From: Oligella ureolytica DSM 18253
GTDB lineage: Bacteria; Pseudomonadota; Gammaproteobacteria; Burkholderiales; Burkholderiaceae_B
NCBI RefSeq assembly: GCF_000373745.1
Contig: NZ_KB892335.1
Coordinates: 154-64,153, forward strand
DNA: 64,000 bases
Direction of reading: 5' to 3'
Below are positions 1 to 64,000 of this stretch, one piece after another. Position numbers and translations under genes: made by a program. Each line of letters starts with the position of its first letter. Position 1 is the first letter of the stretch. The notes under the pieces were generated by a model. That model was given only the letters and a program-made list of their open reading frames with translations, was not told where the DNA came from and searched no databases.

Positions 1-129
1 TTAAGGGCGGGACACGCCCGGTTAGCTTGTGCAGAGACTTCGCCTGTAGGTAAGGGCGTCGGGCCAAGAACCCACCGAAGCGAGTCAGGCGATGGTCGCC
101 TGAACGCCGTAGGAATCCCCGTTCTTTAG
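1..129 (+). CDS. tnpB: TnpB (OrfB) RNA-guided nuclease of an IS200/IS605-type element, C-terminal fragment cut by window edge
   Basis: Reading frame 1 is open from the window edge to the TAG at 127-129 (42 codons). It contains RAGHARLACAE near the edge and ends in NAVGIPVL. Many IS200/IS605 OrfB proteins end this way (recalled family knowledge), just after the last zinc-binding cysteines and overlapping the element's right end. The GC-rich text here differs from the AT-richer sequence that follows. TnpB proteins are RNA-guided DNA nucleases that favour retention of the transposon. The catalytic RuvC part lies outside the window, so it is unknown whether this copy is intact. Confidence 0.65.
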   Translation, partial: LRAGHARLACAETSPVGKGVGPRTHRSESGDGRLNAVGIPVL

Positions 130-146
130 GGCGGGGAGGATGTCAA
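1..146 (+). ncRNA. IS200/IS605 right end and 3' part of the omega-RNA (reRNA)
   Basis: The stretch 116-146 holds a short hairpin (CCCCG at 117-121 pairing with CGGGG at 132-136), followed by AGGATGTCAA. This is the typical right end of IS1341/IS605-group elements. In these elements the 3' end of tnpB and the right end are transcribed as the omega-RNA scaffold, and the guide is read from the DNA just outside the element. By that rule the guide here would start about position 147 and run roughly 16-20 bases into the adjacent gene remnant. The boundary at about 146 is estimated from family consensus recalled from memory. Confidence 0.5.
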
Positions 147-460
147 CTAAAGCAGGTGCCATTATATTTGGCACCCCAATCGGTAAAATCACTGGTCCCA
201 AAGAGATTTTTACACCATTAATTGAGGCGCTTGCCTCTGGCGACAACTCTTTTGCTGAGTTACGCCAATTGAGTATGTTCAGTCATGCACCGGGATTACT
301 ATTACAATCTCTAAATATGTTGATGTGGGCGGATTATATCCACCCTCTTCGTCAAGACGACGAAATAGCCACCGCCCATGTCGAGCTACAGGCTTGGATT
401 GATGAATTAACCCTACCTCTAGCCCTCGTGCCCGAATGCGGTACAGCAGTTAGGAAATAA
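140..460 (+). pseudogene. 3' remnant of a gene truncated by the IS element, possibly a methyltransferase regulatory-domain protein
   Basis: This is an open frame of 106 codons whose ATG (140-142) lies inside the IS right end, so the start was donated by the element or is fortuitous. The peptide from about residue 4 looks like a real C-terminus. It has a mixed helical composition and a pattern like the winged-helix regulatory domain of some class I SAM-dependent methyltransferases (an F-x-T-P-x-G stretch, then two leucine-rich helices and a D-Y-I-H-P turn). That assignment is weak. No ribosome binding site fits the ATG well. It is most likely a decayed 3' end left after insertion; a short expressed protein cannot be excluded. 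Confidence 0.45.
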
Positions 461-477
461 CTCTATATTAAATACAT

Positions 478-504
478 AAAGGCCACTTTATTACCGTGGC
501 CTTT
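478..504. terminator. Bidirectional rho-independent terminator
   Basis: A perfect 9-bp inverted repeat, AAAGGCCAC (478-486) and GTGGCCTTT (496-504), has a 9-base loop and A/T-rich flanks on both sides. It lies between the end of the truncated gene (+) and the end of the channel gene (-), so it can serve both. Confidence 0.75.
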
Positions 505-541
505 ATTATGTTATGACGGCATAAAGTTTATATCTCGTCAG

Positions 542-2962
542 TTAAATATCCTTTTGCTCTTCATCATCCGGCACCACCTGCTCTAATTCATTACCCAATA
601 CATCTGTTGAGCCTTGAACCGCAGGTGCTAAATGACCCGGCGTATGCCCTGCAGCAGGCGCATGACCTCTTCTAAAAGGCGCTTGCTTTGGCTTGTCCAT
701 ACTGCTCCACTGTACATTAGCAGCAGGAGCGTGGCCGTTTTTATCCTGACCAAAATATACCACCGTGTGTGGATATGGCAGCTCTATATTGGCTGCGTTG
801 AAGTGCTTTTTAACCAAGCGGTTATAACCCCGCTGCACAGCCCATTGCATACCGGGTGTCGTTTTAATCAAGACTCGAATAGTGACACCCTTATCATTAA
901 TGGCAGTAACCCCGGGGATAGTAATTTCTTCAAGAATTTCGGGAGCCAGTACCTCATCTTGCATCAGCTCATCAAATGCATGGTGTAAATGTTGAATGGC
1001 ATGATCCACATCTTCTCGATGCGCAATCGTGTATTCACCCATATGGTAAGAAAAATCACGCATGTGATTAACCACCACATCAACCGATGAAAAAGGAATC
1101 ATATGATAACCGCCATCTAAGGTGCGTATACCCACCGAACGGATAGTCATTTTTTCGACTGTACCAAACACTCCGCCCGCTTCAACGACATCATTTACAT
1201 TCATCCCATTTTCAAGTTGAATGAAAATGCCTGTAATAATATCCTGCACCAACTTTTGTGCACCAAAACCAATCGCCAAACCCACAACACCCGCACCGGC
1301 AAGTAACGGACCGATATTAATGCCGATTTGTGACAGCAGCACTAATATTGTCATGGTCACAATCACAATCAATACGGCATTTCTCAAGAGTGAGAGTAAG
1401 GTTTTTTCACGCGCACTCGCCTCATACTCACCCGTTCCGCTTAGACGGCCTTCAATGATGCTGGCAATGACACTCCAACTGATCGACGCAATTAACAAGA
1501 CGATACCTATATGAACGACCATATTAATGGTTGCTTGCCCTGAAGCCGAACTTAACCAAGCTGTTAAATCAAACGCACGCCAGGCGTCAAGGATCACCAG
1601 CACCACAACAGCAAGCGTCAGCAGGCGCAGGCCTTTAAGCATCGCCGGTATATATGAATTAATACGCTCTTCAAGTAAAGGCAACTTAGCTCGCAAATCA
1701 TCAGACAAACGCACCCGTCGACTGAGTATGGCCGTCAGGATCGTCGATACAATTAACCCGATGACAATCGCCAATATGCTTTGCATTGTCGCCTGAGCCA
1801 TAAAGGGAAGCGCATTAACAGGATCTATCTGGCTTACCACCAACAAAACAGCAAAGTAAATAATGGCTAAAAAATGCCATACCTTGGCAAACAAGCGCAT
1901 CAAGGTACCAAAAAATGCAACCGAAGCCTGATTTGCACGCTGCATAAAACGATCATGTACCTCGACTCGATGCTTCCAAATGCCTCTAATCGCATAAATA
2001 AACACACCGAACATAATCAATAAGCGAATCATGTTGCCTAAGGCCGCACCGAACATGAGCGTCGCGACCGGCACAATCACTAGCATCCCATATCCGACTA
2101 CTTCCACCAGCACAGTCAGCCATTTATTCCAATACTGCGCGACTTCATCAGACATCGTAAACAGCCTCAAACGAGGGAAACGTGTAGCAAAGACCACCCG
2201 CACTAAGGCCCGAGTAAGCTCAACCGCAACAAATGCATTGACAAACAGAGACTCAAACATCCCTGCGACACCACCCGGCCCGGCAAGTGACATAACCACA
2301 CCATAACCAACAATAGCCGCTAGAGCGATAGCCGCCACATCAATAACGAATGCGCCAAGTATGGCAGTCATTTTTCGCAATAAAAATAATTCATTAACGC
2401 GATGCTGCTGTCTTTTAGATACTTTAGGTGATTGAACGGTCCATTGATTGATTCGAGAAAAAAACCGAGCTGCTACTAAACGGGTAAATATAAAGGCAAT
2501 CACCGTAACAAACACTACGAGAGAAAACCTTAGTAAAACGGTCTTCCAACCCGCCATGGTGACGTTACCAACTGCTTCGCCACGCACCATCGCACCAAGC
2601 GTCTCTGCTGTATACCCTAAGTCATCCAGTACTTTAGTAAGAAAAAGCTGCGTCGTATCCGCTACCCGTCTGGGTAAAGAGTCATCGATTTCCGTCGTCT
2701 CTGTCGCGCTGTCTGCCACCGGCTCTTCAGCGACTTGACCTCGCAATTGTTCAATTAATTGTTGGCGTGTTTGTTCATTTTCCAACAGATCCGCCAGTTG
2801 CGCCGAAGAAGCAACAGTTGCTGTCTCAGTCACGGCATGTGCCACATTATCAGAACTCAAAAAAATAAGGACACAAAAAATCAATAATAACGGCTGAAAC
2901 CACGCTCCTACATGGATTGAACCTGCCAACTTTAGTGGCGTCTTTTTGAAAAAATCGAACAC
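542..2962 (-). CDS. ybiO: MscS-family mechanosensitive channel, YbiO-like
   Basis: This 806-residue inner-membrane protein resembles the long MscS-superfamily channel YbiO (moderate conductance, osmotic down-shock release). The N-terminus has a hydrophobic signal-like segment (about 20-43) and a periplasmic helical stretch. Many membrane segments follow, then the pore-lining TM3 (about 550-575) with the GPLLAGAGVVGLAIGFGAQ pattern of small residues typical of MscS pores. Behind it are the beta domain (GGVFGTVEKMTIRSVGIRT, about 596-614) and a soluble C-terminal vestibule. A low-complexity H/A/P-rich tail follows residue 740. It stands alone, convergent with the IS-truncated gene and separated from it by a terminator. 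The family call is firm; the YbiO subgroup rests on pore-region similarity recalled from memory. Confidence 0.85.
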   Translation of the reverse strand: MFDFFKKTPLKLAGSIHVGAWFQPLLLIFCVLIFLSSDNVAHAVTETATVASSAQLADLLENEQTRQQLIEQLRGQVAEEPVADSATETTEIDDSLPRRVADTTQLFLTKVLDDLGYTAETLGAMVRGEAVGNVTMAGWKTVLLRFSLVVFVTVIAFIFTRLVAARFFSRINQWTVQSPKVSKRQQHRVNELFLLRKMTAILGAFVIDVAAIALAAIVGYGVVMSLAGPGGVAGMFESLFVNAFVAVELTRALVRVVFATRFPRLRLFTMSDEVAQYWNKWLTVLVEVVGYGMLVIVPVATLMFGAALGNMIRLLIMFGVFIYAIRGIWKHRVEVHDRFMQRANQASVAFFGTLMRLFAKVWHFLAIIYFAVLLVVSQIDPVNALPFMAQATMQSILAIVIGLIVSTILTAILSRRVRLSDDLRAKLPLLEERINSYIPAMLKGLRLLTLAVVVLVILDAWRAFDLTAWLSSASGQATINMVVHIGIVLLIASISWSVIASIIEGRLSGTGEYEASAREKTLLSLLRNAVLIVIVTMTILVLLSQIGINIGPLLAGAGVVGLAIGFGAQKLVQDIITGIFIQLENGMNVNDVVEAGGVFGTVEKMTIRSVGIRTLDGGYHMIPFSSVDVVVNHMRDFSYHMGEYTIAHREDVDHAIQHLHHAFDELMQDEVLAPEILEEITIPGVTAINDKGVTIRVLIKTTPGMQWAVQRGYNRLVKKHFNAANIELPYPHTVVYFGQDKNGHAPAANVQWSSMDKPKQAPFRRGHAPAAGHTPGHLAPAVQGSTDVLGNELEQVVPDDEEQKDI

Positions 2963-3170
2963 GCTACTACCCCTTTATGGATTCTGAAATTGTTTAACCA
3001 ATTAAGGTAACATAAGCAGCCTGCTCGTTTAAAGCCTACCTAGACCGATGTTACCAGTCGTTTCAATAGCTTGCCATAACGTGACTAAGCGACACACACC
3101 ATAAACTTGAATATACCTCAGGCACACTCCTACGTGTCCAACAGAACCATACCACTCTAAAGCAGGCATA

Positions 3171-3205
3171 AAAAAACGTCCTATAGAGCAATCCTATAAG
3201 ACGTT
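3171..3205 (-). terminator. Rho-independent terminator of tRNA-Lys
   Basis: Read on the minus strand, AACGTCTTATAG pairs with CTATAGGACGTT (12 bp with one T-G pair) around a 7-base loop. It is followed by a run of T (3171-3176 as A on the plus strand). It begins 11 bases past the tRNA 3' end. Confidence 0.8.
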
Positions 3206-3215
3206 AATTTATTTC

Positions 3216-3291
3216 TGGTGGGCTGGGCGGGATTCGAACCCGCGACCAACGGATTAAAAGTCCGCTGCTCTACCGACTGAGCTACCAGCCC
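3216..3291 (-). tRNA. tRNA-Lys (anticodon TTT)
   Basis: A 76-nt cloverleaf on the minus strand. The acceptor stem GGGCTGG/CCAGCCC is followed by discriminator A and an encoded CCA (3216-3218). The D arm is TAGCTCAGTCGGTAGAGCA, the anticodon loop CTTTTAA gives UUU for lysine, and the T arm contains GGTTCGAATCC. It appears to be a single-gene transcript with its own terminator. This tRNA carries the U34 position modified by the MnmEG/MnmC pathway, and mnmC lies 3.5 kb away. Confidence 0.97.
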
Positions 3292-3403
3292 CTCGAAAGA
3301 TTAAAATTATGACTTATTTGCGTAACACTGTCAACACCAATTTGTCATTTTTTTATAAACAGCTAATTTGTGTGTATTTTTCACAACTAAACAACAGTTT
3401 TAG

Positions 3404-4327
3404 CTATTTTTCTTCAATTATCTTTTCTACTAACTTCAACGCTTTTTGATTATAGCGCCATTCAACCGCTGTCACTGCAATACCGCTGCCACACACGATT
3501 AAAATACCGACCCACGCCCAGACATCAGGAAATTGCCCCCAAATTGCAAATCCTAGCGCTGCTGCCGCAATAATTTGAAAATAACTAAACGGTGCAAGCA
3601 AAGAAGCAGGCGCATGTTGATACGCTCTTATTTGTAATAAATGCCCTAACGTACCAAATAATCCCACGTTAATTAAAAGCAACCATTGCCACAAGCTGAA
3701 ATCCCTCAAGGCGGCCATGCTTTCGTCCCAGTGAAAAGGCATTAACACGATACCGCCAAGTAAACCGACAATACCGGTCCACAGTAACGTAGTTTGTGAA
3801 TCGTCAGCAGCCAACTTTTTGGTATAGATAAACTGCATGGCAATCGTAAAAGCCGCTAACAAGGCATAAGCCACGCCAACGGGGTCTAAGCCCGCCCCGG
3901 GCCGCACTATCAATAAAACGCCCATGAAGCCAACCACAGCCGCAACCCAGCGATGTAAACGAGAGGCCTCACCCAGAAACCAAGGAGCAGCACACAGCAC
4001 GAGTAAAGGTGCTAAGAAATAAATAGCCGTTGCTTCTGCTTGAGGTAAATAGGACAACGCCGTAAAAATAGCCAGGGTCGTGACCATCGTGGTAAGACCG
4101 CGAATAACTTGCGTTTTATAACTTGTGCTATGAAAAATAGCTAAACCTTTGCTAGGCAAGGTAATCGCCAGCACCAACACCACATGCACAGCAAATCTAA
4201 AAAACAGCAGACAAAAAAGAGGCAAGCTGATTTGCATTAACCACTTACCGCTTGCCTCCTGAACTGATAGTGCCCATGTCGATAAAACGAGCAGGGCAAT
4301 ACCAAGAAAAATTTTATAGTGACTCAT
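3404..4327 (-). CDS. EamA/DMT-family transporter
   Basis: A 307-residue integral membrane protein with about ten hydrophobic helices in two EamA repeats (about 5-140 and 150-290). Each repeat shows the family pattern of an aromatic/small-residue helix followed by LLLIVRPG (about 137-144) and the C-terminal LLAPFSYFQIIAAAALG. It resembles RhtA/YdcZ-type exporters of amino acids or other metabolites; the substrate cannot be told from sequence. Its start follows the upstream GH31 gene by 3 bases, so the two are translationally linked. The pairing suggests a common physiological task, possibly sugar-related, but this is inference. Confidence 0.85.
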   Translation of the reverse strand: MSHYKIFLGIALLVLSTWALSVQEASGKWLMQISLPLFCLLFFRFAVHVVLVLAITLPSKGLAIFHSTSYKTQVIRGLTTMVTTLAIFTALSYLPQAEATAIYFLAPLLVLCAAPWFLGEASRLHRWVAAVVGFMGVLLIVRPGAGLDPVGVAYALLAAFTIAMQFIYTKKLAADDSQTTLLWTGIVGLLGGIVLMPFHWDESMAALRDFSLWQWLLLINVGLFGTLGHLLQIRAYQHAPASLLAPFSYFQIIAAAALGFAIWGQFPDVWAWVGILIVCGSGIAVTAVEWRYNQKALKLVEKIIEEK

Positions 4328-4330
4328 CTG

Positions 4331-6586
4331 CTACCTGACAGGTGAAATCCTGACCTCGGCACCACGACGCTTTACTTCTAACTCGTCGGTCGGGAGAATC
4401 TTTAAACCCTCTAAGCCCTTAATGTAGCTTGAGCCCTGCATCTGCATCACGCGAATTTTATTACGCATCACCACCGGATTATGAAGAGGCATACCAAACA
4501 ACCAAATCTCATCCAACAAACGCGCCGAGTTCATCTCGCCCAGATGCGCAATAGTCGGCCCAACGGCCAACATATGCCCTTCACGACCAAAAGCGGGGAT
4601 CGTGTCCAATCCACAATGATACTCTAAGACCTGACCACCTTCGTAGCGCTCACCGGTGTTTAGGTCCCACCAAGCTTCATTCGCAGGCAAATAGACAATC
4701 GCACAGCCACTCTCATCCAGGATGGGCGCAATTAGCACCGCCGGACCAAATAAAAACTGCTGATCAAACTCTGCCGCCATCTCATCATTAGGAAAGGCCA
4801 ACGGCATGGAGCTCTGAATAGGTTGCCCACCCCGCACGCCCTCCTCAATAATACCAAGGACATAAGGAATAAGGCGATAGCGTAAAGATAGCCACTGCTT
4901 GGCAAGATGCTGTGTGTCCTCATCATAATAAATCGGCAGTTGCTCTACCTCGGCATGAAAAGAGAAATTACCGCTAAAGGTAGAAAGAGCCAACCAACGA
5001 AGGTATAAATCTGCCTCCATCGGCTCGTCACCCGCACGCCCAATACGATGCTTAACAAACGGCACGCAGCTATTTTGCACACTAATCAAGGTACGGTAAA
5101 GCTTGTTGAGCCCATCCCAAGACCCTTCAAAAGATGGTAGCTCAAGATAAGGGCGTCGCTGACTGGCAATGTTCATTTGATCATGTACAACAACCCCCTC
5201 AGGCGGCGTGGTAGCTGCTGAAATGCCGTCATAGAGAGACTGCTCCATAAGCGTAGGGAAAAGCTGTCGCAGTAGTGCACCTTCTTCATTATGGCGGCCA
5301 CTGGCCTCATCAGGCAGCTCAACAATCGCTGTGGTGGTTTTTAGAGACTGCCCATGTTCGAGTAGCTGCTGATGTCTGTCACGCCAAAAGTTATAAGCAT
5401 CTTTGTAAGTTAGGTCCAATAAGCCGTAGTCCTTACCACCCGTGTGCTTGGTACCGGAAAAGCGCAGTGCATCACCTTCGGCATCCATGATCATCCAACC
5501 ACGGTCTTGAAGCTCTTCAAAAAGATGCGTACCCACATAGATGGCCGGAAAAGTAGGTACAATCGCATGCCAATGATTGTCCTTTAACTTATCAAAATAT
5601 GCGCGAGTATTGGCCTCGAGACGCTCAGCATCCCAATCCAAACTTAAGCGGTCATTATCAATCACCGCCAAGCCAGGCCACGCATACTCCAGCGTATTAA
5701 TAGAAACCTCGTGGTCACGCAACTGCTTGGCAAAGGTTAAAAACTCCTCATCACTTTGCCCGTCTAATTGCTCTAAACCAACGCCCATTGCGTCTAACGT
5801 CGGCTGACCGCCGCGGCCTGTCAGTGCCGTGTATTGATCAAAAATGACTAAGGGCTCACCGCTGAATAAATACAAATCAAAGCACTTATTATCCGTGTAA
5901 AGTTGATAGCTATGCGCATCATCTGCCGCAGCAACACTGTGTATGCTGCGGTCTAAGCCATCCAGATACAAGCCCCAACCATGAGTAGACCAAGCCAATG
6001 GAGCAAAATTAAACGCTGCCAGATCAGAGACAAATTCTTCGCTGCGACGATTAAAATTTTGATCTGTCGCACCTAAACCATACACCGGCTGTTCTTCAGG
6101 CAAATCAAGCATCAGCGCCCAAGACTCATCAAAAACAAAAGACCTATCATAAGCGCTTGATGTTTGAAGCAACACCTCAGCATCAGCGTAGGCCGCTATT
6201 GCATCTTGCTCAAGACTGCGCTCTTGCTCGTCTGCGTCCTCAGCATCAACCTCACTCTGCAGGGCAGTCGGTTTTAATAGCTTCAGGGAAAAAGGATGAG
6301 TGGAGAGTAATAAAGCACAATCTTTTTGTGCTAATAGCCAAGAGCCCTCCTGCTCTACAACAACCAATTCAGCCGGCTGATCATTTGGAATCACCGAGAG
6401 CTCTTGGCGTGTTTTGGCTCTTTCATTGGTTTCGGAAAGGGATAAACTTTTTAAGGAGCCGCAGCAAAATCTAAAGACACCGGGCGCTTGAGCCTCAATA
6501 CGTAGTACATAATCCTGGTAACCGGTTGAAAACTCTACGCTATGGCCTTGTTTGCTAACTAGGGCTAACTCTTCAAATTGAATCAC
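4331..6586 (-). CDS. Glycoside hydrolase family 31-like protein with altered catalytic motifs
   Basis: This 751-residue soluble protein follows the GH31 fold from end to end. It has an N-terminal beta-sandwich with YGLGATDQ (about 169-176), a YTALTGRGGQP strand (about 252-262), a (beta/alpha)8 barrel, a LLDLTYKDAYNFW segment (about 389-401), and C-terminal beta domains with FLFGPAVLIAPIL. The usual nucleophile motif (W-x-D-x-N-E) is replaced by AIVELPDE (about 420-427). The usual acid/base segment (W-x-G-D) is replaced by LELPSFEG (about 481-488). Alpha-glucosidase-type activity is therefore doubtful. An acidic insertion (about 112-128) interrupts the N-domain. It is co-transcribed with the EamA transporter. 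The family is fairly clear; the function is unknown. Confidence 0.75.
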   Translation of the reverse strand: MIQFEELALVSKQGHSVEFSTGYQDYVLRIEAQAPGVFRFCCGSLKSLSLSETNERAKTRQELSVIPNDQPAELVVVEQEGSWLLAQKDCALLLSTHPFSLKLLKPTALQSEVDAEDADEQERSLEQDAIAAYADAEVLLQTSSAYDRSFVFDESWALMLDLPEEQPVYGLGATDQNFNRRSEEFVSDLAAFNFAPLAWSTHGWGLYLDGLDRSIHSVAAADDAHSYQLYTDNKCFDLYLFSGEPLVIFDQYTALTGRGGQPTLDAMGVGLEQLDGQSDEEFLTFAKQLRDHEVSINTLEYAWPGLAVIDNDRLSLDWDAERLEANTRAYFDKLKDNHWHAIVPTFPAIYVGTHLFEELQDRGWMIMDAEGDALRFSGTKHTGGKDYGLLDLTYKDAYNFWRDRHQQLLEHGQSLKTTTAIVELPDEASGRHNEEGALLRQLFPTLMEQSLYDGISAATTPPEGVVVHDQMNIASQRRPYLELPSFEGSWDGLNKLYRTLISVQNSCVPFVKHRIGRAGDEPMEADLYLRWLALSTFSGNFSFHAEVEQLPIYYDEDTQHLAKQWLSLRYRLIPYVLGIIEEGVRGGQPIQSSMPLAFPNDEMAAEFDQQFLFGPAVLIAPILDESGCAIVYLPANEAWWDLNTGERYEGGQVLEYHCGLDTIPAFGREGHMLAVGPTIAHLGEMNSARLLDEIWLFGMPLHNPVVMRNKIRVMQMQGSSYIKGLEGLKILPTDELEVKRRGAEVRISPVR

Positions 6587-6815
6587 ACAACTCTCTTTTA
6601 TAAATTTTGATAAATGTGGACTTATGTCATTTTTCTGAGGTAATTGTCCGCTTATAGTCTACTATTATGACTTTTTTTTCATAAAATTTAAACCGAAATT
6701 GATTTTTATTCATATTTAGGATTAAAATAGCGCCCCCATTTTTCTCATGAATTAGTCATATTCATGTCATTTATCCGACTGCCATACTAACTAAACCAAG
6801 CTCATGATTGCGCAA
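6587..6815. promoter_or_regulatory. AT-rich intergenic region upstream of the GH31-transporter pair
   Basis: 229 bases of very AT-rich DNA lie between the mnmC stop and the GH31 start (both minus). Short copies of a TCAT/ATGA-type word recur (near 6627-6632, 6668-6672, 6752-6758 and 6764-6769). They could be operator half-sites or chance in AT-rich sequence. It must hold the promoter of the GH31-transporter operon; no convincing -35/-10 pair stands out. Confidence 0.3.
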
Positions 6816-8669
6816 CTATCGAAGCCCAAGCGCTTTGATTAACTCTTTTTCCAAAGGGACAGGCTCACCATCCAGCATAGCGCCGATGATATCCCCGGCA
6901 AAGCTGCTCCAAGTCAGTCCATGTGAGCCATAGCCCACCGCCAACCATACCCCTCGTGCGTAGTCCAATTCTGTAATCACCGGCAATCGCCCTTGTACGA
7001 CGGCTCGACCGCCTGACCACCCCTCTTCTAACCGGACGGTTGGCGACGTTAACTCATCTAAAGCAAGCGGTATTTTATCTCTGATCACCTCTTGCCCCTT
7101 GAGACTTATCCCGGGATCCTGCTCTCCATGCCGATAGGTACTACCTAACACGCACAGGCCATCCACCGTAGGCGGCAAGAAATAGCCTTGACCACCCAAA
7201 GCAACCTTTGGCACCTGCAGTAATCTGTTCGCCGCGATATGTATCACCTCACCCCCCATCCAGTGCATGGTCTCTTCAACTTTAGGCATAGCGGCTTTAA
7301 ACTCACCAGCCATCGTTTGGCGTTGGAGCAAATCACTTTTTTCTAAAATAGACATACACTCGGCTGCGTTCGCGATCACAATCTGCTCGTACTTGCCTAA
7401 GCAGTTATCGTCTGCATCAAATAATTGCCAATGTTCAGAATTTGTGTGCTTTTTGACATAAGCGACTGCTTGGCTGCGTTGCTGCACAGGAAAATGCGTA
7501 TAAATGTACTTTAATAATTGCTCCGGACTAATGAGTCGAGCCTGTGGCCAAAAAATGCCTTCTTCCTCTAGCTCAACGCCCAAACGCTCCGACACCTCCC
7601 GAGGGCTCAGTCGTTGCACCCACTCCCTCGGGAAATTCAACGTGTCTACGGCAATGGTAATATCCTTGCCATAGCCCTTATTACGATTAACCTCCAGATT
7701 ACCGGCACGAGATACGATCACCTCATCCGGAAAGTCTCGCCAATGATATAAAGCGCGCAAGATGGCCGCACGACTCAAACGTGACTTATGGTTATCATCA
7801 ACCGAGATAAATGGCGTCATAGCAGCGGCTAAGTGATTTTTATGCTTGCAGGCATTAGACTCGCTGAACATCGGATCAAATACCGTTACTTGCCAATCTC
7901 GCTGCTGCATCACACCCGCAATCCCGGCGCCGGCGATACCACCACCGATGATCGCCATGGTGTTAGTTTTATTTTTTTGAGCTTTTTGCATATGCGGACG
8001 AAGCGCTTGGGAATCGACCAACTGCATACCGGCTTTTTTTGTCGCAACGACAAACTCTTCACGTTCAAACTGTGCTTTGTCCATGAGGAAATAACTTTTA
8101 ACGGCTGCATAGCGTAAAACCCATGGCCAATGCCTATGCTCCGATGATTCTATCGCTTCATCACGCACAAACAGATCGATAGAACAATGCCATTGATTTT
8201 GTAAATAGTTTGGCTCCCCAAAACCCAGCGTTAGGCTACCCTGCTTATCAGCAAAGTCTATTCTGTGCACGCCCGGCAAGGCCAAAGGCCAATGAAGACG
8301 CAGATGAGTAAAAACGACATCGAAATACGGATTCGCCAATCCGGACAGCTGATAAAAATGCGCTATCTGCTCCCAGTCACGTGCAGAAAAAACGATATTA
8401 TTGCTATATAAGGCGTGCAGACTGACTTCATGCTGCTGCACCATTAACAAAGGCAACAACACTAACGCGCTCTCCCCCTCCAGCATCACTTGCATCAACG
8501 CCTTGTCTTGCAACATCGCCCTAACCCTGGGCCACTCTTGCTCGATTCGTTGCTGCCAATCCTTGAGCCAAGCACTACTTAAGCTCAGGGTATTAAACGG
8601 AGATGTTATGGTTAACGCTTGACAGTCGAGCGCAACCACTGCCGGAGACAGGTTAAATTCTTTAAGCAT
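6816..8669 (-). CDS. mnmC: MnmC-type tRNA wobble-uridine modification protein; FAD oxidoreductase half intact, methyltransferase half degenerate
   Basis: 617 residues. The C-terminal part (from about 237) is a DAO-type FAD oxidoreductase with the dinucleotide-binding IIGGGIAGAGIAG (about 240-252) and the late GWSGGRAVVQGRLPVIT and AVGYGSHGLTWSS segments typical of MnmC(o). That half converts cmnm5s2U34 to nm5s2U34. The N-terminal part (1-215) aligns in outline with MnmC(m): WPLALPGVHRIDF and the terminal YAAVKSYF...AGMQ. However, it lacks the glycine-rich SAM motif (here MLEGESALVLLPLL, about 62-75) and the D-G-F-x-P-x-x-N-P-x-x-W motif, so methyl transfer is probably lost. It stands upstream of the GH31 gene on the same strand. 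Confidence 0.82.
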   Translation of the reverse strand: MLKEFNLSPAVVALDCQALTITSPFNTLSLSSAWLKDWQQRIEQEWPRVRAMLQDKALMQVMLEGESALVLLPLLMVQQHEVSLHALYSNNIVFSARDWEQIAHFYQLSGLANPYFDVVFTHLRLHWPLALPGVHRIDFADKQGSLTLGFGEPNYLQNQWHCSIDLFVRDEAIESSEHRHWPWVLRYAAVKSYFLMDKAQFEREEFVVATKKAGMQLVDSQALRPHMQKAQKNKTNTMAIIGGGIAGAGIAGVMQQRDWQVTVFDPMFSESNACKHKNHLAAAMTPFISVDDNHKSRLSRAAILRALYHWRDFPDEVIVSRAGNLEVNRNKGYGKDITIAVDTLNFPREWVQRLSPREVSERLGVELEEEGIFWPQARLISPEQLLKYIYTHFPVQQRSQAVAYVKKHTNSEHWQLFDADDNCLGKYEQIVIANAAECMSILEKSDLLQRQTMAGEFKAAMPKVEETMHWMGGEVIHIAANRLLQVPKVALGGQGYFLPPTVDGLCVLGSTYRHGEQDPGISLKGQEVIRDKIPLALDELTSPTVRLEEGWSGGRAVVQGRLPVITELDYARGVWLAVGYGSHGLTWSSFAGDIIGAMLDGEPVPLEKELIKALGLR

Positions 8670-8721
8670 AAATTTTTAAACGAGAGATAAAGTGACCCAG
8701 TTCTTGCCAAACTTTATTAAT

Positions 8722-8750
8722 AATTTTTTTAAAAAAACATGTAGTATAAT
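8722..8750 (+). promoter_or_regulatory. Candidate promoter of suhB
   Basis: A perfect TATAAT lies at 8745-8750, about 100 bases upstream of the chosen suhB start, with only a weak AT-rich -35 region near 8722-8727. It sits between the divergent mnmC and suhB genes. Judged by sequence pattern only. Confidence 0.3.
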
Positions 8751-8851
8751 TGTTGATTATTCTGCATCATACATGCCGTATAAGTGGATGGTCAGCGAAA
8801 TTTCTTTTCAGAACCAGCCTATACCTTGTGGCCCTTCGGAGAAATATACTC

Positions 8852-9703
8852 ATGCAAGACATTAAAGTTGACTTTTACCACGCACTGGAAGCTGCCACCA
8901 CCGCCGCCAAGGAAGCAGCCTCTATTTTGACAGTTTATGCCAAGGATCGTAGTAAACTATCGATTGATCATAAATCTCAAAATGACCTCGTTTCACAAGC
9001 GGATAGAGATGCAGAGCAAGCTATTCTACAGATCATGCGAGAGAAGACCCCAGACATTGCTATTGTAGCTGAGGAAAGCGGCACCTCTTCTGACTTGGAT
9101 CAAGCGCAGCTTGCATGGTTCATCGACCCCTTAGACGGCACCACAAATTTTTTACATGGGATACCGCATTATGCAGTGTCAATCGGCCTAGTAGCGCGCG
9201 CCGGTACGGTACTTATCCCCAACACAGAGCCTTTGGCGGTTAATACCCCTATTATCGGCGTCGTTTATGACCCTAACCGCCAGGAGATGTTTAGTGCAAT
9301 TCATCAAGACGGTTGCTTCTTAAATGGCCAGCGTGTTAACACCTCTCAAAGCAGGCATCTCGAAGACTCATTATTAGCCACCGGCGTGCCGTTTAGAGAC
9401 TTCTCTTTTGAGGAATCGTACATGAGGGGCTTCAATGAGGCCATCCACCACACGCGCGGCATACGTCGCCTCGGCGCTGCCGCTTTGGACTTAGCTTGGG
9501 TTGCTTGCGGTCGCTTTGATGGCTACTGGGAAATGGGCCTGGCGCCTTATGATGTGTGTGCAGGTACTTTGCTAGTCCGCGAAGCAGGTGGTATCGTAGA
9601 AGATATTTATGAGCAGGAAGACTGGCCCAGAGGCGGCAACATCATCGCTTCCAACAAACACATCGCAACAGCCTTTGGGGAGATGATTAGACAGCAGCTC
9701 TAA
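8852..9703 (+). CDS. suhB: Inositol-1-monophosphatase family protein SuhB
   Basis: 283 residues of the inositol monophosphatase family. They show the metal-binding motif 1 WFIDPLDGTTNFLHG and motif 2 with APYDVCAGTLLVREAGG near the C-terminus. In proteobacteria SuhB also joins the rRNA antitermination complex. The frame is open further upstream (to 8750). The ATG at 8852 is preferred because a GGAGA ribosome site lies about 10 bases before it and the family N-terminus starts here. mgtE follows 43 bases later on the same strand, so the two may form an operon. Confidence 0.92.
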   Translation: MQDIKVDFYHALEAATTAAKEAASILTVYAKDRSKLSIDHKSQNDLVSQADRDAEQAILQIMREKTPDIAIVAEESGTSSDLDQAQLAWFIDPLDGTTNFLHGIPHYAVSIGLVARAGTVLIPNTEPLAVNTPIIGVVYDPNRQEMFSAIHQDGCFLNGQRVNTSQSRHLEDSLLATGVPFRDFSFEESYMRGFNEAIHHTRGIRRLGAAALDLAWVACGRFDGYWEMGLAPYDVCAGTLLVREAGGIVEDIYEQEDWPRGGNIIASNKHIATAFGEMIRQQL

Positions 9704-9746
9704 GCCATTTCCTCGCAACACAAAATATTAGAAGGTTACGGTTCAA

Positions 9747-11303
9747 ATGCTTAACAATAATTCAAATAACGATAATAGAACTACAGAACAAGAGAAACTT
9801 GACCTCAACATTGAGGAAATCTCCGATAGCAGCATGGACTCCTTCGATGAGCCACAGGTAATCAATATCCCTAAACGGCTTGATCATGAGAACCAAGACT
9901 CAATTATCGAAGAGATCAATACACTTTTAAAAAAGCAAGAGTTAGTTGAAAACATCCTCGCTCAACAAGAGGGTAGCTCCGAACGAGCAGAATTAGTTCA
10001 AACAGTTTTAGAACACAAGCATGCTGCGGAATTAGGTGATTTAATCAATCACCTACACCCGGCCGATATTGCGTTTATTCTTGAGTCATTACCGTCTGAA
10101 GCACGTATCAAGGTTTGGAACGCTGCACATACAGATCACGATGGGGATATTCTTCTCGAAGTAGAAGACTGGATTCGTGAAGAGCTGATTGCCGAGATGG
10201 ACCAAGAGGATATCATCGCGGCCACAGAAGACTTAGATGCAGACGAACTGGCTGACCTAGTACCCGACCTACCGCCTGAAGTAGTTGTTGAGCTTCAAAA
10301 AACTTTAACAGATGAAGAGCGCGAACAGCTTCGCTCAGCACTTGGATACCCGGAAGGCACAGTCGGCGCCATCATGGACTTCGAAATCGTACGGGTCCGC
10401 CAAGATGTAACCCTCGAAGTCGTACTGCGCTATTTACGCATGCTGGGCGAACTACCTGAGCACACTGACCAACTATTTGTCGTTAATAGAGAAAACCAAT
10501 TAAAGGGTGTCCTGCCACTGACCACGTTATTAGTTAATGAATCCGAAAAATCGGTCACAGATGTCATGGAGACCGACTATCTATCCCTTAAAGCGGACTC
10601 CAAAGACACCAAAGCAGCCTCTGCTTTTGAACGTTATGACTTAGCATCAGCACCGGTCATTGATGAGGACAATGTCCTAATTGGTCGCGTCACGATCACT
10701 GACATTGTTGATGTGATTCGTGAAGATTCCAATGAACAAGCACTATCTCAAGCGGGTCTACAAGAAGAGGATATCTTTGTGCCGGTCCGTCGAGCGATTC
10801 CCAATCGCGCACCCTGGCTATTGATTAACTTAATGACTGCGTCCGTCGCATCACTCGTCGCCTCTCGCTTTGAAGACACCGTTAGTCACATCGTGATTCT
10901 GGCTTTTCTCATGTCTATTGTGGCGGGGATTGGCGGCAACTCCGGCAATCAGACCATGACGATGGTGATTCGTGCGTTGGCTGTTGGTCGTGTTAATCAA
11001 AAAAATGCACGAAATCTCTTAAAGCGTGAAACTTTTGTGACTCTCTGCGTAGGCCTTGGTGGCAGTTTCATTGCCGGCACATTTGCTTGGATTTTCTCGG
11101 GTTCCATCAAAATCGCCTTGGTCATGGCAAGTGCCATGGTGCTAAATATGCTGGTCGGCGCAACGCTCGGCGTGCTGATTCCACTGATACGTGATCGTCT
11201 CAACAAAGACCCGGCCTTAGGTTCTTCAGTACTGCTAACCTTTGCCACTGACTCCCTAGGCTTTTTCATCTTCTTAGGATTGGCGACCATCTTCTTGATG
11301 TAA
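9747..11303 (+). CDS. mgtE: Magnesium transporter MgtE
   Basis: 518 residues with the complete MgtE layout. An acidic leader (1-60) precedes the superhelical N domain (about 85-205, with HPADIAFILESLP), which is followed by tandem CBS domains (about 205-330). Five transmembrane helices come last, including the pore segment GIGGNSGNQTMTMVIRAL. The N and CBS domains sense cytosolic Mg2+ and gate the homodimeric channel. The acidic leader is longer than in the Thermus protein. It is probably co-transcribed with suhB and ends just before a strong bidirectional terminator. Confidence 0.95.
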   Translation: MLNNNSNNDNRTTEQEKLDLNIEEISDSSMDSFDEPQVINIPKRLDHENQDSIIEEINTLLKKQELVENILAQQEGSSERAELVQTVLEHKHAAELGDLINHLHPADIAFILESLPSEARIKVWNAAHTDHDGDILLEVEDWIREELIAEMDQEDIIAATEDLDADELADLVPDLPPEVVVELQKTLTDEEREQLRSALGYPEGTVGAIMDFEIVRVRQDVTLEVVLRYLRMLGELPEHTDQLFVVNRENQLKGVLPLTTLLVNESEKSVTDVMETDYLSLKADSKDTKAASAFERYDLASAPVIDEDNVLIGRVTITDIVDVIREDSNEQALSQAGLQEEDIFVPVRRAIPNRAPWLLINLMTASVASLVASRFEDTVSHIVILAFLMSIVAGIGGNSGNQTMTMVIRALAVGRVNQKNARNLLKRETFVTLCVGLGGSFIAGTFAWIFSGSIKIALVMASAMVLNMLVGATLGVLIPLIRDRLNKDPALGSSVLLTFATDSLGFFIFLGLATIFLM

Positions 11304-11318
11304 TTGTAATCACCATAC

Positions 11319-11360
11319 AAAAAGTCCACGATATGCATCTTGTCATATCGTGGACTTTTT
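11319..11360. terminator. Bidirectional rho-independent terminator between mgtE and secA
   Basis: A perfect 17-bp inverted repeat runs over 11319-11335 and 11344-11360 (AAAAAGTCCACGATATG and its complement) with an 8-base loop. The T run on one side and A run on the other let it stop both mgtE (+) and secA (-) transcripts. Confidence 0.9.
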
Positions 11361-11381
11361 ATATAAGGTGTTAATTTTGTC

Positions 11382-14153
11382 TTAGTTCAATTTACCGTGA
11401 CACTGCTTGTACTTCTTACCACTACCGCACGGGCAAGGGTCGTTACGACCAACATGACGCATCATATTCTTGACGGTAATACCACCGGCAGACACATCAC
11501 CCTCTGCATTCACCTCTACACCCGAAGCCGGTTTGTCGCCGCCTAGGACTTCATCTGCGTCCGCATGATGGTACTGCACATTTTGTACTCCGGCCGTCTG
11601 CTGTTGTTGTGCTTGGGCCTCAGTCACCTGTTCCGGTGCTTGAATTTGAACCGTCATAAGAATCTTAACGGCTTCATCACGAATGCGGTCAAGCATATGT
11701 GAGAATAAAATAAAGGCTTCTTTTTTGTACTCTTGCTTAGGGTCTTTTTGTGCGTAACCACGCAAGTGAATACCTTGACGTAAATGATCTAAAGCCGATA
11801 AATGCTCACGCCAGCTGCCATCAATACGATCGAGTAACACAGAGCGCTCAAACTGAGCCCAAGATTCCTCGCCCACCAGCTCAATTTTTGCTTGATTTTG
11901 CTCGTCTGCAGCCTCAATAATGCGTGTTAAGATACCTTCATCGTCTAAATTACTATCTTCCTCGACCCACTGTGAGACCGGCACGTGCAACTGCCAATCC
12001 GTCGCGAGGACATTTTCTAAGGTAGTAAGATCCCATTGCTCTTCCATCGATTCTTCAGGTACGTACTGTCGCACTAGTTCCGTCACCGCATCATGACGAA
12101 GATTCGTCAGCATCTCTTTAAGTGAGTCTGACTCGAGCACTTCGTTACGCTGACTGTAAATTACTTTACGCTGCTCATTGGCTACGTCATCAAATTCAAG
12201 TAATTGCTTACGGATATCGAAGTTACGACTCTCAACCTTGCGTTGTGCAGATTCGATGGAACGGGTCACCATTTTCGCTTCAATAGGCTCACCATCGACA
12301 CCTAAACGATCCATAATTGCGCGTACACGGTCACCCGCGAAAATACGCATCAACGGGTCATCTAAACCTAAGTAAAAGCGTGAAGAACCGGGGTCACCTT
12401 GGCGACCGGCACGACCGCGCAACTGGTTATCGATACGTCGCGATTCGTGGCGCTCGGTACCGATAATACGTAAACCACCTGATGCTTTGACTTCTTGGTT
12501 AATTGGCCTCCATTCCTCACGAATCTTCTCAATGCGCGCATTCTTTTGCTCCGCATCGAGGGAATCATCGGCCATCACCATGTTAATACTTTTCTCAATA
12601 CTACCGCCCAGCACAATATCAGTACCTCGACCGGCCATATTCGTCGCGATCGTAATAGCACCCGGCTTACCCGCTTCTGCTACAATTTCTGCTTCACGAG
12701 CGTGCTGCTTAGCGTTTAAAACGTCGTGTGGTAAACCCTCTTTCTTGAGCATTTCAGAAAGAAGCTCAGAGTTTTCAATGCTGGTTGTACCCACTAATAC
12801 CGGCTGCTTACGCTCATAACAATCACGTACGTCTTTAATAATAGCGGCAAACTTCTGCTCATCGTTTTTAAAGATTTGATCGTTTTGGTCCTGACGAATC
12901 ATCGGCAAATTGGTCGGGATAATCACCGTCTCTAAGCCATAGATCTGTTGGAACTCATACGCTTCGGTGTCTGCTGTACCGGTCATACCGCCTAACTTCT
13001 CATACATACGGAAGTAGTTTTGGAAGGTAATGGATGCTAAGGTCTGATTTTCATTTTGAATATCAACATTTTCTTTGGCTTCAACCGCTTGGTGCAAACC
13101 ATCAGACCAGCGACGACCCTGCATAAAACGACCGGTAAATTCATCTACAATAACCACTTCACCATCTTGGATCACATAATGCTGATCGCGGTGGAATAGA
13201 TTATGCGCTCTTAGAGCGACCATCAAGTGATGTACTAAGCTGATATTACGCGGATCATATAAAGACTGCCCCTCAGGGAGAATCTTGAGATCTTGTAAAA
13301 TATGCTCGGCTTTTTCGTGACCGGCCTCTGATAAATGAATTTGTTGTGCCTTTTCATCTACCCAGAAATCACCTTCGGGCTCGGGCTCATCAGGGCGTGG
13401 CTCACTGGCCATGCGATTCATCATCGCCGGTACCACATTCATCGCCTTATAAAGATCTGTATTGTCTTCTGCCTGTCCGGAAATAATTAATGGCGTACGG
13501 GCCTCATCAATTAAAATGGAGTCAACCTCGTCGACGATCGCAAAATTAAGGCCTCGCTGACGACGGTCCTCAACACGAAACTCCATGTTATCGCGCAAAT
13601 AGTCAAAACCGAATTCATTATTAGTACCGTACGTAACATCCGCTGCATAGGCGGCGATTTTATCCGGATTACTTTGGTTTGAAGTCACTACACCGACACT
13701 CAAGCCTAAGAATTCGAATAAGCGGCCATTATTGTGAGCATCGCGCGCAGCAAGGTATTCGTTGACAGTAACGACATGGACACCCTTGCCGGCCAAGGCA
13801 TTTAAATAAATCGCCAAGGTAGACATGAGTGTCTTACCCTCACCGGTACGCATCTCTGCAATCTTGCCTTGGTGTAGAGCCAGAGCTCCTATCATCTGCA
13901 CATCAAAATGACGCATACCGAGGACACGCACTGACGCTTCGCGCACCACAGCAAAAGCCTCAGGCAGAATGTCATCTAAACTCTGACCATTCGCTAAACG
14001 CTCCTTAAACTCAACACTTTTAGCTGCTAATTCATCTTCGCTCAACGCCTGCATCTCAGGCTCTAACTTATTGATCTTGGCTACGGTCCGTTTATATTGC
14101 TTAAGTAGTCGATCATTACGGCTACCGATGATTTTTTTAAAAATGGAAATCAT
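11382..14153 (-). CDS. secA: Protein translocase ATPase SecA
   Basis: 923 residues, full length. The Walker A motif is [10 protein letters not shown] (about 103-112) and the [15 protein letters not shown] motif II lies about 207-221. The preprotein cross-linking domain, the second nucleotide-binding fold ([16 protein letters not shown]), the helical scaffold/wing domains and a C-terminal zinc-binding tail [14 protein letters not shown] (SecB/lipid contact) follow. It drives post-translational export through SecYEG. It stands downstream of the dcw/lpxC block, the position seen in Bordetella-type genomes, with 147 bases to the next gene upstream. No SecM-like leader was found. Confidence 0.98.
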
Positions 14154-14300
14154 ATCGTCTGTGTAGTGAATATTATAAAAATCTCTTGGTGATTAAAGGT
14201 TAAACCACCGATGAATTGGCAACAGTTCAACAGTTTAACCCATAGCCCAATTCATGTGAGGGCAAGTTGACTGTAATCAAGATATTATGAGAAATATTGC

Positions 14301-15284
14301 TCACTCTTGACTAAGAAGTTTTAGTGTATCTAATAAAGAACCGCCGGCAGGGGCTTGGATATCAGACAAATCCTTGCCCAGCACGAGCATCGGATCAATC
14401 GGTACACTATCAAGTCGCACTTCAAAATGCAAATGGGCGCCGGTAGAGTTGCCTGTGTTGCCTACACGAGCAATCATTTGGCGACGGCTGACGATATCAC
14501 CTGCTTCGACTAAGTTTTCGCTATTGTGAGCATAGACCGTGGTCACTCCTGCGCCATGGTCTATTTCGATCAAATAGCCATAGCCATTAACATAGCCGGC
14601 ACTACTGACTACACCATTGCTGGCGGCATAAATAGGTGTACCCTTTGGGGCAGCAAAGTCCAAGCCGGCATGCAATCTTGACGTTCTGGTGATAGGATGA
14701 AGGCGCCATCCAAAAGGCGAAGACATACGCGCCTGCAGCATTGATACCGGTATACCGGTAGGTACTCGGTCTAAATCAATTTTACGACTCTGCATCAATA
14801 CATCTAAAGCCCGTATGCGATTTTCTTGTTGGTATAGTCTCTGTTTTAATAAATCGAGTTCTTTACCGATTTTTTCACCGGAAAAACCAACCTCATCGAC
14901 AAACTCCTCCATGGGTTGATCGTGTTCACCCAAGTTAGGCTGTGTAAAGGTGTTGGTTTCTACACCAAGATTAAAGGATGAATTATGACTGATTCGTTCT
15001 GTTATCTGAGTGATATTGTCTAAAGTAATCTTAGCTTCAGCTAATTGTTGAGCAAACTGACCCAGACTATGCTCGATCAAATTCTGTTGGGCCGGATTTT
15101 GAGGTAAACTATTCGGATTCCTTGGCGAGCCGCTCTGGTTATTATCATGGTGATAACCATAATGCCGCTCCAACAAAGCACCGGACACTAGGGCGATACA
15201 CACACACAACACGGTAATACTAAAAGACCAAACTTTTTGTGTCTTCTGTCTCGCTCGCCGCGGTGATACAAATTTTTTAGCCAA
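14301..15284 (-). CDS. M23-family (LytM) metallopeptidase, inner-membrane anchored
   Basis: 327 residues. A basic N-terminus and one membrane anchor (about 18-37) are followed by a periplasmic linker with coiled-coil tendency (about 135-165) and a LytM domain (about 188-300). The zinc ligands are present: HAGLDF (H205, D209) and HLHFEV near 281. It should therefore be an active DD-endopeptidase or amidase-like peptidoglycan hydrolase rather than a degenerate activator. Its start lies only 15 bases from the divergent dciA start, so the two promoters must overlap. Position near secA/lpxC is typical of Burkholderiales; the individual gene name is not certain. Confidence 0.88.
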   Translation of the reverse strand: MAKKFVSPRRARQKTQKVWSFSITVLCVCIALVSGALLERHYGYHHDNNQSGSPRNPNSLPQNPAQQNLIEHSLGQFAQQLAEAKITLDNITQITERISHNSSFNLGVETNTFTQPNLGEHDQPMEEFVDEVGFSGEKIGKELDLLKQRLYQQENRIRALDVLMQSRKIDLDRVPTGIPVSMLQARMSSPFGWRLHPITRTSRLHAGLDFAAPKGTPIYAASNGVVSSAGYVNGYGYLIEIDHGAGVTTVYAHNSENLVEAGDIVSRRQMIARVGNTGNSTGAHLHFEVRLDSVPIDPMLVLGKDLSDIQAPAGGSLLDTLKLLSQE

Positions 15285-15299
15285 CGCTATTTCCTCAAT

Positions 15300-15626
15300 A
15301 TGAAATCACATCGTAACTATCGTAAACCACCGAGTTTTCAAACTGCAATGGAGTGGCTGGAACAGGAGAAAACCACGGGTCCCGTCCTGGAACGCGCTCG
15401 TACCATTCTTAAACTACAACCGCTACTGGTAAGTGTACTAGGCAAAGAATTGACAAAACAATGCTTGATTATTAGTTATACCGAGGGCACACTCAAATTA
15501 GCAGTCGCTAACAATGCCTGCGCAGCAAAAATTAAGCAATTAGCGCCAAGCATGACACGACACCTGAATAAGCACGGCTTAAAACTGCATAATGTAGAAC
15601 TGAAGGTCATACGAAATCCGACTTAA
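15300..15626 (+). CDS. DciA/DUF721 family protein (replicative helicase loader type)
   Basis: 108 residues. The N-terminus is basic, and the rest matches the DUF721 (DciA) pattern: a helix, then a strand-rich KH-like core with LIISYTEGTLKLAVANNACAAKIK, ending in LKVIR. DciA-type proteins load the DnaB helicase in bacteria lacking DnaC. This is the short form; longer family members carry an extra C-terminal tail. It is the only plus-strand gene in the block between secA and lpxC and converges with lpxC across 51 bases. Confidence 0.7.
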   Translation: MKSHRNYRKPPSFQTAMEWLEQEKTTGPVLERARTILKLQPLLVSVLGKELTKQCLIISYTEGTLKLAVANNACAAKIKQLAPSMTRHLNKHGLKLHNVELKVIRNPT

Positions 15627-15677
15627 TTGAAAGAATTTTAAAACATAAGCCGGATAATTAGAATAATAATGCGTGAA

Positions 15678-16601
15678 TTAGGCTAGCTGCCAATCACGGT
15701 TAAACACATCCGCTTTAGCTTTTTCGCTCTCATAGGTTACTACCTCATAGGCATCGGGTTGCGCCAGCAAAGCACGCACCAGCTTATTATTTAAATCATG
15801 CCCGGACTTACAAGCCACGTATTTGGCGAGCAAGGGTTTACCGGCAAGATATAAATCACCGATCGCATCAAGAATCTTGTGCTTTACAAACTCGTCTTCA
15901 TAGCGCAATCCGTCCTCGTTGAGAATCCGGTACTCATCCAGCACAATGACGTTATCAAGATTGCCGCCACGACCTAAACCTGCAGAACGCAACAACTCTA
16001 CTTCCTGGGCAAAACCAAAGGTACGCGCACGAGAAATATCCCTGATAAATGAGTCCTTGGCAAAATCCACTTCAGCAAAATTTGCTGTAGAAGCAATGGC
16101 CGGATGCTTAAAATCAATTGAAAATGCTAAAGAAAAACCGGGGTGAGGCTCAAGGCGTGCCCACTTGATGTTATCGCCCTCACCTTCGATCACTTCTATC
16201 GTTTTTTTGACACGTATAAAACGCTTAGGAGCATCCTGCTCTTCGATGCCCGCTGAGCGAAGCAGATACACAAAGGTAGCCGCGCTACCATCCATAATAG
16301 GCACTTCCTCACCGGTCAAATCAATATGGATATTATCAATACCCAAACCGGCTAAGGCTGACATTAAATGCTCAACTGTCGATACGCGATGCTCTCCGTT
16401 AACAAGGACGGAAGCCATGCGAGTATTACCGACTTTTTCTGCTAGCGCCGGAAAATCAATCACTTGGGGGGTATCAATACGATGAAAAACAATCCCTGTA
16501 TTAGCTTCTGCAGGTCGCAAAGTAAGCTCAACACGATGTCCTGAATGAACACCTACGCCAATAGTTTTTACCGCCTTTTGTATGGTTCTTTGTTTTAACA
16601 T
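15678..16601 (-). CDS. lpxC: UDP-3-O-acyl-N-acetylglucosamine deacetylase LpxC
   Basis: 307 residues, the standard length. The zinc-binding residues are present: STVEHLM in the first half, and [13 protein letters not shown] plus [14 protein letters not shown] in the second. LpxC performs the first committed step of lipid A synthesis, so the cell has an LPS-type outer membrane. It lies 271 bases behind ftsZ with a terminator between, so it has its own promoter in the AT-rich gap. It is in the usual position after the dcw cluster. Confidence 0.97.
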
Positions 16602-16733
16602 GGCTAGTCTTCTATAAAAATCTAATGAAATTATTTTGTTCTAATTTATTCTGCTATTTTAACTCGCTCAAGCAAATAAAAAACCAATTAACTCAATCAC
16701 TTACGAAGTAAAATAAAAGAAATAAACTTGTAA

Positions 16734-16771
16734 CAAAAAAACACCAATACTGACCTATTGACAGTATTGGT
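16734..16771 (-). terminator. Rho-independent terminator of the dcw operon (after ftsZ)
   Basis: On the minus strand ACCAATACTG (16762-16771) pairs with CAGTATTGGT (16743-16752) and is followed by GTTTTTTTG. A second, weaker fold (CCTTG...CAAGG enclosing ATCACA/TGTGAT, about 16798-16833) lies between it and the ftsZ stop. The terminator separates ftsZ from lpxC transcription. Confidence 0.8.
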
Positions 16772-16872
16772 ATTTAGTAGTTCCCAATCTCTTTAATCCT
16801 TGAGTATCACATCATTGTGATGCATATCCAAGGTCAACAGATTATTCTAAACGACTTAATCAATTACGGTGA

Positions 16873-18111
16873 TTAATTCGCTTGCTTACGCAAAAAGGCA
16901 GGGACATCACTATCATTACGCTCATCATCCGAAAGAGAACGACGAGAGATAGCTGAATCGGTGACGCCACCGCCTGACAAACCGAAACCGACATTGAGAT
17001 GACCAGTGCGAGGACCACGCGCGGCACGAATCGGATTAAAACCGCCGATCGAACCTCTTAGGCCATCGACTGCTGCGCTGGCATCATCCGTACCGGTACG
17101 AAGGTGATGCTGCTCTGTATTATCAACAACGATCTCAGGCTTTTTTCGGCCGAGACCCGTAGCGACCACAGTCACTCGAATCTGATCACCCATATTATCA
17201 TCGTGAGCAATACCGGAAATAATAACGGCATCTTTGTCTGCGTAACCCGTGATGACTTCGTTAATCGTACGGACTTCACGCTGAGTGATGCTGGTGCTCG
17301 CTGTAATATTAATTAACACGCCGCGTGCGCCATTGAGATCGACACCTTCTAACAGCGGACAAGCAATCGCTTCTTCTGCTGCTTTCTTAGCGCGATCCTC
17401 ACCCGAAGCGACTGCTGTACCCATCATCGCTTGACCTTGCTCGCTCATAATGGTTTTCACGTCTTCAAAGTCAACGTTGATATTACCCTCGACATTAATA
17501 ATCTCGGCAATACCCGCGCAAGCATTGTGAAGTACATCATCAGCCTCAATGAAACACTCTTGCATCGTGGCGTCTTCACCTAACAACTCTTCTAAGCGAT
17601 CGTTAAGCACAACGATTAATGCGTTGACATTGTCGGTTAGGTTCTCAATACCCTCTTCGGCTGCCTTCATACGACGAGTACCCTCGTAACCGAAGGGCTT
17701 AGTCACTACGCCAACAGTTAAAATACCAAGTTCGCGAGCAATTTGGGCAACGACAGGACTGGCTCCTGTACCTGTACCGCCACCCATACCAGCGGTAATA
17801 AATACCATATGAGCACCGGTTAGCGCATTACGAATTTGTTCGCGCGCCGCTTCTGCAGCTGCACGACCATTTTCAGGTTTAGCACCGGCTCCTAATCCGG
17901 TGGTACCTAAAGCGATAACGTGATCTGCTTGAGAACTGCCTAATGACTGTGCATCCGTGTTTGCACTGATAAACTCAACGCCTTTAAGACCTTTAGCGAT
18001 CATGTGATTGACCGCATTGCCGCCGGCGCCACCAACACCAACGACCTTGATGACCGTGCCGTTTTCCGGTTGCTCCTGGTCAACAAATTTAAAACCTAAA
18101 TCCATGCTCAT
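16873..18111 (-). CDS. ftsZ: Cell division GTPase FtsZ
   Basis: 412 residues from the chosen start. The tubulin signature GGGTGTG sits in AGMGGGTGTGASPVVAQ. Synergy loops and a glycine-rich spacer follow, and the C-terminal peptide DVPAFLRKQ is the FtsA/ZipA-binding tail. FtsZ polymerises into the Z ring at mid-cell. The frame is open to an ATG at 18171. The ATG at 18111 is preferred because an AGGAG lies 8 bases before it and family members begin here. It is the last gene of the dcw cluster, 122 bases after ftsA, leaving room for an internal promoter. Confidence 0.97.
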   Translation of the reverse strand: MSMDLGFKFVDQEQPENGTVIKVVGVGGAGGNAVNHMIAKGLKGVEFISANTDAQSLGSSQADHVIALGTTGLGAGAKPENGRAAAEAAREQIRNALTGAHMVFITAGMGGGTGTGASPVVAQIARELGILTVGVVTKPFGYEGTRRMKAAEEGIENLTDNVNALIVVLNDRLEELLGEDATMQECFIEADDVLHNACAGIAEIINVEGNINVDFEDVKTIMSEQGQAMMGTAVASGEDRAKKAAEEAIACPLLEGVDLNGARGVLINITASTSITQREVRTINEVITGYADKDAVIISGIAHDDNMGDQIRVTVVATGLGRKKPEIVVDNTEQHHLRTGTDDASAAVDGLRGSIGGFNPIRAARGPRTGHLNVGFGLSGGGVTDSAISRRSLSDDERNDSDVPAFLRKQAN

Positions 18112-18233
18112 ACGAGAGACTCCTACTTTCCTATATCGAAAACACGGAAATAATCTCAAAGAAAGAGCCAATGCGAGATTCGCACTGCCTTTGAGAAATC
18201 TCCACCCTACTCCACTGCAAACTATATTCTAAA

Positions 18234-19448
18234 CTATAAGCTGTTGGTAATAAAGCGCCAAAGGCGTTTTAATATACCTTCTTTGGGTATATCCCCATGC
18301 TGGCTATATTGCTGCATACGCGAATAGCTTAATAAACCCATCGCGGTAGCAAATCTCGGCTCACAAACCACATCAGACAAGCTACCATCATATATCGGCG
18401 CCCCAATCCGTACAGGCACTTGAAAGATATCCTCAGCCAACTCCTGAATGCCGGGTAATAAAGCAGTACCCCCGGTCAATACCAAGCCGGTGACCTTATG
18501 ACCCGACTCTGCCAATGCGCTCATCACCCCCATCAAGATCTCTTCTACTCGGGGCTCAATCACTTGCGCAAGGATATGGCGCTCCATTTCTCGTGATTCG
18601 CGATTACCTAATCCAATGACCTCGAAAGTTTCCTCGGAATCCACCAGACTGGCTTTAGCAACACCGTAATTTAACTTAATATCCTCAGCATCAGGTGTTG
18701 GTGTACGTAACATCGTCGCGATGTCATTGGTAATTTGGTCACCACCCTGCGGGAAAACTGCTGTGTGACGTAAAGCTCCACCATGCCAAACGGCCACATC
18801 AGTCGTACCGCTACCAATATCAATCAGGGCGACGCCCAACTCTTTTTCATCGGCGGTGAGGCAAACCTGACTGGCTGCCAACGCTTGGAAAACTAAACCA
18901 CGAACCTCAAGACCACAACGACGAATACACTTAAGAACATTTTGAGTTGCGCTCTGTAGGCCAGTAATAATGTGTACACGCACCTCCAGACGAATCCCCG
19001 CCATACCGACAGGCTGGATAATACCCTCCTGCTTGTCGAGGGTATATTGCTGAGTGATCACATGAAGAATTTCGTGATCATTAGCGATATTTACGGCTTT
19101 GGCTGTATCCAGCACACGACGTACATCTGTCGTGCTGACCTCTTTGTCAACGACCGCCACCATGCCGCTTGAATTGAAACTATTGATATGGCTACCACCA
19201 ATGCCGGTATAGACCTCGCGAATACGAAAATCAGCCATCAGGCACGCTTCCTCGAGCGCCTGCTGTATCGAGCCGACAATTTGCTCGATATTGACTACCA
19301 CGGCCTTACGCATACCGCGTGATAGTGCCTGGCCCACGCCAATCACTTCGTAACGGCCATCCGGCAAACACTCAGCCACGATAGCAACAACGGTACTAGT
19401 ACCTATATCCAGGGCAACAATTACATCCTTATTGTGGTCTCGACTCAT
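18234..19448 (-). CDS. ftsA: Cell division actin-like protein FtsA
   Basis: 404 residues of the FtsA/actin fold. The phosphate-1 motif is VALDIGTSTVVAIVAE at the start, the SHS2-type 1C domain follows, and phosphate-2 ALIDIGSGTTDVAVW and the adenosine motif LVLTGGTALLPGI come later. The C-terminal amphipathic helix ends in LKRLWRFITNSL and tethers Z-ring filaments to the membrane. It lies between ftsQ and ftsZ, as in all dcw clusters of this type. Confidence 0.97.
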   Translation of the reverse strand: MSRDHNKDVIVALDIGTSTVVAIVAECLPDGRYEVIGVGQALSRGMRKAVVVNIEQIVGSIQQALEEACLMADFRIREVYTGIGGSHINSFNSSGMVAVVDKEVSTTDVRRVLDTAKAVNIANDHEILHVITQQYTLDKQEGIIQPVGMAGIRLEVRVHIITGLQSATQNVLKCIRRCGLEVRGLVFQALAASQVCLTADEKELGVALIDIGSGTTDVAVWHGGALRHTAVFPQGGDQITNDIATMLRTPTPDAEDIKLNYGVAKASLVDSEETFEVIGLGNRESREMERHILAQVIEPRVEEILMGVMSALAESGHKVTGLVLTGGTALLPGIQELAEDIFQVPVRIGAPIYDGSLSDVVCEPRFATAMGLLSYSRMQQYSQHGDIPKEGILKRLWRFITNSL

Positions 19449-19483
19449 TTTTCAATTAACTCACTTATTGCTTATCGGATTAG

Positions 19484-20278
19484 TCAGGGCTGTTCAGATC
19501 TTTCGCTATCGATAAAGGTAATCGCAAAACCTCTAGTATAGCGGAGATCGATTCGCTCAATCTGCCTTCCCTCAATTCGTTTCAACAATGCCGGCCAACT
19601 GCGAACAAAGCGCTCAATCGTCTCGGCAAAACTAATTGCCCCCACACCATCGTAGGGATTTGCAATTTCAGCGCCGGGGTCACGACCCATGATTAAAGTC
19701 ATATTATTATCCAACAAAATACGCCAAGAATAGCGGTCATTCAGACCTAATTCTTTAACTCTTAAATTGATCGGACTCAACCAACGCATCAACTCAGCAT
19801 AACGCTGCACCACCAGGTCCTCCGAACCGTCCGGACCAAAGAACTGAGGCAAACGCTCAACACTATCGACCTCGCCTCTGTTCGCTAAATACTTTTCGCC
19901 CCACGTATTAATCAGGGCCTCTTCGTTCCATAAAGCAAAAGGCTCGTGCTCCTCGATCCGCAACAATAAGCCATTTGGCCATAAACGCGTAATATCGACA
20001 TGACGAACCCAAGGTGATGTACTTAATACGTCTTGAACCTTGAGCAAATCCAAACTAAAGAAATTACCCTGTACTCGCCCATCTAAGGTTCGCTGAATAC
20101 TAGCAGGTGATGCGTACGACAACACATCACCCTGCTTAGGCTCCAAGACGATACGGCTGATATTAAACATCGGCAAATGCATCACTCGATAGGCAACGCC
20201 TCCGAGCATGATCAACACCCCTACCATCACCAAAAAACCGGCAACGCGGTTAATGAAACGGGGATCCGAAAATATCAC
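19484..20278 (-). CDS. ftsQ: Cell division protein FtsQ
   Basis: 264 residues, bitopic. One transmembrane helix (about 11-30) precedes the periplasmic POTRA domain (about 36-107, with WPNGLLLRIEEHEPFALWN) and the beta domain ending near RIDLRYTRGFAI. It links early and late divisome proteins by binding FtsB/FtsL. The start follows ddl by 29 bases. The assignment rests on family pattern plus the fixed position between ddl and ftsA. Confidence 0.95.
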   Translation of the reverse strand: MIFSDPRFINRVAGFLVMVGVLIMLGGVAYRVMHLPMFNISRIVLEPKQGDVLSYASPASIQRTLDGRVQGNFFSLDLLKVQDVLSTSPWVRHVDITRLWPNGLLLRIEEHEPFALWNEEALINTWGEKYLANRGEVDSVERLPQFFGPDGSEDLVVQRYAELMRWLSPINLRVKELGLNDRYSWRILLDNNMTLIMGRDPGAEIANPYDGVGAISFAETIERFVRSWPALLKRIEGRQIERIDLRYTRGFAITFIDSERSEQP

Positions 20279-20307
20279 ACCAACACCTTAAAACACTATG
20301 CTTTGTA

Positions 20308-21258
20308 TCAACCCTTGCGGCCGACTTTCAAGTCAGCTGAGGCAAGAATATTGACACACAATTCAGGATAGGTCATACCATCGGCTTTAGCCGCCATGGG
20401 AACCAACGAATGGCTTGTCATGCCGGGAGCTGTGTTAATTTCCAACAAAAACGGATCGCCATTTGCATTGAGCATCACATCAACGCGTGACCACCCCTCA
20501 CAACCAACAGTACGGTAGGCTTGCACGCAATAATCCTGAACTTTTTTAGTCTGCTCTGGTGACAAATCCGCCGGACACACATACTGCGTATCATCTGAAT
20601 GATACTTATGGTGGAAATCATAATTGCCATCCGGTGCAACAATTTCAATGATCGGCAACGCTCGCGCATCCTCACCCTGGCCTAATACGGCCACCGTCAA
20701 CTCACGACCCACAATGCATTGTTCGGCTAACAACACTTTATCATACTGGGAAGCCTGAGCTAGCGCCTCTTCTAACTGATCGGCTGTTTGAATCTTAGTT
20801 AAACCGATGGTTGATCCCTCATGTGGAGGCTTTAAGATCATCGGTAAACCTAATTTAGCAACCGCTTCTTGCAAATCTTCTGCATTGCGTACCACATGGT
20901 AATTAGGCGTAGGAATACCTTGCTCGATCAGCAGACGCTTAGTCATGATCTTATCCATGGTGACGCTGGAGCCCATTACACTTGGCCCTGTATAAGGAAT
21001 GCCCAACATCTCTAAAGCACCTTGGATACAACCATCCTCACCGTAGCGACCATGCAAAATAATAAACACCCGATCGAATTTTGCTGCTTCCAGATCACCA
21101 AGGCTATGCTCAGCCATATCAAAAAGGTGTGCATCCACCCCTTTTTCGAGTAGAGCAGCATGCACGCCAGCACCCGAATTTAGAGACACTTCTCGCTCTG
21201 CCGACACTCCGCCATATAAAACACCGACCTTGCCGAAATTAATTTCTGTATTAGCCAT
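20308..21258 (-). CDS. ddl: D-alanine--D-alanine ligase
   Basis: 316 residues of the ATP-grasp family. They show [17 protein letters not shown] at the N-terminus, [22 protein letters not shown], and the C-terminal [18 protein letters not shown]. It makes the D-Ala-D-Ala dipeptide that MurF adds to the UDP-MurNAc-tripeptide. It overlaps the 3' end of murC by 8 bases, which indicates translational coupling. As the copy inside the dcw cluster it corresponds to DdlB. Confidence 0.96.
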
Positions 21259-22672
21259 TTGCAGTCTCCAATATTTTTGCAGGCACTCTGCTGATTGAAC
21301 CAGCGCCCATTGTTATAACAACATCACCATTACGCGCAAACGCATGAACGGCTTGCGGTAAATCCTCTATATTCGGAATAAATTGTGGTTTCACTTTATC
21401 GGCCTGCTGTAAGGCTTTGTATAGCGCCTCACCATTAGCAAAGCTAAGCGGCAACTCACCGGCAGCATAGACATCTGTCAGCAACACCTCATCAGCCAAA
21501 CCAAGCACGCGCACAAACTCTTCAAAGCAATCGCGAGTACGGCTATAGCGGTGTGGCTGAAAAGCCAATACTAAACGTTTGTCCGGCCAAGCGCCACGTG
21601 CTGCTTGAATGGTCGCTTCCATCTCAACAGGATGATGGCCATAATCGTCGATGAGGGTGTAAGTACCGCCCCCATTCACTTGCTGCACCTCAATCTCGCC
21701 AATAAAACTAAAGCGACGTCCCACACCGGTAAATGCTTTTAATGCCGATACAATCGCCTCATCCTCTACGCCGATTTCTGTCGCTAAGGCAACACCGGCC
21801 AATGCATTAAGCACATTATGATGACCCGGTAAATTTAAGACAATATCCAACGGCGGGCACTGACGCCTACGGCCACAACTTCTGTGCACGGTAAAATGCA
21901 TTTGCGGACCGACGCTGCGAATATTGGTCGCGCGATAATCTGCTTCTTCTTCGATACCGTAGGTAACGATCGGACGAGAAATAAAGGGGATGATTTTTTT
22001 GACGTTATCATCATCCACACACAAAATAGCGGTGCCATAAAAAGGCAGATTTTGCGTAAATTCGACAAAGGCACTACGTAGACGAGCGACATCGTGACCA
22101 TAGGTGTCCATATGGTCAACGTCAATGTTGGTTACGATAGCCATGACCGGCAATAAGTTAAGAAAAGAAGCATCTGACTCATCCGCTTCCACTACAATAT
22201 AATCGCCCTTGCCCAGGTAGGCATTAGTACCTGCTGAGTTTAATCGTCCGCCAATCACAAAGGTAGGGTCCAATTGAGCTGCCGCTAAAATGCTACTGAC
22301 CAAGCTGGTCGTTGTAGTTTTTCCATGAGTGCCAGCAACAGCAATACCCATTTTTAAGCGCATTAATTCAGCCAGCATCATCGCTCGGGATACCACAGGA
22401 ATCCCTTGCGAGCGCGCTTTGAGCACTTCCGGATTACCACCGGAAATTGCCGTAGAGGTGACGATCACATCAGCTTCTGCTCTATCGACGTTGTCCGCCG
22501 CATGCTCATAAAAAATATGCGCACCTAACTCTTCTAAGCGCTTAGTCACCGCCGTTTTATTCAGATCAGAACCGCTGACTTGATAACCTTGGTTAATCAA
22601 TACCTCGGCAATACCGCTCATCCCTGAGCCGCCAATTCCTACTAAATGGATATTTCTAATTCTATACTTCAT
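21251..22672 (-). CDS. murC: UDP-N-acetylmuramate--L-alanine ligase MurC
   Basis: 473 residues. The Rossmann motif is [17 protein letters not shown] at the N-terminus, the ATP loop is [15 protein letters not shown], and the later [12 protein letters not shown] and [10 protein letters not shown] are shared by MurC proteins. It attaches the first L-alanine of the stem peptide. The start is one base past the murG stop and the 3' end overlaps ddl, so it is tightly packed in the dcw transcript. Confidence 0.97.
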
Positions 22673-22673
22673 T

Positions 22674-23801
22674 TTATTCTCTAGCTAATTGCTCACACAC
22701 ATCAGCAATTGCATGCGTCGCACCGGGTAACGCCATTGCTCGCGCTAAATTTGCCATCTCTAACAGCTGCTCACGATCCTTGGTCAACAGCCACTCTGAT
22801 AACCAATGGGCAGTGAGTGCGGATTGTGCCTTTACCTCTGCTGCACCATGAGCGGCTAGCCAACGAGCATTTGCTGTCTGGTGATCATCAATGGCTCCCG
22901 GCAAAGGAACAAACAATGCCGGCACACCCACGGCGGCAACTTCTGCCACCGTCATTGCACCTGCTCGACAAATAAGTAAATCAGCCTCTGCAAGTGCATT
23001 TGCCATATTATCAATGAAAGCCACACAATTTGCTTCCACACCCGCTTCTTGATAATTATTTTTTAGTAATTCAAGGTGAGCAGCACCTGACTGGTGTGTG
23101 ATCAACGGACGCCGTTCTAATGGTAGTTGGGCTATGGCCTGGGGAATTAAATTATTTAATGCCAAAGCGCCTAAACTACCTCCGACCACCAACAAACGCA
23201 ACGGTCCCTCACGGTTTGCAAAGCGCTCTGTCGGCATCGATAAATTCAACAACTCAGCACGGACCGGATTACCGATTACTGTGCCGTTTGACAGTGCATT
23301 TGGAAAAGCCGTCAATACACGCTTAGCTAATTTACTGATGACCTTGTTGGCCGTTCCGGCCACGGCATTTTGCTCATGCAAAACAATGGGTTTAGCACTA
23401 AGAAAAGCCATCAGGCTACCCGGAAAAGCTGCGTAACCGCCCATCCCCAACACCACATTAGGCTTCACCTTCTTAAACGCCTTACGCGCATCGCCTAGCG
23501 CACCGGCCAAGGCAAAGGGCAGCTTCAACAGCGCAGACAACCCCTTGCCACGAAGCCCGGAAAAACTCATCGGCAGCAACTGAAAGCCACGAGCAGGCAC
23601 TAAGTCACCCTCCATACGGTCCGGATTGCCTAACCAATATACATGCCAACCGCGTTGCTGTAACTCATCTGCAACTGCTAAACCAGGCATAATATGACCG
23701 CCGGTACCGCCAGCCATAATCAAGATGGTCGGTGCGGCTACTGCCGCATCAGTGGTGTCTGGGGCGATTGTCGAACTCATCTGAATCTCATCACTCATCA
23801 C
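22674..23801 (-). CDS. murG: UDP-N-acetylglucosamine--lipid I GlcNAc transferase MurG
   Basis: 375 residues of the GT-B fold. After a non-conserved 24-residue leader it has [21 protein letters not shown] (donor-side glycine loop), then [18 protein letters not shown], and the UDP-GlcNAc site [22 protein letters not shown]. It makes lipid II on the inner face of the membrane. The start overlaps the ftsW stop by 4 bases. The leader before the conserved core is longer than in E. coli MurG; starts at residues 2 or 8 are also possible. Confidence 0.96.
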
Positions 23802-25054
23802 ATATACCTCGGCGTCGGCACACCGGAAATGGACAGACCACGCATCAACTGACGGTTTTCATAATCTACTCTAAAGACTAAACCAAGCGCACTTAATGTA
23901 ATCACCATCGCGGAACCGCCATAACTTATCATCGGTAAGGTCAGGCCCTTAGTGGGTAATAAACCTAAGCAAACGCATAAATTGAAAAGCGCTTGAAAAC
24001 CAATCCAAATACCAACCCCTTGGGCCACCAAGCCACTAAAAAACCTATCCATCGCGATCGCAACACGACCGATTTTAAAGCACTTAAAAACCAACACAAA
24101 ATACAGTATAACGACCGATGTAATACCGACAAAACCCAGCTCTTCGCCAATAACGGCCAAAATAAAGTCGGTATGCGCTTCCGGTAAATAGTGCAATTTT
24201 TCAATACTAAAACCCAGACCCACACCACTCCACTCTCCGCGCCCAATGGCAATCAATGAGTGCACCAATTGGTAACCTGAGGACTGCGCATGCTCCTCGC
24301 TAAAGGGATCCATAAATGCCAGCAGTCGCCGTAAGCGCCACGAGCTGCCAAACACGGCAACGCTGACCAATGCCACTCCAGCGATAATGACGGTGCTTAA
24401 ATAAAAACTATGTAAACCACCCAAGAATAAGAGCCCAATACAAATACAGGCTATCACCATTGCCGCACCCAAATCCGGCTCCACGACTGTTAAACCGACA
24501 GCCAAAGCCATCAACCCGGCAATAGGCAGGATCCCTCTAACAAAGCCATCCATAAATTTGAGGCTGGCAATGACTTCGTGATGTCTTACCGCATAACGCG
24601 CAGCGTAAACAACCATCGCTATTTTCATCAATTCACTTGGCTGAAAGTTTACCGGCCCCAAAGGAATCCAACGACGAGCACCATTAACCTCTCGACCAAT
24701 AAAGGGAAACAATACAATAAGCAGGAGTATTGCCGCGACAATATAAAATGGCAGTGCCAGCTCCTCCCACTTATCCATATTGATATTGAAGACGGTAAAC
24801 ATGCCAAAAAAGCCGATACCAATAAAGGCGGCCTGCATAACAAAATAGCGATTAAACTTAATCACTTGACTGTTTGGTCCGTCCGTCAAGGCAATGGAGG
24901 AGGAATAGACCATGATTAGGCCCAATATCACAATCACGCCGATAATCGATAAAAGCAATAGGTCATAATCGCGCATTTTGACGCGATTAGGCGACACCTC
25001 ATTAACTCTTGATTCACCCTCGTGAACGAATCGATCGCGCATGCTTAGAGCCAT
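23798..25054 (-). CDS. ftsW: Peptidoglycan glycosyltransferase FtsW (SEDS family)
   Basis: 418 residues with about ten membrane helices. SEDS signatures are present: [22 protein letters not shown] in the first half and the C-terminal [20 protein letters not shown]. It polymerises septal glycan strands together with FtsI. The start is one base from the murD end and it overlaps murG by 4 bases. A cytosolic leader of about 30 residues precedes the first helix. Confidence 0.97.
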
Positions 25055-26587
25055 CTAGATCTCCCCGTACTCAAGCGCCAACTCCTGCACCGCTTCAGCA
25101 AAAGCGATACCACGCTGCATATAATTATTAAACATATCCATACTGGCACATGCCGGTGATAACAGTACCACGTCACCGCTGGTGGCCAAACCCATGGCTG
25201 TATTGACCGCCTGTTCCATCGAATCCGCATGGGATACCGGAACACCGGTGCTACCCAGCGCCTGTTCGATCTGCTCAGCATCACGGCCGATCAAAACGAG
25301 TGCACGGGCCTTGTCTTTTAAGGGTTGTTGTAAGGGGCCAAAATCTTGACCTTTGGCTAAGCCACCCAAGATAACGACTAAACGCTGCTCTAGTCCATTA
25401 ATCGCCGCCAAGGTTGCCCCGACATTAGTCCCTTTACTATCGTTAATAAAATCCACACCGTTGATATTACGCACGAAATTCATTCGATGTGGTGCTGCTT
25501 GGAAATTAGTCAAGGCATGTAATAAGGGCCCCCAGCTCACGTGCATGGCTCGACACAAAGCGAGCGCTGCCAAAGCATTAAGCGCATTATGGCGCCCCTT
25601 AACCGGCAACGCTTCTACCGGCATTAAGTGCTTCAGGCGACCATTGCTGCGGATTGTCAGTTGTTCTTTTTTCTTACGGGCAGCAGCACTGAGCGGTACA
25701 TCAAAGTCATCCTCATCCATATTGGCAGTCAACCAAGCAATACCGCCGTCATTTTGAATCCCCAAATCACCGATAAGTCGGGGCTCATCTTCACCGAAAC
25801 TGACCACATCGACTGCTTGAACATCAGACACCATCGCCATCACTTCCGGTTCCGGACGGGCGACAACCTTAATCTCGCTTAACTCTAATAGCTTAGCCTT
25901 GTGCTGGACATAATCCTCCCAGCCGAGGTGCCAATCCAAATGATCTTGGCTAAGGTTTAACACAACAGCGGCTTTGGGTCGTAACGACTGTACCGTTGCC
26001 ATTTGAAAACTGGATAGCTCAACCACCCAAACCTCAGGCAGCTCATTTGCCTCAAGGGCCTGTCTGAGCGCGGTTAGTACGGCAGGACTAATATTGCCAC
26101 AGGCAATGGCAGGCACAGCGGCAGCTAACAACATATCGCGGACCATCATCGTCACGGTGGTTTTGCCGTTTGTCCCCGTGATTGCAATAACATCGCAGTC
26201 ATAGCCTCGAGTCGCTTTTAAATCGACCAAGGCACGAGCAAATAACTCCACCTCACCAATCACCTCAATACCTTGAGCTTCGGCCATTTGTAGAAACTCT
26301 TTAATAGGCGATTCGTTAGGGGATAGTCCCGGGCTAAGGATAAGAGAATCGATGCCATCTAGGGTGTGTGACGCCAAGCAATCTTCGCCTAAGGCGTAAG
26401 AGACCCGCGCATCGAACTTGGCAGCGGCTGCGGCTTTAATCTCAGCTAATCCCGGCGGTTCCTGACGCGTATCAGCCACGCGCAGCTTAGCGCCTTCATG
26501 CAGGCACCATAGCGCACTGGCTAAACCAGCCTCACCGAGACCTAAAACTAATACATGTGATTGAGACAAGCTTTTTTGTTGCATCAT
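25055..26587 (-). CDS. murD: UDP-N-acetylmuramoyl-L-alanine--D-glutamate ligase MurD
   Basis: 510 residues, somewhat longer than E. coli MurD (438), with extra segments around residues 260-300. The Rossmann motif is VLVLGLGEAGLASALW, the ATP loop AITGTNGKTTVTMMV, and the later NDSKGTNVGATLAAI and ILGGLAKGQDF are typical. It adds D-glutamate to UDP-MurNAc-L-Ala. Adjacent to ftsW and 30 bases behind mraY in the dcw transcript. Confidence 0.96.
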   Translation of the reverse strand: MMQQKSLSQSHVLVLGLGEAGLASALWCLHEGAKLRVADTRQEPPGLAEIKAAAAAKFDARVSYALGEDCLASHTLDGIDSLILSPGLSPNESPIKEFLQMAEAQGIEVIGEVELFARALVDLKATRGYDCDVIAITGTNGKTTVTMMVRDMLLAAAVPAIACGNISPAVLTALRQALEANELPEVWVVELSSFQMATVQSLRPKAAVVLNLSQDHLDWHLGWEDYVQHKAKLLELSEIKVVARPEPEVMAMVSDVQAVDVVSFGEDEPRLIGDLGIQNDGGIAWLTANMDEDDFDVPLSAAARKKKEQLTIRSNGRLKHLMPVEALPVKGRHNALNALAALALCRAMHVSWGPLLHALTNFQAAPHRMNFVRNINGVDFINDSKGTNVGATLAAINGLEQRLVVILGGLAKGQDFGPLQQPLKDKARALVLIGRDAEQIEQALGSTGVPVSHADSMEQAVNTAMGLATSGDVVLLSPACASMDMFNNYMQRGIAFAEAVQELALEYGEI

Positions 26588-26617
26588 TGCCGCGTTTTAA
26601 CAGACCTTTAGAAAAAA

Positions 26618-27787
26618 TTAACGTAACTTGAGTGTTGAAAGACCAATCAACACCAGCATGATAGTGATAATCCAAAAACGAATCACTACCTGTGTTTCCT
26701 TCCAACCTTTTTTCTCAAAATGATGATGTAATGGTGCCATCAATAAAATACGTCGACCTTCACCATAGCGCTTCTTGGTATATTTAAACCAACTGACTTG
26801 AAGCATCACAGAAAGCGTCTCAACCACAAAAACACCGCCCATAATAAAGAAAACGATCTCTTGGCGCACAATCACGGCAATGCAACCAAGCATACCGCCA
26901 AGAGCTAAGGCACCGACATCCCCCATAAACACTTGCGCAGGATAGGCGTTAAACCACAGGAAGGCCAGACCCGCCCCACCCAATGCCGCACATAGAATCA
27001 GCATCTCACCAGCACCGGGGATATAAGGAAATAGTAAATAACCTGAATAATCCACGCGACCGACGACATAGGCAAAAATACCTAAGGCACCGCCCACCAT
27101 CACTGTCGGCATAATCGCTAAACCGTCTAAGCCGTCAGTTAGGTTGACCGCATTACTCGAGCCGACAATCACTAGCCAGGTTAAGATCGCAAAACCGAAC
27201 ACACCTAATGGATAGCTCACGCTCTTAAAAAACGGCACAATTAAATCTGCTTGTCGGGGCAACGGCATGGTAAAACCACTCATGACCCACTCTTTAAATA
27301 AAGGCCATAACTCAGCATTTTCCGGTGCGGCAACAGCAAAGGTCAGATAAAGAGCGGCAATTGCGCCAATCGTTGACTGCCAAAAGAACTTCTCTCTTGA
27401 TGACATGCCCTCCGGATTTCTGTAAACCACCTTACGATAGTCGTCGAACCAACCAACGGCACCAAAACCAACGGTCACAAAAAGCACTACCCAGACAAAG
27501 CGATTACTTAAGTCTGCCCATAACAAGGTCGACAACGCAATCGCGATAAGCACCAATACGCCACCCATGGTCGGCGTACCGTCTTTTACTAAGTGACTTT
27601 CTAAGCCATATTGTCGAACTGCTTGACCAACCTTGAGCTCTAATAGCTTACGTATCACCTTAGGACCGGCGATTAATCCAATCACCAACGCCGTAGCACT
27701 AGCGAGTAGCGCACGCATAGTCAAATAATCAAATACTGCAAAAAAACTGTAATCTTTACTTAGATATTTAAACAGCTCATGTAACAT
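26618..27787 (-). CDS. mraY: Phospho-N-acetylmuramoyl-pentapeptide transferase MraY
   Basis: 389 residues, about ten membrane helices. Catalytic motifs are present: GWFDDYRKV on the first cytosolic loop, [16 protein letters not shown], and [15 protein letters not shown] (the HHH motif). It transfers phospho-MurNAc-pentapeptide to undecaprenyl phosphate, giving lipid I. The gene lies 21 bases behind the murEF fusion. Confidence 0.98.
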
Positions 27788-27808
27788 GAGTAGCTTCCCC
27801 GTTGCTTA

Positions 27809-30595
27809 CTATTTACTTTCTTGTTTTGATAACAGATTCTGCACTACGCGCTCCATTTGCATAAAGCGAGAACCTTTAACCAATATAGCAGCCGGTTCTA
27901 ATAAAGCTATTGCCTCACCTATCTGTTCTATTAGCTCAAAATGCTGGGCACCCTCACCAAAAGCATGGCTTGTTTCTTGGGTTGCTTCACCAAAGGTTAA
28001 CAAATGACTGATGCCCTTTTGCTGAGCATATTGACCTATTTCGCGGTGCATTTGTGCCCATTCAGGACCCAGCTCACCCATATCACCTAAGACTAAGACG
28101 GTTGGCTGCGGCAAAGCACTGAGCACATCAATTGCTGCGCGCACAGAATCTGGATTAGCATTATAACTATCATCAATGACTTGCGTACCGTTTTCGAGGA
28201 CATAGCTTTGTAAGCGTCCCGACACCGCGGAAAAGTTTTCTAAGCCTTGTTGGATATGCTCTAAGCTCAGACCCGCTGCAAAACAAGCACCACTCGCTGC
28301 CAGCGCATTGCTGACATTGTGCTCTCCCTGTACTTGCAGATTAATCGTCAGTACCTCGTCATGAACAGTCAGCACAAAACTAGCCCCCTTAGCACCATGT
28401 CCTATCGCTGTCGCATGAAGCTCAGCAGAGGGCTCGTTAATTGCGAAGTGTAAGGACTTTTTAGTGGCGCTTAGCTCATCCCAAAGCGCTGTGTACTCGG
28501 TAGCCGCAGGATAAACGGCTGTGCCACCATCACTTAAATAGGCAAATACTGAGCCATTTTCCTTGGCGACCGCCTCAACCGTATGCATAAATTCTTGGTG
28601 CTCACGCTGCGCATTCGTCACCACAGCGACTGTCGGGCGGCATAAATCGGCTAAAATGGCTATCTCACCCGGATGATTCATTCCTAACTCAAATACGGCC
28701 ACTTGATGATGGCTACGTAATCTCAACAGACTCAGGGGCACCCCTATGTGGTTATTTAAATTACCAAGCGTCGCAATATAATCATCACCGTAAGCAGCCT
28801 TCATGATGGAGGCAGTCATTTCCTTGGTGGTCGTTTTACCGTTACTACCGGTGACAGCAACGACCGGCAACGTAAACTGCGCACGCCAAGCTTTAGCCAT
28901 GGTCATCAGAGCATCAAGCGTATCATGAACTTGGATTTGAGCTAAGGCTAATTCCTTGTTAGGTGCTGAAACCAATGCCGCCACTGCCTTTTTCTCTTGG
29001 GCTTGGCTAAGCAGGCTATGCGCATCAAAATGCTCACCTTTTAAAGCCACAAAAAACTGGCCGGCTTCTAATTTACGCGTATCAATACTGATATTTAGAC
29101 CATCACGCATTAATAAGGCAAGGCTCGACCATTGCCTATCATCAAAGAAATGACGCTTAGCATTAATTTCTTGATAATCCTCATGCCCCTTACCGGCGAT
29201 TAGAATGACATCATCAGGGGCTGCTTGCAAGATAGCGTGGAGTATGGTGTAATCACGATTTTTCTCCACTAAGGCCAATTTTTCTGCATTAGGTGCAGAT
29301 AGACCGGCCACAATTTCTTCTAAAATGGCCTCCGGCTTTTCAGTGCGTGGGTTATCGCTGGTGATATAAATCAGATCAGCCAACTCCTCAGCAATTTGAA
29401 GCATCAACGGGCGCTTTGTACGATCACGATCGCCACCACAACCAAAAACACATACCAAACGCCCGCCACGCGCATCGGCATTTGGCCTAATCGCCTGCAA
29501 AGCGCGCTTTAATGCATCAGGAGTATGCGCATAATCAACCACCACTAAGGGCTTATTTTGTGAATTGGCAATAGGTTCAACGGTTTCCAAACGCCCGGCC
29601 ACAGCCTCTAATTTGCTTAAAGTACGACTAATTCGCGTCAAGCTCCAGCCTAAGCCCTCTAAAATGCCAACGGTTAATAACAAATTAGAAATATTGTGCT
29701 CACCGACCAAACGACTGATAACCTGCGTCTCGCCATTAGGAGTGCGCAACATAAAAGAAAGGCCGTAATCATGGAATGTATAGTGCAAAGCACGTATATC
29801 GGCTGCGGAGCCCATATCCAGCGAGTAGGTTGTGGTCAAATTGGCAACTGACTTTTCAGCTAAGCGCAAGCCGGCCGCGTCATCCGCATTGAGGACCGCT
29901 AATTTCAGATTAGGCCAAGTAAACAACAAGGCTTTAGCACGCTCGTACTCTTGCATGCTCTGATGGTAATCTAAATGGTCTAAGCTCAAATTAGTAAAAC
30001 CGGCGATCCCGATACGTAGACCATCCATACGACCCTGCTCAAGGCCTATAGAAGAAGCCTCCATCGTCACAGTATAAATCTCTTGCTCACGCAAATAGGC
30101 CAGTATACGGTGCAAACTAAGCACATCCGGCGTCGTCAACGAACCGCCAAGGTTCGTGCCGTCGGGCAATATAACACCTAGGGTACCGATTGTTGCACAA
30201 GGTGTATTGTTAAGATTGAGAGCCTGTGTAACCCAACTGGCGCACGAGGTTTTACCGTTAGTTCCGGTAATTGCAATAACCTTAACAGTTTCAGAAGGCT
30301 TGCCATACCACTCATCAGCAAGTTCACCCAAGAGCGACCTTAAATTGCTAACCGACAAAATAGGGATATTGGCATCTACTATTTTTTCTGAATCTGCATC
30401 AAGCAAAACCGCGACTGCACCATTTTCGATGGCTCCCTGAATATATTGAGCGCCATCATTTTGTTGCCCCTTAGACGCAACAAAGACATCCCCTGCTTGG
30501 ATGTCTCTGGAATCAAGTTTCAGATCGGCTCCGTGCTCAGTCTGCTGTCGGAGCCACTGTACAATGGCTAACACTTCTTTATTCTGTTCTTGCAT
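27809..30595 (-). CDS. murEF: MurE-MurF fusion: meso-diaminopimelate ligase plus D-Ala-D-Ala ligase
   Basis: 928 residues without frame break. The N-terminal half (about 1-485) is MurE, with the ATP loop AITGTNGKTSCASW and the DNPRTE motif that in MurE marks meso-diaminopimelate as substrate. The C-terminal half (about 490-928) is MurF, with DTRKLEAGQFFVALKGEHFDAH, the ATP loop AVTGSNGKTTTKEM, FELGMNHPGEI and DDSYNANPDSVRAAI. The two consecutive steps of stem-peptide synthesis thus sit on one chain. MurEF fusions are known from Bordetella and other Alcaligenaceae, which supports the placement of the organism. It lies between ftsI and mraY, where separate murE and murF genes normally stand. 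Confidence 0.97.
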   Translation of the reverse strand: MQEQNKEVLAIVQWLRQQTEHGADLKLDSRDIQAGDVFVASKGQQNDGAQYIQGAIENGAVAVLLDADSEKIVDANIPILSVSNLRSLLGELADEWYGKPSETVKVIAITGTNGKTSCASWVTQALNLNNTPCATIGTLGVILPDGTNLGGSLTTPDVLSLHRILAYLREQEIYTVTMEASSIGLEQGRMDGLRIGIAGFTNLSLDHLDYHQSMQEYERAKALLFTWPNLKLAVLNADDAAGLRLAEKSVANLTTTYSLDMGSAADIRALHYTFHDYGLSFMLRTPNGETQVISRLVGEHNISNLLLTVGILEGLGWSLTRISRTLSKLEAVAGRLETVEPIANSQNKPLVVVDYAHTPDALKRALQAIRPNADARGGRLVCVFGCGGDRDRTKRPLMLQIAEELADLIYITSDNPRTEKPEAILEEIVAGLSAPNAEKLALVEKNRDYTILHAILQAAPDDVILIAGKGHEDYQEINAKRHFFDDRQWSSLALLMRDGLNISIDTRKLEAGQFFVALKGEHFDAHSLLSQAQEKKAVAALVSAPNKELALAQIQVHDTLDALMTMAKAWRAQFTLPVVAVTGSNGKTTTKEMTASIMKAAYGDDYIATLGNLNNHIGVPLSLLRLRSHHQVAVFELGMNHPGEIAILADLCRPTVAVVTNAQREHQEFMHTVEAVAKENGSVFAYLSDGGTAVYPAATEYTALWDELSATKKSLHFAINEPSAELHATAIGHGAKGASFVLTVHDEVLTINLQVQGEHNVSNALAASGACFAAGLSLEHIQQGLENFSAVSGRLQSYVLENGTQVIDDSYNANPDSVRAAIDVLSALPQPTVLVLGDMGELGPEWAQMHREIGQYAQQKGISHLLTFGEATQETSHAFGEGAQHFELIEQIGEAIALLEPAAILVKGSRFMQMERVVQNLLSKQESK

Positions 30596-30622
30596 ACAAC
30601 TTCCTACACGCTGTCATAGCGA

Positions 30623-32449
30623 TCATCCACGCGAGCTACGAGTGGCGTCGCCTTGGGTCTTCATATTTTTGGCTTCTAATGTTGGACCGGTATTGATATC
30701 CGGCGGGACGCTCATATATTTTAAAGTTCCACTAATAATCTCACCGGTTGCCGGCCCTGCAATTAGCGTACCGAAATAACCGGCTTTGCGCGGATTATCC
30801 ACCGTCACCGCAACCACAATACGTGGATTGGATACAGGTGCAAGGGCTACAAACGAACCACGATAATCACTACGGCTATATTTTCCATTGACTATTTTAC
30901 GCGCAGTCCCTGATTTACCGCCGATACGATAGCCCTCAACCATCGCTTGAATTTTTGACCCATTAGGACCGGCCGTTTCTTCTAGCATGTGGCGTACGTT
31001 GCGCGCAGTTTCCTTACTGAATATTTGTAAGGTTTTTTTAGGCTGATTATCTTTGATCAACGATAAATTGATCATATCTCCATCGCGCGCCAACGAAGTG
31101 TAAGCATGAGCAATTTGCAGTAATGAGGTGGAAACACCATAACCATAAGACATCGTGGCCTTTTCAATTAAGCGCCAGCGCTCCCACGGCCTTAGCGTAC
31201 CTGTTGCGATTCCCGGGAAGCCAATCTCCGGTGCCGTACCAAAGCCCAAGGCTTTAAATACAGTCCACATTTGCTCAGCGCGCAAACGCTCAGCGATCAT
31301 CGTCATGCCGATATTACTTGAGCGACGAATAATACCCGCTACATTTAAGGTACCGTTACGACGACTCACGTCAGTAATCGTATGCCCCTGATATCGATAG
31401 CTGCCGTTACCGGTAGCAAACATGGTATTTAATGAAATTGCTTTGGAATCCAGCGCCAACGCAGCAACAAACGGCTTAATAATAGAACCCGGTTCGAACA
31501 CATCAGTCACCGCGCGATTTCGCAGTAACCCACCCTTACGTGCTGAACGGTCATTAGGATCGTAGCTCGGATAACTGACCATACTCAGAATTTCACCGGT
31601 CTGAATATCAATCACTACGGCACCGCCAGAATCGGCTGCGTGATGTTCTACTGCTTTTTCCAAGGCCTGATAACTCAAATATTGGATTTGACTATCAATG
31701 GTCAAGCGAACGTTTTCACCATCTTGCGCCGGTTGTTGAGTATACACGTCCTGAATCACACGACCCAAGCGGTCGCGCAATACGGTTCGGCTGCCCTCGA
31801 TACCACTTAAACGCTCTTCGTAATGCTTTTCAATCCCCTCAATACCGTTATTTTCGATATTCGTAAAGCCTACGATATGCGCAGTAATCGGGCCCTGCGG
31901 GTAAGAACGTTTAACTTCGGGCAGAAAATAGACGCCCGGCAGCTTTTGCTCTTTTAACGCGTCCGCTTTGTCCATCGCCACCTGACGCTTTAGATAGACA
32001 AAGGTTTTACCCATATGATTTTCCATGCGTTCTTTGATACTGGCCACAGAAAGGTCAACTGACTGAGACAAAAACTCAAACTCTTCAGGCGAGGCTTTTT
32101 TTAACTCCTCAGGAATAATCCACACGGCTCTGACGGGCACGCTGGTCGCTAAAAAAACACCGTTTCGGTCCTCAATGCGGCCACGATTTGCAGGTAAAGT
32201 CTGGTTTACTTCAAAGCGCTTATCGCCTTCAGTCCGCAGAAAATCATTATTGTAAACTTGATGGTAAAAGGATTTAGTTACGACAAGGGCAAAACCAAAC
32301 ACAAACAAGCCAAGCACGAGTAGACTGCGCCATTTTGGAAATTTATTTTCTAAAACAGGCTCATTAAAAAAACGGGGCTGGGCCTGATAGCCACGCTTAT
32401 TGCGAGACTTAGACCGCTGAATATGCTTTAAGACTTGTTTAAATCTCAT
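30623..32449 (-). CDS. ftsI: Septal peptidoglycan transpeptidase FtsI (PBP3)
   Basis: 608 residues from the chosen start. A basic cytosolic leader and one membrane anchor (about 40-60) precede the pedestal domain and the penicillin-binding domain. The SxxK motif is PGSIIKP (about 321-325), SxN is SSN, and KTG appears as GKSGTARK. It cross-links septal murein with FtsW. The frame is open to 32476, which would overlap ftsL by 23 bases. The ATG at 32449 follows the ftsL stop by 4 bases and has an AGG at good distance, so it is preferred, though not proven. Confidence 0.95.
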   Translation of the reverse strand: MRFKQVLKHIQRSKSRNKRGYQAQPRFFNEPVLENKFPKWRSLLVLGLFVFGFALVVTKSFYHQVYNNDFLRTEGDKRFEVNQTLPANRGRIEDRNGVFLATSVPVRAVWIIPEELKKASPEEFEFLSQSVDLSVASIKERMENHMGKTFVYLKRQVAMDKADALKEQKLPGVYFLPEVKRSYPQGPITAHIVGFTNIENNGIEGIEKHYEERLSGIEGSRTVLRDRLGRVIQDVYTQQPAQDGENVRLTIDSQIQYLSYQALEKAVEHHAADSGGAVVIDIQTGEILSMVSYPSYDPNDRSARKGGLLRNRAVTDVFEPGSIIKPFVAALALDSKAISLNTMFATGNGSYRYQGHTITDVSRRNGTLNVAGIIRRSSNIGMTMIAERLRAEQMWTVFKALGFGTAPEIGFPGIATGTLRPWERWRLIEKATMSYGYGVSTSLLQIAHAYTSLARDGDMINLSLIKDNQPKKTLQIFSKETARNVRHMLEETAGPNGSKIQAMVEGYRIGGKSGTARKIVNGKYSRSDYRGSFVALAPVSNPRIVVAVTVDNPRKAGYFGTLIAGPATGEIISGTLKYMSVPPDINTGPTLEAKNMKTQGDATRSSRG

Positions 32450-32453
32450 TTTT

Positions 32454-32756
32454 TTACCTGTTCGAACCTGCTGCATTTAAGGGACTAAGCTCGGATTCTC
32501 GGATATAAATAATTTCATTCACCTCAGGCGAATGCATATCTAATTTGCCTTCAATCTCGCTTCTTATACTCATCGAGCTCGTCAATTTGGCTCGCTCCAA
32601 CTCCAAGAAACTCCATTGAGTCTCCAGTTCACGCTCAACCCTATTTGCTCGTTCAATTTGTGTGAATTGCTGACGCTGTTCATAACGCGCACTGACCAAC
32701 TCGATTGCGCTATAAACAAAAAAAGCAATTAACCCAAAAACTAATACTCTATACAT
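32454..32756 (-). CDS. ftsL: Cell division protein FtsL
   Basis: 100 residues, bitopic. One membrane helix at the N-terminus (about 3-20) is followed by a periplasmic coiled coil (about 24-70) rich in E, R, Q and L. FtsL has weak sequence conservation; the call rests on size, topology and its fixed position between rsmH and ftsI. It forms the FtsQLB complex that activates FtsWI. Confidence 0.9.
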   Translation of the reverse strand: MYRVLVFGLIAFFVYSAIELVSARYEQRQQFTQIERANRVERELETQWSFLELERAKLTSSMSIRSEIEGKLDMHSPEVNEIIYIRESELSPLNAAGSNR

Positions 32757-32773
32757 GCCAAACCTCTATAAGA

Positions 32774-33763
32774 TCATTTGGCAGCAGTACGCTCGGCCAC
32801 TCTTAACATCGCGGAGCGTGAGCGAGGATTATGCTGAACCTCTTCTCGACTGGCTTGCACCTTACCAAGATTGATTAATCGCGCCTGCGGCAATTCGCTA
32901 TCACGCAATGGTAGCTTAGCTAACTCCGGATCGAGACTGGATGCCTTAGCAATGGCTTGTTTCACCGGCCTATCCTCCAGCGAGTGAAAACTGATTACTG
33001 CTAAGCGCCCACAGGTCCCTAACAAATCTAAAACTGACGCGAGGCTGCGTGCGAGTTCCTCATGCTCTTGGTTGATGTGAACCCGTACAGCTTGAAAGGT
33101 GCGAGTTGCCGGGTGGTGACCCTTTTCGCGCGACTTGACGACGCCAGCGACGAGCTGGGCGAGTTCGAGCGTGCCACGAAATGGGTTGGATTGCCTGCGA
33201 TCAACAATCTTCTTTGCAATCTGGAAAGCATACCGTTCTTCGCCATAGTCTTTTATCACTCCTCTAATTTCCTCAAGTGAGGCGGAATTCAGCCATTCAG
33301 CGGCGGTTATGCCGCGACTGGTATCCATCCTCATATCTAGGGGACCATCGCGCATAAATGAAAAACCGCGAGCGGCGTCATCTAATTGCGGTGAAGACAC
33401 ACCTAAATCCATCATGATGCCCTGTACCTTAGATACTCCATACTCCGCCAACACCTCTGGCATAGAAGAGAATGCCTGATGCACAGGAATCACTCTAGCA
33501 TCCTCGGCTTGTAGCTCATTGGCTACTCTCATCGCCTCCGGATCCTTGTCAAAAACGAATAACTTCGCCTCAGGGCTTAGGTGGCTGAGCAAATAACGGC
33601 TATGACCACCTCTGCCGAAAGTCCCATCAACAAATACGCCGTCTTTCTGCTGTGCGGGCAGTGGAGAGTGCACAGCTTTGGACTTCGCATTGAAGCACGG
33701 GTCTACTAAAGCGTTGACCGTGGCATGAAGCAAAACAGTGGTGTGACTAAAATCCTGACTCAT
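32774..33763 (-). CDS. rsmH: 16S rRNA (cytosine1402-N4)-methyltransferase RsmH (MraW)
   Basis: 329 residues. Motifs: FVDGTFGRGGHSRYLL (SAM-binding), GIMMDLGVSSPQLDDAARGFSF, and AVISFHSLEDRPVKQA near the C-terminus, all standard for RsmH. A non-conserved insertion (about residues 22-41) separates the N-terminal TTVLLHATVNALV strand from the first SAM motif. It modifies C1402 in the ribosomal P site. It follows mraZ by 9 bases. Confidence 0.97.
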   Translation of the reverse strand: MSQDFSHTTVLLHATVNALVDPCFNAKSKAVHSPLPAQQKDGVFVDGTFGRGGHSRYLLSHLSPEAKLFVFDKDPEAMRVANELQAEDARVIPVHQAFSSMPEVLAEYGVSKVQGIMMDLGVSSPQLDDAARGFSFMRDGPLDMRMDTSRGITAAEWLNSASLEEIRGVIKDYGEERYAFQIAKKIVDRRQSNPFRGTLELAQLVAGVVKSREKGHHPATRTFQAVRVHINQEHEELARSLASVLDLLGTCGRLAVISFHSLEDRPVKQAIAKASSLDPELAKLPLRDSELPQARLINLGKVQASREEVQHNPRSRSAMLRVAERTAAK

Positions 33764-33772
33764 CTCTAGCTC

Positions 33773-34204
33773 TTATAGAGAAAAATCACCCAGATCGTCG
33801 GGCAGACCGGCCTCTAAATCTATAGAGACTAATTCCTCATACTTCTGGGAATCCCATAGATCAAAATGACGACCCATACCGACCAACACCACCTCTTTTT
33901 CCAACTTAGCTCGTTCACGGAGCTGAGATGGAATTAAGACTCGTCCTGCTTTATCAATATCCACATCAAAAGCGTTACCCAGAAGGGTTCTTTTTACCGA
34001 AGCAAGGTTAGCGGGTAGATTCATAATCTCTTCCAGTTTTAATTCCCATTGAGGCCTGGGGTAGACCAATAAACCACCATCAAAATTACAAGTAAAGGTT
34101 AGCTGACCTCCGACTTCCTCCAATAAGACGTCACGATACCGGGCCGGAATCATCATCCGTCCTTTTACGTCGATCGTTAATGGATGGTTGCCTTGAAAAA
34201 TCAC
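33773..34204 (-). CDS. mraZ: Transcriptional regulator MraZ
   Basis: 143 residues with two SpoVT/AbrB-like half domains. The first has DVKGRMMIPARYRDVL (about 12-27) and the second DKAGRVLIPSQLRERA (about 85-100). MraZ forms ring-shaped oligomers and represses its own dcw operon by binding repeated TGGG-type boxes upstream. The start codon is GTG (34202-34204), with a GGGATAGGATA ribosome site partly formed by the nearest box. First gene of the dcw cluster. Confidence 0.96.
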   Translation of the reverse strand: MIFQGNHPLTIDVKGRMMIPARYRDVLLEEVGGQLTFTCNFDGGLLVYPRPQWELKLEEIMNLPANLASVKRTLLGNAFDVDIDKAGRVLIPSQLRERAKLEKEVVLVGMGRHFDLWDSQKYEELVSIDLEAGLPDDLGDFSL

Positions 34205-34540
34205 TATCCTATCCCACTTGTCATTTTAATTTCCCACTTTATACCACTTCTTAACCCTTTCACACCACTTTATGACATTTTTCATTAAATTTCAAGCAAA
34301 ATCATGCTTTTACAGCTAAAAATAAAGCCTGTACATGCAGGTATTATTTAATTAAATCTCAATCACTTAGAGAAAAAAGTGCGAGTAAGTGGTATACGAG
34401 GCACAAAAACCCCTAGCTCCAACCATTCAAAGTGGGAGCAAAGTGTATTTTCAAAGAAGAAAATGGAGAAATTTCAGACTAAAAAATCAAAGGAGTGGGA
34501 ATAGTGAAAAATGTACACTTAAATCGATATAAAGAAATGT
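34205..34540. promoter_or_regulatory. dcw operon control region with MraZ-type boxes on both strands
   Basis: This 336-base AT-rich gap between rnpB and mraZ has no gene. On the minus strand four AAGTGG(G/T) boxes lie at 34213-34219, 34233-34239, 34243-34249 and 34264-34270. Their spacing of 20, 10 and 21 bases is whole helical turns. The nearest overlaps the mraZ ribosome site region. MraZ is known to bind tandem TGGGN repeats on one face of DNA. Three similar boxes in the opposite orientation occur at 34387-34393, 34430-34436 and 34493-34499 (43 and 63 bases apart, again near multiples of 10.5). The promoter itself was not pinned down. Confidence 0.6.
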
Positions 34541-34930
34541 GGGGCAAGTCTATAGGCCGGATTCTGTAAACGATTACTCGTTGGCAATCATTCATCTAGG
34601 CTTATTATTGCTAATAAGCTCGTGCCATCTACCCGCATACTCGGACGGACCGCCCTTGGCTGCATGATGCAGCACGTATGCCTATTTGATGTTGCTCCGG
34701 GTAGAGGTTACCGCGTTTCACCCTGCTATGCCGTGGTCAAGTACCGAAATACATTGCCACAACCAATGGAAGTCGCCATTGGTGTGCTTAGTAAACTAAG
34801 CCCTCATAACAGTCTCGTCTCTGTGGCCCTATTCCTCATGCCGATGGCATGGACGGCTGTTAGCCGCTACCCTGTCCTGTGGAGTCCGGACCTTCCTCGT
34901 GCCTAAGCCCGCGATTGCCCGACTTGCCCC
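34541..34930 (-). ncRNA. rnpB: RNase P RNA, bacterial type A
   Basis: 390 nt on the minus strand. The 5' GGGGCAAGTC and 3' GACTTGCCCC ends form a perfect 10-bp P1 helix. The conserved core is present: GAGGAAGGTCCGGACTCCA near the 5' end, ACAGGGTAGCGGCTAAC, and the 3' CCTAGATGAATGATTG block before CAGAATCCGGCCTATAGAC. It is the catalytic RNA that matures tRNA 5' ends. Apparent open frames on the opposite strand here are incidental. Confidence 0.96.
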
Positions 34931-35041
34931 ATAGATTAGAGTTTAACCCATCAACAAAAGTTCAGATCATATTGCGTCAATTTTTAATAATTTTGGGGAA
35001 AATTTAGGCGGCTGTATTTGTTCTGAATTGAATCCTATGAT

Positions 35042-36253
35042 TTAGTGGCAAATACTATTGGTGCTGCCCATACGCAAGGCCGCCCCCTTGATCACACCGT
35101 GAATTAACAATGGCTTTAACTCGACCCTACGGCGGATATCATAACGTAACACCTGTGGCTCACCCTCTTCGAGAGTAACATAGAGTGTTTTGCTATCGCC
35201 TGTTACCCACATATCTACAACCCCTGAAGGTAATTCAAAGAACACCTTATCATTTAAATCATTAAATGACTGGAACTGCAAGCCCCTATCACCCCCGATA
35301 ATCAAGGTCGTCTCTAACCAACCCGTACGGAACTCTCGAGGCGTAAAATCCACCTTAAAGTGCTCAGCCTTTTCACTCTTATCGAAATCAAATAAGGCCA
35401 CATTGCCATTGCTATCAGCAAATAGAACGCGTTTAAACGATGAATCAATATAAGGCCTGACCATTGAACCACTAGTCGAGTCTACGGTACCCATGGGCCC
35501 CGTGCTATATAGCTTGTCCTGATCAATATAATAAACATAGCCCTCGTTACCTTGTTTGGTTGTTAGGGCCATCATGTGGTCACCTGGCGTAATCACCCCG
35601 CCATCAAAGCCAGCACTTAAATTGACACTAGCGCGCGCTGACAAATCAATGGTTTGCCATGGCTTATCATCAGATTCATAAGCAGATTTACGATAGATCT
35701 GTGCCTTATTTTCGTCTAATACCCAAAAGGTTCGAGTATAAGAACTAAATAAAACTTTGGGCTCTTGTTTGCTATCTTTATCTTGTGCGCTAATAGCAGG
35801 CGGTTCATCATATGTAGTTAATTGACGTTTTTGGTAATCAAGCATTGCCACATGATCGCGCAAGACAATCGCCACTAATTTAGATTGCGGTACATACACT
35901 GCCCTATAAAGAGGTGAAGGTAGCTCCATATCACGGCGTAAACTCGTTTTTAAATCATATAAAATCAAATCGGTAGATTCGCTATTACCTACCAACATCA
36001 TTGAGTCGTCACGAGCAAGCTCAATGGTTTCTGGTTGCACATTGAAATTTAAAATATCAATGTGCTTATCGTACATCACGTTGAAAATAGTGATTTGAGA
36101 CGACTCACTATCAGCAATAAAGAGATGGCGAGTCGGATTATAAAGATGCGGGTTATAAAGGGGTTGCTCTTTGTTTGCAGCAAGAAGCAACTGCGGTTGA
36201 GCCAGAACTAAACCACCACCAATCGAGTAGCGTAAAAAATCTCGCCTTTTCAC
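35042..36253 (-). CDS. Tat-exported beta-propeller protein of the copper-delivery operon, function unknown
   Basis: 403 residues from a GTG start at 36253, chosen because GGGGG lies 8 bases upstream and the protein then begins directly with a twin-arginine signal (KRRDFLRYS, hydrophobic stretch, cleavage near LLLAANK). The mature part is strand-rich with repeated short segments (HLFIADSESSQITIF, SKTLYVTLEEGEPQVLRYD) like a seven-bladed YVTN/WD-type propeller. No catalytic motif is recognised. Tat export implies folding, or perhaps cofactor loading, before export. It is the last gene of a three-gene operon with a PCuAC chaperone and a SCO-TlpA protein, directly abutting the chaperone gene. A role in copper handling is inferred from context only. 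Confidence 0.6.
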   Translation of the reverse strand: MKRRDFLRYSIGGGLVLAQPQLLLAANKEQPLYNPHLYNPTRHLFIADSESSQITIFNVMYDKHIDILNFNVQPETIELARDDSMMLVGNSESTDLILYDLKTSLRRDMELPSPLYRAVYVPQSKLVAIVLRDHVAMLDYQKRQLTTYDEPPAISAQDKDSKQEPKVLFSSYTRTFWVLDENKAQIYRKSAYESDDKPWQTIDLSARASVNLSAGFDGGVITPGDHMMALTTKQGNEGYVYYIDQDKLYSTGPMGTVDSTSGSMVRPYIDSSFKRVLFADSNGNVALFDFDKSEKAEHFKVDFTPREFRTGWLETTLIIGGDRGLQFQSFNDLNDKVFFELPSGVVDMWVTGDSKTLYVTLEEGEPQVLRYDIRRRVELKPLLIHGVIKGAALRMGSTNSICH

Positions 36254-36292
36254 AATCAATACCCCCTTATAACTACAATTTACAAATGCCAA

Positions 36293-36781
36293 TTAATGTT
36301 GATGAGCCATATCAGCCGTTCCAGCCTTACCAGCTTCTTGCATAATCTCATCGACTGACTTCACAATAGCATCACAACTGGCTTTGGTACCATCGCTAAA
36401 GTTAAATGTCATGGTGTGTGTTTCGCCAACCTTAGGCATTTTATCCTCAGGAATACTCATAACCATGACATGATCACCACCTTTTTTAAACTCCCTAACA
36501 CCTTCATTAAGCTCAGGGCTAGTCAAGGGGATCATGGTCATAACATTATCTTTCATCTCCATTGAGTGCAACTCAATGTGCGTCGTAATGCTGGGAATCT
36601 CGGCTGACTCGATATTAACCTGCGGTCCCTTGTGATGGAATGTCACAAAAGCGCCTGTCATGTCCTTACCCGGTAAAACCTCTTGAATCACACAATTATC
36701 AACGGTGGTAGTTGATTCCTCTGCAACAGCAGTTTGAGTTAACGCCATAAATATGGCGCTTAAAATTAAAGCTTTCCTCAT
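36293..36781 (-). CDS. Periplasmic copper chaperone PCu(A)C
   Basis: 162 residues. A signal peptide (1-20, ending ..TAVAEE) precedes a DUF461/PCuAC cupredoxin-like domain. The copper ligands fit the H-x-M...H-x-M pattern: IELHSMEMKDNVMTM followed about 25 residues later by GGDHVMVM. The C-terminus adds a cysteine (SCDAI) and a histidine-bearing tail (MAHQH), longer than in minimal family members. Such chaperones pass Cu(I) to the CuA site or SCO proteins of cytochrome oxidase. The open frame reaches 36814; the ATG at 36781 is chosen for its AAGGAAGA ribosome site and the signal peptide. It directly abuts both neighbours. Confidence 0.85.
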   Translation of the reverse strand: MRKALILSAIFMALTQTAVAEESTTTVDNCVIQEVLPGKDMTGAFVTFHHKGPQVNIESAEIPSITTHIELHSMEMKDNVMTMIPLTSPELNEGVREFKKGGDHVMVMSIPEDKMPKVGETHTMTFNFSDGTKASCDAIVKSVDEIMQEAGKAGTADMAHQH

Positions 36782-36814
36782 ACTTCTTCCTTTTTGTAAA
36801 AAGTGCCGAGCCAT

Positions 36815-37906
36815 TTAATGTAAAACACATTGAGCAAAACGACCTAGCGTTTCGGTCTCTTGAATGATACCGTTTTTAAGGGCTACTGCCTTACCATCAA
36901 CAAATAACATATTGAATGGCAAGCCCATACCGCCTAAACGGCGTAAGAGCATAGCATCATCTGTACTTTGTTGAGTTAAGTGCTGAATAGCCTGAATTTT
37001 AAAAAACTCGGCAATCTTATCTTTCTGATCGCCTAGGTTGAGAGCAACAACCGACATCTTATCTTGCTCGGTCGCAAACTTATCTAACAATGGCAATTCT
37101 ACGCGGCAAGGCTCACACCAGATAGCCCATAAATTCAATAGGCTCACTTTTGCCTCAGGAGCAGAATCGACTACTGCGGCTAAATCATGGGGCTCTTTGA
37201 CCGGCACAAAGCCCGTTGGTAATTCGCAGTCTGTAGTTATCGTAGTAGCAGCACTCGCAGCCTCAGCAGTAGCGACATGGGACTCCGCTTGTACCGCTGC
37301 CACCTCATCTCGGTCGTGAGACTCAGCCCCTGACTCTGAATCGGGAACGCCTAAGACCTCATCTAAAGCCTCAACCAATCCATCCACGCCGATTTGATAA
37401 TCATATACATCAAGAATTTCACGCTCAGGATCAATTAAATAAATATAAGCGCTGTGATAAACCGCATAAGACATTCCAGGCTCAGGATCCTCAATAGGCT
37501 TGCCGTTAAGGCTATAGCCATAAGTGGCCCCAATTTGATCAGCAAGATGTTTAATATTTTCTTTAGGACCTGTTAAACCCACAATGCGCTTATCAAAGAA
37601 AGCCGTATAAGCATTTAAACGATTAACCTCATCACTAGCTGGGTCAATGGTTACGAACACTGGCTGAATGGCATCTGGATTTTTAATCGCTTTCATTGCT
37701 GCCCCGAACTCATATAAGGTCGTTGGGCAAATATCAGGACAAGAGGTATAGCCAACCGCTAAGAGCAAGTATTTACCTGGGTAACTCTCTTGAGTCACTG
37801 GCCCTTTATTATCTATTAAGTCAAAGTTAATGGTTTGCGCATAGAGGGATCCACTAAACAACATTAAGAAGCAAAGTAATAACTTGCTGAACATTCTTTT
37901 TATCAT
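36815..37906 (-). CDS. SCO1/SenC copper metallochaperone fused to a TlpA-type thioredoxin domain
   Basis: 363 residues. After a signal peptide (1-23) comes a SCO domain (about 24-190) with copper ligands C-P-D-I-C (in YTSCPDICPTT) and the downstream histidine in YAVYHSAYIYLID. An A/E-rich linker (about 193-225) leads to a second thioredoxin fold (about 225-363) with the redox motif WAIWCEPCRVELP. Separate SCO and TlpA proteins cooperate in reducing and metallating the CuA centre of cytochrome oxidase; here they form one chain. It is first in the operon with the PCuAC chaperone and the Tat propeller protein. All expected ligands are present, so both halves should work. Confidence 0.88.
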   Translation of the reverse strand: MIKRMFSKLLLCFLMLFSGSLYAQTINFDLIDNKGPVTQESYPGKYLLLAVGYTSCPDICPTTLYEFGAAMKAIKNPDAIQPVFVTIDPASDEVNRLNAYTAFFDKRIVGLTGPKENIKHLADQIGATYGYSLNGKPIEDPEPGMSYAVYHSAYIYLIDPEREILDVYDYQIGVDGLVEALDEVLGVPDSESGAESHDRDEVAAVQAESHVATAEAASAATTITTDCELPTGFVPVKEPHDLAAVVDSAPEAKVSLLNLWAIWCEPCRVELPLLDKFATEQDKMSVVALNLGDQKDKIAEFFKIQAIQHLTQQSTDDAMLLRRLGGMGLPFNMLFVDGKAVALKNGIIQETETLGRFAQCVLH

Positions 37907-38218
37907 CTGAAAACTTCCTTAATCATTTAAGCTACCCGCTACTAAAATAATTGTGACTCGCTAAATAAAACGTCTCTATATTAGCATCTTAGTATATAAG
38001 CAATAAGCACCACACTCACTTTGACCTTACAGAATATAACAATCACATCTCATCATAACAATAAAGATGCATTTAATATACAACAATATGAGCAAATAAT
38101 AAACCATTAATAACTAAAACGCTAAGCGCTACCTTAATTGACTTATCACCTAGAAATCACACTTACTATATAATATTGGCATATTAACATTATTAATTTA
38201 CTATTTTTATCTTCTTAT
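37907..38218. promoter_or_regulatory. AT-rich divergent promoter region between the copper operon and uup
   Basis: 312 bases without a gene, flanked by divergent starts. Strongly A/T-rich. A TATAAT at 38169-38174 and a TTGACT at 38138-38143 lie before uup, but their spacing (25) is too long for one promoter. No clear copper-responsive operator or hairpin was seen. Confidence 0.35.
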
Positions 38219-40045
38219 ATGTCCGGACAAGCTCTTATTTCTCTTCTGAAAGTCAGTCTTTCTTACGGTCACCACGCACTCTTAGATAAGGCCGATCTTA
38301 TTATTGCTGAGGGTGAGCGCATTGGTTTGATTGGGCGTAATGGTGCAGGTAAATCATCTTTGCTACGCCTACTAGACGGCCGCACTGAACCCGATGATGG
38401 TGAAATTCAGCTTAAGGGCGGTCTTAAAGTGATCACGGTAGAGCAAGAGCCCGACTTAGATCCAGAGCTCACTATTTTAGATAGTATTACGGGCGATTAT
38501 TTATCCACTGAGGATTGGGCTAAGCCCGCTCGCGCCCAAGCCATTATTGATGAATTAGGCCTAGATCCTGAGGCCAAGGTTAAGGGCCTATCAGGCGGCA
38601 CCCGCAAACGCATCGCCTTAGCTCGCGCCTTTGTGGAAAATGCCGATTTGCTTTTATTAGACGAACCCACCAACCACCTCGACTTTGAAGGTATTGCTTG
38701 GTTAGAAGAGCAGGTAAAACAAAGTAATAAAACCTGCATGATTATTACCCACGATCGTCGATTCCTAGACAATGTCACTAATCGCATTGTCGAATTAGAT
38801 CGGGGCCAATTACTTAGCTTCCCTGGTAACTTCAGTCGCTGGCAAGAGCATAAGGCCGAGTGGCTTGCCGCCGAAGCTAAAGAGCAAGAGCGTTTCGATA
38901 AATTCCTTGCCCAAGAGGAGGTGTGGATTCGCACTGGCATCCAAGCCCGCCGTACGCGTAACGAGGGCCGTGTACGTCGACTCAAAGCCTTGAGGGTTGA
39001 GCGTCAACAACGCCGCGAACAACAAGGCAATGTGAGCTTCGCTATTGATACTGGCAATCGTTCGGGCAAAATAGTGGCTGAGCTAGAAAACATTTCTCAT
39101 CGCTTTGGTGATAAAGAGGTAATTAGGGACTACAGCACCACTATTTTACGTGGTGACCGCATTGGCCTAATTGGTCCTAATGGCGTTGGTAAGACCACTC
39201 TATTAAAAATCATCTTAGGCCGCTTAGAGCCTAATGAAGGCACAGTCAAATTAGGCACCAACTTAAATATCGCATACTTCGATCAAATGCGTGAGCAGCT
39301 TGATGAAGATGCCAAACTGACCGAGGTAATTAATCCTGGTAGTGAGTGGATTGAGATTGGCGATAAGCGTCAGCACGTGATGAGTTATCTTGGTGATTTT
39401 TTATTCTCACCAGCACGCGCTCAATCGCCTGTCAGCAGTCTATCGGGTGGTGAACGCGCCCGTCTTTTAATGGCACGTTTATTTGCTCGTCCTGCTAATG
39501 TCTTAGTTATGGACGAACCGACTAACGACTTAGATATTGAAACTCTTGAGCTATTAGAGGAGCTAATTCAAGACTTCAAAGGCACTGTGCTTTTAGTGAG
39601 TCACGACCGAAGCTTCTTAGATAATGTAGTCACCCAAACCATCGCTTACGAAGGTGATGCCACATGGCGCGACTATGTCGGCGGCTATGAGGATTGGCTT
39701 GAGCAAAGCGCCAAAAATAAGCCCAAAGAAAAGGCTCCAGCTGAACCTCAGAAAACCAAAACAGAAGCCTCTGAAAGCAAAGCTACAGAAGAGCAAAAAC
39801 CACGTACACCACGTAGCAATCGTATCAGCCCATGGGAACAAAAAGAATTAGACGAGTTACCAGAGAAAATCGCTGAACTCGAAACTAAGCAGGGGGCTCT
39901 TTCTGAGCAACTCAGCGATCCCGATACCTATGCCGATGGCTCAGATAAAGCACAAGAGATCCAAGACGAGCTCGAGAAACTGGCCAAGGAATTAGAGAAG
40001 CTATTTGAGCGCTGGGAATTTCTTGAGAGCAAGGATCCCCAATAA
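38219..40045 (+). CDS. uup: ABC-F ATPase Uup
   Basis: 608 residues with two ABC domains and no membrane part. First site: GRNGAGKSSLL, LSGGTRKRIALARA, LLLLDEPTNHLD. Second site: GPNGVGKTTLL, LSGGERARLLMARL, VLVMDEPTNDLD. The EQ2-type DEPTNHLDFE arrangement fits the ABC-F class. The C-terminal extension (about 500-608) is charged and ends in a coiled coil (from about 550), which distinguishes Uup from EttA and Ybit. ABC-F proteins act on ribosomes; Uup is also linked to transposon excision and to structured DNA. It converges with the O-methyltransferase gene across 9 bases, without an obvious terminator. Confidence 0.93.
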   Translation: MSGQALISLLKVSLSYGHHALLDKADLIIAEGERIGLIGRNGAGKSSLLRLLDGRTEPDDGEIQLKGGLKVITVEQEPDLDPELTILDSITGDYLSTEDWAKPARAQAIIDELGLDPEAKVKGLSGGTRKRIALARAFVENADLLLLDEPTNHLDFEGIAWLEEQVKQSNKTCMIITHDRRFLDNVTNRIVELDRGQLLSFPGNFSRWQEHKAEWLAAEAKEQERFDKFLAQEEVWIRTGIQARRTRNEGRVRRLKALRVERQQRREQQGNVSFAIDTGNRSGKIVAELENISHRFGDKEVIRDYSTTILRGDRIGLIGPNGVGKTTLLKIILGRLEPNEGTVKLGTNLNIAYFDQMREQLDEDAKLTEVINPGSEWIEIGDKRQHVMSYLGDFLFSPARAQSPVSSLSGGERARLLMARLFARPANVLVMDEPTNDLDIETLELLEELIQDFKGTVLLVSHDRSFLDNVVTQTIAYEGDATWRDYVGGYEDWLEQSAKNKPKEKAPAEPQKTKTEASESKATEEQKPRTPRSNRISPWEQKELDELPEKIAELETKQGALSEQLSDPDTYADGSDKAQEIQDELEKLAKELEKLFERWEFLESKDPQ

Positions 40046-40054
40046 GCTCATTAA

Positions 40055-40750
40055 CTACTTAACAATGGCCATTGAAAAACCATCCCAGCTTTTGGCGCCA
40101 ACGGTTTGAATCGCCGTAGCGTCAAGCTGAGGATGATTGCGCATCATCTCAAAGAAGGTCTTTAGACCCTTAATATTAGCGCCTTTAGGATTTTCTTCGA
40201 GAATCTTGCCATGACGCACCACATTATCACCAATGATAACCGTGCCTGGACGCGATAATTTTAAGCACAGCTCCAAATAGCTCGGGTTATTACCCTTATC
40301 TGCGTCAATAAAAATAAAGTCAAAAGGCTCTACCCCATCAGCAATCAGTTGCTCCATGCTTTCAACTGCTGCACCTTGAATCACCTCAATCTTATGGCTC
40401 ATACCTGCAAACTCAATATTGTCGCGAGCGATAGCAACGTGCTTTTCATCAAAATCTAAGGTAATGCATTGACCATCCTCGGGTAGGGCCGAGGCCATCC
40501 AGATGGTACTATAAGCCGCTAGCGTGCCTATTTCTAAAACTCTTTTTGCTCCCATCATCTGCACCAAGAACTTTAAAAACTTACCCTGTGCAGGGGATAC
40601 ATGAATTAAGGGAATAGGATGTTGGCTACAACGCTCTAATACCTCGGCAAATAGCTTATCTTCGGTTAATAAATGATCATAGATATAGTCATCGACCTCT
40701 GCGGCCTGGTGCAAATCGACGATACTTTTACTACCTGAACCAATCGCCAC
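40055..40750 (-). CDS. SAM-dependent O-methyltransferase, family 3 (CCoAOMT-like)
   Basis: 231 residues. Motifs: RVLEIGTLAAYSTIWMA (SAM loop, less glycine-rich than usual), CITLDFDEKHVAIARDN (acidic residue binding SAM ribose), and FDFIFIDADKGNNPSYLE (metal-binding aspartates of the caffeoyl-CoA/catechol OMT class). The substrate is unknown; bacterial members methylate varied catechols. It follows pyrC by 14 bases on the same strand, so they may be co-transcribed. Confidence 0.88.
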   Translation of the reverse strand: MAIGSGSKSIVDLHQAAEVDDYIYDHLLTEDKLFAEVLERCSQHPIPLIHVSPAQGKFLKFLVQMMGAKRVLEIGTLAAYSTIWMASALPEDGQCITLDFDEKHVAIARDNIEFAGMSHKIEVIQGAAVESMEQLIADGVEPFDFIFIDADKGNNPSYLELCLKLSRPGTVIIGDNVVRHGKILEENPKGANIKGLKTFFEMMRNHPQLDATAIQTVGAKSWDGFSMAIVK

Positions 40751-40764
40751 GTTTTTACTCCAAA

Positions 40765-41844
40765 TTATGCTTCAAGCTGCCAATTCAGAGTAGTACCTGC
40801 AGCCAAAGGCACTAAGGTGCCACCATTAACAAAAGGCAACTCCTCTGGAATATTGAAAGCTTGTCGTTTTAATGTAATGGTTTCTGTATTTCTAGGTAGA
40901 TTATAGAAATCTGGTCCATAAAAGCTAGTAAAACCCTCTAAACGATCAAGTTTACCTACACTCTCAAAGGCCTGAGCATATAACTCTAAGGCATGGAAAG
41001 CCGAATAACAACCAGCACAGCCACAAGTTTGCTCCTTAAGTGAGCGAGCATGTGGCGCACTATCAGTTCCCATAAAGAAACGTGGTGAACCGCTGGTAGC
41101 TGCTTCAATCAACGCCTCACGGTGAACCTCGCGCTTTAAAACGGGCAAGCAGTAATAATGCGGCTGCAAACCATTGGTGAAAATAGCATTACGGTTATAG
41201 AGTAAGTGTTGTGGCGTAATCGTCGCCGCCACTGGACCCTCGGCATCACGCACATAATGGGCACCCTCTTTGGTTGTGATATGCTCAAAAACAACCTTAA
41301 GCTCAGGAAAAAGCTGGCGTAGCGGCAACATCACACGGTCAATAAAGACCGCCTCACGATCAAACACGTCAATCTCAGGATCAGTTACTTCACCATGCAC
41401 TAAAAGTGGCATACCCACCTGTTGCATTTGCTCTAACACCTCTGAGCAGTGGCCTAATAAATCGGTTACACCCGCATCAGAGTTAGTCGTGGCACCAGCC
41501 GGATAAAGTTTAACTGCATGCACCACTTCAGACGCTTTAGCCTTTATAATCTCTTCTGGGGATGTGTTATCAGTTAAATACAGAGTCATTAATGGCTCAA
41601 AACCCAATAGCGACGAGTCTGCCTTGGCCGCAGCCGAGCCTTTTAGTGCATCTAAAATACGTTGGCGATATGCCAATGCTTGCTCTGTAGTGCTTACAGG
41701 CGGCACTAAGTTTGGCATAATAATGGCTCGCTTAACCTGCTTAGCAGTATCTGCCACCACATGACTTAAGGCCTCACCATCTCTTAGGTGTAGGTGCCAG
41801 TCATCTGGCTGGATTAAGGTGATTTTATCCTCTGTAATTTGCAT
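40765..41844 (-). CDS. pyrC: Dihydroorotase PyrC
   Basis: 359 residues, class II dihydroorotase. Metal and substrate residues: DDWHLHLRDG (His pair), the carboxylated lysine in VKLYPAGATTNS, PLLVHGEVTD, HITTKEG, and GTDSAPHA near the end. It closes carbamoyl-aspartate to dihydroorotate in pyrimidine synthesis. The 41845-42013 gap to the divergent SWIB gene is AT-rich. Confidence 0.96.
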   Translation of the reverse strand: MQITEDKITLIQPDDWHLHLRDGEALSHVVADTAKQVKRAIIMPNLVPPVSTTEQALAYRQRILDALKGSAAAKADSSLLGFEPLMTLYLTDNTSPEEIIKAKASEVVHAVKLYPAGATTNSDAGVTDLLGHCSEVLEQMQQVGMPLLVHGEVTDPEIDVFDREAVFIDRVMLPLRQLFPELKVVFEHITTKEGAHYVRDAEGPVAATITPQHLLYNRNAIFTNGLQPHYYCLPVLKREVHREALIEAATSGSPRFFMGTDSAPHARSLKEQTCGCAGCYSAFHALELYAQAFESVGKLDRLEGFTSFYGPDFYNLPRNTETITLKRQAFNIPEELPFVNGGTLVPLAAGTTLNWQLEA

Positions 41845-42013
41845 AATATTTCCTAATCAAAAAAGCTCATATCTACATTTGTCGCCATTTTAACTGTTAA
41901 TGCGACTTTTAAAAAATTTAAACACTTAATACCGTACAATATCACGCTTTACGGAAAAGGCTACCGCCATAAGCGGAGTTTTGCCTTTGAAAAATTTAAA
42001 AAAGAGAAAATTT

Positions 42014-42288
42014 ATGACCACCAAAAAACAGCTAACAAAACCAATGCTGCTTTTATGAAACCTGTTGTACCTAGCGCTGAATTAGCGATTATCGTAGGTA
42101 CCGAACCTTTACCACGCACAGAAGTAACTAAAAAGATGTGGGAATACATCAAGGCCAACGACTTACAAGATCCTATCGATCGTCGTAACATTAATGTCGA
42201 TGATAAACTGCGCCCTATCTTTGGTAAAGATCAGGTTAATATGTTCGAAATGACTGAAATAGTCAGTCAACACCTGAGCTCTAACTAA
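42014..42288 (+). CDS. SWIB/MDM2-domain protein, 5' end out of frame (single-base frameshift in an A tract)
   Basis: The SWIB domain (from ATG 42055, 77 codons) is typical: PLPRTEVTKKMWEYIKAND, DPIDRRNINVDDKLRPIFG and a C-terminal MFEMTEIVSQHL. In relatives an alanine/lysine-rich leader precedes the MKP at its start. Here that leader is present but in another frame: ATG 42014 with a GAGAAA ribosome site reads MTTKKQLT then stops, while the other frame reads TANKTNAAFMKP into the domain. One extra A in the A6 run at 42023-42028, or a -1 ribosomal slip on it, would join them. It could be a sequencing error, phase-variable tract or frameshifted gene. Start at 42055 would give a domain-only protein. 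panD follows in 21 bases. Confidence 0.75.
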
Positions 42289-42309
42289 TTTATTTTACAA
42301 GAGAAATTT

Positions 42310-42693
42310 ATGATGCGTATCATGATGAACAGCAAGATTCACCGCGCTGTGGTGACTGAAGCTGATTTGAACTATATTGGTTCAGTAACTATTGACGGCG
42401 ATATAATGGATGCTGTCGGTTTATTGGCCAATGAAAAAGTCGCCATTGTCAACAACAACAACGGTGCTCGCCTCGAAACGTATGTTATTGAAGGCAAGCG
42501 CGGCAGTGGTGTCATCTGTTTAAACGGCGCGGCAGCTCGTTTAGTGCAAAAAGGTGATGTGGTTATCATCATGTCTTATGTCTTCTTGACCAATGAAGAA
42601 GCACAAAATCACCGTCCCAAAGTAGCGATTATGAATCCGGACAATACGATTCAAGAAGTTCTGAATTACGAAGAAGAAGCAACCATTAGGTAG
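42310..42693 (+). CDS. panD: Aspartate 1-decarboxylase PanD
   Basis: 127 residues. The self-cleavage site Gly-Ser that yields the pyruvoyl cofactor is in [10 protein letters not shown] (Ser at about residue 26). [33 protein letters not shown] and [10 protein letters not shown] follow. It makes beta-alanine for pantothenate and CoA. The N-terminus has two extra residues (MMR) before the usual start; ATG 42313 is an equal alternative. It probably shares a transcript with the SWIB gene. Confidence 0.97.
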
Positions 42694-42806
42694 ATTTTTT
42701 GGTAAAAACAAAGGTGGATGCTATTAATTTATCGATCTTTTTAGCACTTATGCTGGCCATATAGAGACCCTATCAGACGTCTCTCCATCTTTATAAAGGA
42801 CAAACC

Positions 42807-43028
42807 ATGTTTCCTGAATATCAAGATCTCATCACAAAGCTACGCCAAGATGACCCCCGTTTTGAAAAAATCTTTAATCAGCACAATGAGCTGGACCAAA
42901 AGATTACTCGCATGGAAAAAAACGCAGCCACAGCCATTCATGCCGACTTGGACATTGAACAGCTGAAAAAAGAAAAGTTAGCCCTCAAAGATAAAATCTA
43001 CGGTCTGCTACGTGAGGCCGAAGGCTAG
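42807..43028 (+). CDS. YdcH-like (DUF465) small helical protein
   Basis: 73 residues in two helices, matching the DUF465/YdcH pattern: FNQHNELDQKITRMEKN, then IEQLKKEKLALKDKIYGLL. A good AAGGA precedes the ATG. The function of the family is unknown. It follows panD by 113 bases; that gap contains an AGAGAC/GTCTCT hairpin (about 42763-42784) without a T run. It stands 14 bases before the NRDE gene, so it may be co-transcribed with it. Confidence 0.85.
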   Translation: MFPEYQDLITKLRQDDPRFEKIFNQHNELDQKITRMEKNAATAIHADLDIEQLKKEKLALKDKIYGLLREAEG

Positions 43029-43042
43029 GGACTAGTCATTCA

Positions 43043-43975
43043 ATGTGCATCGCCTATATTCGATTTCAACCTGCTCAAGAAGCTGCTTTATTTGTCGCTG
43101 CTAACCGCGATGAGTTCCACGCACGCCCTACTGCTTTTGCAACTAGATGGGAAGATCTGCCGGATATCATCGCCGGACGCGACTTAGAGGCAGGTGGTAC
43201 TTGGTTAGGAATCAATCAACAAGGCGGTGTCGCACTCATTACCAATATTCGCAATCCCTTAGCGATACGCAACGAGGCCAAAAGTCGCGGTGCCTTGGTG
43301 CGCAACGCATTATGCTGGCAAGCACGGCATCACGGCTTCACGCCTGCTACACTCACTGAGTTTATAAAAGAGCAAGGCCCCTTAGAAAAATATAATGGCT
43401 TTAATCTTATTTTTGGAGATAGTAAAAAGCTCTACTACCTAGCTAATGATGCATTAATTAAGCAAATTGATGCTCAGCAGCCCGCTAAATACGCTCCCTA
43501 CGAACTTAGTCCCGGTAGCTACACCTTATCCAACGCCGACTTATTTACCGTCTGGCCAAAAACCAAAGCACTCGGCTCAAGTCTTGACGGCATTGATCTG
43601 ACCGCTATTAGCAGCAGCGATTTAAAACATCTTGAAAGCAGCACCACTCAAGACTTTATTAACCTTATTTTTGAAAAGCTCGCTAATAACCAGCAAGCAC
43701 CTGATGACTTACTACCCAAGACCGGTGTCAGTGACGACTTAGAGAAGCTCCTTAGCAGCCCCTTTATTATCAGTCCTGATTACGGAACTCGCTGTTCCAG
43801 TATCATTTTGCACTTTAAAGATGGTGGATCCTTTATGGCAGAGCGCAGCTTTAACCCCCAAGGGCAAGCCGTTCACCAAGTGATGTTTTACCAAAAAGAC
43901 GGTATCATTGTAAGCACAAAAAAGGACAAAGCCCACCTACTGCTTTGCCCTTTATCTAGGTCAAGTAACGCTTAA
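43043..43975 (+). CDS. NRDE (TANGO2-like) family protein
   Basis: 310 residues. It begins with MCIAYIRF and has the name-giving N-R-D-E motif (FVAANRDEFHARP, about 21-33), then AGRDLEAGGTWLGINQQGGVALITN, which is the core of the family. The N-terminal Cys2 recalls Ntn-type hydrolases, but the biochemical role is unsettled (haem handling has been proposed for TANGO2). It converges with the OmpA-like gene across 5 bases. Confidence 0.88.
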   Translation: MCIAYIRFQPAQEAALFVAANRDEFHARPTAFATRWEDLPDIIAGRDLEAGGTWLGINQQGGVALITNIRNPLAIRNEAKSRGALVRNALCWQARHHGFTPATLTEFIKEQGPLEKYNGFNLIFGDSKKLYYLANDALIKQIDAQQPAKYAPYELSPGSYTLSNADLFTVWPKTKALGSSLDGIDLTAISSSDLKHLESSTTQDFINLIFEKLANNQQAPDDLLPKTGVSDDLEKLLSSPFIISPDYGTRCSSIILHFKDGGSFMAERSFNPQGQAVHQVMFYQKDGIIVSTKKDKAHLLLCPLSRSSNA

Positions 43976-43980
43976 TCGCT

Positions 43981-44619
43981 TTATTCGACCGCGTATAAGA
44001 ACAACTCCACTCGGCGATTCATACGACGACCTTCAGCCGTGTCATTAGAAGCGATTGGGTCATTAGCCGCACGACCTTCAACGGTCATACGAGAATGAGC
44101 AACGCCCTGACTTGCTAAGTAATTAGTCACAGCAGAAGCGCGGTTGTTTGATAGTGGCTGGTTAATAGAGACCGAACCGGTACTATCCGTGTGCCCGACT
44201 GATTTAACACGCAATTGCTGATGCGACTGCATCTCAGCCGCTACCTGGTTAAGCACCGGGTATAATGCAGGCTTCAAATCATACTTACCGGTATCAAAGG
44301 TAGCGCCCTCCGGAATAAGAACTTTTAGACTGCCATCAGGCATTTGAGTCGTTGTAATTCCCAACTCCTGACCGCCGGCATCGTTAATATTACCGCGTAG
44401 ACGATCCCAGTTATAACCAACAATACCGCCGGCTACCGCACCAATACCTGCGCCAATACCGGCAGATTTGGAACTATCACCAATAAGAGCGCCTAAACCG
44501 GCTCCCAATGCTGCACCAATACCTGCGCCTGTTGCTGTTTGACCACCCTGAGTGGCACAACCTGCAGCCAAGGTCGCTGCCAACACTATACCACCTAAAC
44601 GTACTGATTTGATTTTCAT
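43981..44619 (-). CDS. OmpA-like outer-membrane lipoprotein, YiaD type
   Basis: 212 residues. The lipoprotein signal has LAAGC with lipidated Cys21. A glycine-zipper region (about 30-70, GxxxG repeats such as GAGIGAALGAGLGALIG) is followed by an OmpA-C peptidoglycan-binding domain (about 105-212) with FDTGKYDLKPALYP, VGHTDSTGS and NNRASAVTNYL. It anchors the outer membrane to murein. A TAGGAGAA ribosome site lies before the start. The zipper resembles YiaD/Pal-type proteins with DUF4398-like cores. Confidence 0.9.
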   Translation of the reverse strand: MKIKSVRLGGIVLAATLAAGCATQGGQTATGAGIGAALGAGLGALIGDSSKSAGIGAGIGAVAGGIVGYNWDRLRGNINDAGGQELGITTTQMPDGSLKVLIPEGATFDTGKYDLKPALYPVLNQVAAEMQSHQQLRVKSVGHTDSTGSVSINQPLSNNRASAVTNYLASQGVAHSRMTVEGRAANDPIASNDTAEGRRMNRRVELFLYAVE

Positions 44620-44823
44620 AAGATTTCTCCTAGTCTAATGAAGAATTGCCCAACAAAAACGCATGGACTGAAATTACCCCTTCCGGTAGCTTCTTAATAG
44701 TAACAAAACGATTCATATTATCAAAGCTTAAAGCATTTAATATTAAGCAATTGTAACTAGATAAATCGTTTTTAGCGCGATTGCTAACTTGACGCCATCC
44801 ATCCAAATGAGCTGACTGCCTTG

Positions 44824-46248
44824 TCATTTGACTTGTCTAGCGGCTTTAGACACCAATACAAAGATAAAAGGCAATATAGCAAAACTGCCTAATAGCGTTG
44901 CTGCAGCAGACTGAGTCCCGGCTAAATCGCCATCATTAAAACCGGCCGCTGCAACCAGCATACCACCCAAGGCCGTACCGAGTGATACGGCATATAGTTG
45001 TACCGTTGTAATGGCGCTGGTTGTTTGGTTTTCTTGACCCTTATCTGCAGCAATTAACACACGGGACAAAATATGTGGCCATGACATCCCTACCCCTATG
45101 CCAATACCCAGCAAAGGAAAAATCATCGCCCAAGCCGCATGATGCTCTGCACTTAAGCCCTGCCACGGCATTAATAAAGCAAGCAGGAAGAGACTCATGC
45201 CGGATATCATTGGACTGACAATCATCAGCTTATTCACCGTTTGAGTCGACCTACCTGCAGTGGACAAAGAACCTACCGTCCAGCCGGCAGACATCATCGC
45301 AGCCATATAACCGGCAACCAGGGGACGCAGGCCATGAATATTTTCCAGGAAATATGGTATAAATACCTCAGTAGTGACTCCCATACTTAACAGCACGACC
45401 CCTGAAAACAGGGCTCCAATCGGGTGCTTCAAAGAATACATTCCGGTAGGCAATAATGGGTTATTACTTTTTAAGTCACTCTTGGCAATACCATATAAAA
45501 TCAGGGCGACGCCTCCTAACGAAGCGATTCGCAACAGCCAAGAATCCCCTAAACTACCAAGCGATAACACAATCACTGAAAAACTTAAGAAGAGAACTTT
45601 TACTAAAGGCACCTCACTTTTTTGAGCCGCATTGTTTGCGTCAGTACGCTGTGACACTTGAGTAAATACCAGAAAAGCCACGATTAAGGCGACCGGAACG
45701 GTAGACCAAAGTGCCATTCGCCAAGCACCATGCTCAGCAAAAAGACCGCCAATAGCAGGACCTGTCAGCGTCGACACTCCCCACATCGTCGAAATAAGAG
45801 CCATTGCCCGTGACCATAAATGCGGTGCAAAAACTAAGCGCACAGACGCATAACTCAGTCCCAGCATGACCCCGCCACCTAAGCCCTGAATGGCTCGACC
45901 AAACAATAGAACAGGCATTGAAGGCGCCATCGCCGATGCCATCGATCCAAGAACAAACACAAAAATACCGAGCAAATAGGCCGAACGCAAACCGAATTGC
46001 TCAAGCAAACGCGCTGATGAGGTTGAACCGATAATAGATGCAGCCACAAAAATCGAGGTAATCCAAGCGTAGTAATTAATACCACCGATATCCCTAACGA
46101 CGGAGGGCATAATCGTGGTTACGATATACACATTAATCGCATGAACAGCTACCCCTCCGCAGAGAGCAATGGTCCGCAAGCCATTTTTACCGCTAAGGAG
46201 TTCACCCCAACCACCTGAATTGGCGAGGGTAGATATATTTTTTGACAT
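44824..46248 (-). CDS. MFS transporter, DHA2-like drug efflux type
   Basis: 474 residues, about 14 predicted membrane segments. First-half signatures: NVYIVTTIMPSVVRDIGG (proton-antiport motif D1-like), RLLEQFGLRSAYLLGI (motif A), GRAIQGLGGGVMLG (motif B) and WGVSTLTGPAIGGLFAEHGAWR (motif C, antiporter). This is the pattern of multidrug or small-molecule exporters; the substrate is unknown. It stands 112 bases from the ABC ATPase gene upstream. Confidence 0.88.
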   Translation of the reverse strand: MSKNISTLANSGGWGELLSGKNGLRTIALCGGVAVHAINVYIVTTIMPSVVRDIGGINYYAWITSIFVAASIIGSTSSARLLEQFGLRSAYLLGIFVFVLGSMASAMAPSMPVLLFGRAIQGLGGGVMLGLSYASVRLVFAPHLWSRAMALISTMWGVSTLTGPAIGGLFAEHGAWRMALWSTVPVALIVAFLVFTQVSQRTDANNAAQKSEVPLVKVLFLSFSVIVLSLGSLGDSWLLRIASLGGVALILYGIAKSDLKSNNPLLPTGMYSLKHPIGALFSGVVLLSMGVTTEVFIPYFLENIHGLRPLVAGYMAAMMSAGWTVGSLSTAGRSTQTVNKLMIVSPMISGMSLFLLALLMPWQGLSAEHHAAWAMIFPLLGIGIGVGMSWPHILSRVLIAADKGQENQTTSAITTVQLYAVSLGTALGGMLVAAAGFNDGDLAGTQSAAATLLGSFAILPFIFVLVSKAARQVK

Positions 46249-46360
46249 TTTTTATAACCAACGAAGTTTTATTGAAAATTGCCGCTCTAATTATCATCTA
46301 AGCACGGCAGATTAACAAGCCTAACAGAGCTGACAGTCGTTGGGTAGCGCACCTTTTGTG

Positions 46361-47143
46361 TCAATCGGCTTGAAACTTGGACAAGCTCGTTTCTAAGTAA
46401 TCGCACACACGATCATCGCTTAAACCATACATGGTGGCCAAATTATTGATGCTAAGCACCTCATGAACAGCCCCTTGTGCAAACACCTTTCCTTTGGCAA
46501 GCAACAAAGCCTTATCGGCCATACGCATGGCATGTTCCGGCTGATGGGTGCAAAGAAAAATAGCTAAACCTTGCTTTTTCAGCTGCTGCACCTGCTCAAT
46601 CACCAAAATTTGATTCCCAAAATCCAAGCTTGATGTCGGCTCATCCAAGATCAGCGCTTTGGGTTCTTGTGCTAAGGCACGCGCTAACAAGACTAATTGC
46701 TGTTCACCACCACTTAATTGCGGAAACAAACGCTCAGCCAAATGCTCAATCCCTAAGTGCTCTAAACAAGACCAAACCTTTTCCTTATCATTTTTTGAAG
46801 GTGTAGAGAACAATCCTGTATAGACACTTCGGCCCATCAACACCATATCTAAAGCAGTAAAAGAAAACAAAGAAACGCTCTGCTGCGGCACATAAGCAAT
46901 TTGTCGCGCCAATTGTCGTCGTGACCAACGCGCCAGAGGTTGATTCAACACGGATAATTGACCGTCAAGCGCGGGAACTAATCCAAGCACTGTTTTAAAC
47001 AACGTCGATTTACCACTACCATTAGGCCCTAACAAACACAAGACCTCAGCCGCTTCCAGTTCAAAACTGATACTGTCCGCAATCGTTTTATTACCATAGC
47101 CAATTCGCAAATCGCGTGCCGACAAAACCACCTGTTTACCCAT
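46361..47143 (-). CDS. ABC transporter ATP-binding protein, BtuD/FecE type
   Basis: 260 residues from ATG 47143 (frame open to 47188). Walker A LLGPNGSGKSTLF, signature LSGGEQQLVLLARAL, Walker B ALILDEPTSSLD, H-loop LCTHQPEHA. It belongs to the subfamily energising uptake of cobalamin, haem and ferric siderophores. The chosen start overlaps the permease gene by 8 bases and fits the family N-terminus. With the permease it forms an importer without its own binding protein here. The BtuF-like protein at 55.3 kb could be the partner, an inference from the B12 setting. Confidence 0.9.
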   Translation of the reverse strand: MGKQVVLSARDLRIGYGNKTIADSISFELEAAEVLCLLGPNGSGKSTLFKTVLGLVPALDGQLSVLNQPLARWSRRQLARQIAYVPQQSVSLFSFTALDMVLMGRSVYTGLFSTPSKNDKEKVWSCLEHLGIEHLAERLFPQLSGGEQQLVLLARALAQEPKALILDEPTSSLDFGNQILVIEQVQQLKKQGLAIFLCTHQPEHAMRMADKALLLAKGKVFAQGAVHEVLSINNLATMYGLSDDRVCDYLETSLSKFQAD

Positions 47144-48137
47144 GAGAACGCCCTTTGAGTAACAAGTAAAGGAAAAACGGGGCCCCAATTAATGAAGTCA
47201 AAACCCCTAATGGCAGTTCGATACTGGCTGCATTACGTGCCACATTATCCGTTAACACGAGAAAAACAGCGCCTATCAATAAAGAGCTTGGCAATAAACG
47301 GGAAAACTCAGGCCCTACCAATAAACGAGCAACATGCGGTATGACTAAGCCAATCCAGCCGATAATACCGGTAAATGAGACAGCGGCTGCCGTCATTAAC
47401 GTGGCACAAATAATTAACAGAAACCGTAAAAACCCAGTATTAACGCCTAAGGCCTGAGCTTCCATATCGGAAAGGCTTAATAAGTTAATACGCCAACGTA
47501 ATAGAATTAAAGGCAACAAGCCCAGAAGCATAAAGGGCAAAGCCCATAACAACTCACTCTTAGAGACAGCATTAAGCCCACCCAAGAGCCAAAAAGTAAT
47601 CGTGGCTAGCTGTGAATAGGGATCAGCCAGAATTTTGATCAAAGAAATCCCGGCCCCTAATAAACTGCCGATCGCCACGCCTGCCAGCACCAAAACCAAG
47701 GTAGAGTCAAACTGCCGACTCGTCAGAGATATCAAATACACCAAAGCGACCGCCATTAAACCGCCTACAAACGCAAACAGCTGCACTGCAGCCAACGGCA
47801 AGGACAGAAAAATAGCAAACACCGCCCCCAGACCGGCACCGGCAGAAACACCTAAGATATCCGGCGATACTAAAGGATTTTTAAACATAGCCTGATAGCT
47901 TGCACCGGCAACTGCTAGAGAAGCACCCACTAAAATACCGGCAAGTAGCCGTGGCAAACGCAAATTCCAGAGCACCATATCAGCATTAGTTTCTGCACGA
48001 CCGGCCGTTATCAAACTCTGCCATAACTCGCCTAAGGTCAGCGGGTATTTGCCTGTTACTAAGCTGACGATACTCACTAACAGCAAAAGCAATACCAACA
48101 GCATGAACCACCATAACGGCCGTCGCCTTGACAACAT
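47136..48137 (-). CDS. FecCD/BtuC-family ABC permease
   Basis: 333 residues with about ten membrane helices. Family signatures: LRLPRLLAGILVGASLAVAGA (with the following YQAMFKNPLVSPDILGVSAGAGLG), IGWIGLVIPHVARLLVGPE, and the C-terminal ELPLGVLTSLIGAPFFLYLL. It forms the transmembrane channel for cobalamin, haem or siderophore import. A GGGAGT ribosome site precedes the start. Only 9 bases upstream is the stop of an orphan in-frame coding remnant that follows the XRE regulator. Confidence 0.92.
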   Translation of the reverse strand: MLSRRRPLWWFMLLVLLLLLVSIVSLVTGKYPLTLGELWQSLITAGRAETNADMVLWNLRLPRLLAGILVGASLAVAGASYQAMFKNPLVSPDILGVSAGAGLGAVFAIFLSLPLAAVQLFAFVGGLMAVALVYLISLTSRQFDSTLVLVLAGVAIGSLLGAGISLIKILADPYSQLATITFWLLGGLNAVSKSELLWALPFMLLGLLPLILLRWRINLLSLSDMEAQALGVNTGFLRFLLIICATLMTAAAVSFTGIIGWIGLVIPHVARLLVGPEFSRLLPSSLLIGAVFLVLTDNVARNAASIELPLGVLTSLIGAPFFLYLLLKGRSHG

Positions 48138-48146
48138 GAATACTCC

Positions 48147-48278
48147 CTATTTTCCCTTTAACTGCGCAGATAGCATAAGCAGCGCTTTGAGCTGCTCTTC
48201 ACTGAGTTCGCTCTGACGCCAAGTAAGCGATTGGATCCCGGAGGCTGTTCCATGGACACCACACGTAATTAACTGATA
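48147..48278 (-). pseudogene. Orphan 43-codon reading frame between the XRE regulator stop and the permease
   Basis: Directly after the TAG (48279-48281) ending the XRE gene, the same frame stays open for 43 codons to a TAG at 48147-48149. The later part (about SLTWRQSELSEEQLKALL then MLSAQLKGK) looks like a genuine helical protein C-terminus. No start codon with a ribosome site is evident for it. It is either the lost tail of the regulator after a nonsense mutation, or the 3' remnant of a deleted gene of the transporter operon. The family was not recognised. Confidence 0.35.
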
Positions 48279-49064
48279 CTAACTTAAAATAACTAATTTG
48301 TAATCTAAGTGAGTCGCCAGTCTGAAGGTTAATTGCTCAAACTCCAAGTAGCCACGTTGTGGATGATAAAAACCACGCGCCCCACCCTCTCGTGCTTCTA
48401 CTGTCCTGTGCCCCCAGAGCTGAGCAAACTCTTCGCTATGCACTATAAACGTATCAATAAATTCGCGAACCTCAGCCTCTTCCATGAAAGAAGCAATATC
48501 CGCTCTAAACTCAGCAACTGAACGGCGGGCACGCTCCTCCCAGTTCACAATAATTTGTCTACTGAGAGGTGCTAAAAAGATAAAACGCAACAAGTTAGCA
48601 TGGTCTTGCACTTGCTGACCCGGCCAATGCCCAAACAACTCATCTAATTGTTGATTGAAATAAAGAATATTCCAACACTTATCAAGAATATAAGCAGGCG
48701 TATTGATTTGATTGACTAAATTCGGCAAGGCCAAAGGCAAACTGCCGGCTGACGCCTTTTTCAGATCAGGGTCATTTTGTTGAGCAAGTTGAAATAAATA
48801 GGCTCGCTCAACCTTATTAAGGTGCAAGGCATCTGCCAAGGCAGACCAAACCTCAGCCGAGACCTTAAGATCTCGGCCTTGTTCGATCCACGTATACCAA
48901 GTCACACTAATACCGCTTAATTGTGCCACTTCCTCTCGACGCAGACCGGGCGTACGACGACGCCCGTAATCAGGCAGTCCAGCCATGGCGGGAGTCACTT
49001 TGGCGCGTGCTTGACGCAAAAAATCCCCTAGCTCCTTTTGCTTGACTGAACCTGCTTGAGCCAT
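48279..49064 (-). CDS. XRE-family regulator with MmyB-like ligand-binding domain
   Basis: 261 residues. The N-terminal helix-turn-helix (about 8-85) has LGDFLRQARAKVTPAMAGLP, RRRTPGLRREEVAQLSGISVTWYTWIEQG. A PAS-like MmyB domain (about 105-258) with AYILDKCWNILYFNQ and FYHPQRGYLEFEQLTF follows. The family acts as ligand-responsive transcription factors. It stands between metH (32 bases) and the ABC importer, all on the minus strand, and could control either. The C-terminus stops immediately after KLVILS, and the frame continues in-frame behind the stop (see the remnant entry). Confidence 0.85.
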   Translation of the reverse strand: MAQAGSVKQKELGDFLRQARAKVTPAMAGLPDYGRRRTPGLRREEVAQLSGISVTWYTWIEQGRDLKVSAEVWSALADALHLNKVERAYLFQLAQQNDPDLKKASAGSLPLALPNLVNQINTPAYILDKCWNILYFNQQLDELFGHWPGQQVQDHANLLRFIFLAPLSRQIIVNWEERARRSVAEFRADIASFMEEAEVREFIDTFIVHSEEFAQLWGHRTVEAREGGARGFYHPQRGYLEFEQLTFRLATHLDYKLVILS

Positions 49065-49096
49065 TACTTACCCCTATGACCTGTAAAAACCAAAAC

Positions 49097-52000
49097 CTAC
49101 TCTAAGACGCTACTTAATTGGCGTTTAGCTTGACCCAAAGAAATGCCGCTACGCTCGGTATAGTCATGCAGCTGATCGTCTCCGATACTACCCACGCTGA
49201 AATAAGAGGATTCCGGGTGACTGAAATAAAAACCTGACACACTGGAGGCAGGGATCATCGCATAGCTCTCAGTAATATGCATACCAATTTTTTCAGGCTC
49301 AAGCACCTCAAACATATCTGCCTTGACCGTGTGCTCAGGACACGCAGGATATCCCGGTGCCGGACGGACACCTTGGTACTTCTCATCAATGATCTCTTGA
49401 TTATCCAGCGATTCCTCAGGCACATAACCCCATAAGTCAGTACGTACACGATAGTGTAAAGCCTCAGCGAAGCCCTCTGCAAAGCGGTCGGCGAGTGCCT
49501 TGAGCATAATAACGGAGTAATCATCACCTTCGGCCTCAAAGCGCTCTACATGCTTCTCAATGCCAAGGCCACCGGTCACCGCAAACATACCGATATAATC
49601 CTCAACTCCGCTTTCTTTAGGAGCGATATAGTCGGCTAAACACTTGTTATAGATGCCCGGTCGCTTTTTACCCTGAGAGCGTATGTTACGCCAAGTAAGA
49701 AGCACCTCACTGCGAGACTCATCAGTATATAGCTCAATATCATCGTCATTAATCGTATTAGCGGGATAAAAACCAAGCACACCACTGGCAGTCAGCCAAC
49801 GACCGTCAACGATTTTCTTAAGCATAACTTTGGCATTTTCATAAAGCTCTTTAGCTTCTTTGCCAACCACCTCATCCTCAAGAATTTGCGGAAACTTACC
49901 AAACAAACCCCAAGAGTTAAAGAAAGGTCCCCAGTCAAAGAACTTAACAATCTCATTTAGATCGAAGTTAACAATCTCGCGACGACCGATAAACTTTGGC
50001 TTTGGCGGGGTGTAATTAGCCCAATCGATGGCTACTTTATTGGCTCGTGCTTCTTCTATTGAGATAAGAGGATTCGTCTTGCGATTAGCGTGACGCTGAC
50101 GCACCAGTTCATATTCTTCAGACAGCTTCTCAATAAAGGCATCTACATTGTCTGACACTAACGACGTACAAACACCTACTGAGCGACTCGCATCCGGTAC
50201 ATACACAACAGGGCCCTCATACTTCGGCGCAATTTTAACCGCTGTGTGCACGCGACTCGTGGTCGCACCACCAATCATCAGAGGGACTTTACGCTCAACA
50301 AAATAGGGGTCGCGCTGCATTTCGGTAGCGACATACTGCATTTCTTCCAGGCTGGGCGTAATTAATCCGGAAAGGCCGACAATATCGGCATTAACCTCTT
50401 TGGCTTTGGCGAGGATATCGGCAGCTGGCACCATCACACCCATGTTAATTACTTCAAAGTTATTACATTGGAGAACCACATCCACAATATTTTTACCAAT
50501 ATCGTGCACATCCCCCTTGACCGTCGCAATAACAATCTTACCCTTGGCTCGGACATCACCACCGGCCGCTTCAATTTGGCGTTTTTCTTCCTCAATAAAA
50601 GGAACCAAATGCGCCACGGCTTCCTTCATCACACGGGCAGACTTAACGACCTGAGGAAGGAACATTTTACCGTCACCAAACAGGTCACCCACCACATTCA
50701 TGCCGTCCATGAGTGGCCCCTCAATCACCTCAATGGGGCGACCGCCGGCCGCTTCAATTTGCTGGCGAATTTCCTCGGTGTCCTCAACGATGTGACTGGT
50801 CACACCATGCACCATGGCATGAATCAGACGCTGACGTACAGGCTGTTCACGCCAAGTCAAATCCTCTTCTTTGCGGGCGACATTGCCACGTACCGACTCC
50901 GCATGCTCAACCAAACGCTCGGTATTAGTGCGCTCATCATCCGGATCAGTTTTACCTAAAGGATCGGTACGATTAAAAACCACGTCTTCAATCAAATCAC
51001 GGGTCGTCTTATCCAAGTCCGCATAAACGCCCAACATACCGGCATTGACAATACCCATCGTGAGGCCTTCTTTAATTGCATAGTATAAGAAGACCGTGTG
51101 AATCGCTTCACGCATCAGCTCATTACCACGGAAAGAGAAGCTGACGTTAGAAATACCGCCCGAAATACGTGCATGCGGCAGATTCTCGTGAATCCACTTG
51201 ACCCCCTCAATAAAGTCTAAAGCGTAGCGGTTATGCTCCTCAAGACCGGTTGCAATTGCGAAGACGTTAGGGTCAAAAACAATATCTTCAGGCGGGAAAC
51301 CAACCTCGTCAACGAGGATACGGTAGGCTCTTTCACAAATTTCAATACGACGTGCCAAGTTATCAGCCTGACCATTTTCATCAAAAGCCATCACTACCAC
51401 TGCTGCACCATAACGCAGACAGAGTTTGGCGTGTTCTTTGAACTCCTCTACCCCTTCCTTCATGGAGATAGAGTTAACGACGGCCTTACCCTGAATGCAC
51501 TTAAGACCTGCCTCAATCACTTCCCACTTAGAGGAGTCGATCATAATAGGTACGCGTGAAATATCAGGCTCGGAAGCGATTAGGTTGAGGAACTTGACCA
51601 TACACTGCTTAGAATCAAGCATGGCCTCATCCATATTAATATCAATAATTTGCGCGCCGTTTTCGACCTGTTGACGAGCAACAGCTAATGCTTCATCGTA
51701 CTTTTCCTCGCGGATCAATCGCAAAAAAGCCTTACTGCCGGTGACGTTAGTACGCTCACCCACGTTGATAAATAAACTATCCTCATCAATATTAAGTGGC
51801 TCTAAACCTGAAAGACGGGTTTTAATAGGAATCTCGGGTACTTTACGCGCAGGTAAGCCCTGCACACTGTCACGAATAGCAGCGATATGCGCGGGTGTCG
51901 TACCACAACAGCCACCCACGACGTTAACAAAACCGGCCTCAGCAAACTCTTGCAACAAAGAAGAGGTCACCACCGGGGTTTCATCAAATCCGGTTTCAGA

Positions 52001-52873
52001 CATTGGGTTAGGCAAACCGGCATTAGGATAGACACAGACAAAGGTATCACAGATTTTTGACAGCTCTGCCACATAAGGTCGCATCAACGCGGCACCCAAG
52101 GCACAGTTTAAGCCGATGGTAATCGGTCTGGCATGACGTACTGAATTCCAGAAAGCCTCAACCGTTTGACCGGAAAGAATACGTCCGGAAGCATCGGTCA
52201 CCGTACCGGAAACCATCACGGGCAAACGCTCGCCACGCTCTTCAAAAACGCTTTCTATGGCAAAAATAGCAGCCTTGGCATTGAGCGTATCAAAAATGGT
52301 CTCTAACAAAACAATATCAATGCCGCCATCAAGTAAGCCATGCAACTGCTCGGCATATGCTTCTCTTAGCTGATCAAAGGTGATATTGCGCGCACCGGGA
52401 TCATTAACATCCGGTGAAATAGACGCTGTTTTGGGCTGAGGGCCTAATGCTCCGGCAACAAAACGTGGATGTTCAACTGTGCTGTACTTATCTGCCGCAG
52501 CACGTGCCAACTCAGCTGACGCCTTGTTTAAATCATAGGCGATATCAAATAACTCATAGTCACCTTGGGCTACACGCGTCGCGCCAAAGGTATTGGTACA
52601 GATAACATCTGAGCCGGCTTCTAAGTATTGCTCATGGATCGTTGAAATAACGTCCGGACGCACCAAAGAGAGAAGCTCATTATTGCCTCGAACATCCTTG
52701 TGATGATTAGCAAAGCGCTCACCACGAAAGTCCTGCTCGCCGAGCTTATAGGTTTGAATCATCGTCCCCATCGCCCCGTCAAGCACCAAAATACTATCGG
52801 TCGCTAAACGACGAGCAAATTCTGCACCGCGAGTATAGGAAGAAATTGGATATGGCAAAGCTGGATAAGTCAC
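49097..52873 (-). CDS. metH: Cobalamin-dependent methionine synthase MetH
   Basis: 1258 residues with all four modules. The homocysteine domain has zinc cysteines in GLNCALG and GGCCGTTP. The pterin domain has [18 protein letters not shown] and [12 protein letters not shown]. The B12 domain has the base-off histidine motif [11 protein letters not shown] (with GLSGLITPS downstream). The C-terminal activation domain has [13 protein letters not shown], which binds SAM for reactivation. It transfers a methyl group from methyl-tetrahydrofolate to homocysteine. No B12 riboswitch was seen before it, unlike the divergent btuB. Confidence 0.98.
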
Positions 52874-53109
52874 TACAAACCCTTATAAAATAAGCAAATT
52901 AGAACCGCACATTATAACTCAGGTGACACCACCAACAGACAAAGGGAAGCTCAGTTTGAAGGTTAATACGCTGCTAATTAAGCTGCACTAAAGCCAAAAG
53001 TTACTTTTGTCATGTTTTATACATTTTGTTGCTTTTTAACACCACTTTTCTAGACAGGCCCTATCAGGACAGTGGCTTTAGCTAGTCTAATCATCGAGTT
53101 TTGTTACAA

Positions 53110-53305
53110 TGCATAAATGATTGATGGGTGCTTACGACTATTAGAACCTACGTCTTTAGTTGCGTAAGTTAAATGGGAAACAGCATGCTCACACTCCACC
53201 CACTCCAATAGGACTGAGCAAAACTGTGCTGCCCCCGCAACGGTAATGAATAATTTGTCTCCTATCTCATTATTTAAGCCCGACACCAGCCTGCAATCTA
53301 CCTGA
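53110..53305 (+). promoter_or_regulatory. Cobalamin (AdoCbl/B12) riboswitch controlling btuB
   Basis: The leader before btuB carries the B12-riboswitch core. It has GGGTGC near the 5' end, AAATGGGAAACAGC (53172-53185), the long variable arm, GCTGCCCCCGCAACGGTAA (53228-53246), and the closing AAGCCCGACACCAGCCTGC (53276-53294). A -10-like TACAAT (53105-53110) lies at its 5' edge. When B12 is plentiful such leaders shut down receptor synthesis. The ribosome site (AGGA, 53341-53344) lies beyond a separate small hairpin (53319-53336). Confidence 0.88.
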
Positions 53306-53350
53306 TTTTTGTTTTAACATGTGCGGGGACGCACATTCACAGGACGTTCC

Positions 53351-55261
53351 ATGTTTAGAATCTCCCCTCTAGCGGCCGCTCTGGCCGTTGCCTGTTTTAT
53401 TGCGCCTACCGTGATGGCACAAGACCTTCAAACCACCACAACAGACAATCAAGCTGAAATCGTTCAGCAATTACCCACTCTCGTCGTAGTCGCCTCACGC
53501 CATGCTCAACCGCTGCAGCGTGCCATTGGCGATGTGACGGTGATTGACGGCATCAAATTACGCCAAAACAATGATGCCAATATTTTACGTACACTGATAC
53601 GCCAACCCGGTATTCAGATGTACGACAGCGGTGGTCCGCATACTATCTCAGGTATTTCTATCCGTGGTGCTTGGGGTGATCAAAACCTCATCATGCTTAA
53701 TGGCATTCGGATTAATAATCCAGTCGCAGGTAATAGCATACCTTGGGGCACTTTAAATCCTCGCGCCTTTGAGCGTGTTGAAGTGATACGAGGTTCAGCC
53801 AGCAGTTTATGGGGTTCTAGCGCCATGGGCGGGGTCGTCAATCTAGTGACTGAATTAACACCAGGTCAGATGCGCGATTTTAGTCCCTATGCAGATATTG
53901 GCTTTGGCAGTGAGGGTACCATCCGTACCGGCGCCGGCTTCTCAGGCGCCGATGGCACCTTTGACTATAGCTTACACGCGCAATACGCCAAATCTGATGG
54001 GCATAACGCCACAACGCCAGACAATCTGTACAACTACAACCCGGATGATGATGGCTACGAACAGCATAGCTTAAGTGGTAGCTTTGGTTGGACCTGGGCG
54101 CCTGAGCAACGGATTGGTTTTCATTTTTTAAATGGCTATATCAGCGGCGATTATGATGCCGGTGAATACGATCCGGTTGGTGCTAATGTTAAGCAACGCC
54201 AACAAGTCTATGGTCTCAGCAGCAGCAACAAAATTACTGACTGGTGGTATAGCACTCTACGCTATGGCTTTGGCAAGAGCTCAATGTTTGACAATGGCCC
54301 ATGGGGTGATACGTTAAACAACACCTACCAAAATAGCTTTAGCTGGCAAAATGACTTTCATGTCGCACCGGAGCACGTAGTTTCTGTGTTTTATGAAGGC
54401 TACAAAGAACGCATCGGCTCTACTACTCAATTTGATGAGAATAAACGCAACACCAATTCCTTTGGGGCGATTTATCAAGGCAGTTTCTTAAGTCGCCATC
54501 ACCTACAAGCCAGTGTTCGTAATGACCACTATACTGATTACGGTTCCCGTACTACTGGTAGCTTGGCCTATGATTTTGATCTAACTGACAGCATCACTGT
54601 CGGCTTGGCAGGCAATACAGGCTTTAGAATCCCTAGCTTTTACGATATGTATGCACCACTAAACTGGGGCTTCCAGGGCAACCCTGATTTGAAACCTGAA
54701 AAATCACGCAACATTGAAGCTCACCTCAGTTTCGCCAATGAGACTACAGCCGCCAGCATTCGTGCTTTCTACACAAAGTATCGTGATTTGATTAATACCT
54801 ACGATACCAGCTCTTACCCTGCCAGCACGAGCAACACAGAAAAAGCAACGATTCGCGGCATTAGCTTAACCGCTTCTCATCAATTTGATGCCACTCGCTT
54901 TGGCACCACTCGCGTCTACGCTGGTGCAGACTTCCTGGATGCCAAGGACGATATCACTGATAACAACTTGATTCGTCGCGCCCGTCAAGTTTATCGTGCC
55001 GGTGTAGAGCAGAGCTATGATCGTTTTAACTTGGGTGCCGAGTTTATGCACATCGGCGCACGCTACGATGACCTAGCCAATAACACGCGACTAGGTGGTT
55101 ATGGCGTAGTCAATTTATCTGCTAAAGTTCAGTTGAGCAAAGAGTTTTCAGCGCAAGTCTACTGGAATAATATCTTTGATAAGAAATACGCACCTGTTCA
55201 CGGTTATCGTGGCCAAGGCAGTAATATATTTGTTAATTTAAGTTGGCAACCCAAGAACTAA
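53351..55261 (+). CDS. btuB: TonB-dependent outer-membrane receptor, vitamin B12 type
   Basis: 636 residues from ATG 53351 (AGGA 6 bases upstream; an in-frame ATG at 53321 lies in the leader hairpin and is less likely). A signal peptide (1-24) precedes a TonB-box-like LPTLVVVASR. The plug domain (RQPGIQMYDSGG, ISIRGAWGDQNLIMLNGIRIN, ERVEVIRGSASSLWGSSAMGGVVNLVT) is followed by a 22-strand barrel ending in an aromatic strand (NIFVNLSW). Substrate cobalamin is inferred from the riboswitch and the adjacent btuF. Confidence 0.92.
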   Translation: MFRISPLAAALAVACFIAPTVMAQDLQTTTTDNQAEIVQQLPTLVVVASRHAQPLQRAIGDVTVIDGIKLRQNNDANILRTLIRQPGIQMYDSGGPHTISGISIRGAWGDQNLIMLNGIRINNPVAGNSIPWGTLNPRAFERVEVIRGSASSLWGSSAMGGVVNLVTELTPGQMRDFSPYADIGFGSEGTIRTGAGFSGADGTFDYSLHAQYAKSDGHNATTPDNLYNYNPDDDGYEQHSLSGSFGWTWAPEQRIGFHFLNGYISGDYDAGEYDPVGANVKQRQQVYGLSSSNKITDWWYSTLRYGFGKSSMFDNGPWGDTLNNTYQNSFSWQNDFHVAPEHVVSVFYEGYKERIGSTTQFDENKRNTNSFGAIYQGSFLSRHHLQASVRNDHYTDYGSRTTGSLAYDFDLTDSITVGLAGNTGFRIPSFYDMYAPLNWGFQGNPDLKPEKSRNIEAHLSFANETTAASIRAFYTKYRDLINTYDTSSYPASTSNTEKATIRGISLTASHQFDATRFGTTRVYAGADFLDAKDDITDNNLIRRARQVYRAGVEQSYDRFNLGAEFMHIGARYDDLANNTRLGGYGVVNLSAKVQLSKEFSAQVYWNNIFDKKYAPVHGYRGQGSNIFVNLSWQPKN

Positions 55262-55275
55262 TTAAGTTCTTGTGG

Positions 55276-55315
55276 AAGCGGTTTTACGAGGCTTCACTTC
55301 GTAAAACCGCTTTTT
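55276..55315 (+). terminator. Rho-independent terminator between btuB and btuF
   Basis: AAGCGGTTTTACGA (55276-55289) pairs perfectly with TCGTAAAACCGCTT (55299-55312), 14 bp with a 9-base loop and TTTTT behind. btuF starts only 15 bases later with no space for a full promoter, so btuF is probably expressed by partial read-through. Confidence 0.85.
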
Positions 55316-55329
55316 AAATTGAGTAGGCT

Positions 55330-56193
55330 ATGCGCTTCAAAAGATTTCTGAGCATCATTGCTTCAGGTTTAAATTTACTCGCTCTCAACGGTGCCGCTGT
55401 TGCAGAACCTACTGACGCACCACGTATCATCACACTCTCTCCGCACATGACAGAAATGGTTTATGACCTCGGTTTAGAGGAGCAATTGGTGGCGCGAGAT
55501 GATGCCAGCAACTACCCTAAAGAAGTTAAAAACACCCCCTCAATAGGCTCAGGACTCAATCCCAATAAAGAGCTACTTCTGCTGTATCAGCCGAATATTT
55601 TGCTGCACTTCACGTCCAATATTGAGTTAGACAATTTATTTCCTGCTAAAAAAATTGACGTGATAGCTTCTCTGCCCAATACAGTTCCGGCCTTATTTAA
55701 TGATTGGCGCATGGTGTTAGCACGCGTTCAACATGATGAGAAAAAACGTGCTGCAACAGAAGCAAAAATAGATGCTATTGAAGCAGAATGGCAAAACTTA
55801 GTTGAGGACAATAAAAACAAAACACCTAAAAAAGTCTTTTTCCTAATTTCCAAACAACCAGTATTTAGCTTAAGTGATATGACATTTTTAGCCCAGGCGG
55901 TCAAAGGCTGTCATACCGAAAATATTTTTGCTGATATCAAACAGCCCAGCTTTATCGTCAATCCCGAAGAGCTACTTTTGCATACGCCAGATATCGTGAT
56001 TCATGGCTACAGCGCAACCGATCCGAATGGCAAAGAACGCGCACAAGAAGCGGCCATCAAGCTATTTAAGAAAATCGGCCTTGAGCTACGCACAGAGCAA
56101 TTAGTGACCGTCGATGTCGATATTTTGCATCGTCCGACATTGCGGTTTATAAAAGAACTACCAAAAATTTGTGAAGCGATTCATAAGGGGTGA
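55330..56193 (+). CDS. btuF: Periplasmic cobalamin-binding protein, BtuF-like
   Basis: 287 residues. After a signal peptide (1-26) it follows the class III (BtuF/FhuD) binding-protein pattern: PRIITLSPHMTEMVYDLGLEEQLVARDD, a long backbone helix (about 130-165), then VNPEELLLHTPDIVIHGY and a C-terminal helix. It would hand B12 to the BtuCD-type importer, here located at 46.4-48.1 kb. Its order behind btuB under the same riboswitch supports cobalamin as the ligand. It converges with the AlbA_2 gene across 15 bases. Confidence 0.82.
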   Translation: MRFKRFLSIIASGLNLLALNGAAVAEPTDAPRIITLSPHMTEMVYDLGLEEQLVARDDASNYPKEVKNTPSIGSGLNPNKELLLLYQPNILLHFTSNIELDNLFPAKKIDVIASLPNTVPALFNDWRMVLARVQHDEKKRAATEAKIDAIEAEWQNLVEDNKNKTPKKVFFLISKQPVFSLSDMTFLAQAVKGCHTENIFADIKQPSFIVNPEELLLHTPDIVIHGYSATDPNGKERAQEAAIKLFKKIGLELRTEQLVTVDVDILHRPTLRFIKELPKICEAIHKG

Positions 56194-56208
56194 AATCACC
56201 ACTCTGCG

Positions 56209-57459
56209 TTAACGCTTATAACGCGTTCCCCTACCCTGACCTTCTACTTTTATATACTTCTTGTCAATTAGATCGTTTAGTAAGCGGATGACTTTATTTT
56301 TACTAAAACCACTTGCTGCGACAATCTCACTACTTGCCAACTTTCTACCGTCAGCCAATAAATCAAAAATCACTTTCTCGTCCGTACTTAATTCTGGCAA
56401 ACGATTAACGACTGGTAAAATCACCTGAATACTATTAGCTGACACATTAAAAGACGGTTTAAGCTCGCTATCTCGGTACAAGTCATTAATCCTCCTAATT
56501 CCTGTGCCGAACATCTCAATATAATTTAATCTAAACAAGATGCTTCCAATAACAGGATTTCTCAAAGAAGAAACGTAGCCATATAGATACTCCTCCTCAC
56601 TAATCCCGGGAGGTAGCCCACCTGGCGAATGGATTTCAATATGTTCATCAAACATTGCAATACGGATATGATTTTGTACATCCCACGTACGATGAACTAA
56701 GGCATTGACCAAGGCCTCTCTAAACGCCTTTTCCGGAACCTTCTCTACCAATTGTCTCTTAGAGCCAATGATTTCTTGATATTGGTAGTATCGCCTAAAC
56801 ATGATGAGCGCCTCTTCATACAAGGATAAGAGCGACTGACAGTCAACAGTCTGACGCTCTAAAATCTCGCTAAGGGAGCGACCGAATCGAATGATATCGA
56901 CACCCGGAAAGGTATTTTTGTCAGCAAAAATACCTGCTGCATTGTTGAATTGGCCATCTTTTGTGTATAGGCCAAGCGTTTTTAGCACATCTTCTGTTAG
57001 CTTAGGAACCTTAAGCTCCTTATCAAGCTGCTCTTCAAGGCGATTAAAGCTAAGTGGAACATCATGAGAATACGGTAGCTCTTCAAAATATACATTCTCG
57101 CCAAATAGAATTAAACGTTTTAATTCAACTTGATCGACCTCAACTGATGAACTATCGCTTCTTCGATAGGCTTTACCCTTATACAAATATGGCTTGCTGA
57201 GTCCCTCTGCAATCTCTAGGGTAATCGTGTTATCAGCATTGATACTCAAAAAAAAATTAGGTCGCGGCTTAATATTGTCATTAATACTATTTTCAATCGC
57301 TAAGCAGCTTTGCTCAGGATCCGCTAAACCAATCACTTGACCATCATCACTCACCCCAAACAGGATTTTACCAGTACCAAAATTGGCAAAAGCACTCACC
57401 GTTTTGAGAAATGAATGGTTAACAATCTCTTTAAACTCTAATTCTCTGTTTTCTCTCAT
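56209..57459 (-). CDS. Schlafen AlbA_2 / HATPase_c_4 / winged-helix transcriptional regulator-like protein
   Basis: 416 residues. An N-terminal AlbA_2 nucleic-acid-binding domain (about 3-110) has ELEFKEIVNHSFLKTVSAFANFGTG and ILFGVSDDGQVIGL. The middle is helical. A GHKL-like ATPase segment (about 240-345) has EKAFREALVNALVHR, IEIHSPGGLPPGI and EMFGTGIRRI. The end is a winged helix with LASSEIVAASGFSKNKVIRLLNDL and a basic tail. Proteins of this make-up occur in genomic islands and as regulators; targets are unknown. A 16-bp perfect inverted repeat lies just upstream of its start and could be its own operator. Confidence 0.85.
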   Translation of the reverse strand: MRENRELEFKEIVNHSFLKTVSAFANFGTGKILFGVSDDGQVIGLADPEQSCLAIENSINDNIKPRPNFFLSINADNTITLEIAEGLSKPYLYKGKAYRRSDSSSVEVDQVELKRLILFGENVYFEELPYSHDVPLSFNRLEEQLDKELKVPKLTEDVLKTLGLYTKDGQFNNAAGIFADKNTFPGVDIIRFGRSLSEILERQTVDCQSLLSLYEEALIMFRRYYQYQEIIGSKRQLVEKVPEKAFREALVNALVHRTWDVQNHIRIAMFDEHIEIHSPGGLPPGISEEEYLYGYVSSLRNPVIGSILFRLNYIEMFGTGIRRINDLYRDSELKPSFNVSANSIQVILPVVNRLPELSTDEKVIFDLLADGRKLASSEIVAASGFSKNKVIRLLNDLIDKKYIKVEGQGRGTRYKR

Positions 57460-57495
57460 GCCGACACCTCCAACTTTATTGTACTAAAAATTGAG

Positions 57496-57533
57496 ACGCA
57501 AATGCAACGTAAAAAAATACGTTGCATTTGCGT
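57496..57533. repeat. Perfect 16-bp inverted repeat upstream of the AlbA_2 gene
   Basis: ACGCAAATGCAACGTA (57496-57511) and its exact complement (57518-57533) flank an A6 spacer. It starts 36 bases upstream of the AlbA_2 gene. On the minus strand it also lies downstream of the flavin reductase gene and is followed by CTCAATTTTTAG. It may therefore be an operator, a terminator, or both. Confidence 0.8.
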
Positions 57534-57586
57534 TGGGACGTATTTAGGCACAAAAGCGAAAAAATCAGGCTAGCCTGCTCACTCGA

Positions 57587-58504
57587 TTAAGCCAAACTCA
57601 AGGCCTTTTGGATAGCTTTAGCTGCCGTTACCCCATCGGACATCGCAGTCACCACGCAAGGATGCTGTCGGCGCGTCACCTCACCTATTGCATATAAACC
57701 GCTGACTGCCGTTTCAGTGCTTGCGAAATCCACCTCCAGGTAATTCTTGTCATCAAAGCCGACACCTAAGCCTTGAATCCATTGTGCTTGGGGCTCGTAG
57801 CCATAAAAAACCAAAATCACATCATAGGCTTGGCCAGCGACCTCTTTTTTTGCCGGGTCAAAGAAATAATCTCCAACAATCACCTGCCCATCACGCAGTC
57901 GCTCCATCCAATGATCTTGCCCGCGCAAGGTGCGCGCATAAACAGTGACCTCCGTGGCCCCTCTATTTTGGGCAAACAGCGCATTTTCCAGGGCATTATC
58001 CCCGCCCCCAAGCACTGCCACTCGCTTGTCCTTAAAGTCGTAGTTATTTAATCGTGCGCCTGCGCCAATTAAAACATCCTCAAAGGTTCTTCCTGCGCAC
58101 TCTACCGGCTCTTTATAATCCACACCCGTTGCCACAACCAGTTTTTTAGAATGAAAAAAGCGCTCTGCAGCGTCAGAACTTTTTACCTGCACTGCAAAGC
58201 CATTTTCCAATAACTGAACCGCCTTAACCTCATGACCTAGCAAAGGCTCAATGTCTGCTAAGGCCAAACTCTCAAGCAAATTAAGCGCAACTTCCTTACC
58301 TGTTAAACCGGGTGCTGTAGGATTCCACTCATCCTTAAAAGGATTGCGCGCGCACATCCCACCGACCTGCTCACTGCCCTCTAATAACAAGACTGAATAA
58401 CCCAAGCGCTTAAGCCAAACCGCACATGTGACACCAGCAACACCGGCGCCGACAATAATGGCATCATAAAGAGAATCTGCTACTTGATTATGAGCAAGAG
58501 ACAT
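57587..58504 (-). CDS. FAD/NAD(P)-dependent oxidoreductase, thioredoxin-reductase-like without CxxC
   Basis: 305 residues from ATG 58504 (AAGGA upstream; frame open to 58528). FAD site DAIIVGAGVAGVTCAVWL, NAD(P) site RVAVLGGGDNALENALFA, and the late FAD-binding GLYAIGEVTRRQHPCVVTA. The fold matches thioredoxin reductase/ferredoxin-NADP reductase type 2, but the active-site CxxC of TrxB is absent where expected before the NADP domain (LIGAGARLNN). It is therefore probably a ferredoxin/flavodoxin-type or other electron-transfer reductase. It diverges from folB. Confidence 0.8.
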   Translation of the reverse strand: MSLAHNQVADSLYDAIIVGAGVAGVTCAVWLKRLGYSVLLLEGSEQVGGMCARNPFKDEWNPTAPGLTGKEVALNLLESLALADIEPLLGHEVKAVQLLENGFAVQVKSSDAAERFFHSKKLVVATGVDYKEPVECAGRTFEDVLIGAGARLNNYDFKDKRVAVLGGGDNALENALFAQNRGATEVTVYARTLRGQDHWMERLRDGQVIVGDYFFDPAKKEVAGQAYDVILVFYGYEPQAQWIQGLGVGFDDKNYLEVDFASTETAVSGLYAIGEVTRRQHPCVVTAMSDGVTAAKAIQKALSLA

Positions 58505-58582
58505 TGTGACAAATCCTTTTAAATACAAGTATTTCTTTAGTGTAAAGACTAAAATGTAGCCTAATTATTTTTTACAAAAACT

Positions 58583-58942
58583 ATGAATACAATAACCATC
58601 TTTTTTGAACGCCTGGCAATTGAAGCACGTATCGGCGTTTTACCGCGTGAGCTTAAAAACACCCAACGCATTTACGTTGACGCAGATATTAGCGTACAAC
58701 AAACTCAAGAAGTTGACGATCTTGATATTAAAACTGTGCTTGATTATAGACTGCTCCGTCAAGTTATTATTGAGGAATGTACCCGTGAGCATGTACATTT
58801 AGTTGAGGCCTTGGGTCAGATGATTTCTAATCGTCTACTCAAAGACTTCGATGAGGTGGTCGCAGTTAAACTTCGCATCAGTAAGCCATCGGCCTTTGAT
58901 GACTGTGATGCCGTCGGCATCGAATTTAATATTAGCCGCTAA
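58583..58942 (+). CDS. folB: Dihydroneopterin aldolase FolB
   Basis: 119 residues. [18 protein letters not shown] (start of the fold), [14 protein letters not shown] and [15 protein letters not shown] (catalytic-region helix with the conserved Glu), then [13 protein letters not shown], all as in FolB. It cleaves dihydroneopterin in folate synthesis. First of a tight plus-strand set folB-ttcA-queF-sppA, with 14 bases to ttcA. Confidence 0.93.
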
Positions 58943-58956
58943 CAGCATCCAGCACT

Positions 58957-59925
58957 ATGAGCCAATCTACTACCAGCTTAAAAGAGCCAAACATCTCCGA
59001 GCGTGAACGCATTCGTAACAACAAGCTAAGCAAAAAAATCATCCGCGAAACCGCTCACGCCATTGTTGATTACAATATGATCGAAGATGGCGACAAGGTG
59101 ATGGTCTGTTTATCCGGCGGCAAGGATTCCTATACATTATTAGAGGTCCTACGCACCTTACAAACTCGCGCCCCAATTAAATTTGAGCTATTAGCGGTCA
59201 ACCTCGACCAAAAGCAACCGGGATTCCCTGAGCATGTGTTGCCGGAGTATTTAGCCTCCATCGGAGTGCCTTTTCATATTGAAAACCAAGACACTTACTC
59301 TATTGTTAAACGAGTTATTCCAGAGGGCAAAACAACCTGTTCACTCTGCTCCCGCTTAAGACGCGGTATTTTATATCGAGTAGCCGAGGAGTTTGGCTGT
59401 AATAAAATCGCTTTAGGCCATCACCGCGATGATATATTGGCTACTTTTTTCTTAAACCTGTTTTATGCTGCTAAATTAAAATCTATGCCGCCTAAACTGG
59501 CTTCTGATAATGGCAAGCATACGGTGATTCGACCGCTTGCCTATGTCGCCGAGAGCGATATTATTAAATATGCCCAGATACAGCAATTCCCGATTATTCC
59601 TTGTAACCTCTGTGGTTCTCAAGAAAATCTCAAACGTCAAGAGATTAACCGCATGATCCGCGACTGGGAAAAAGACAGCCCTAAAAAGGTTTGGAACGCT
59701 TATAAAGCCTTGGCCAATATCGTGCCATCCCATTTGATGGACCGTGAGCAATTCGATTTCGTTAATCTGACACCTGATTTTCAGGACAACCCCGAAGGTG
59801 ACACCGCCTTTGACACAGAAGCTTTCCCTGACTTAGAGGATACGCGAAGCATTAGCAATGCCGATGGCAAGTTAAGCGCTGAAGCGCAAGTAATACAGAT
59901 TTATAGAAAGAGCAATGACAAATAA
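58957..59925 (+). CDS. ttcA: tRNA 2-thiocytidine(32) synthetase TtcA
   Basis: 322 residues. PP-loop ATPase motif [14 protein letters not shown], then the iron-sulfur cysteines [12 protein letters not shown] and PCNLCGSQ that are characteristic of TtcA. It thiolates C32 of certain tRNAs. The 3' end overlaps queF by 11 bases, coupling two tRNA-modification genes. Confidence 0.95.
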
Positions 59926-60775
59926 AATCACTGATAGTAATTTAGGACAAGATACCCAATACCCAGAGCAATACGACCCCACTCTTTTATTTCCTATTGC
60001 TCGCGCTGAAACGCGCCAAGGCTCACCTGCCGAAAAAACGCCCGCTTGGATTGGCGGTGACATCTGGACGGCCTTTGAAGTATCTTGGTTAGACAGCAAA
60101 GGTAAACCGATTGTTGCGATTGCTTCTTTTGAGTTTCCTCAGACTAATCGCTATTTAATCGAGTCCAAATCTTTTAAGCTTTATTTAAATTCTTTTAATC
60201 AAAGTAAATTTAATAGCGCTGAGGAAGTGGTCGCTTTATTTGAGCAAGACTTAAGCAAAGCCAGTGGTGGCACGGTTAAGGTTGATATTAAGTTAAGTCA
60301 CGAATGGAATAACTGCCAACTTATCAATATCCCAGGTACTAGCGTGGATGAACTAGAAGTTGAGATTGATACTTATGAGCCCAATGCTTCCCTTCTTCAG
60401 TTAAAAGATGAGACTGGCGACGACTCTGTTCAAGTGAATATCCTTTATTCAAACTTATTAAAGTCTAATTGCCCAGTCACAAATCAGCCGGACTGGGGTA
60501 CGGTCATTGTTGCTTATAAAGGCAAAACCATCGACCCGGCAGCTTTTTTAAAGTACATCGTGTCCTACCGTCTGCACAATGGTTTCCATGAGCTATGCGT
60601 TGAAGAAATTTACTGCGATTTACTGACGCAATGCGCCCCCGACGAGCTCTTTGTAATGGCTCGCTACACCCGTCGCGGTGGCTTGGACATTAACCCTTGG
60701 CGCGCTAGTAGCGAAGAGATTATTGAAGCAGTTAAGGAATTGGTAGCACCTTTTAACCGATTGGCAAGACAGTAA
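59915..60775 (+). CDS. queF: NADPH-dependent 7-cyano-7-deazaguanine reductase QueF (long type)
   Basis: 286 residues, the two-domain YqfD-like long form. The catalytic Cys is in [12 protein letters not shown] (about 185), the substrate-binding region in [13 protein letters not shown] (QueF signature, E-S-K-S), and [15 protein letters not shown] has the conserved His/Glu. It reduces preQ0 to preQ1 for queuosine. It starts inside the ttcA end (11-base overlap). No preQ1 riboswitch is seen, as expected for an internal operon gene. Confidence 0.96.
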
Positions 60776-60790
60776 GGATAGAAGTAACTC

Positions 60791-61774
60791 ATGTTTTTCA
60801 AAAAGAAACGTCCTCCAGAAGATGACGAATCGCTTAATACCGACGAATTAATGCATGAAGTTGTCTTTCAGATCATGAAAGAACGTAGGTGGCGCACCCT
60901 CACCAGCTTATTTCGTACGCTGATTTTTCTGCTGTTCGTGGTGATGTTAATTTATTTCTTTTTTCAAAACTCCGGTAGTAAACAAATCACCGACACCGTC
61001 AGTAGCTCCTCTCACCTCGCAGTGATTAAAATCAATGGTGCTATTAGCAGCGATAAAACGGCCAATGCGGATGATATTTATAAGCTGTTAGAAAAAGCGT
61101 TTAAAAATGATTCTGCCGAAGCCATTTTACTCAGTATCAATTCACCGGGCGGAAGCCCTGTTCAGGCCGGCCGTATCTATGATGATGTGCGACACTTTAA
61201 AAGGCTGTATGACAAACCGGTCTATGCCTATATTGATGATATAGGCGCTTCAGCCGGTTACTACATCGCTGCGGCAGCAGATAAAATTTACGCTAACCGC
61301 GCCAGCCTTGTTGGCTCCATTGGCGTTATCAGCAGTTCCTTTGGCTTGGTCGATACCATCGATGGACTGGGCATCGAACGCCGTGTGATCAAATCCGGCG
61401 AACATAAAAACTTCCTCGACCCCTTTAGCCCGCTGCATGAAGAGCAAGCTGCTTTTTGGCAAACTCAGCTGGATATCACACATCAACAATTCATCGATCG
61501 TGTGGTGGAATCTCGTGGCAAACGCTTAAACACAGAGGTAGAAGGTTTATTTTCAGGACTCGTTTGGAATGGCGAGGAAGCAAAGCGCATCGGTTTGCTC
61601 GATGATTTAAGTTCACCGCAGCAAGTAGCCGGCGATAATAAAATCATCGAATACCGCAAAAAAGGAAGCTTCCTCGATAGTTTGGATAATAAACTCCCTT
61701 TTTCTATTCACTCAAGCAACCTTGTTGATGAGGTAGTCACTAAGCTTAGCACACAAAAAATCGAACTAAGATAA
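60791..61774 (+). CDS. sppA: SppA-type signal peptide peptidase (S49 family)
   Basis: 327 residues, the short form with one S49 domain. A charged cytosolic leader and one membrane anchor (about 39-58) come first. The catalytic Ser is in DIGASAGYYIAAAAD (about 153-167). The Lys partner fits VIKSGEHKNFLDPFSP (about 204-219). SINSPGGSPVQAG and GSIGVISSS are family motifs. It degrades cleaved signal peptides in the membrane. It follows queF by 15 bases. Confidence 0.9.
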   Translation: MFFKKKRPPEDDESLNTDELMHEVVFQIMKERRWRTLTSLFRTLIFLLFVVMLIYFFFQNSGSKQITDTVSSSSHLAVIKINGAISSDKTANADDIYKLLEKAFKNDSAEAILLSINSPGGSPVQAGRIYDDVRHFKRLYDKPVYAYIDDIGASAGYYIAAAADKIYANRASLVGSIGVISSSFGLVDTIDGLGIERRVIKSGEHKNFLDPFSPLHEEQAAFWQTQLDITHQQFIDRVVESRGKRLNTEVEGLFSGLVWNGEEAKRIGLLDDLSSPQQVAGDNKIIEYRKKGSFLDSLDNKLPFSIHSSNLVDEVVTKLSTQKIELR

Positions 61775-61808
61775 TCCCTCCTATTCGACTCCTTGTGCTG
61801 CGATAAAC

Positions 61809-61838
61809 TTGAACTTTCGGCAATCGGTCTCATCTATT
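61809..61838 (+). promoter_or_regulatory. Candidate promoter of the pirin gene
   Basis: TTGAAC (61809-61814) and TCTATT (61833-61838) are separated by 18 bases, 44 bases before the pirin start. Pattern match only. Confidence 0.3.
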
Positions 61839-61881
61839 GGGTACTCAATTACGTTACTCAATAACTTTGTTAGGAGTACAC

Positions 61882-62733
61882 ATGTTTACAATCACCAAAT
61901 CCCGTCAGGTCGAGCAAATCTATCGTGGCCAAAAAACCAGCGAAGGCGCAGGCGTGCAGCTCACTCGTTTGTTTAGCAGTAACTTACAGCGCCGCCTTGA
62001 TCCTTTCCTAATGCTGGATAACTTTGCCAGTGACAATCCCGACGATTATATTGCCGGCTTCCCGGATCACCCTCACCGTGGCTTTGAAACAGTGACCTAT
62101 ATGATCGAAGGTCGTATGTTACACCGTGACAGCAAGGGTAACGAGGGCCTCTTAGAAAATGGTGGCGTGCAGTGGATGACTGCCGGCAGCGGACTCGTTC
62201 ATTCAGAGATCCCCCAGCAAGAGGACGGCACCATGAGCGGCTTTCAGCTTTGGCTGAATCTGGCTGCTGCAGATAAAATGAGCAAACCTTGGTACAAAGA
62301 CTACCAAAACGCTGATTTACCTAAATACACCACCGATGAAGGTGTCGCTATCACCGTGATTGCCGGTCGTAGCAATGGCACCGAGGGAGCAGTTCAGCGC
62401 GACAAAACCGAACCGCTCTATCTCGATGTTCATGTACCCGCAGGTAAATCCTTTAGCACGGCTATTCCTGCCAATCACAATGCATTTATTGTGGTCTACG
62501 AGGGTCAAGTCGAGCTTAGCGGTACGACAATCGAAGCCACCCAATTAGCTCTATTAGCCAATGATGCCGATGTTGACGGTGTTCATCTCACCGCCACTGA
62601 TGACAGCCGTGTGCTTATCCTTGCCGGCAAACCTTTAAATGAACCCATTGTTCAACACGGGCCTTTTGTGATGAACTCCAGAGAAGAAATTGTCGCTGCA
62701 TTTAATGACTTTCAAGCGGGTAAATTTGCTTAA
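61882..62733 (+). CDS. Pirin family protein
   Basis: 283 residues from ATG 61882 (TAGGAGT ribosome site; frame open to 61837). Bicupin. The N-terminal cupin has the metal ligands in FPDHPHRGFETVTYMIEG and GSGLVHSEIPQ, as in pirin and quercetinase-like YhhW. The C-terminal cupin lacks ligands. Bacterial pirins may act as redox sensors or quercetin 2,3-dioxygenases; which applies here is unknown. It converges with nitronate monooxygenase across a bidirectional terminator. Confidence 0.92.
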   Translation: MFTITKSRQVEQIYRGQKTSEGAGVQLTRLFSSNLQRRLDPFLMLDNFASDNPDDYIAGFPDHPHRGFETVTYMIEGRMLHRDSKGNEGLLENGGVQWMTAGSGLVHSEIPQQEDGTMSGFQLWLNLAAADKMSKPWYKDYQNADLPKYTTDEGVAITVIAGRSNGTEGAVQRDKTEPLYLDVHVPAGKSFSTAIPANHNAFIVVYEGQVELSGTTIEATQLALLANDADVDGVHLTATDDSRVLILAGKPLNEPIVQHGPFVMNSREEIVAAFNDFQAGKFA

Positions 62734-62769
62734 GATAATTACCATAGTTTAAAATCTAGCACCCAATCA

Positions 62770-62807
62770 ATCGTCTCACTTATCACCCTATCAGTGAGGC
62801 GATTTTT
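62770..62807. terminator. Bidirectional terminator between pirin and nitronate monooxygenase genes
   Basis: ATCGTCTCACT (62770-62780) pairs with AGTGAGGCGAT (62793-62803), 11 bp with one T-G pair, followed by TTTT. On the other strand it is preceded by an AT-rich flank, so it may also act on the minus-strand gene. Confidence 0.7.
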
Positions 62808-62841
62808 ATTATGTCATTGAGATGATGTATTGATTTTTAAA

Positions 62842-63927
62842 CTATTGCGTCGCCTCTCTCACCAGCAGTGAAATCAATTCTTGCGCCGGCATTTCTCTAA
62901 TGCGCGCTAAGCCTGCGCCTGACCAATAGGCACCATAACCCTCATCATTCTTTTTTAGCGCCACATCATTTAATTGCTTATTTGCATCATAAAGTACAGG
63001 ATATGCCGGCCGCTTTAACCCTTCCACCTGCGTCAAACGAGCGCCTAGGTCAGTTAATTTAGTCCTAAGCCCACGTGCCGGACGACCTGAAACATCAGCG
63101 CTCACTAATGTGTCGGCATTTGCTTTAGCATGCTCCCTTAATTGTGAGCGATAAGCCTCGGAAGCAGAGCTCTCAGGACACAGCACAAAGGCGGTACCTA
63201 GCTGTACTGCTTCAGCTCCCTGCTCCAGCAACTGGCAAATTTCTTGACCTGTCATCACGCCGCCGGCAGCGATTACCGGTGTTTTACAATGCTGCTTAAT
63301 TTGTTTAAGCAAAGCCAAGGTACCAATTCCTTCATCACGTTCCGGATCAAACACCCCGCGATGGCCACCGGCCTCATAGCCTTGTGCAACAATATAATCA
63401 ACCCCTGCCGCCTCGAGTAGCTGAGCTTCATCGACATGGCAGGCGCTGGCAAAAATCGCAATCCCTGCCTCTTTTAATTTTTGTAAAACAGAGGCCGACG
63501 GCAGGCCAAAATGAAAGCTCACAATTTGCGGCCGCTTGTCTAAAAGCACGGCAACACGCTCATCTTCCTCAGTGAGCAGACTGTGATAAATCACCTCAAG
63601 CGTTGTAGGCGCTTGACCATCAAACTGTTCAAATAAAGGAGCTAATTTCTCAATCCAGCGCGCATTAGCCGTCTCATCAACCAGCTCTTCCTGGTGTGAG
63701 AAGAAATTAACATTAATTAAAGGGGTCTTATCGGTGCCACTTAAGGCCATATACTCAGTTATATTTTTATCGAGTACCGCAGCACTCATTGCACCACAAC
63801 CTAAAGACGCTAGCGCACCGGCTTTATTAACAGCGACTGCCAGTACCGGATTGGAGACTCCCGCCATGGGCGCCTGAATAATTGGATAATCAACAGAAAA
63901 ACGCTCACAAAAGCTTGTTTTAAACAT
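62842..63927 (-). CDS. Nitronate monooxygenase (NPD-type flavoprotein)
   Basis: 361 residues, TIM-barrel FMN enzyme. VDYPIIQAPMAGVSNPVLA (N-terminal motif), GVDYIVAQGYEAGGHRGVF with the catalytic His, PVIAAGGVMTGQEICQLLEQGAEAVQLGTAF (phosphate binding), and the late SGRPARGLRTKL. It oxidises nitronates such as propionate-3-nitronate, protecting respiration. The 3' end carries the typical YWSGAGLARIREMPAQELI segment. Its promoter lies in 63928-64000. Confidence 0.92.
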   Translation of the reverse strand: MFKTSFCERFSVDYPIIQAPMAGVSNPVLAVAVNKAGALASLGCGAMSAAVLDKNITEYMALSGTDKTPLINVNFFSHQEELVDETANARWIEKLAPLFEQFDGQAPTTLEVIYHSLLTEEDERVAVLLDKRPQIVSFHFGLPSASVLQKLKEAGIAIFASACHVDEAQLLEAAGVDYIVAQGYEAGGHRGVFDPERDEGIGTLALLKQIKQHCKTPVIAAGGVMTGQEICQLLEQGAEAVQLGTAFVLCPESSASEAYRSQLREHAKANADTLVSADVSGRPARGLRTKLTDLGARLTQVEGLKRPAYPVLYDANKQLNDVALKKNDEGYGAYWSGAGLARIREMPAQELISLLVREATQ

Positions 63928-64000
63928 GCCACCCCCGAGAAATTACGTTAAAAATTATTATGACACGTTAAGCAAGCGTTTTTAATCATCCTAAGAAATT

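Follow-up and report, generated by a model that had tools for sequence, protein, structure and literature searches.

Approximately 7.95 kb (34.30–42.26 kb) of the assembled Oligella chromosome, within the 64,000-nucleotide stretch that we analysed (the window), descends from a lineage resembling G003, another species of the genus, and replaces the resident stretch. We consider it very probable (roughly 0.9) that this CCGG-poor tract was imported by homologous recombination from a different, G003-like Oligella species. A preliminary description of the sequence had proposed that the zone was imported from a relative whose CCGG history differed, and sequence identity, breakpoints, gene trees and the CCGG deficit of G003 itself strongly support that proposal. 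Core genes, that for the RNase P RNA included, have been replaced between Oligella species that are ~77% identical, and a single tetranucleotide can flag such an interspecies import within one genome. Comparisons used one genome per species, G000 being that of the window.

The window contains 277 CCGG, which is its most over-represented tetramer (observed/expected (o/e) 1.37), and CTGG/CCAG is among its rarest (0.72). CCGG also ranks first in the rest of a genome sample of 60 other stretches (1,125,202 of 2,668,297 bases; CCGG 1.39, CTGG/CCAG 0.75). The four CCGG sites counted earlier by eye in 35041–41880 are present at 36670, 37201, 38223 and 41499 (given as 36667, 37201, 38222 and 41487), compared with about 29 per 6,840 bases in the genome sample (29.2 ± 9.5), so the drop stands. 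The earlier counts of 16 CCGG in 43981–45700, nine in 14301–15284 and, in uup, one CCGG against 11 CTGG/CCAG are exact; the CTGG/CCAG figure for 43981–45700, put at about eight, is off, as there are 10. Among 1,584 windows of this size (the 60-stretch sample plus the given window), CCGG is lower at one other place only, C10:501, with zero CCGG and a GC content of 40.7%. A run score for CTGG/CCAG over CCGG reaches 14.2 in the zone, tying with the highest of 200 label permutations (95th percentile of the maxima, 11.1; 1,173,899 bases including the window, with L023 excluded). In strand-symmetric counts of all tetramers for 34301–42290, CCGG departs furthest from expectation, with 7 occurrences against 38.5 expected. 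As had been claimed, GC contrasts little (43.3% in the tract, 46.3% outside). Genes on both the plus and minus strands are CCGG-poor, so the deficit is independent of strand.

Identity to G003 is 93.3% in the tract (7,724 aligned bases) and 76.8% outside it (26,154 bases); the 6.7% of aligned tract bases that differ make G003 donor-like, not the donor itself. In 250-bp steps from 34501 to 42250, identity to G003 is 86–98% in 31 of 31 (two of them with only 118 and 128 aligned bases), and it is 61–89% in the steps outside the tract between 30 and 50 kb. The relatives of the flanks, G005 and G006, drop to 75–77% within the tract, and the control pair G006–G003 is steady (76.2% outside, 74.6% inside). 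Both edges of the step are sharp and lie inside one contig. Sites that separate G003 from G006 confine the left breakpoint to ~20 bases between mraZ and rnpB (34291–34313) and the right one to ~40 bases at the end of a SWIB-domain open reading frame (ORF), just before panD (42255–42293); the approximate midpoints of these intervals give a tract of 34302–42270, supported by both identity and trees. On the left, G006-like sites predominate up to 34291 (with a mixture at 34225–34264) and G003-like sites from 34313; on the right, they are G003-like to 42255, followed by clustered G003 mismatches, and the discriminating sites at 42293–42318 are all G006-like. The zone had been correctly described as ending before panD, but its left edge is at ~34.30 kb rather than 34.95 kb, which places rnpB inside.

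The replacement keeps gene order, and its edges adjoin the conserved genes mraZ/rnpB and panD. The first gene to the left, mraZ (33773–34204, minus strand; 84% identical to G003, 92% to G006), and the first to the right, panD (42310–42693, plus; 83% and 87%), are not imported. Between them, rnpB (34537–34930, minus) is 97% identical to G003 and 85–88% to five others, and retains three CCGG despite belonging to the tract. It is followed by a protein adjoining the copper genes, with a weak, below-cut-off beta-propeller match (35042–36292, minus; 92% to G003), a PCu(A)C copper chaperone (36293–36814, minus; 94%) and a fusion of a SCO1/SenC domain with a thioredoxin-like (TlpA/DsbE-like) domain (36815–37906, minus; 92%). 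The uup-like ABC-F ATPase (38219–40045, plus), for which the best NCBIfam model is Uup at 729 bits, below the 900-bit cut-off, is 93% identical to G003 and 76–78% to five other relatives. The remainder comprises an O-methyltransferase (Methyltransf_3; 40055–40750, minus; 95% over 442 aligned bases, owing to a contig break in G003), the dihydroorotase gene pyrC (40765–41844, minus; 96% to G003, 75–77% to five other relatives) and the 77-amino-acid SWIB-domain ORF (PF02201; 42055–42288, plus; 96% over 42016–42255). The zone includes core genes, as previously stated. The order from rnpB to panD is common to G001 and G007 and, as far as matches extend, to G002 and G003; in G006, the copper operon at the corresponding place is shortened and alignable in part. 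No transposase or integrase occurs among the 10 proteins scanned between 35.0 and 46.2 kb, and no second pyrC of G000 among the five matches of a 10-kb query. We rejected a plasmid origin of uup, as 16 records of a plasmid collection matched over at most 15% of the query at 69–74% identity.

The trees, built from columns with a base in every named taxon, conflict with support over the placement of G000. The uup–pyrC tree joins G000 with G003 (100%), whereas three flank-set trees place G000 with G005/G006 (split support 97, 100 and 100%; G006 is missing from the third). Two four-taxon trees (24.4–33.0 kb and 34.3–37.9 kb) cannot display a conflict by topology, and G004 was entered in counts only. 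Not all differences among the trees are due to G000, as the right-flank tree also joins G003 and G007 (96%).

Synonymous sites point in the same direction. Where either form is available, the CCGG form is chosen at 4 of 31 sites in the tract and at 259 of 302 in the window outside it (P = 8 × 10−17), and the tract matches G003 (79 of 436; P = 0.63). Five control contexts give P values of 1.0, 0.48, 0.062, 0.89 and 0.40 for tract against outside, the nearest being CCR|H (11 of 27 and 113 of 187; P = 0.062), and we therefore rejected codon usage or GC content as the cause of the deficit. All 60 stretches of the host genome entered its genome-wide synonymous-site counts and o/e values. G003 itself has a CCGG o/e of 0.62 and 0.88 sites per kb (111 kb).

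A join of the host with a co-occurring G003-like strain in a chimeric or contaminated contig, with no biological import, is improbable. It would fit with a metagenome assembly being matched by G003, with G000 being a draft of 98 contigs and 1.73% contamination, and with the position of the tract in mid-contig. However, the window contains no N, the tract is 93% and not about 100% identical to G003, and the completeness of G000 is listed as 100; furthermore, uup has one full match in G000, so a displaced resident copy is absent. In situ loss of CCGG driven by selection on the tract genes, their expression or their codon usage, for which the core genes in the zone and its slightly lower GC could be cited, has a negligible probability given the jump of identity and trees at the tract edges, including the step to 93% identity with G003, the lack of significant change in control contexts, and the nine zone sites each in G007 and G006 that are CCGG where the window has CTGG/CCAG, with none in reverse.

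For the import, the DNA would have arrived as a fragment, whether through transformation or otherwise, and RecA-type homologous recombination would have exchanged it for the resident stretch. The tract stands out as a CCGG hole because donor-like G003 avoids CCGG and the host lineage keeps a CCGG excess. That no site within the tract has been converted to CCGG suggests either a recent import or a bias that no longer acts. A known parallel is homologous-recombination import in bacteria with natural transformation, such as Helicobacter pylori (PMC4917963). Imports of this kind are likewise chromosomal replacement tracts that keep gene order and exchange core genes. By contrast, the Oligella partners are separate species with ~77% nucleotide identity, and the Oligella tract, known here from sequence, can be recognised in one genome by a single tetranucleotide.

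The host excess would stem from biased substitution or repair, with CTGG/CCAG being converted to CCGG. Such a bias, due to a putative enzyme, would work on both strands and require C before and GG after. The context-specific exchange between CCGG and CTGG/CCAG that had been suspected is real: at CYGG, G000 has C where the relative has T at 35 sites, against 2 the other way, for G003 and 32 against 0 for G005, and the remaining 15 NYGN contexts give ratios of 0.5–2.6 and 0.9–3.8, respectively. At host synonymous sites, C over T and G over A are chosen far more often at CCGG than in control contexts, symmetrically across strands (0.80 and 0.78). A longer motif was rejected, as NCY|GG takes C at 0.73–0.84 in G000 for every outer base (8 of the 60 stretches, L016, L017, L020, L022, L024, L039, L040 and L041, were excluded as contigs that are small or of unusual composition), and no longer CCGG-containing word is prominent. 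CCGG is elevated in G000, G006 and G007, near neutral in G001, G002 and G005, and depressed in G003; with species of all three kinds to compare (three raised, three near-neutral, one depressed), the genus allows a direct search for the driver of an excess that was reported without explanation in Helicobacter (PMC4687349). One 20-kb stretch of G004 gives 12 of 26 for NCY|GG and 87 of 145 for NCY|GH. Outgroup loci (Pelistega and others) do not fix the polarity of the CCGG state because they are short and mixed (o/e 0.39 to 1.64).

The bias may quite possibly reflect an unrecognised process that does not depend on Vsr, such as a different enzyme that corrects T/G mismatches, a shielding of the cytosine in CCGG or selection for the site. 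Three species that lack detectable Vsr show strong CYGG specificity at their synonymous sites, which argues for it, as does the excess in 41 Helicobacter genomes, which the authors leave unexplained in the section on over-represented sites (PMC4687349). Against it, no candidate gene emerged, and gene absences carry little weight in G006 (87% complete) and G003 (88%) because these genomes are incomplete. HhH-GPD glycosylases and UDG-family enzymes were rejected as drivers because their distribution does not track the bias, and N4/N6 beta-class methylases because they are above cut-off in G007 only. G003 has no match to PF00145 or PF01555. We hold it unlikely, although worth stating, that several Oligella species, and maybe Helicobacter, share a genome-wide, strongly CYGG-specific and Vsr-independent conversion of CTGG/CCAG to CCGG that stamps lineages with a recombination barcode; if so, the CCGG state would be a readable marker of interspecies recombination in each lineage.

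Classical very-short-patch (VSP) repair at CCGG by a C5 methyltransferase and Vsr, present now or until recently, is a slightly less probable source. The strand-symmetric CCGG excess with loss of CTGG and CCAG at synonymous sites fits, and a truncated HhaI-like C5 methyltransferase fragment on contig C8, beside IstB- and integrase-type ORFs, could be its fossil; the fragment lacks its target-recognition part, so its tblastn matches are uninformative on specificity. However, methylation with Vsr-like repair, as first suggested, fits poorly with the gene content. A search for Vsr (PF03852; E. coli control positive) found none in eight of eight congeners, and DUF559 is confined to near-neutral G005. 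Two of the three CCGG-rich genomes, G006 and the 99%-complete G007, have no detectable C5 methyltransferase. The intact host C5 enzyme, on C4, matches the Dcm model PRK10458 (713 bits, cut-off 710) and neighbours an MvaI_BcnI (MvaI/BcnI-type) nuclease; its target is probably of the CCWGG type. The glycosylase and UDG-family distributions also count against this reading.

VSP repair by Dcm/Vsr is described for E. coli (PMC12907096). VSP repair leaves an excess of its C-containing site and a loss of C-to-T variants on both strands, a pattern shared with Oligella, but the site is CCWGG in E. coli and CCGG in Oligella, in which no Vsr homologue was found, nor a C5 methyltransferase in two of three CCGG-rich species. 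Helicobacter is closer in composition: CCGG is over-represented with peak ratios of about 1.4–1.5 and no accepted cause (PMC4687349), compared with an o/e of 1.34–1.39 in Oligella. Helicobacter genomes have annotated CCGG restriction–modification genes, whereas none was identified in Oligella, and the section on site over-representation contains no synonymous-site test such as we applied to Oligella (PMC4687349). The CCGG o/e of 0.62 in G003 resembles type II restriction-site avoidance as treated in the same source (PMC4687349), but G003 (88% complete) has no C5 methyltransferase, other methylase classes having been searched in part. The portions of the literature covered held no closer account.

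Two further CCGG-poor blocks of the host genome were compared with the congeners. One, C9:5942–8810, has a close match in none of seven congeners, so a CCGG hole alone is no proof of congeneric import. The other, C8:38385–46559, has 17 CCGG against 64 CTGG/CCAG and includes a stretch that is nearest to G002 among the relatives (84–94%).

The preliminary description had reported four CCGG tetramers between positions 35041 and 41880, and a recount reproduced that number exactly, as it did the counts for both CCGG-rich zones; the CCGG-poor zone is therefore confirmed. The window lies on contig C57 of the host genome (G000), a 98-contig draft of 2.67 Mb, and 60 stretches (1,125,202 bases) of this genome served as background. 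In this sample CCGG is the most over-represented tetramer (observed/expected 1.39) and CTGG/CCAG are depleted (0.75). By CCGG count in 6,840-base windows (1,584 in all) the zone is the second-lowest place, and it ranks fourth of the 21 segments with a CTGG/CCAG excess (score >5) in 1.17 Mb. Two of the three segments that outscore it are on C12 and one is on C30; the main C12 block (52% GC) and the C30 segment (40% GC) are compositionally unusual, but the second C12 block (46%) is not.

Synonymous exchange between CCGG and CTGG/CCAG arises at two codon junctions of the genetic code, NCY|GG and CCR|G. Genes of the genome sample take the CCGG form at 2174/2710 and 1896/2429 of these junctions, respectively, with the corresponding choice made at 3946/10792 (NCY|GH), 1664/3735 (CCR|H) and 3533/8800 (DCR|G) control sites. 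Outside open reading frames (ORFs) the excess is weaker (490 CCGG versus 806 CTGG/CCAG). Within the tract from approximately 34.30 to 42.26 kb, the CCGG form occurs at 1/11 NCY|GG and 3/20 CCR|G junctions; the combined 4/31 compares with 259/302 in the rest of the window (p=8e-17) and does not differ (p=0.63) from the choice of the congener G003 (45/227 and 34/209). Codon usage as the cause is rejected, as the CCGG junctions differ between tract and surroundings whereas five control contexts do not differ significantly (NCY|GH, p=1.0; NCY|H, 0.48; CCR|H, 0.062; DCR|G, 0.89; DCR|H, 0.40).

The proposal that the zone was imported by recombination is supported by this G003-like choice together with a step in identity, sharp breakpoints and gene trees, and we put the probability of such an import at roughly nine in ten. 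Identity to G003 is 93.3% inside the tract (7,724 aligned bases) versus 76.8% outside 34.30–42.29 kb (26,154 aligned bases), whereas identity to G006 falls from 82.4% outside to 75.0% inside and that to G005 from 79.7% to 76.9%; G006 and G003 remain almost equally distant from each other (76.2% outside, 74.6% inside). At sites that discriminate G003 from G006, the window changes sides within 34291–34313 at the left edge and within 42255–42293 at the right edge. From rnpB through three copper-operon genes, uup, the O-methyltransferase gene and pyrC to a SWIB ORF, genes are 92–97% identical to G003 and 68–88% to other relatives where alignable; mraZ and panD are nearer to G006 than to G003. In maximum-likelihood trees G000 groups with G003 inside the tract (100% support) and with G005/G006 in three flanking sets (97, 100 and 100%; the third without G006). 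Relocating G000 alone reconciles the inside tree with the left and far-right trees; the near-right tree has a further difference, with G003 grouping with G007 (96%). Two four-taxon trees, in which topology cannot reveal the conflict, give G003 a branch length of 0.39 at 24.4–33.0 kb versus 0.06 at 34.3–37.9 kb. As to direction, it is G000 whose position changes between the trees, and the CCGG habit of the tract is that of G003.

The RNase P RNA gene (34537–34930) within the import is 97% identical to G003 and 85–88% to the others, a case of a catalytic RNA gene replaced between species. At the place of the copper operon, G005 has only about 350 bases between flanking matches and G006 about 1.5 kb, aligning in part (62–75%); the import may therefore have brought or restored the full operon in G000. 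Positions 36815–37906 encode a single 363-amino-acid protein in which an SCO1/SenC domain is fused to a thioredoxin-like domain, and further DNA matches to the operon lie at C4:27623–29619. The SWIB-domain ORF (42055–42288) starts in another frame than the short open stretch just upstream (41981–42058), and the G003 alignment around its start has one gap position; a shortened N terminus is possible. Elsewhere in the window, a cobalamin riboswitch occupies 53109–53308.

The CCGG bias varies among congeners. The C share at NCY|GG versus NCY|GH is 0.82 versus 0.35 in G000, 0.88 versus 0.43 in G007 and 0.63 versus 0.30 in G006; the difference is 0.10, 0.06 and 0.02 in G005, G002 and G001, and G003 is reversed (0.20 versus 0.38). 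G005 is thus near neutral at synonymous junctions despite a CCGG tetramer observed/expected ratio of 1.22. With other second-position bases the GG effect is smaller (at most 0.20, for T in G007), and outer bases around NCY|GG have little weight in G000. Sites with CCGG in G000 and CTGG or CCAG in the relative outnumber the reverse against G003 (35:2), G005 (32:0), G001 (16:3), G002 (17:3), G006 (9:3) and G007 (14:6). Inside the import no G003 CTGG/CCAG has turned to CCGG in G000, and two sites have gone the opposite way; the import shows no sign of amelioration.

The preliminary description had linked the exchange of CCGG with CTGG/CCAG to CCGG methylation or a Vsr-like repair bias, which our searches do not support. 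Vsr was found in none of the eight genomes and C5 methyltransferases only in G000, G001 and G004, absences being weaker for G006 and G003 (87–88% complete) than for G007 (99%); therefore neither half of a classical very-short-patch repair system tracks the CCGG excess. HhH-GPD proteins gave three matches in seven of the genomes and two in the eighth, G004, and PF01555 exceeded the cut-off in G007 only. The UDG family, with one or two members in every genome, does not track the bias. The C5 methyltransferases of G000 comprise a Dcm-type gene on C4, which adjoins an MvaI/BcnI-type restriction enzyme gene on the opposite strand (L009:16847–18238 and L009:18425–19744), and a truncated HhaI-like fragment of 195 amino acids on C8 (L004:1179–1766), without the target-recognition part and near IstB- and integrase-type ORFs. 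CCTGG/CCAGG is depleted in the genome sample (0.70). According to a published survey, CCGG is over-represented in 41 Helicobacter genomes, an excess said to have no reasonable biological explanation (PMC4687349). In Caulobacter, methylation at YGCCGGCR has been connected with a Vsr-like protein of the DUF559 family (PMC12907096); within Oligella, DUF559 turned up in the near-neutral G005 alone.

Two further CCGG-poor blocks were compared with the seven congeners. The first, C8:38385–46559, includes approximately 4.6 kb at 84–94% identity to G002, above other relatives, but the block on C9 has no close match among them; poor blocks are therefore a lead to imports, not proof. Just past the C8 block, C8:47350–50879 is 99% identical to an entire 3,529-base G002 contig, although the window shows a divergence of about 22% between G000 and G002; this could be recent exchange or a misbinned small contig in G002. 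The 52%-GC stretch of C12 (approximately 3160–37237; L016 and L039) has a CCGG share below that of the rest of the genome, and the two ORFs scanned there are the flagellar genes FliF and FliG; it may be of foreign origin or contamination. At C10:448–8347, 7.9 kb of 41% GC with 1 CCGG versus 27 CTGG/CCAG is perhaps an acquired island.

G000 also carries two CRISPR-like arrays. One on C24 (L025:4691–8111) contains 58 copies of an 18-base word, within a longer repeat, at a 60-base period, and it resembles type I-F repeats; the other (L022:9292–10397) has 17 copies and resembles type I-C.
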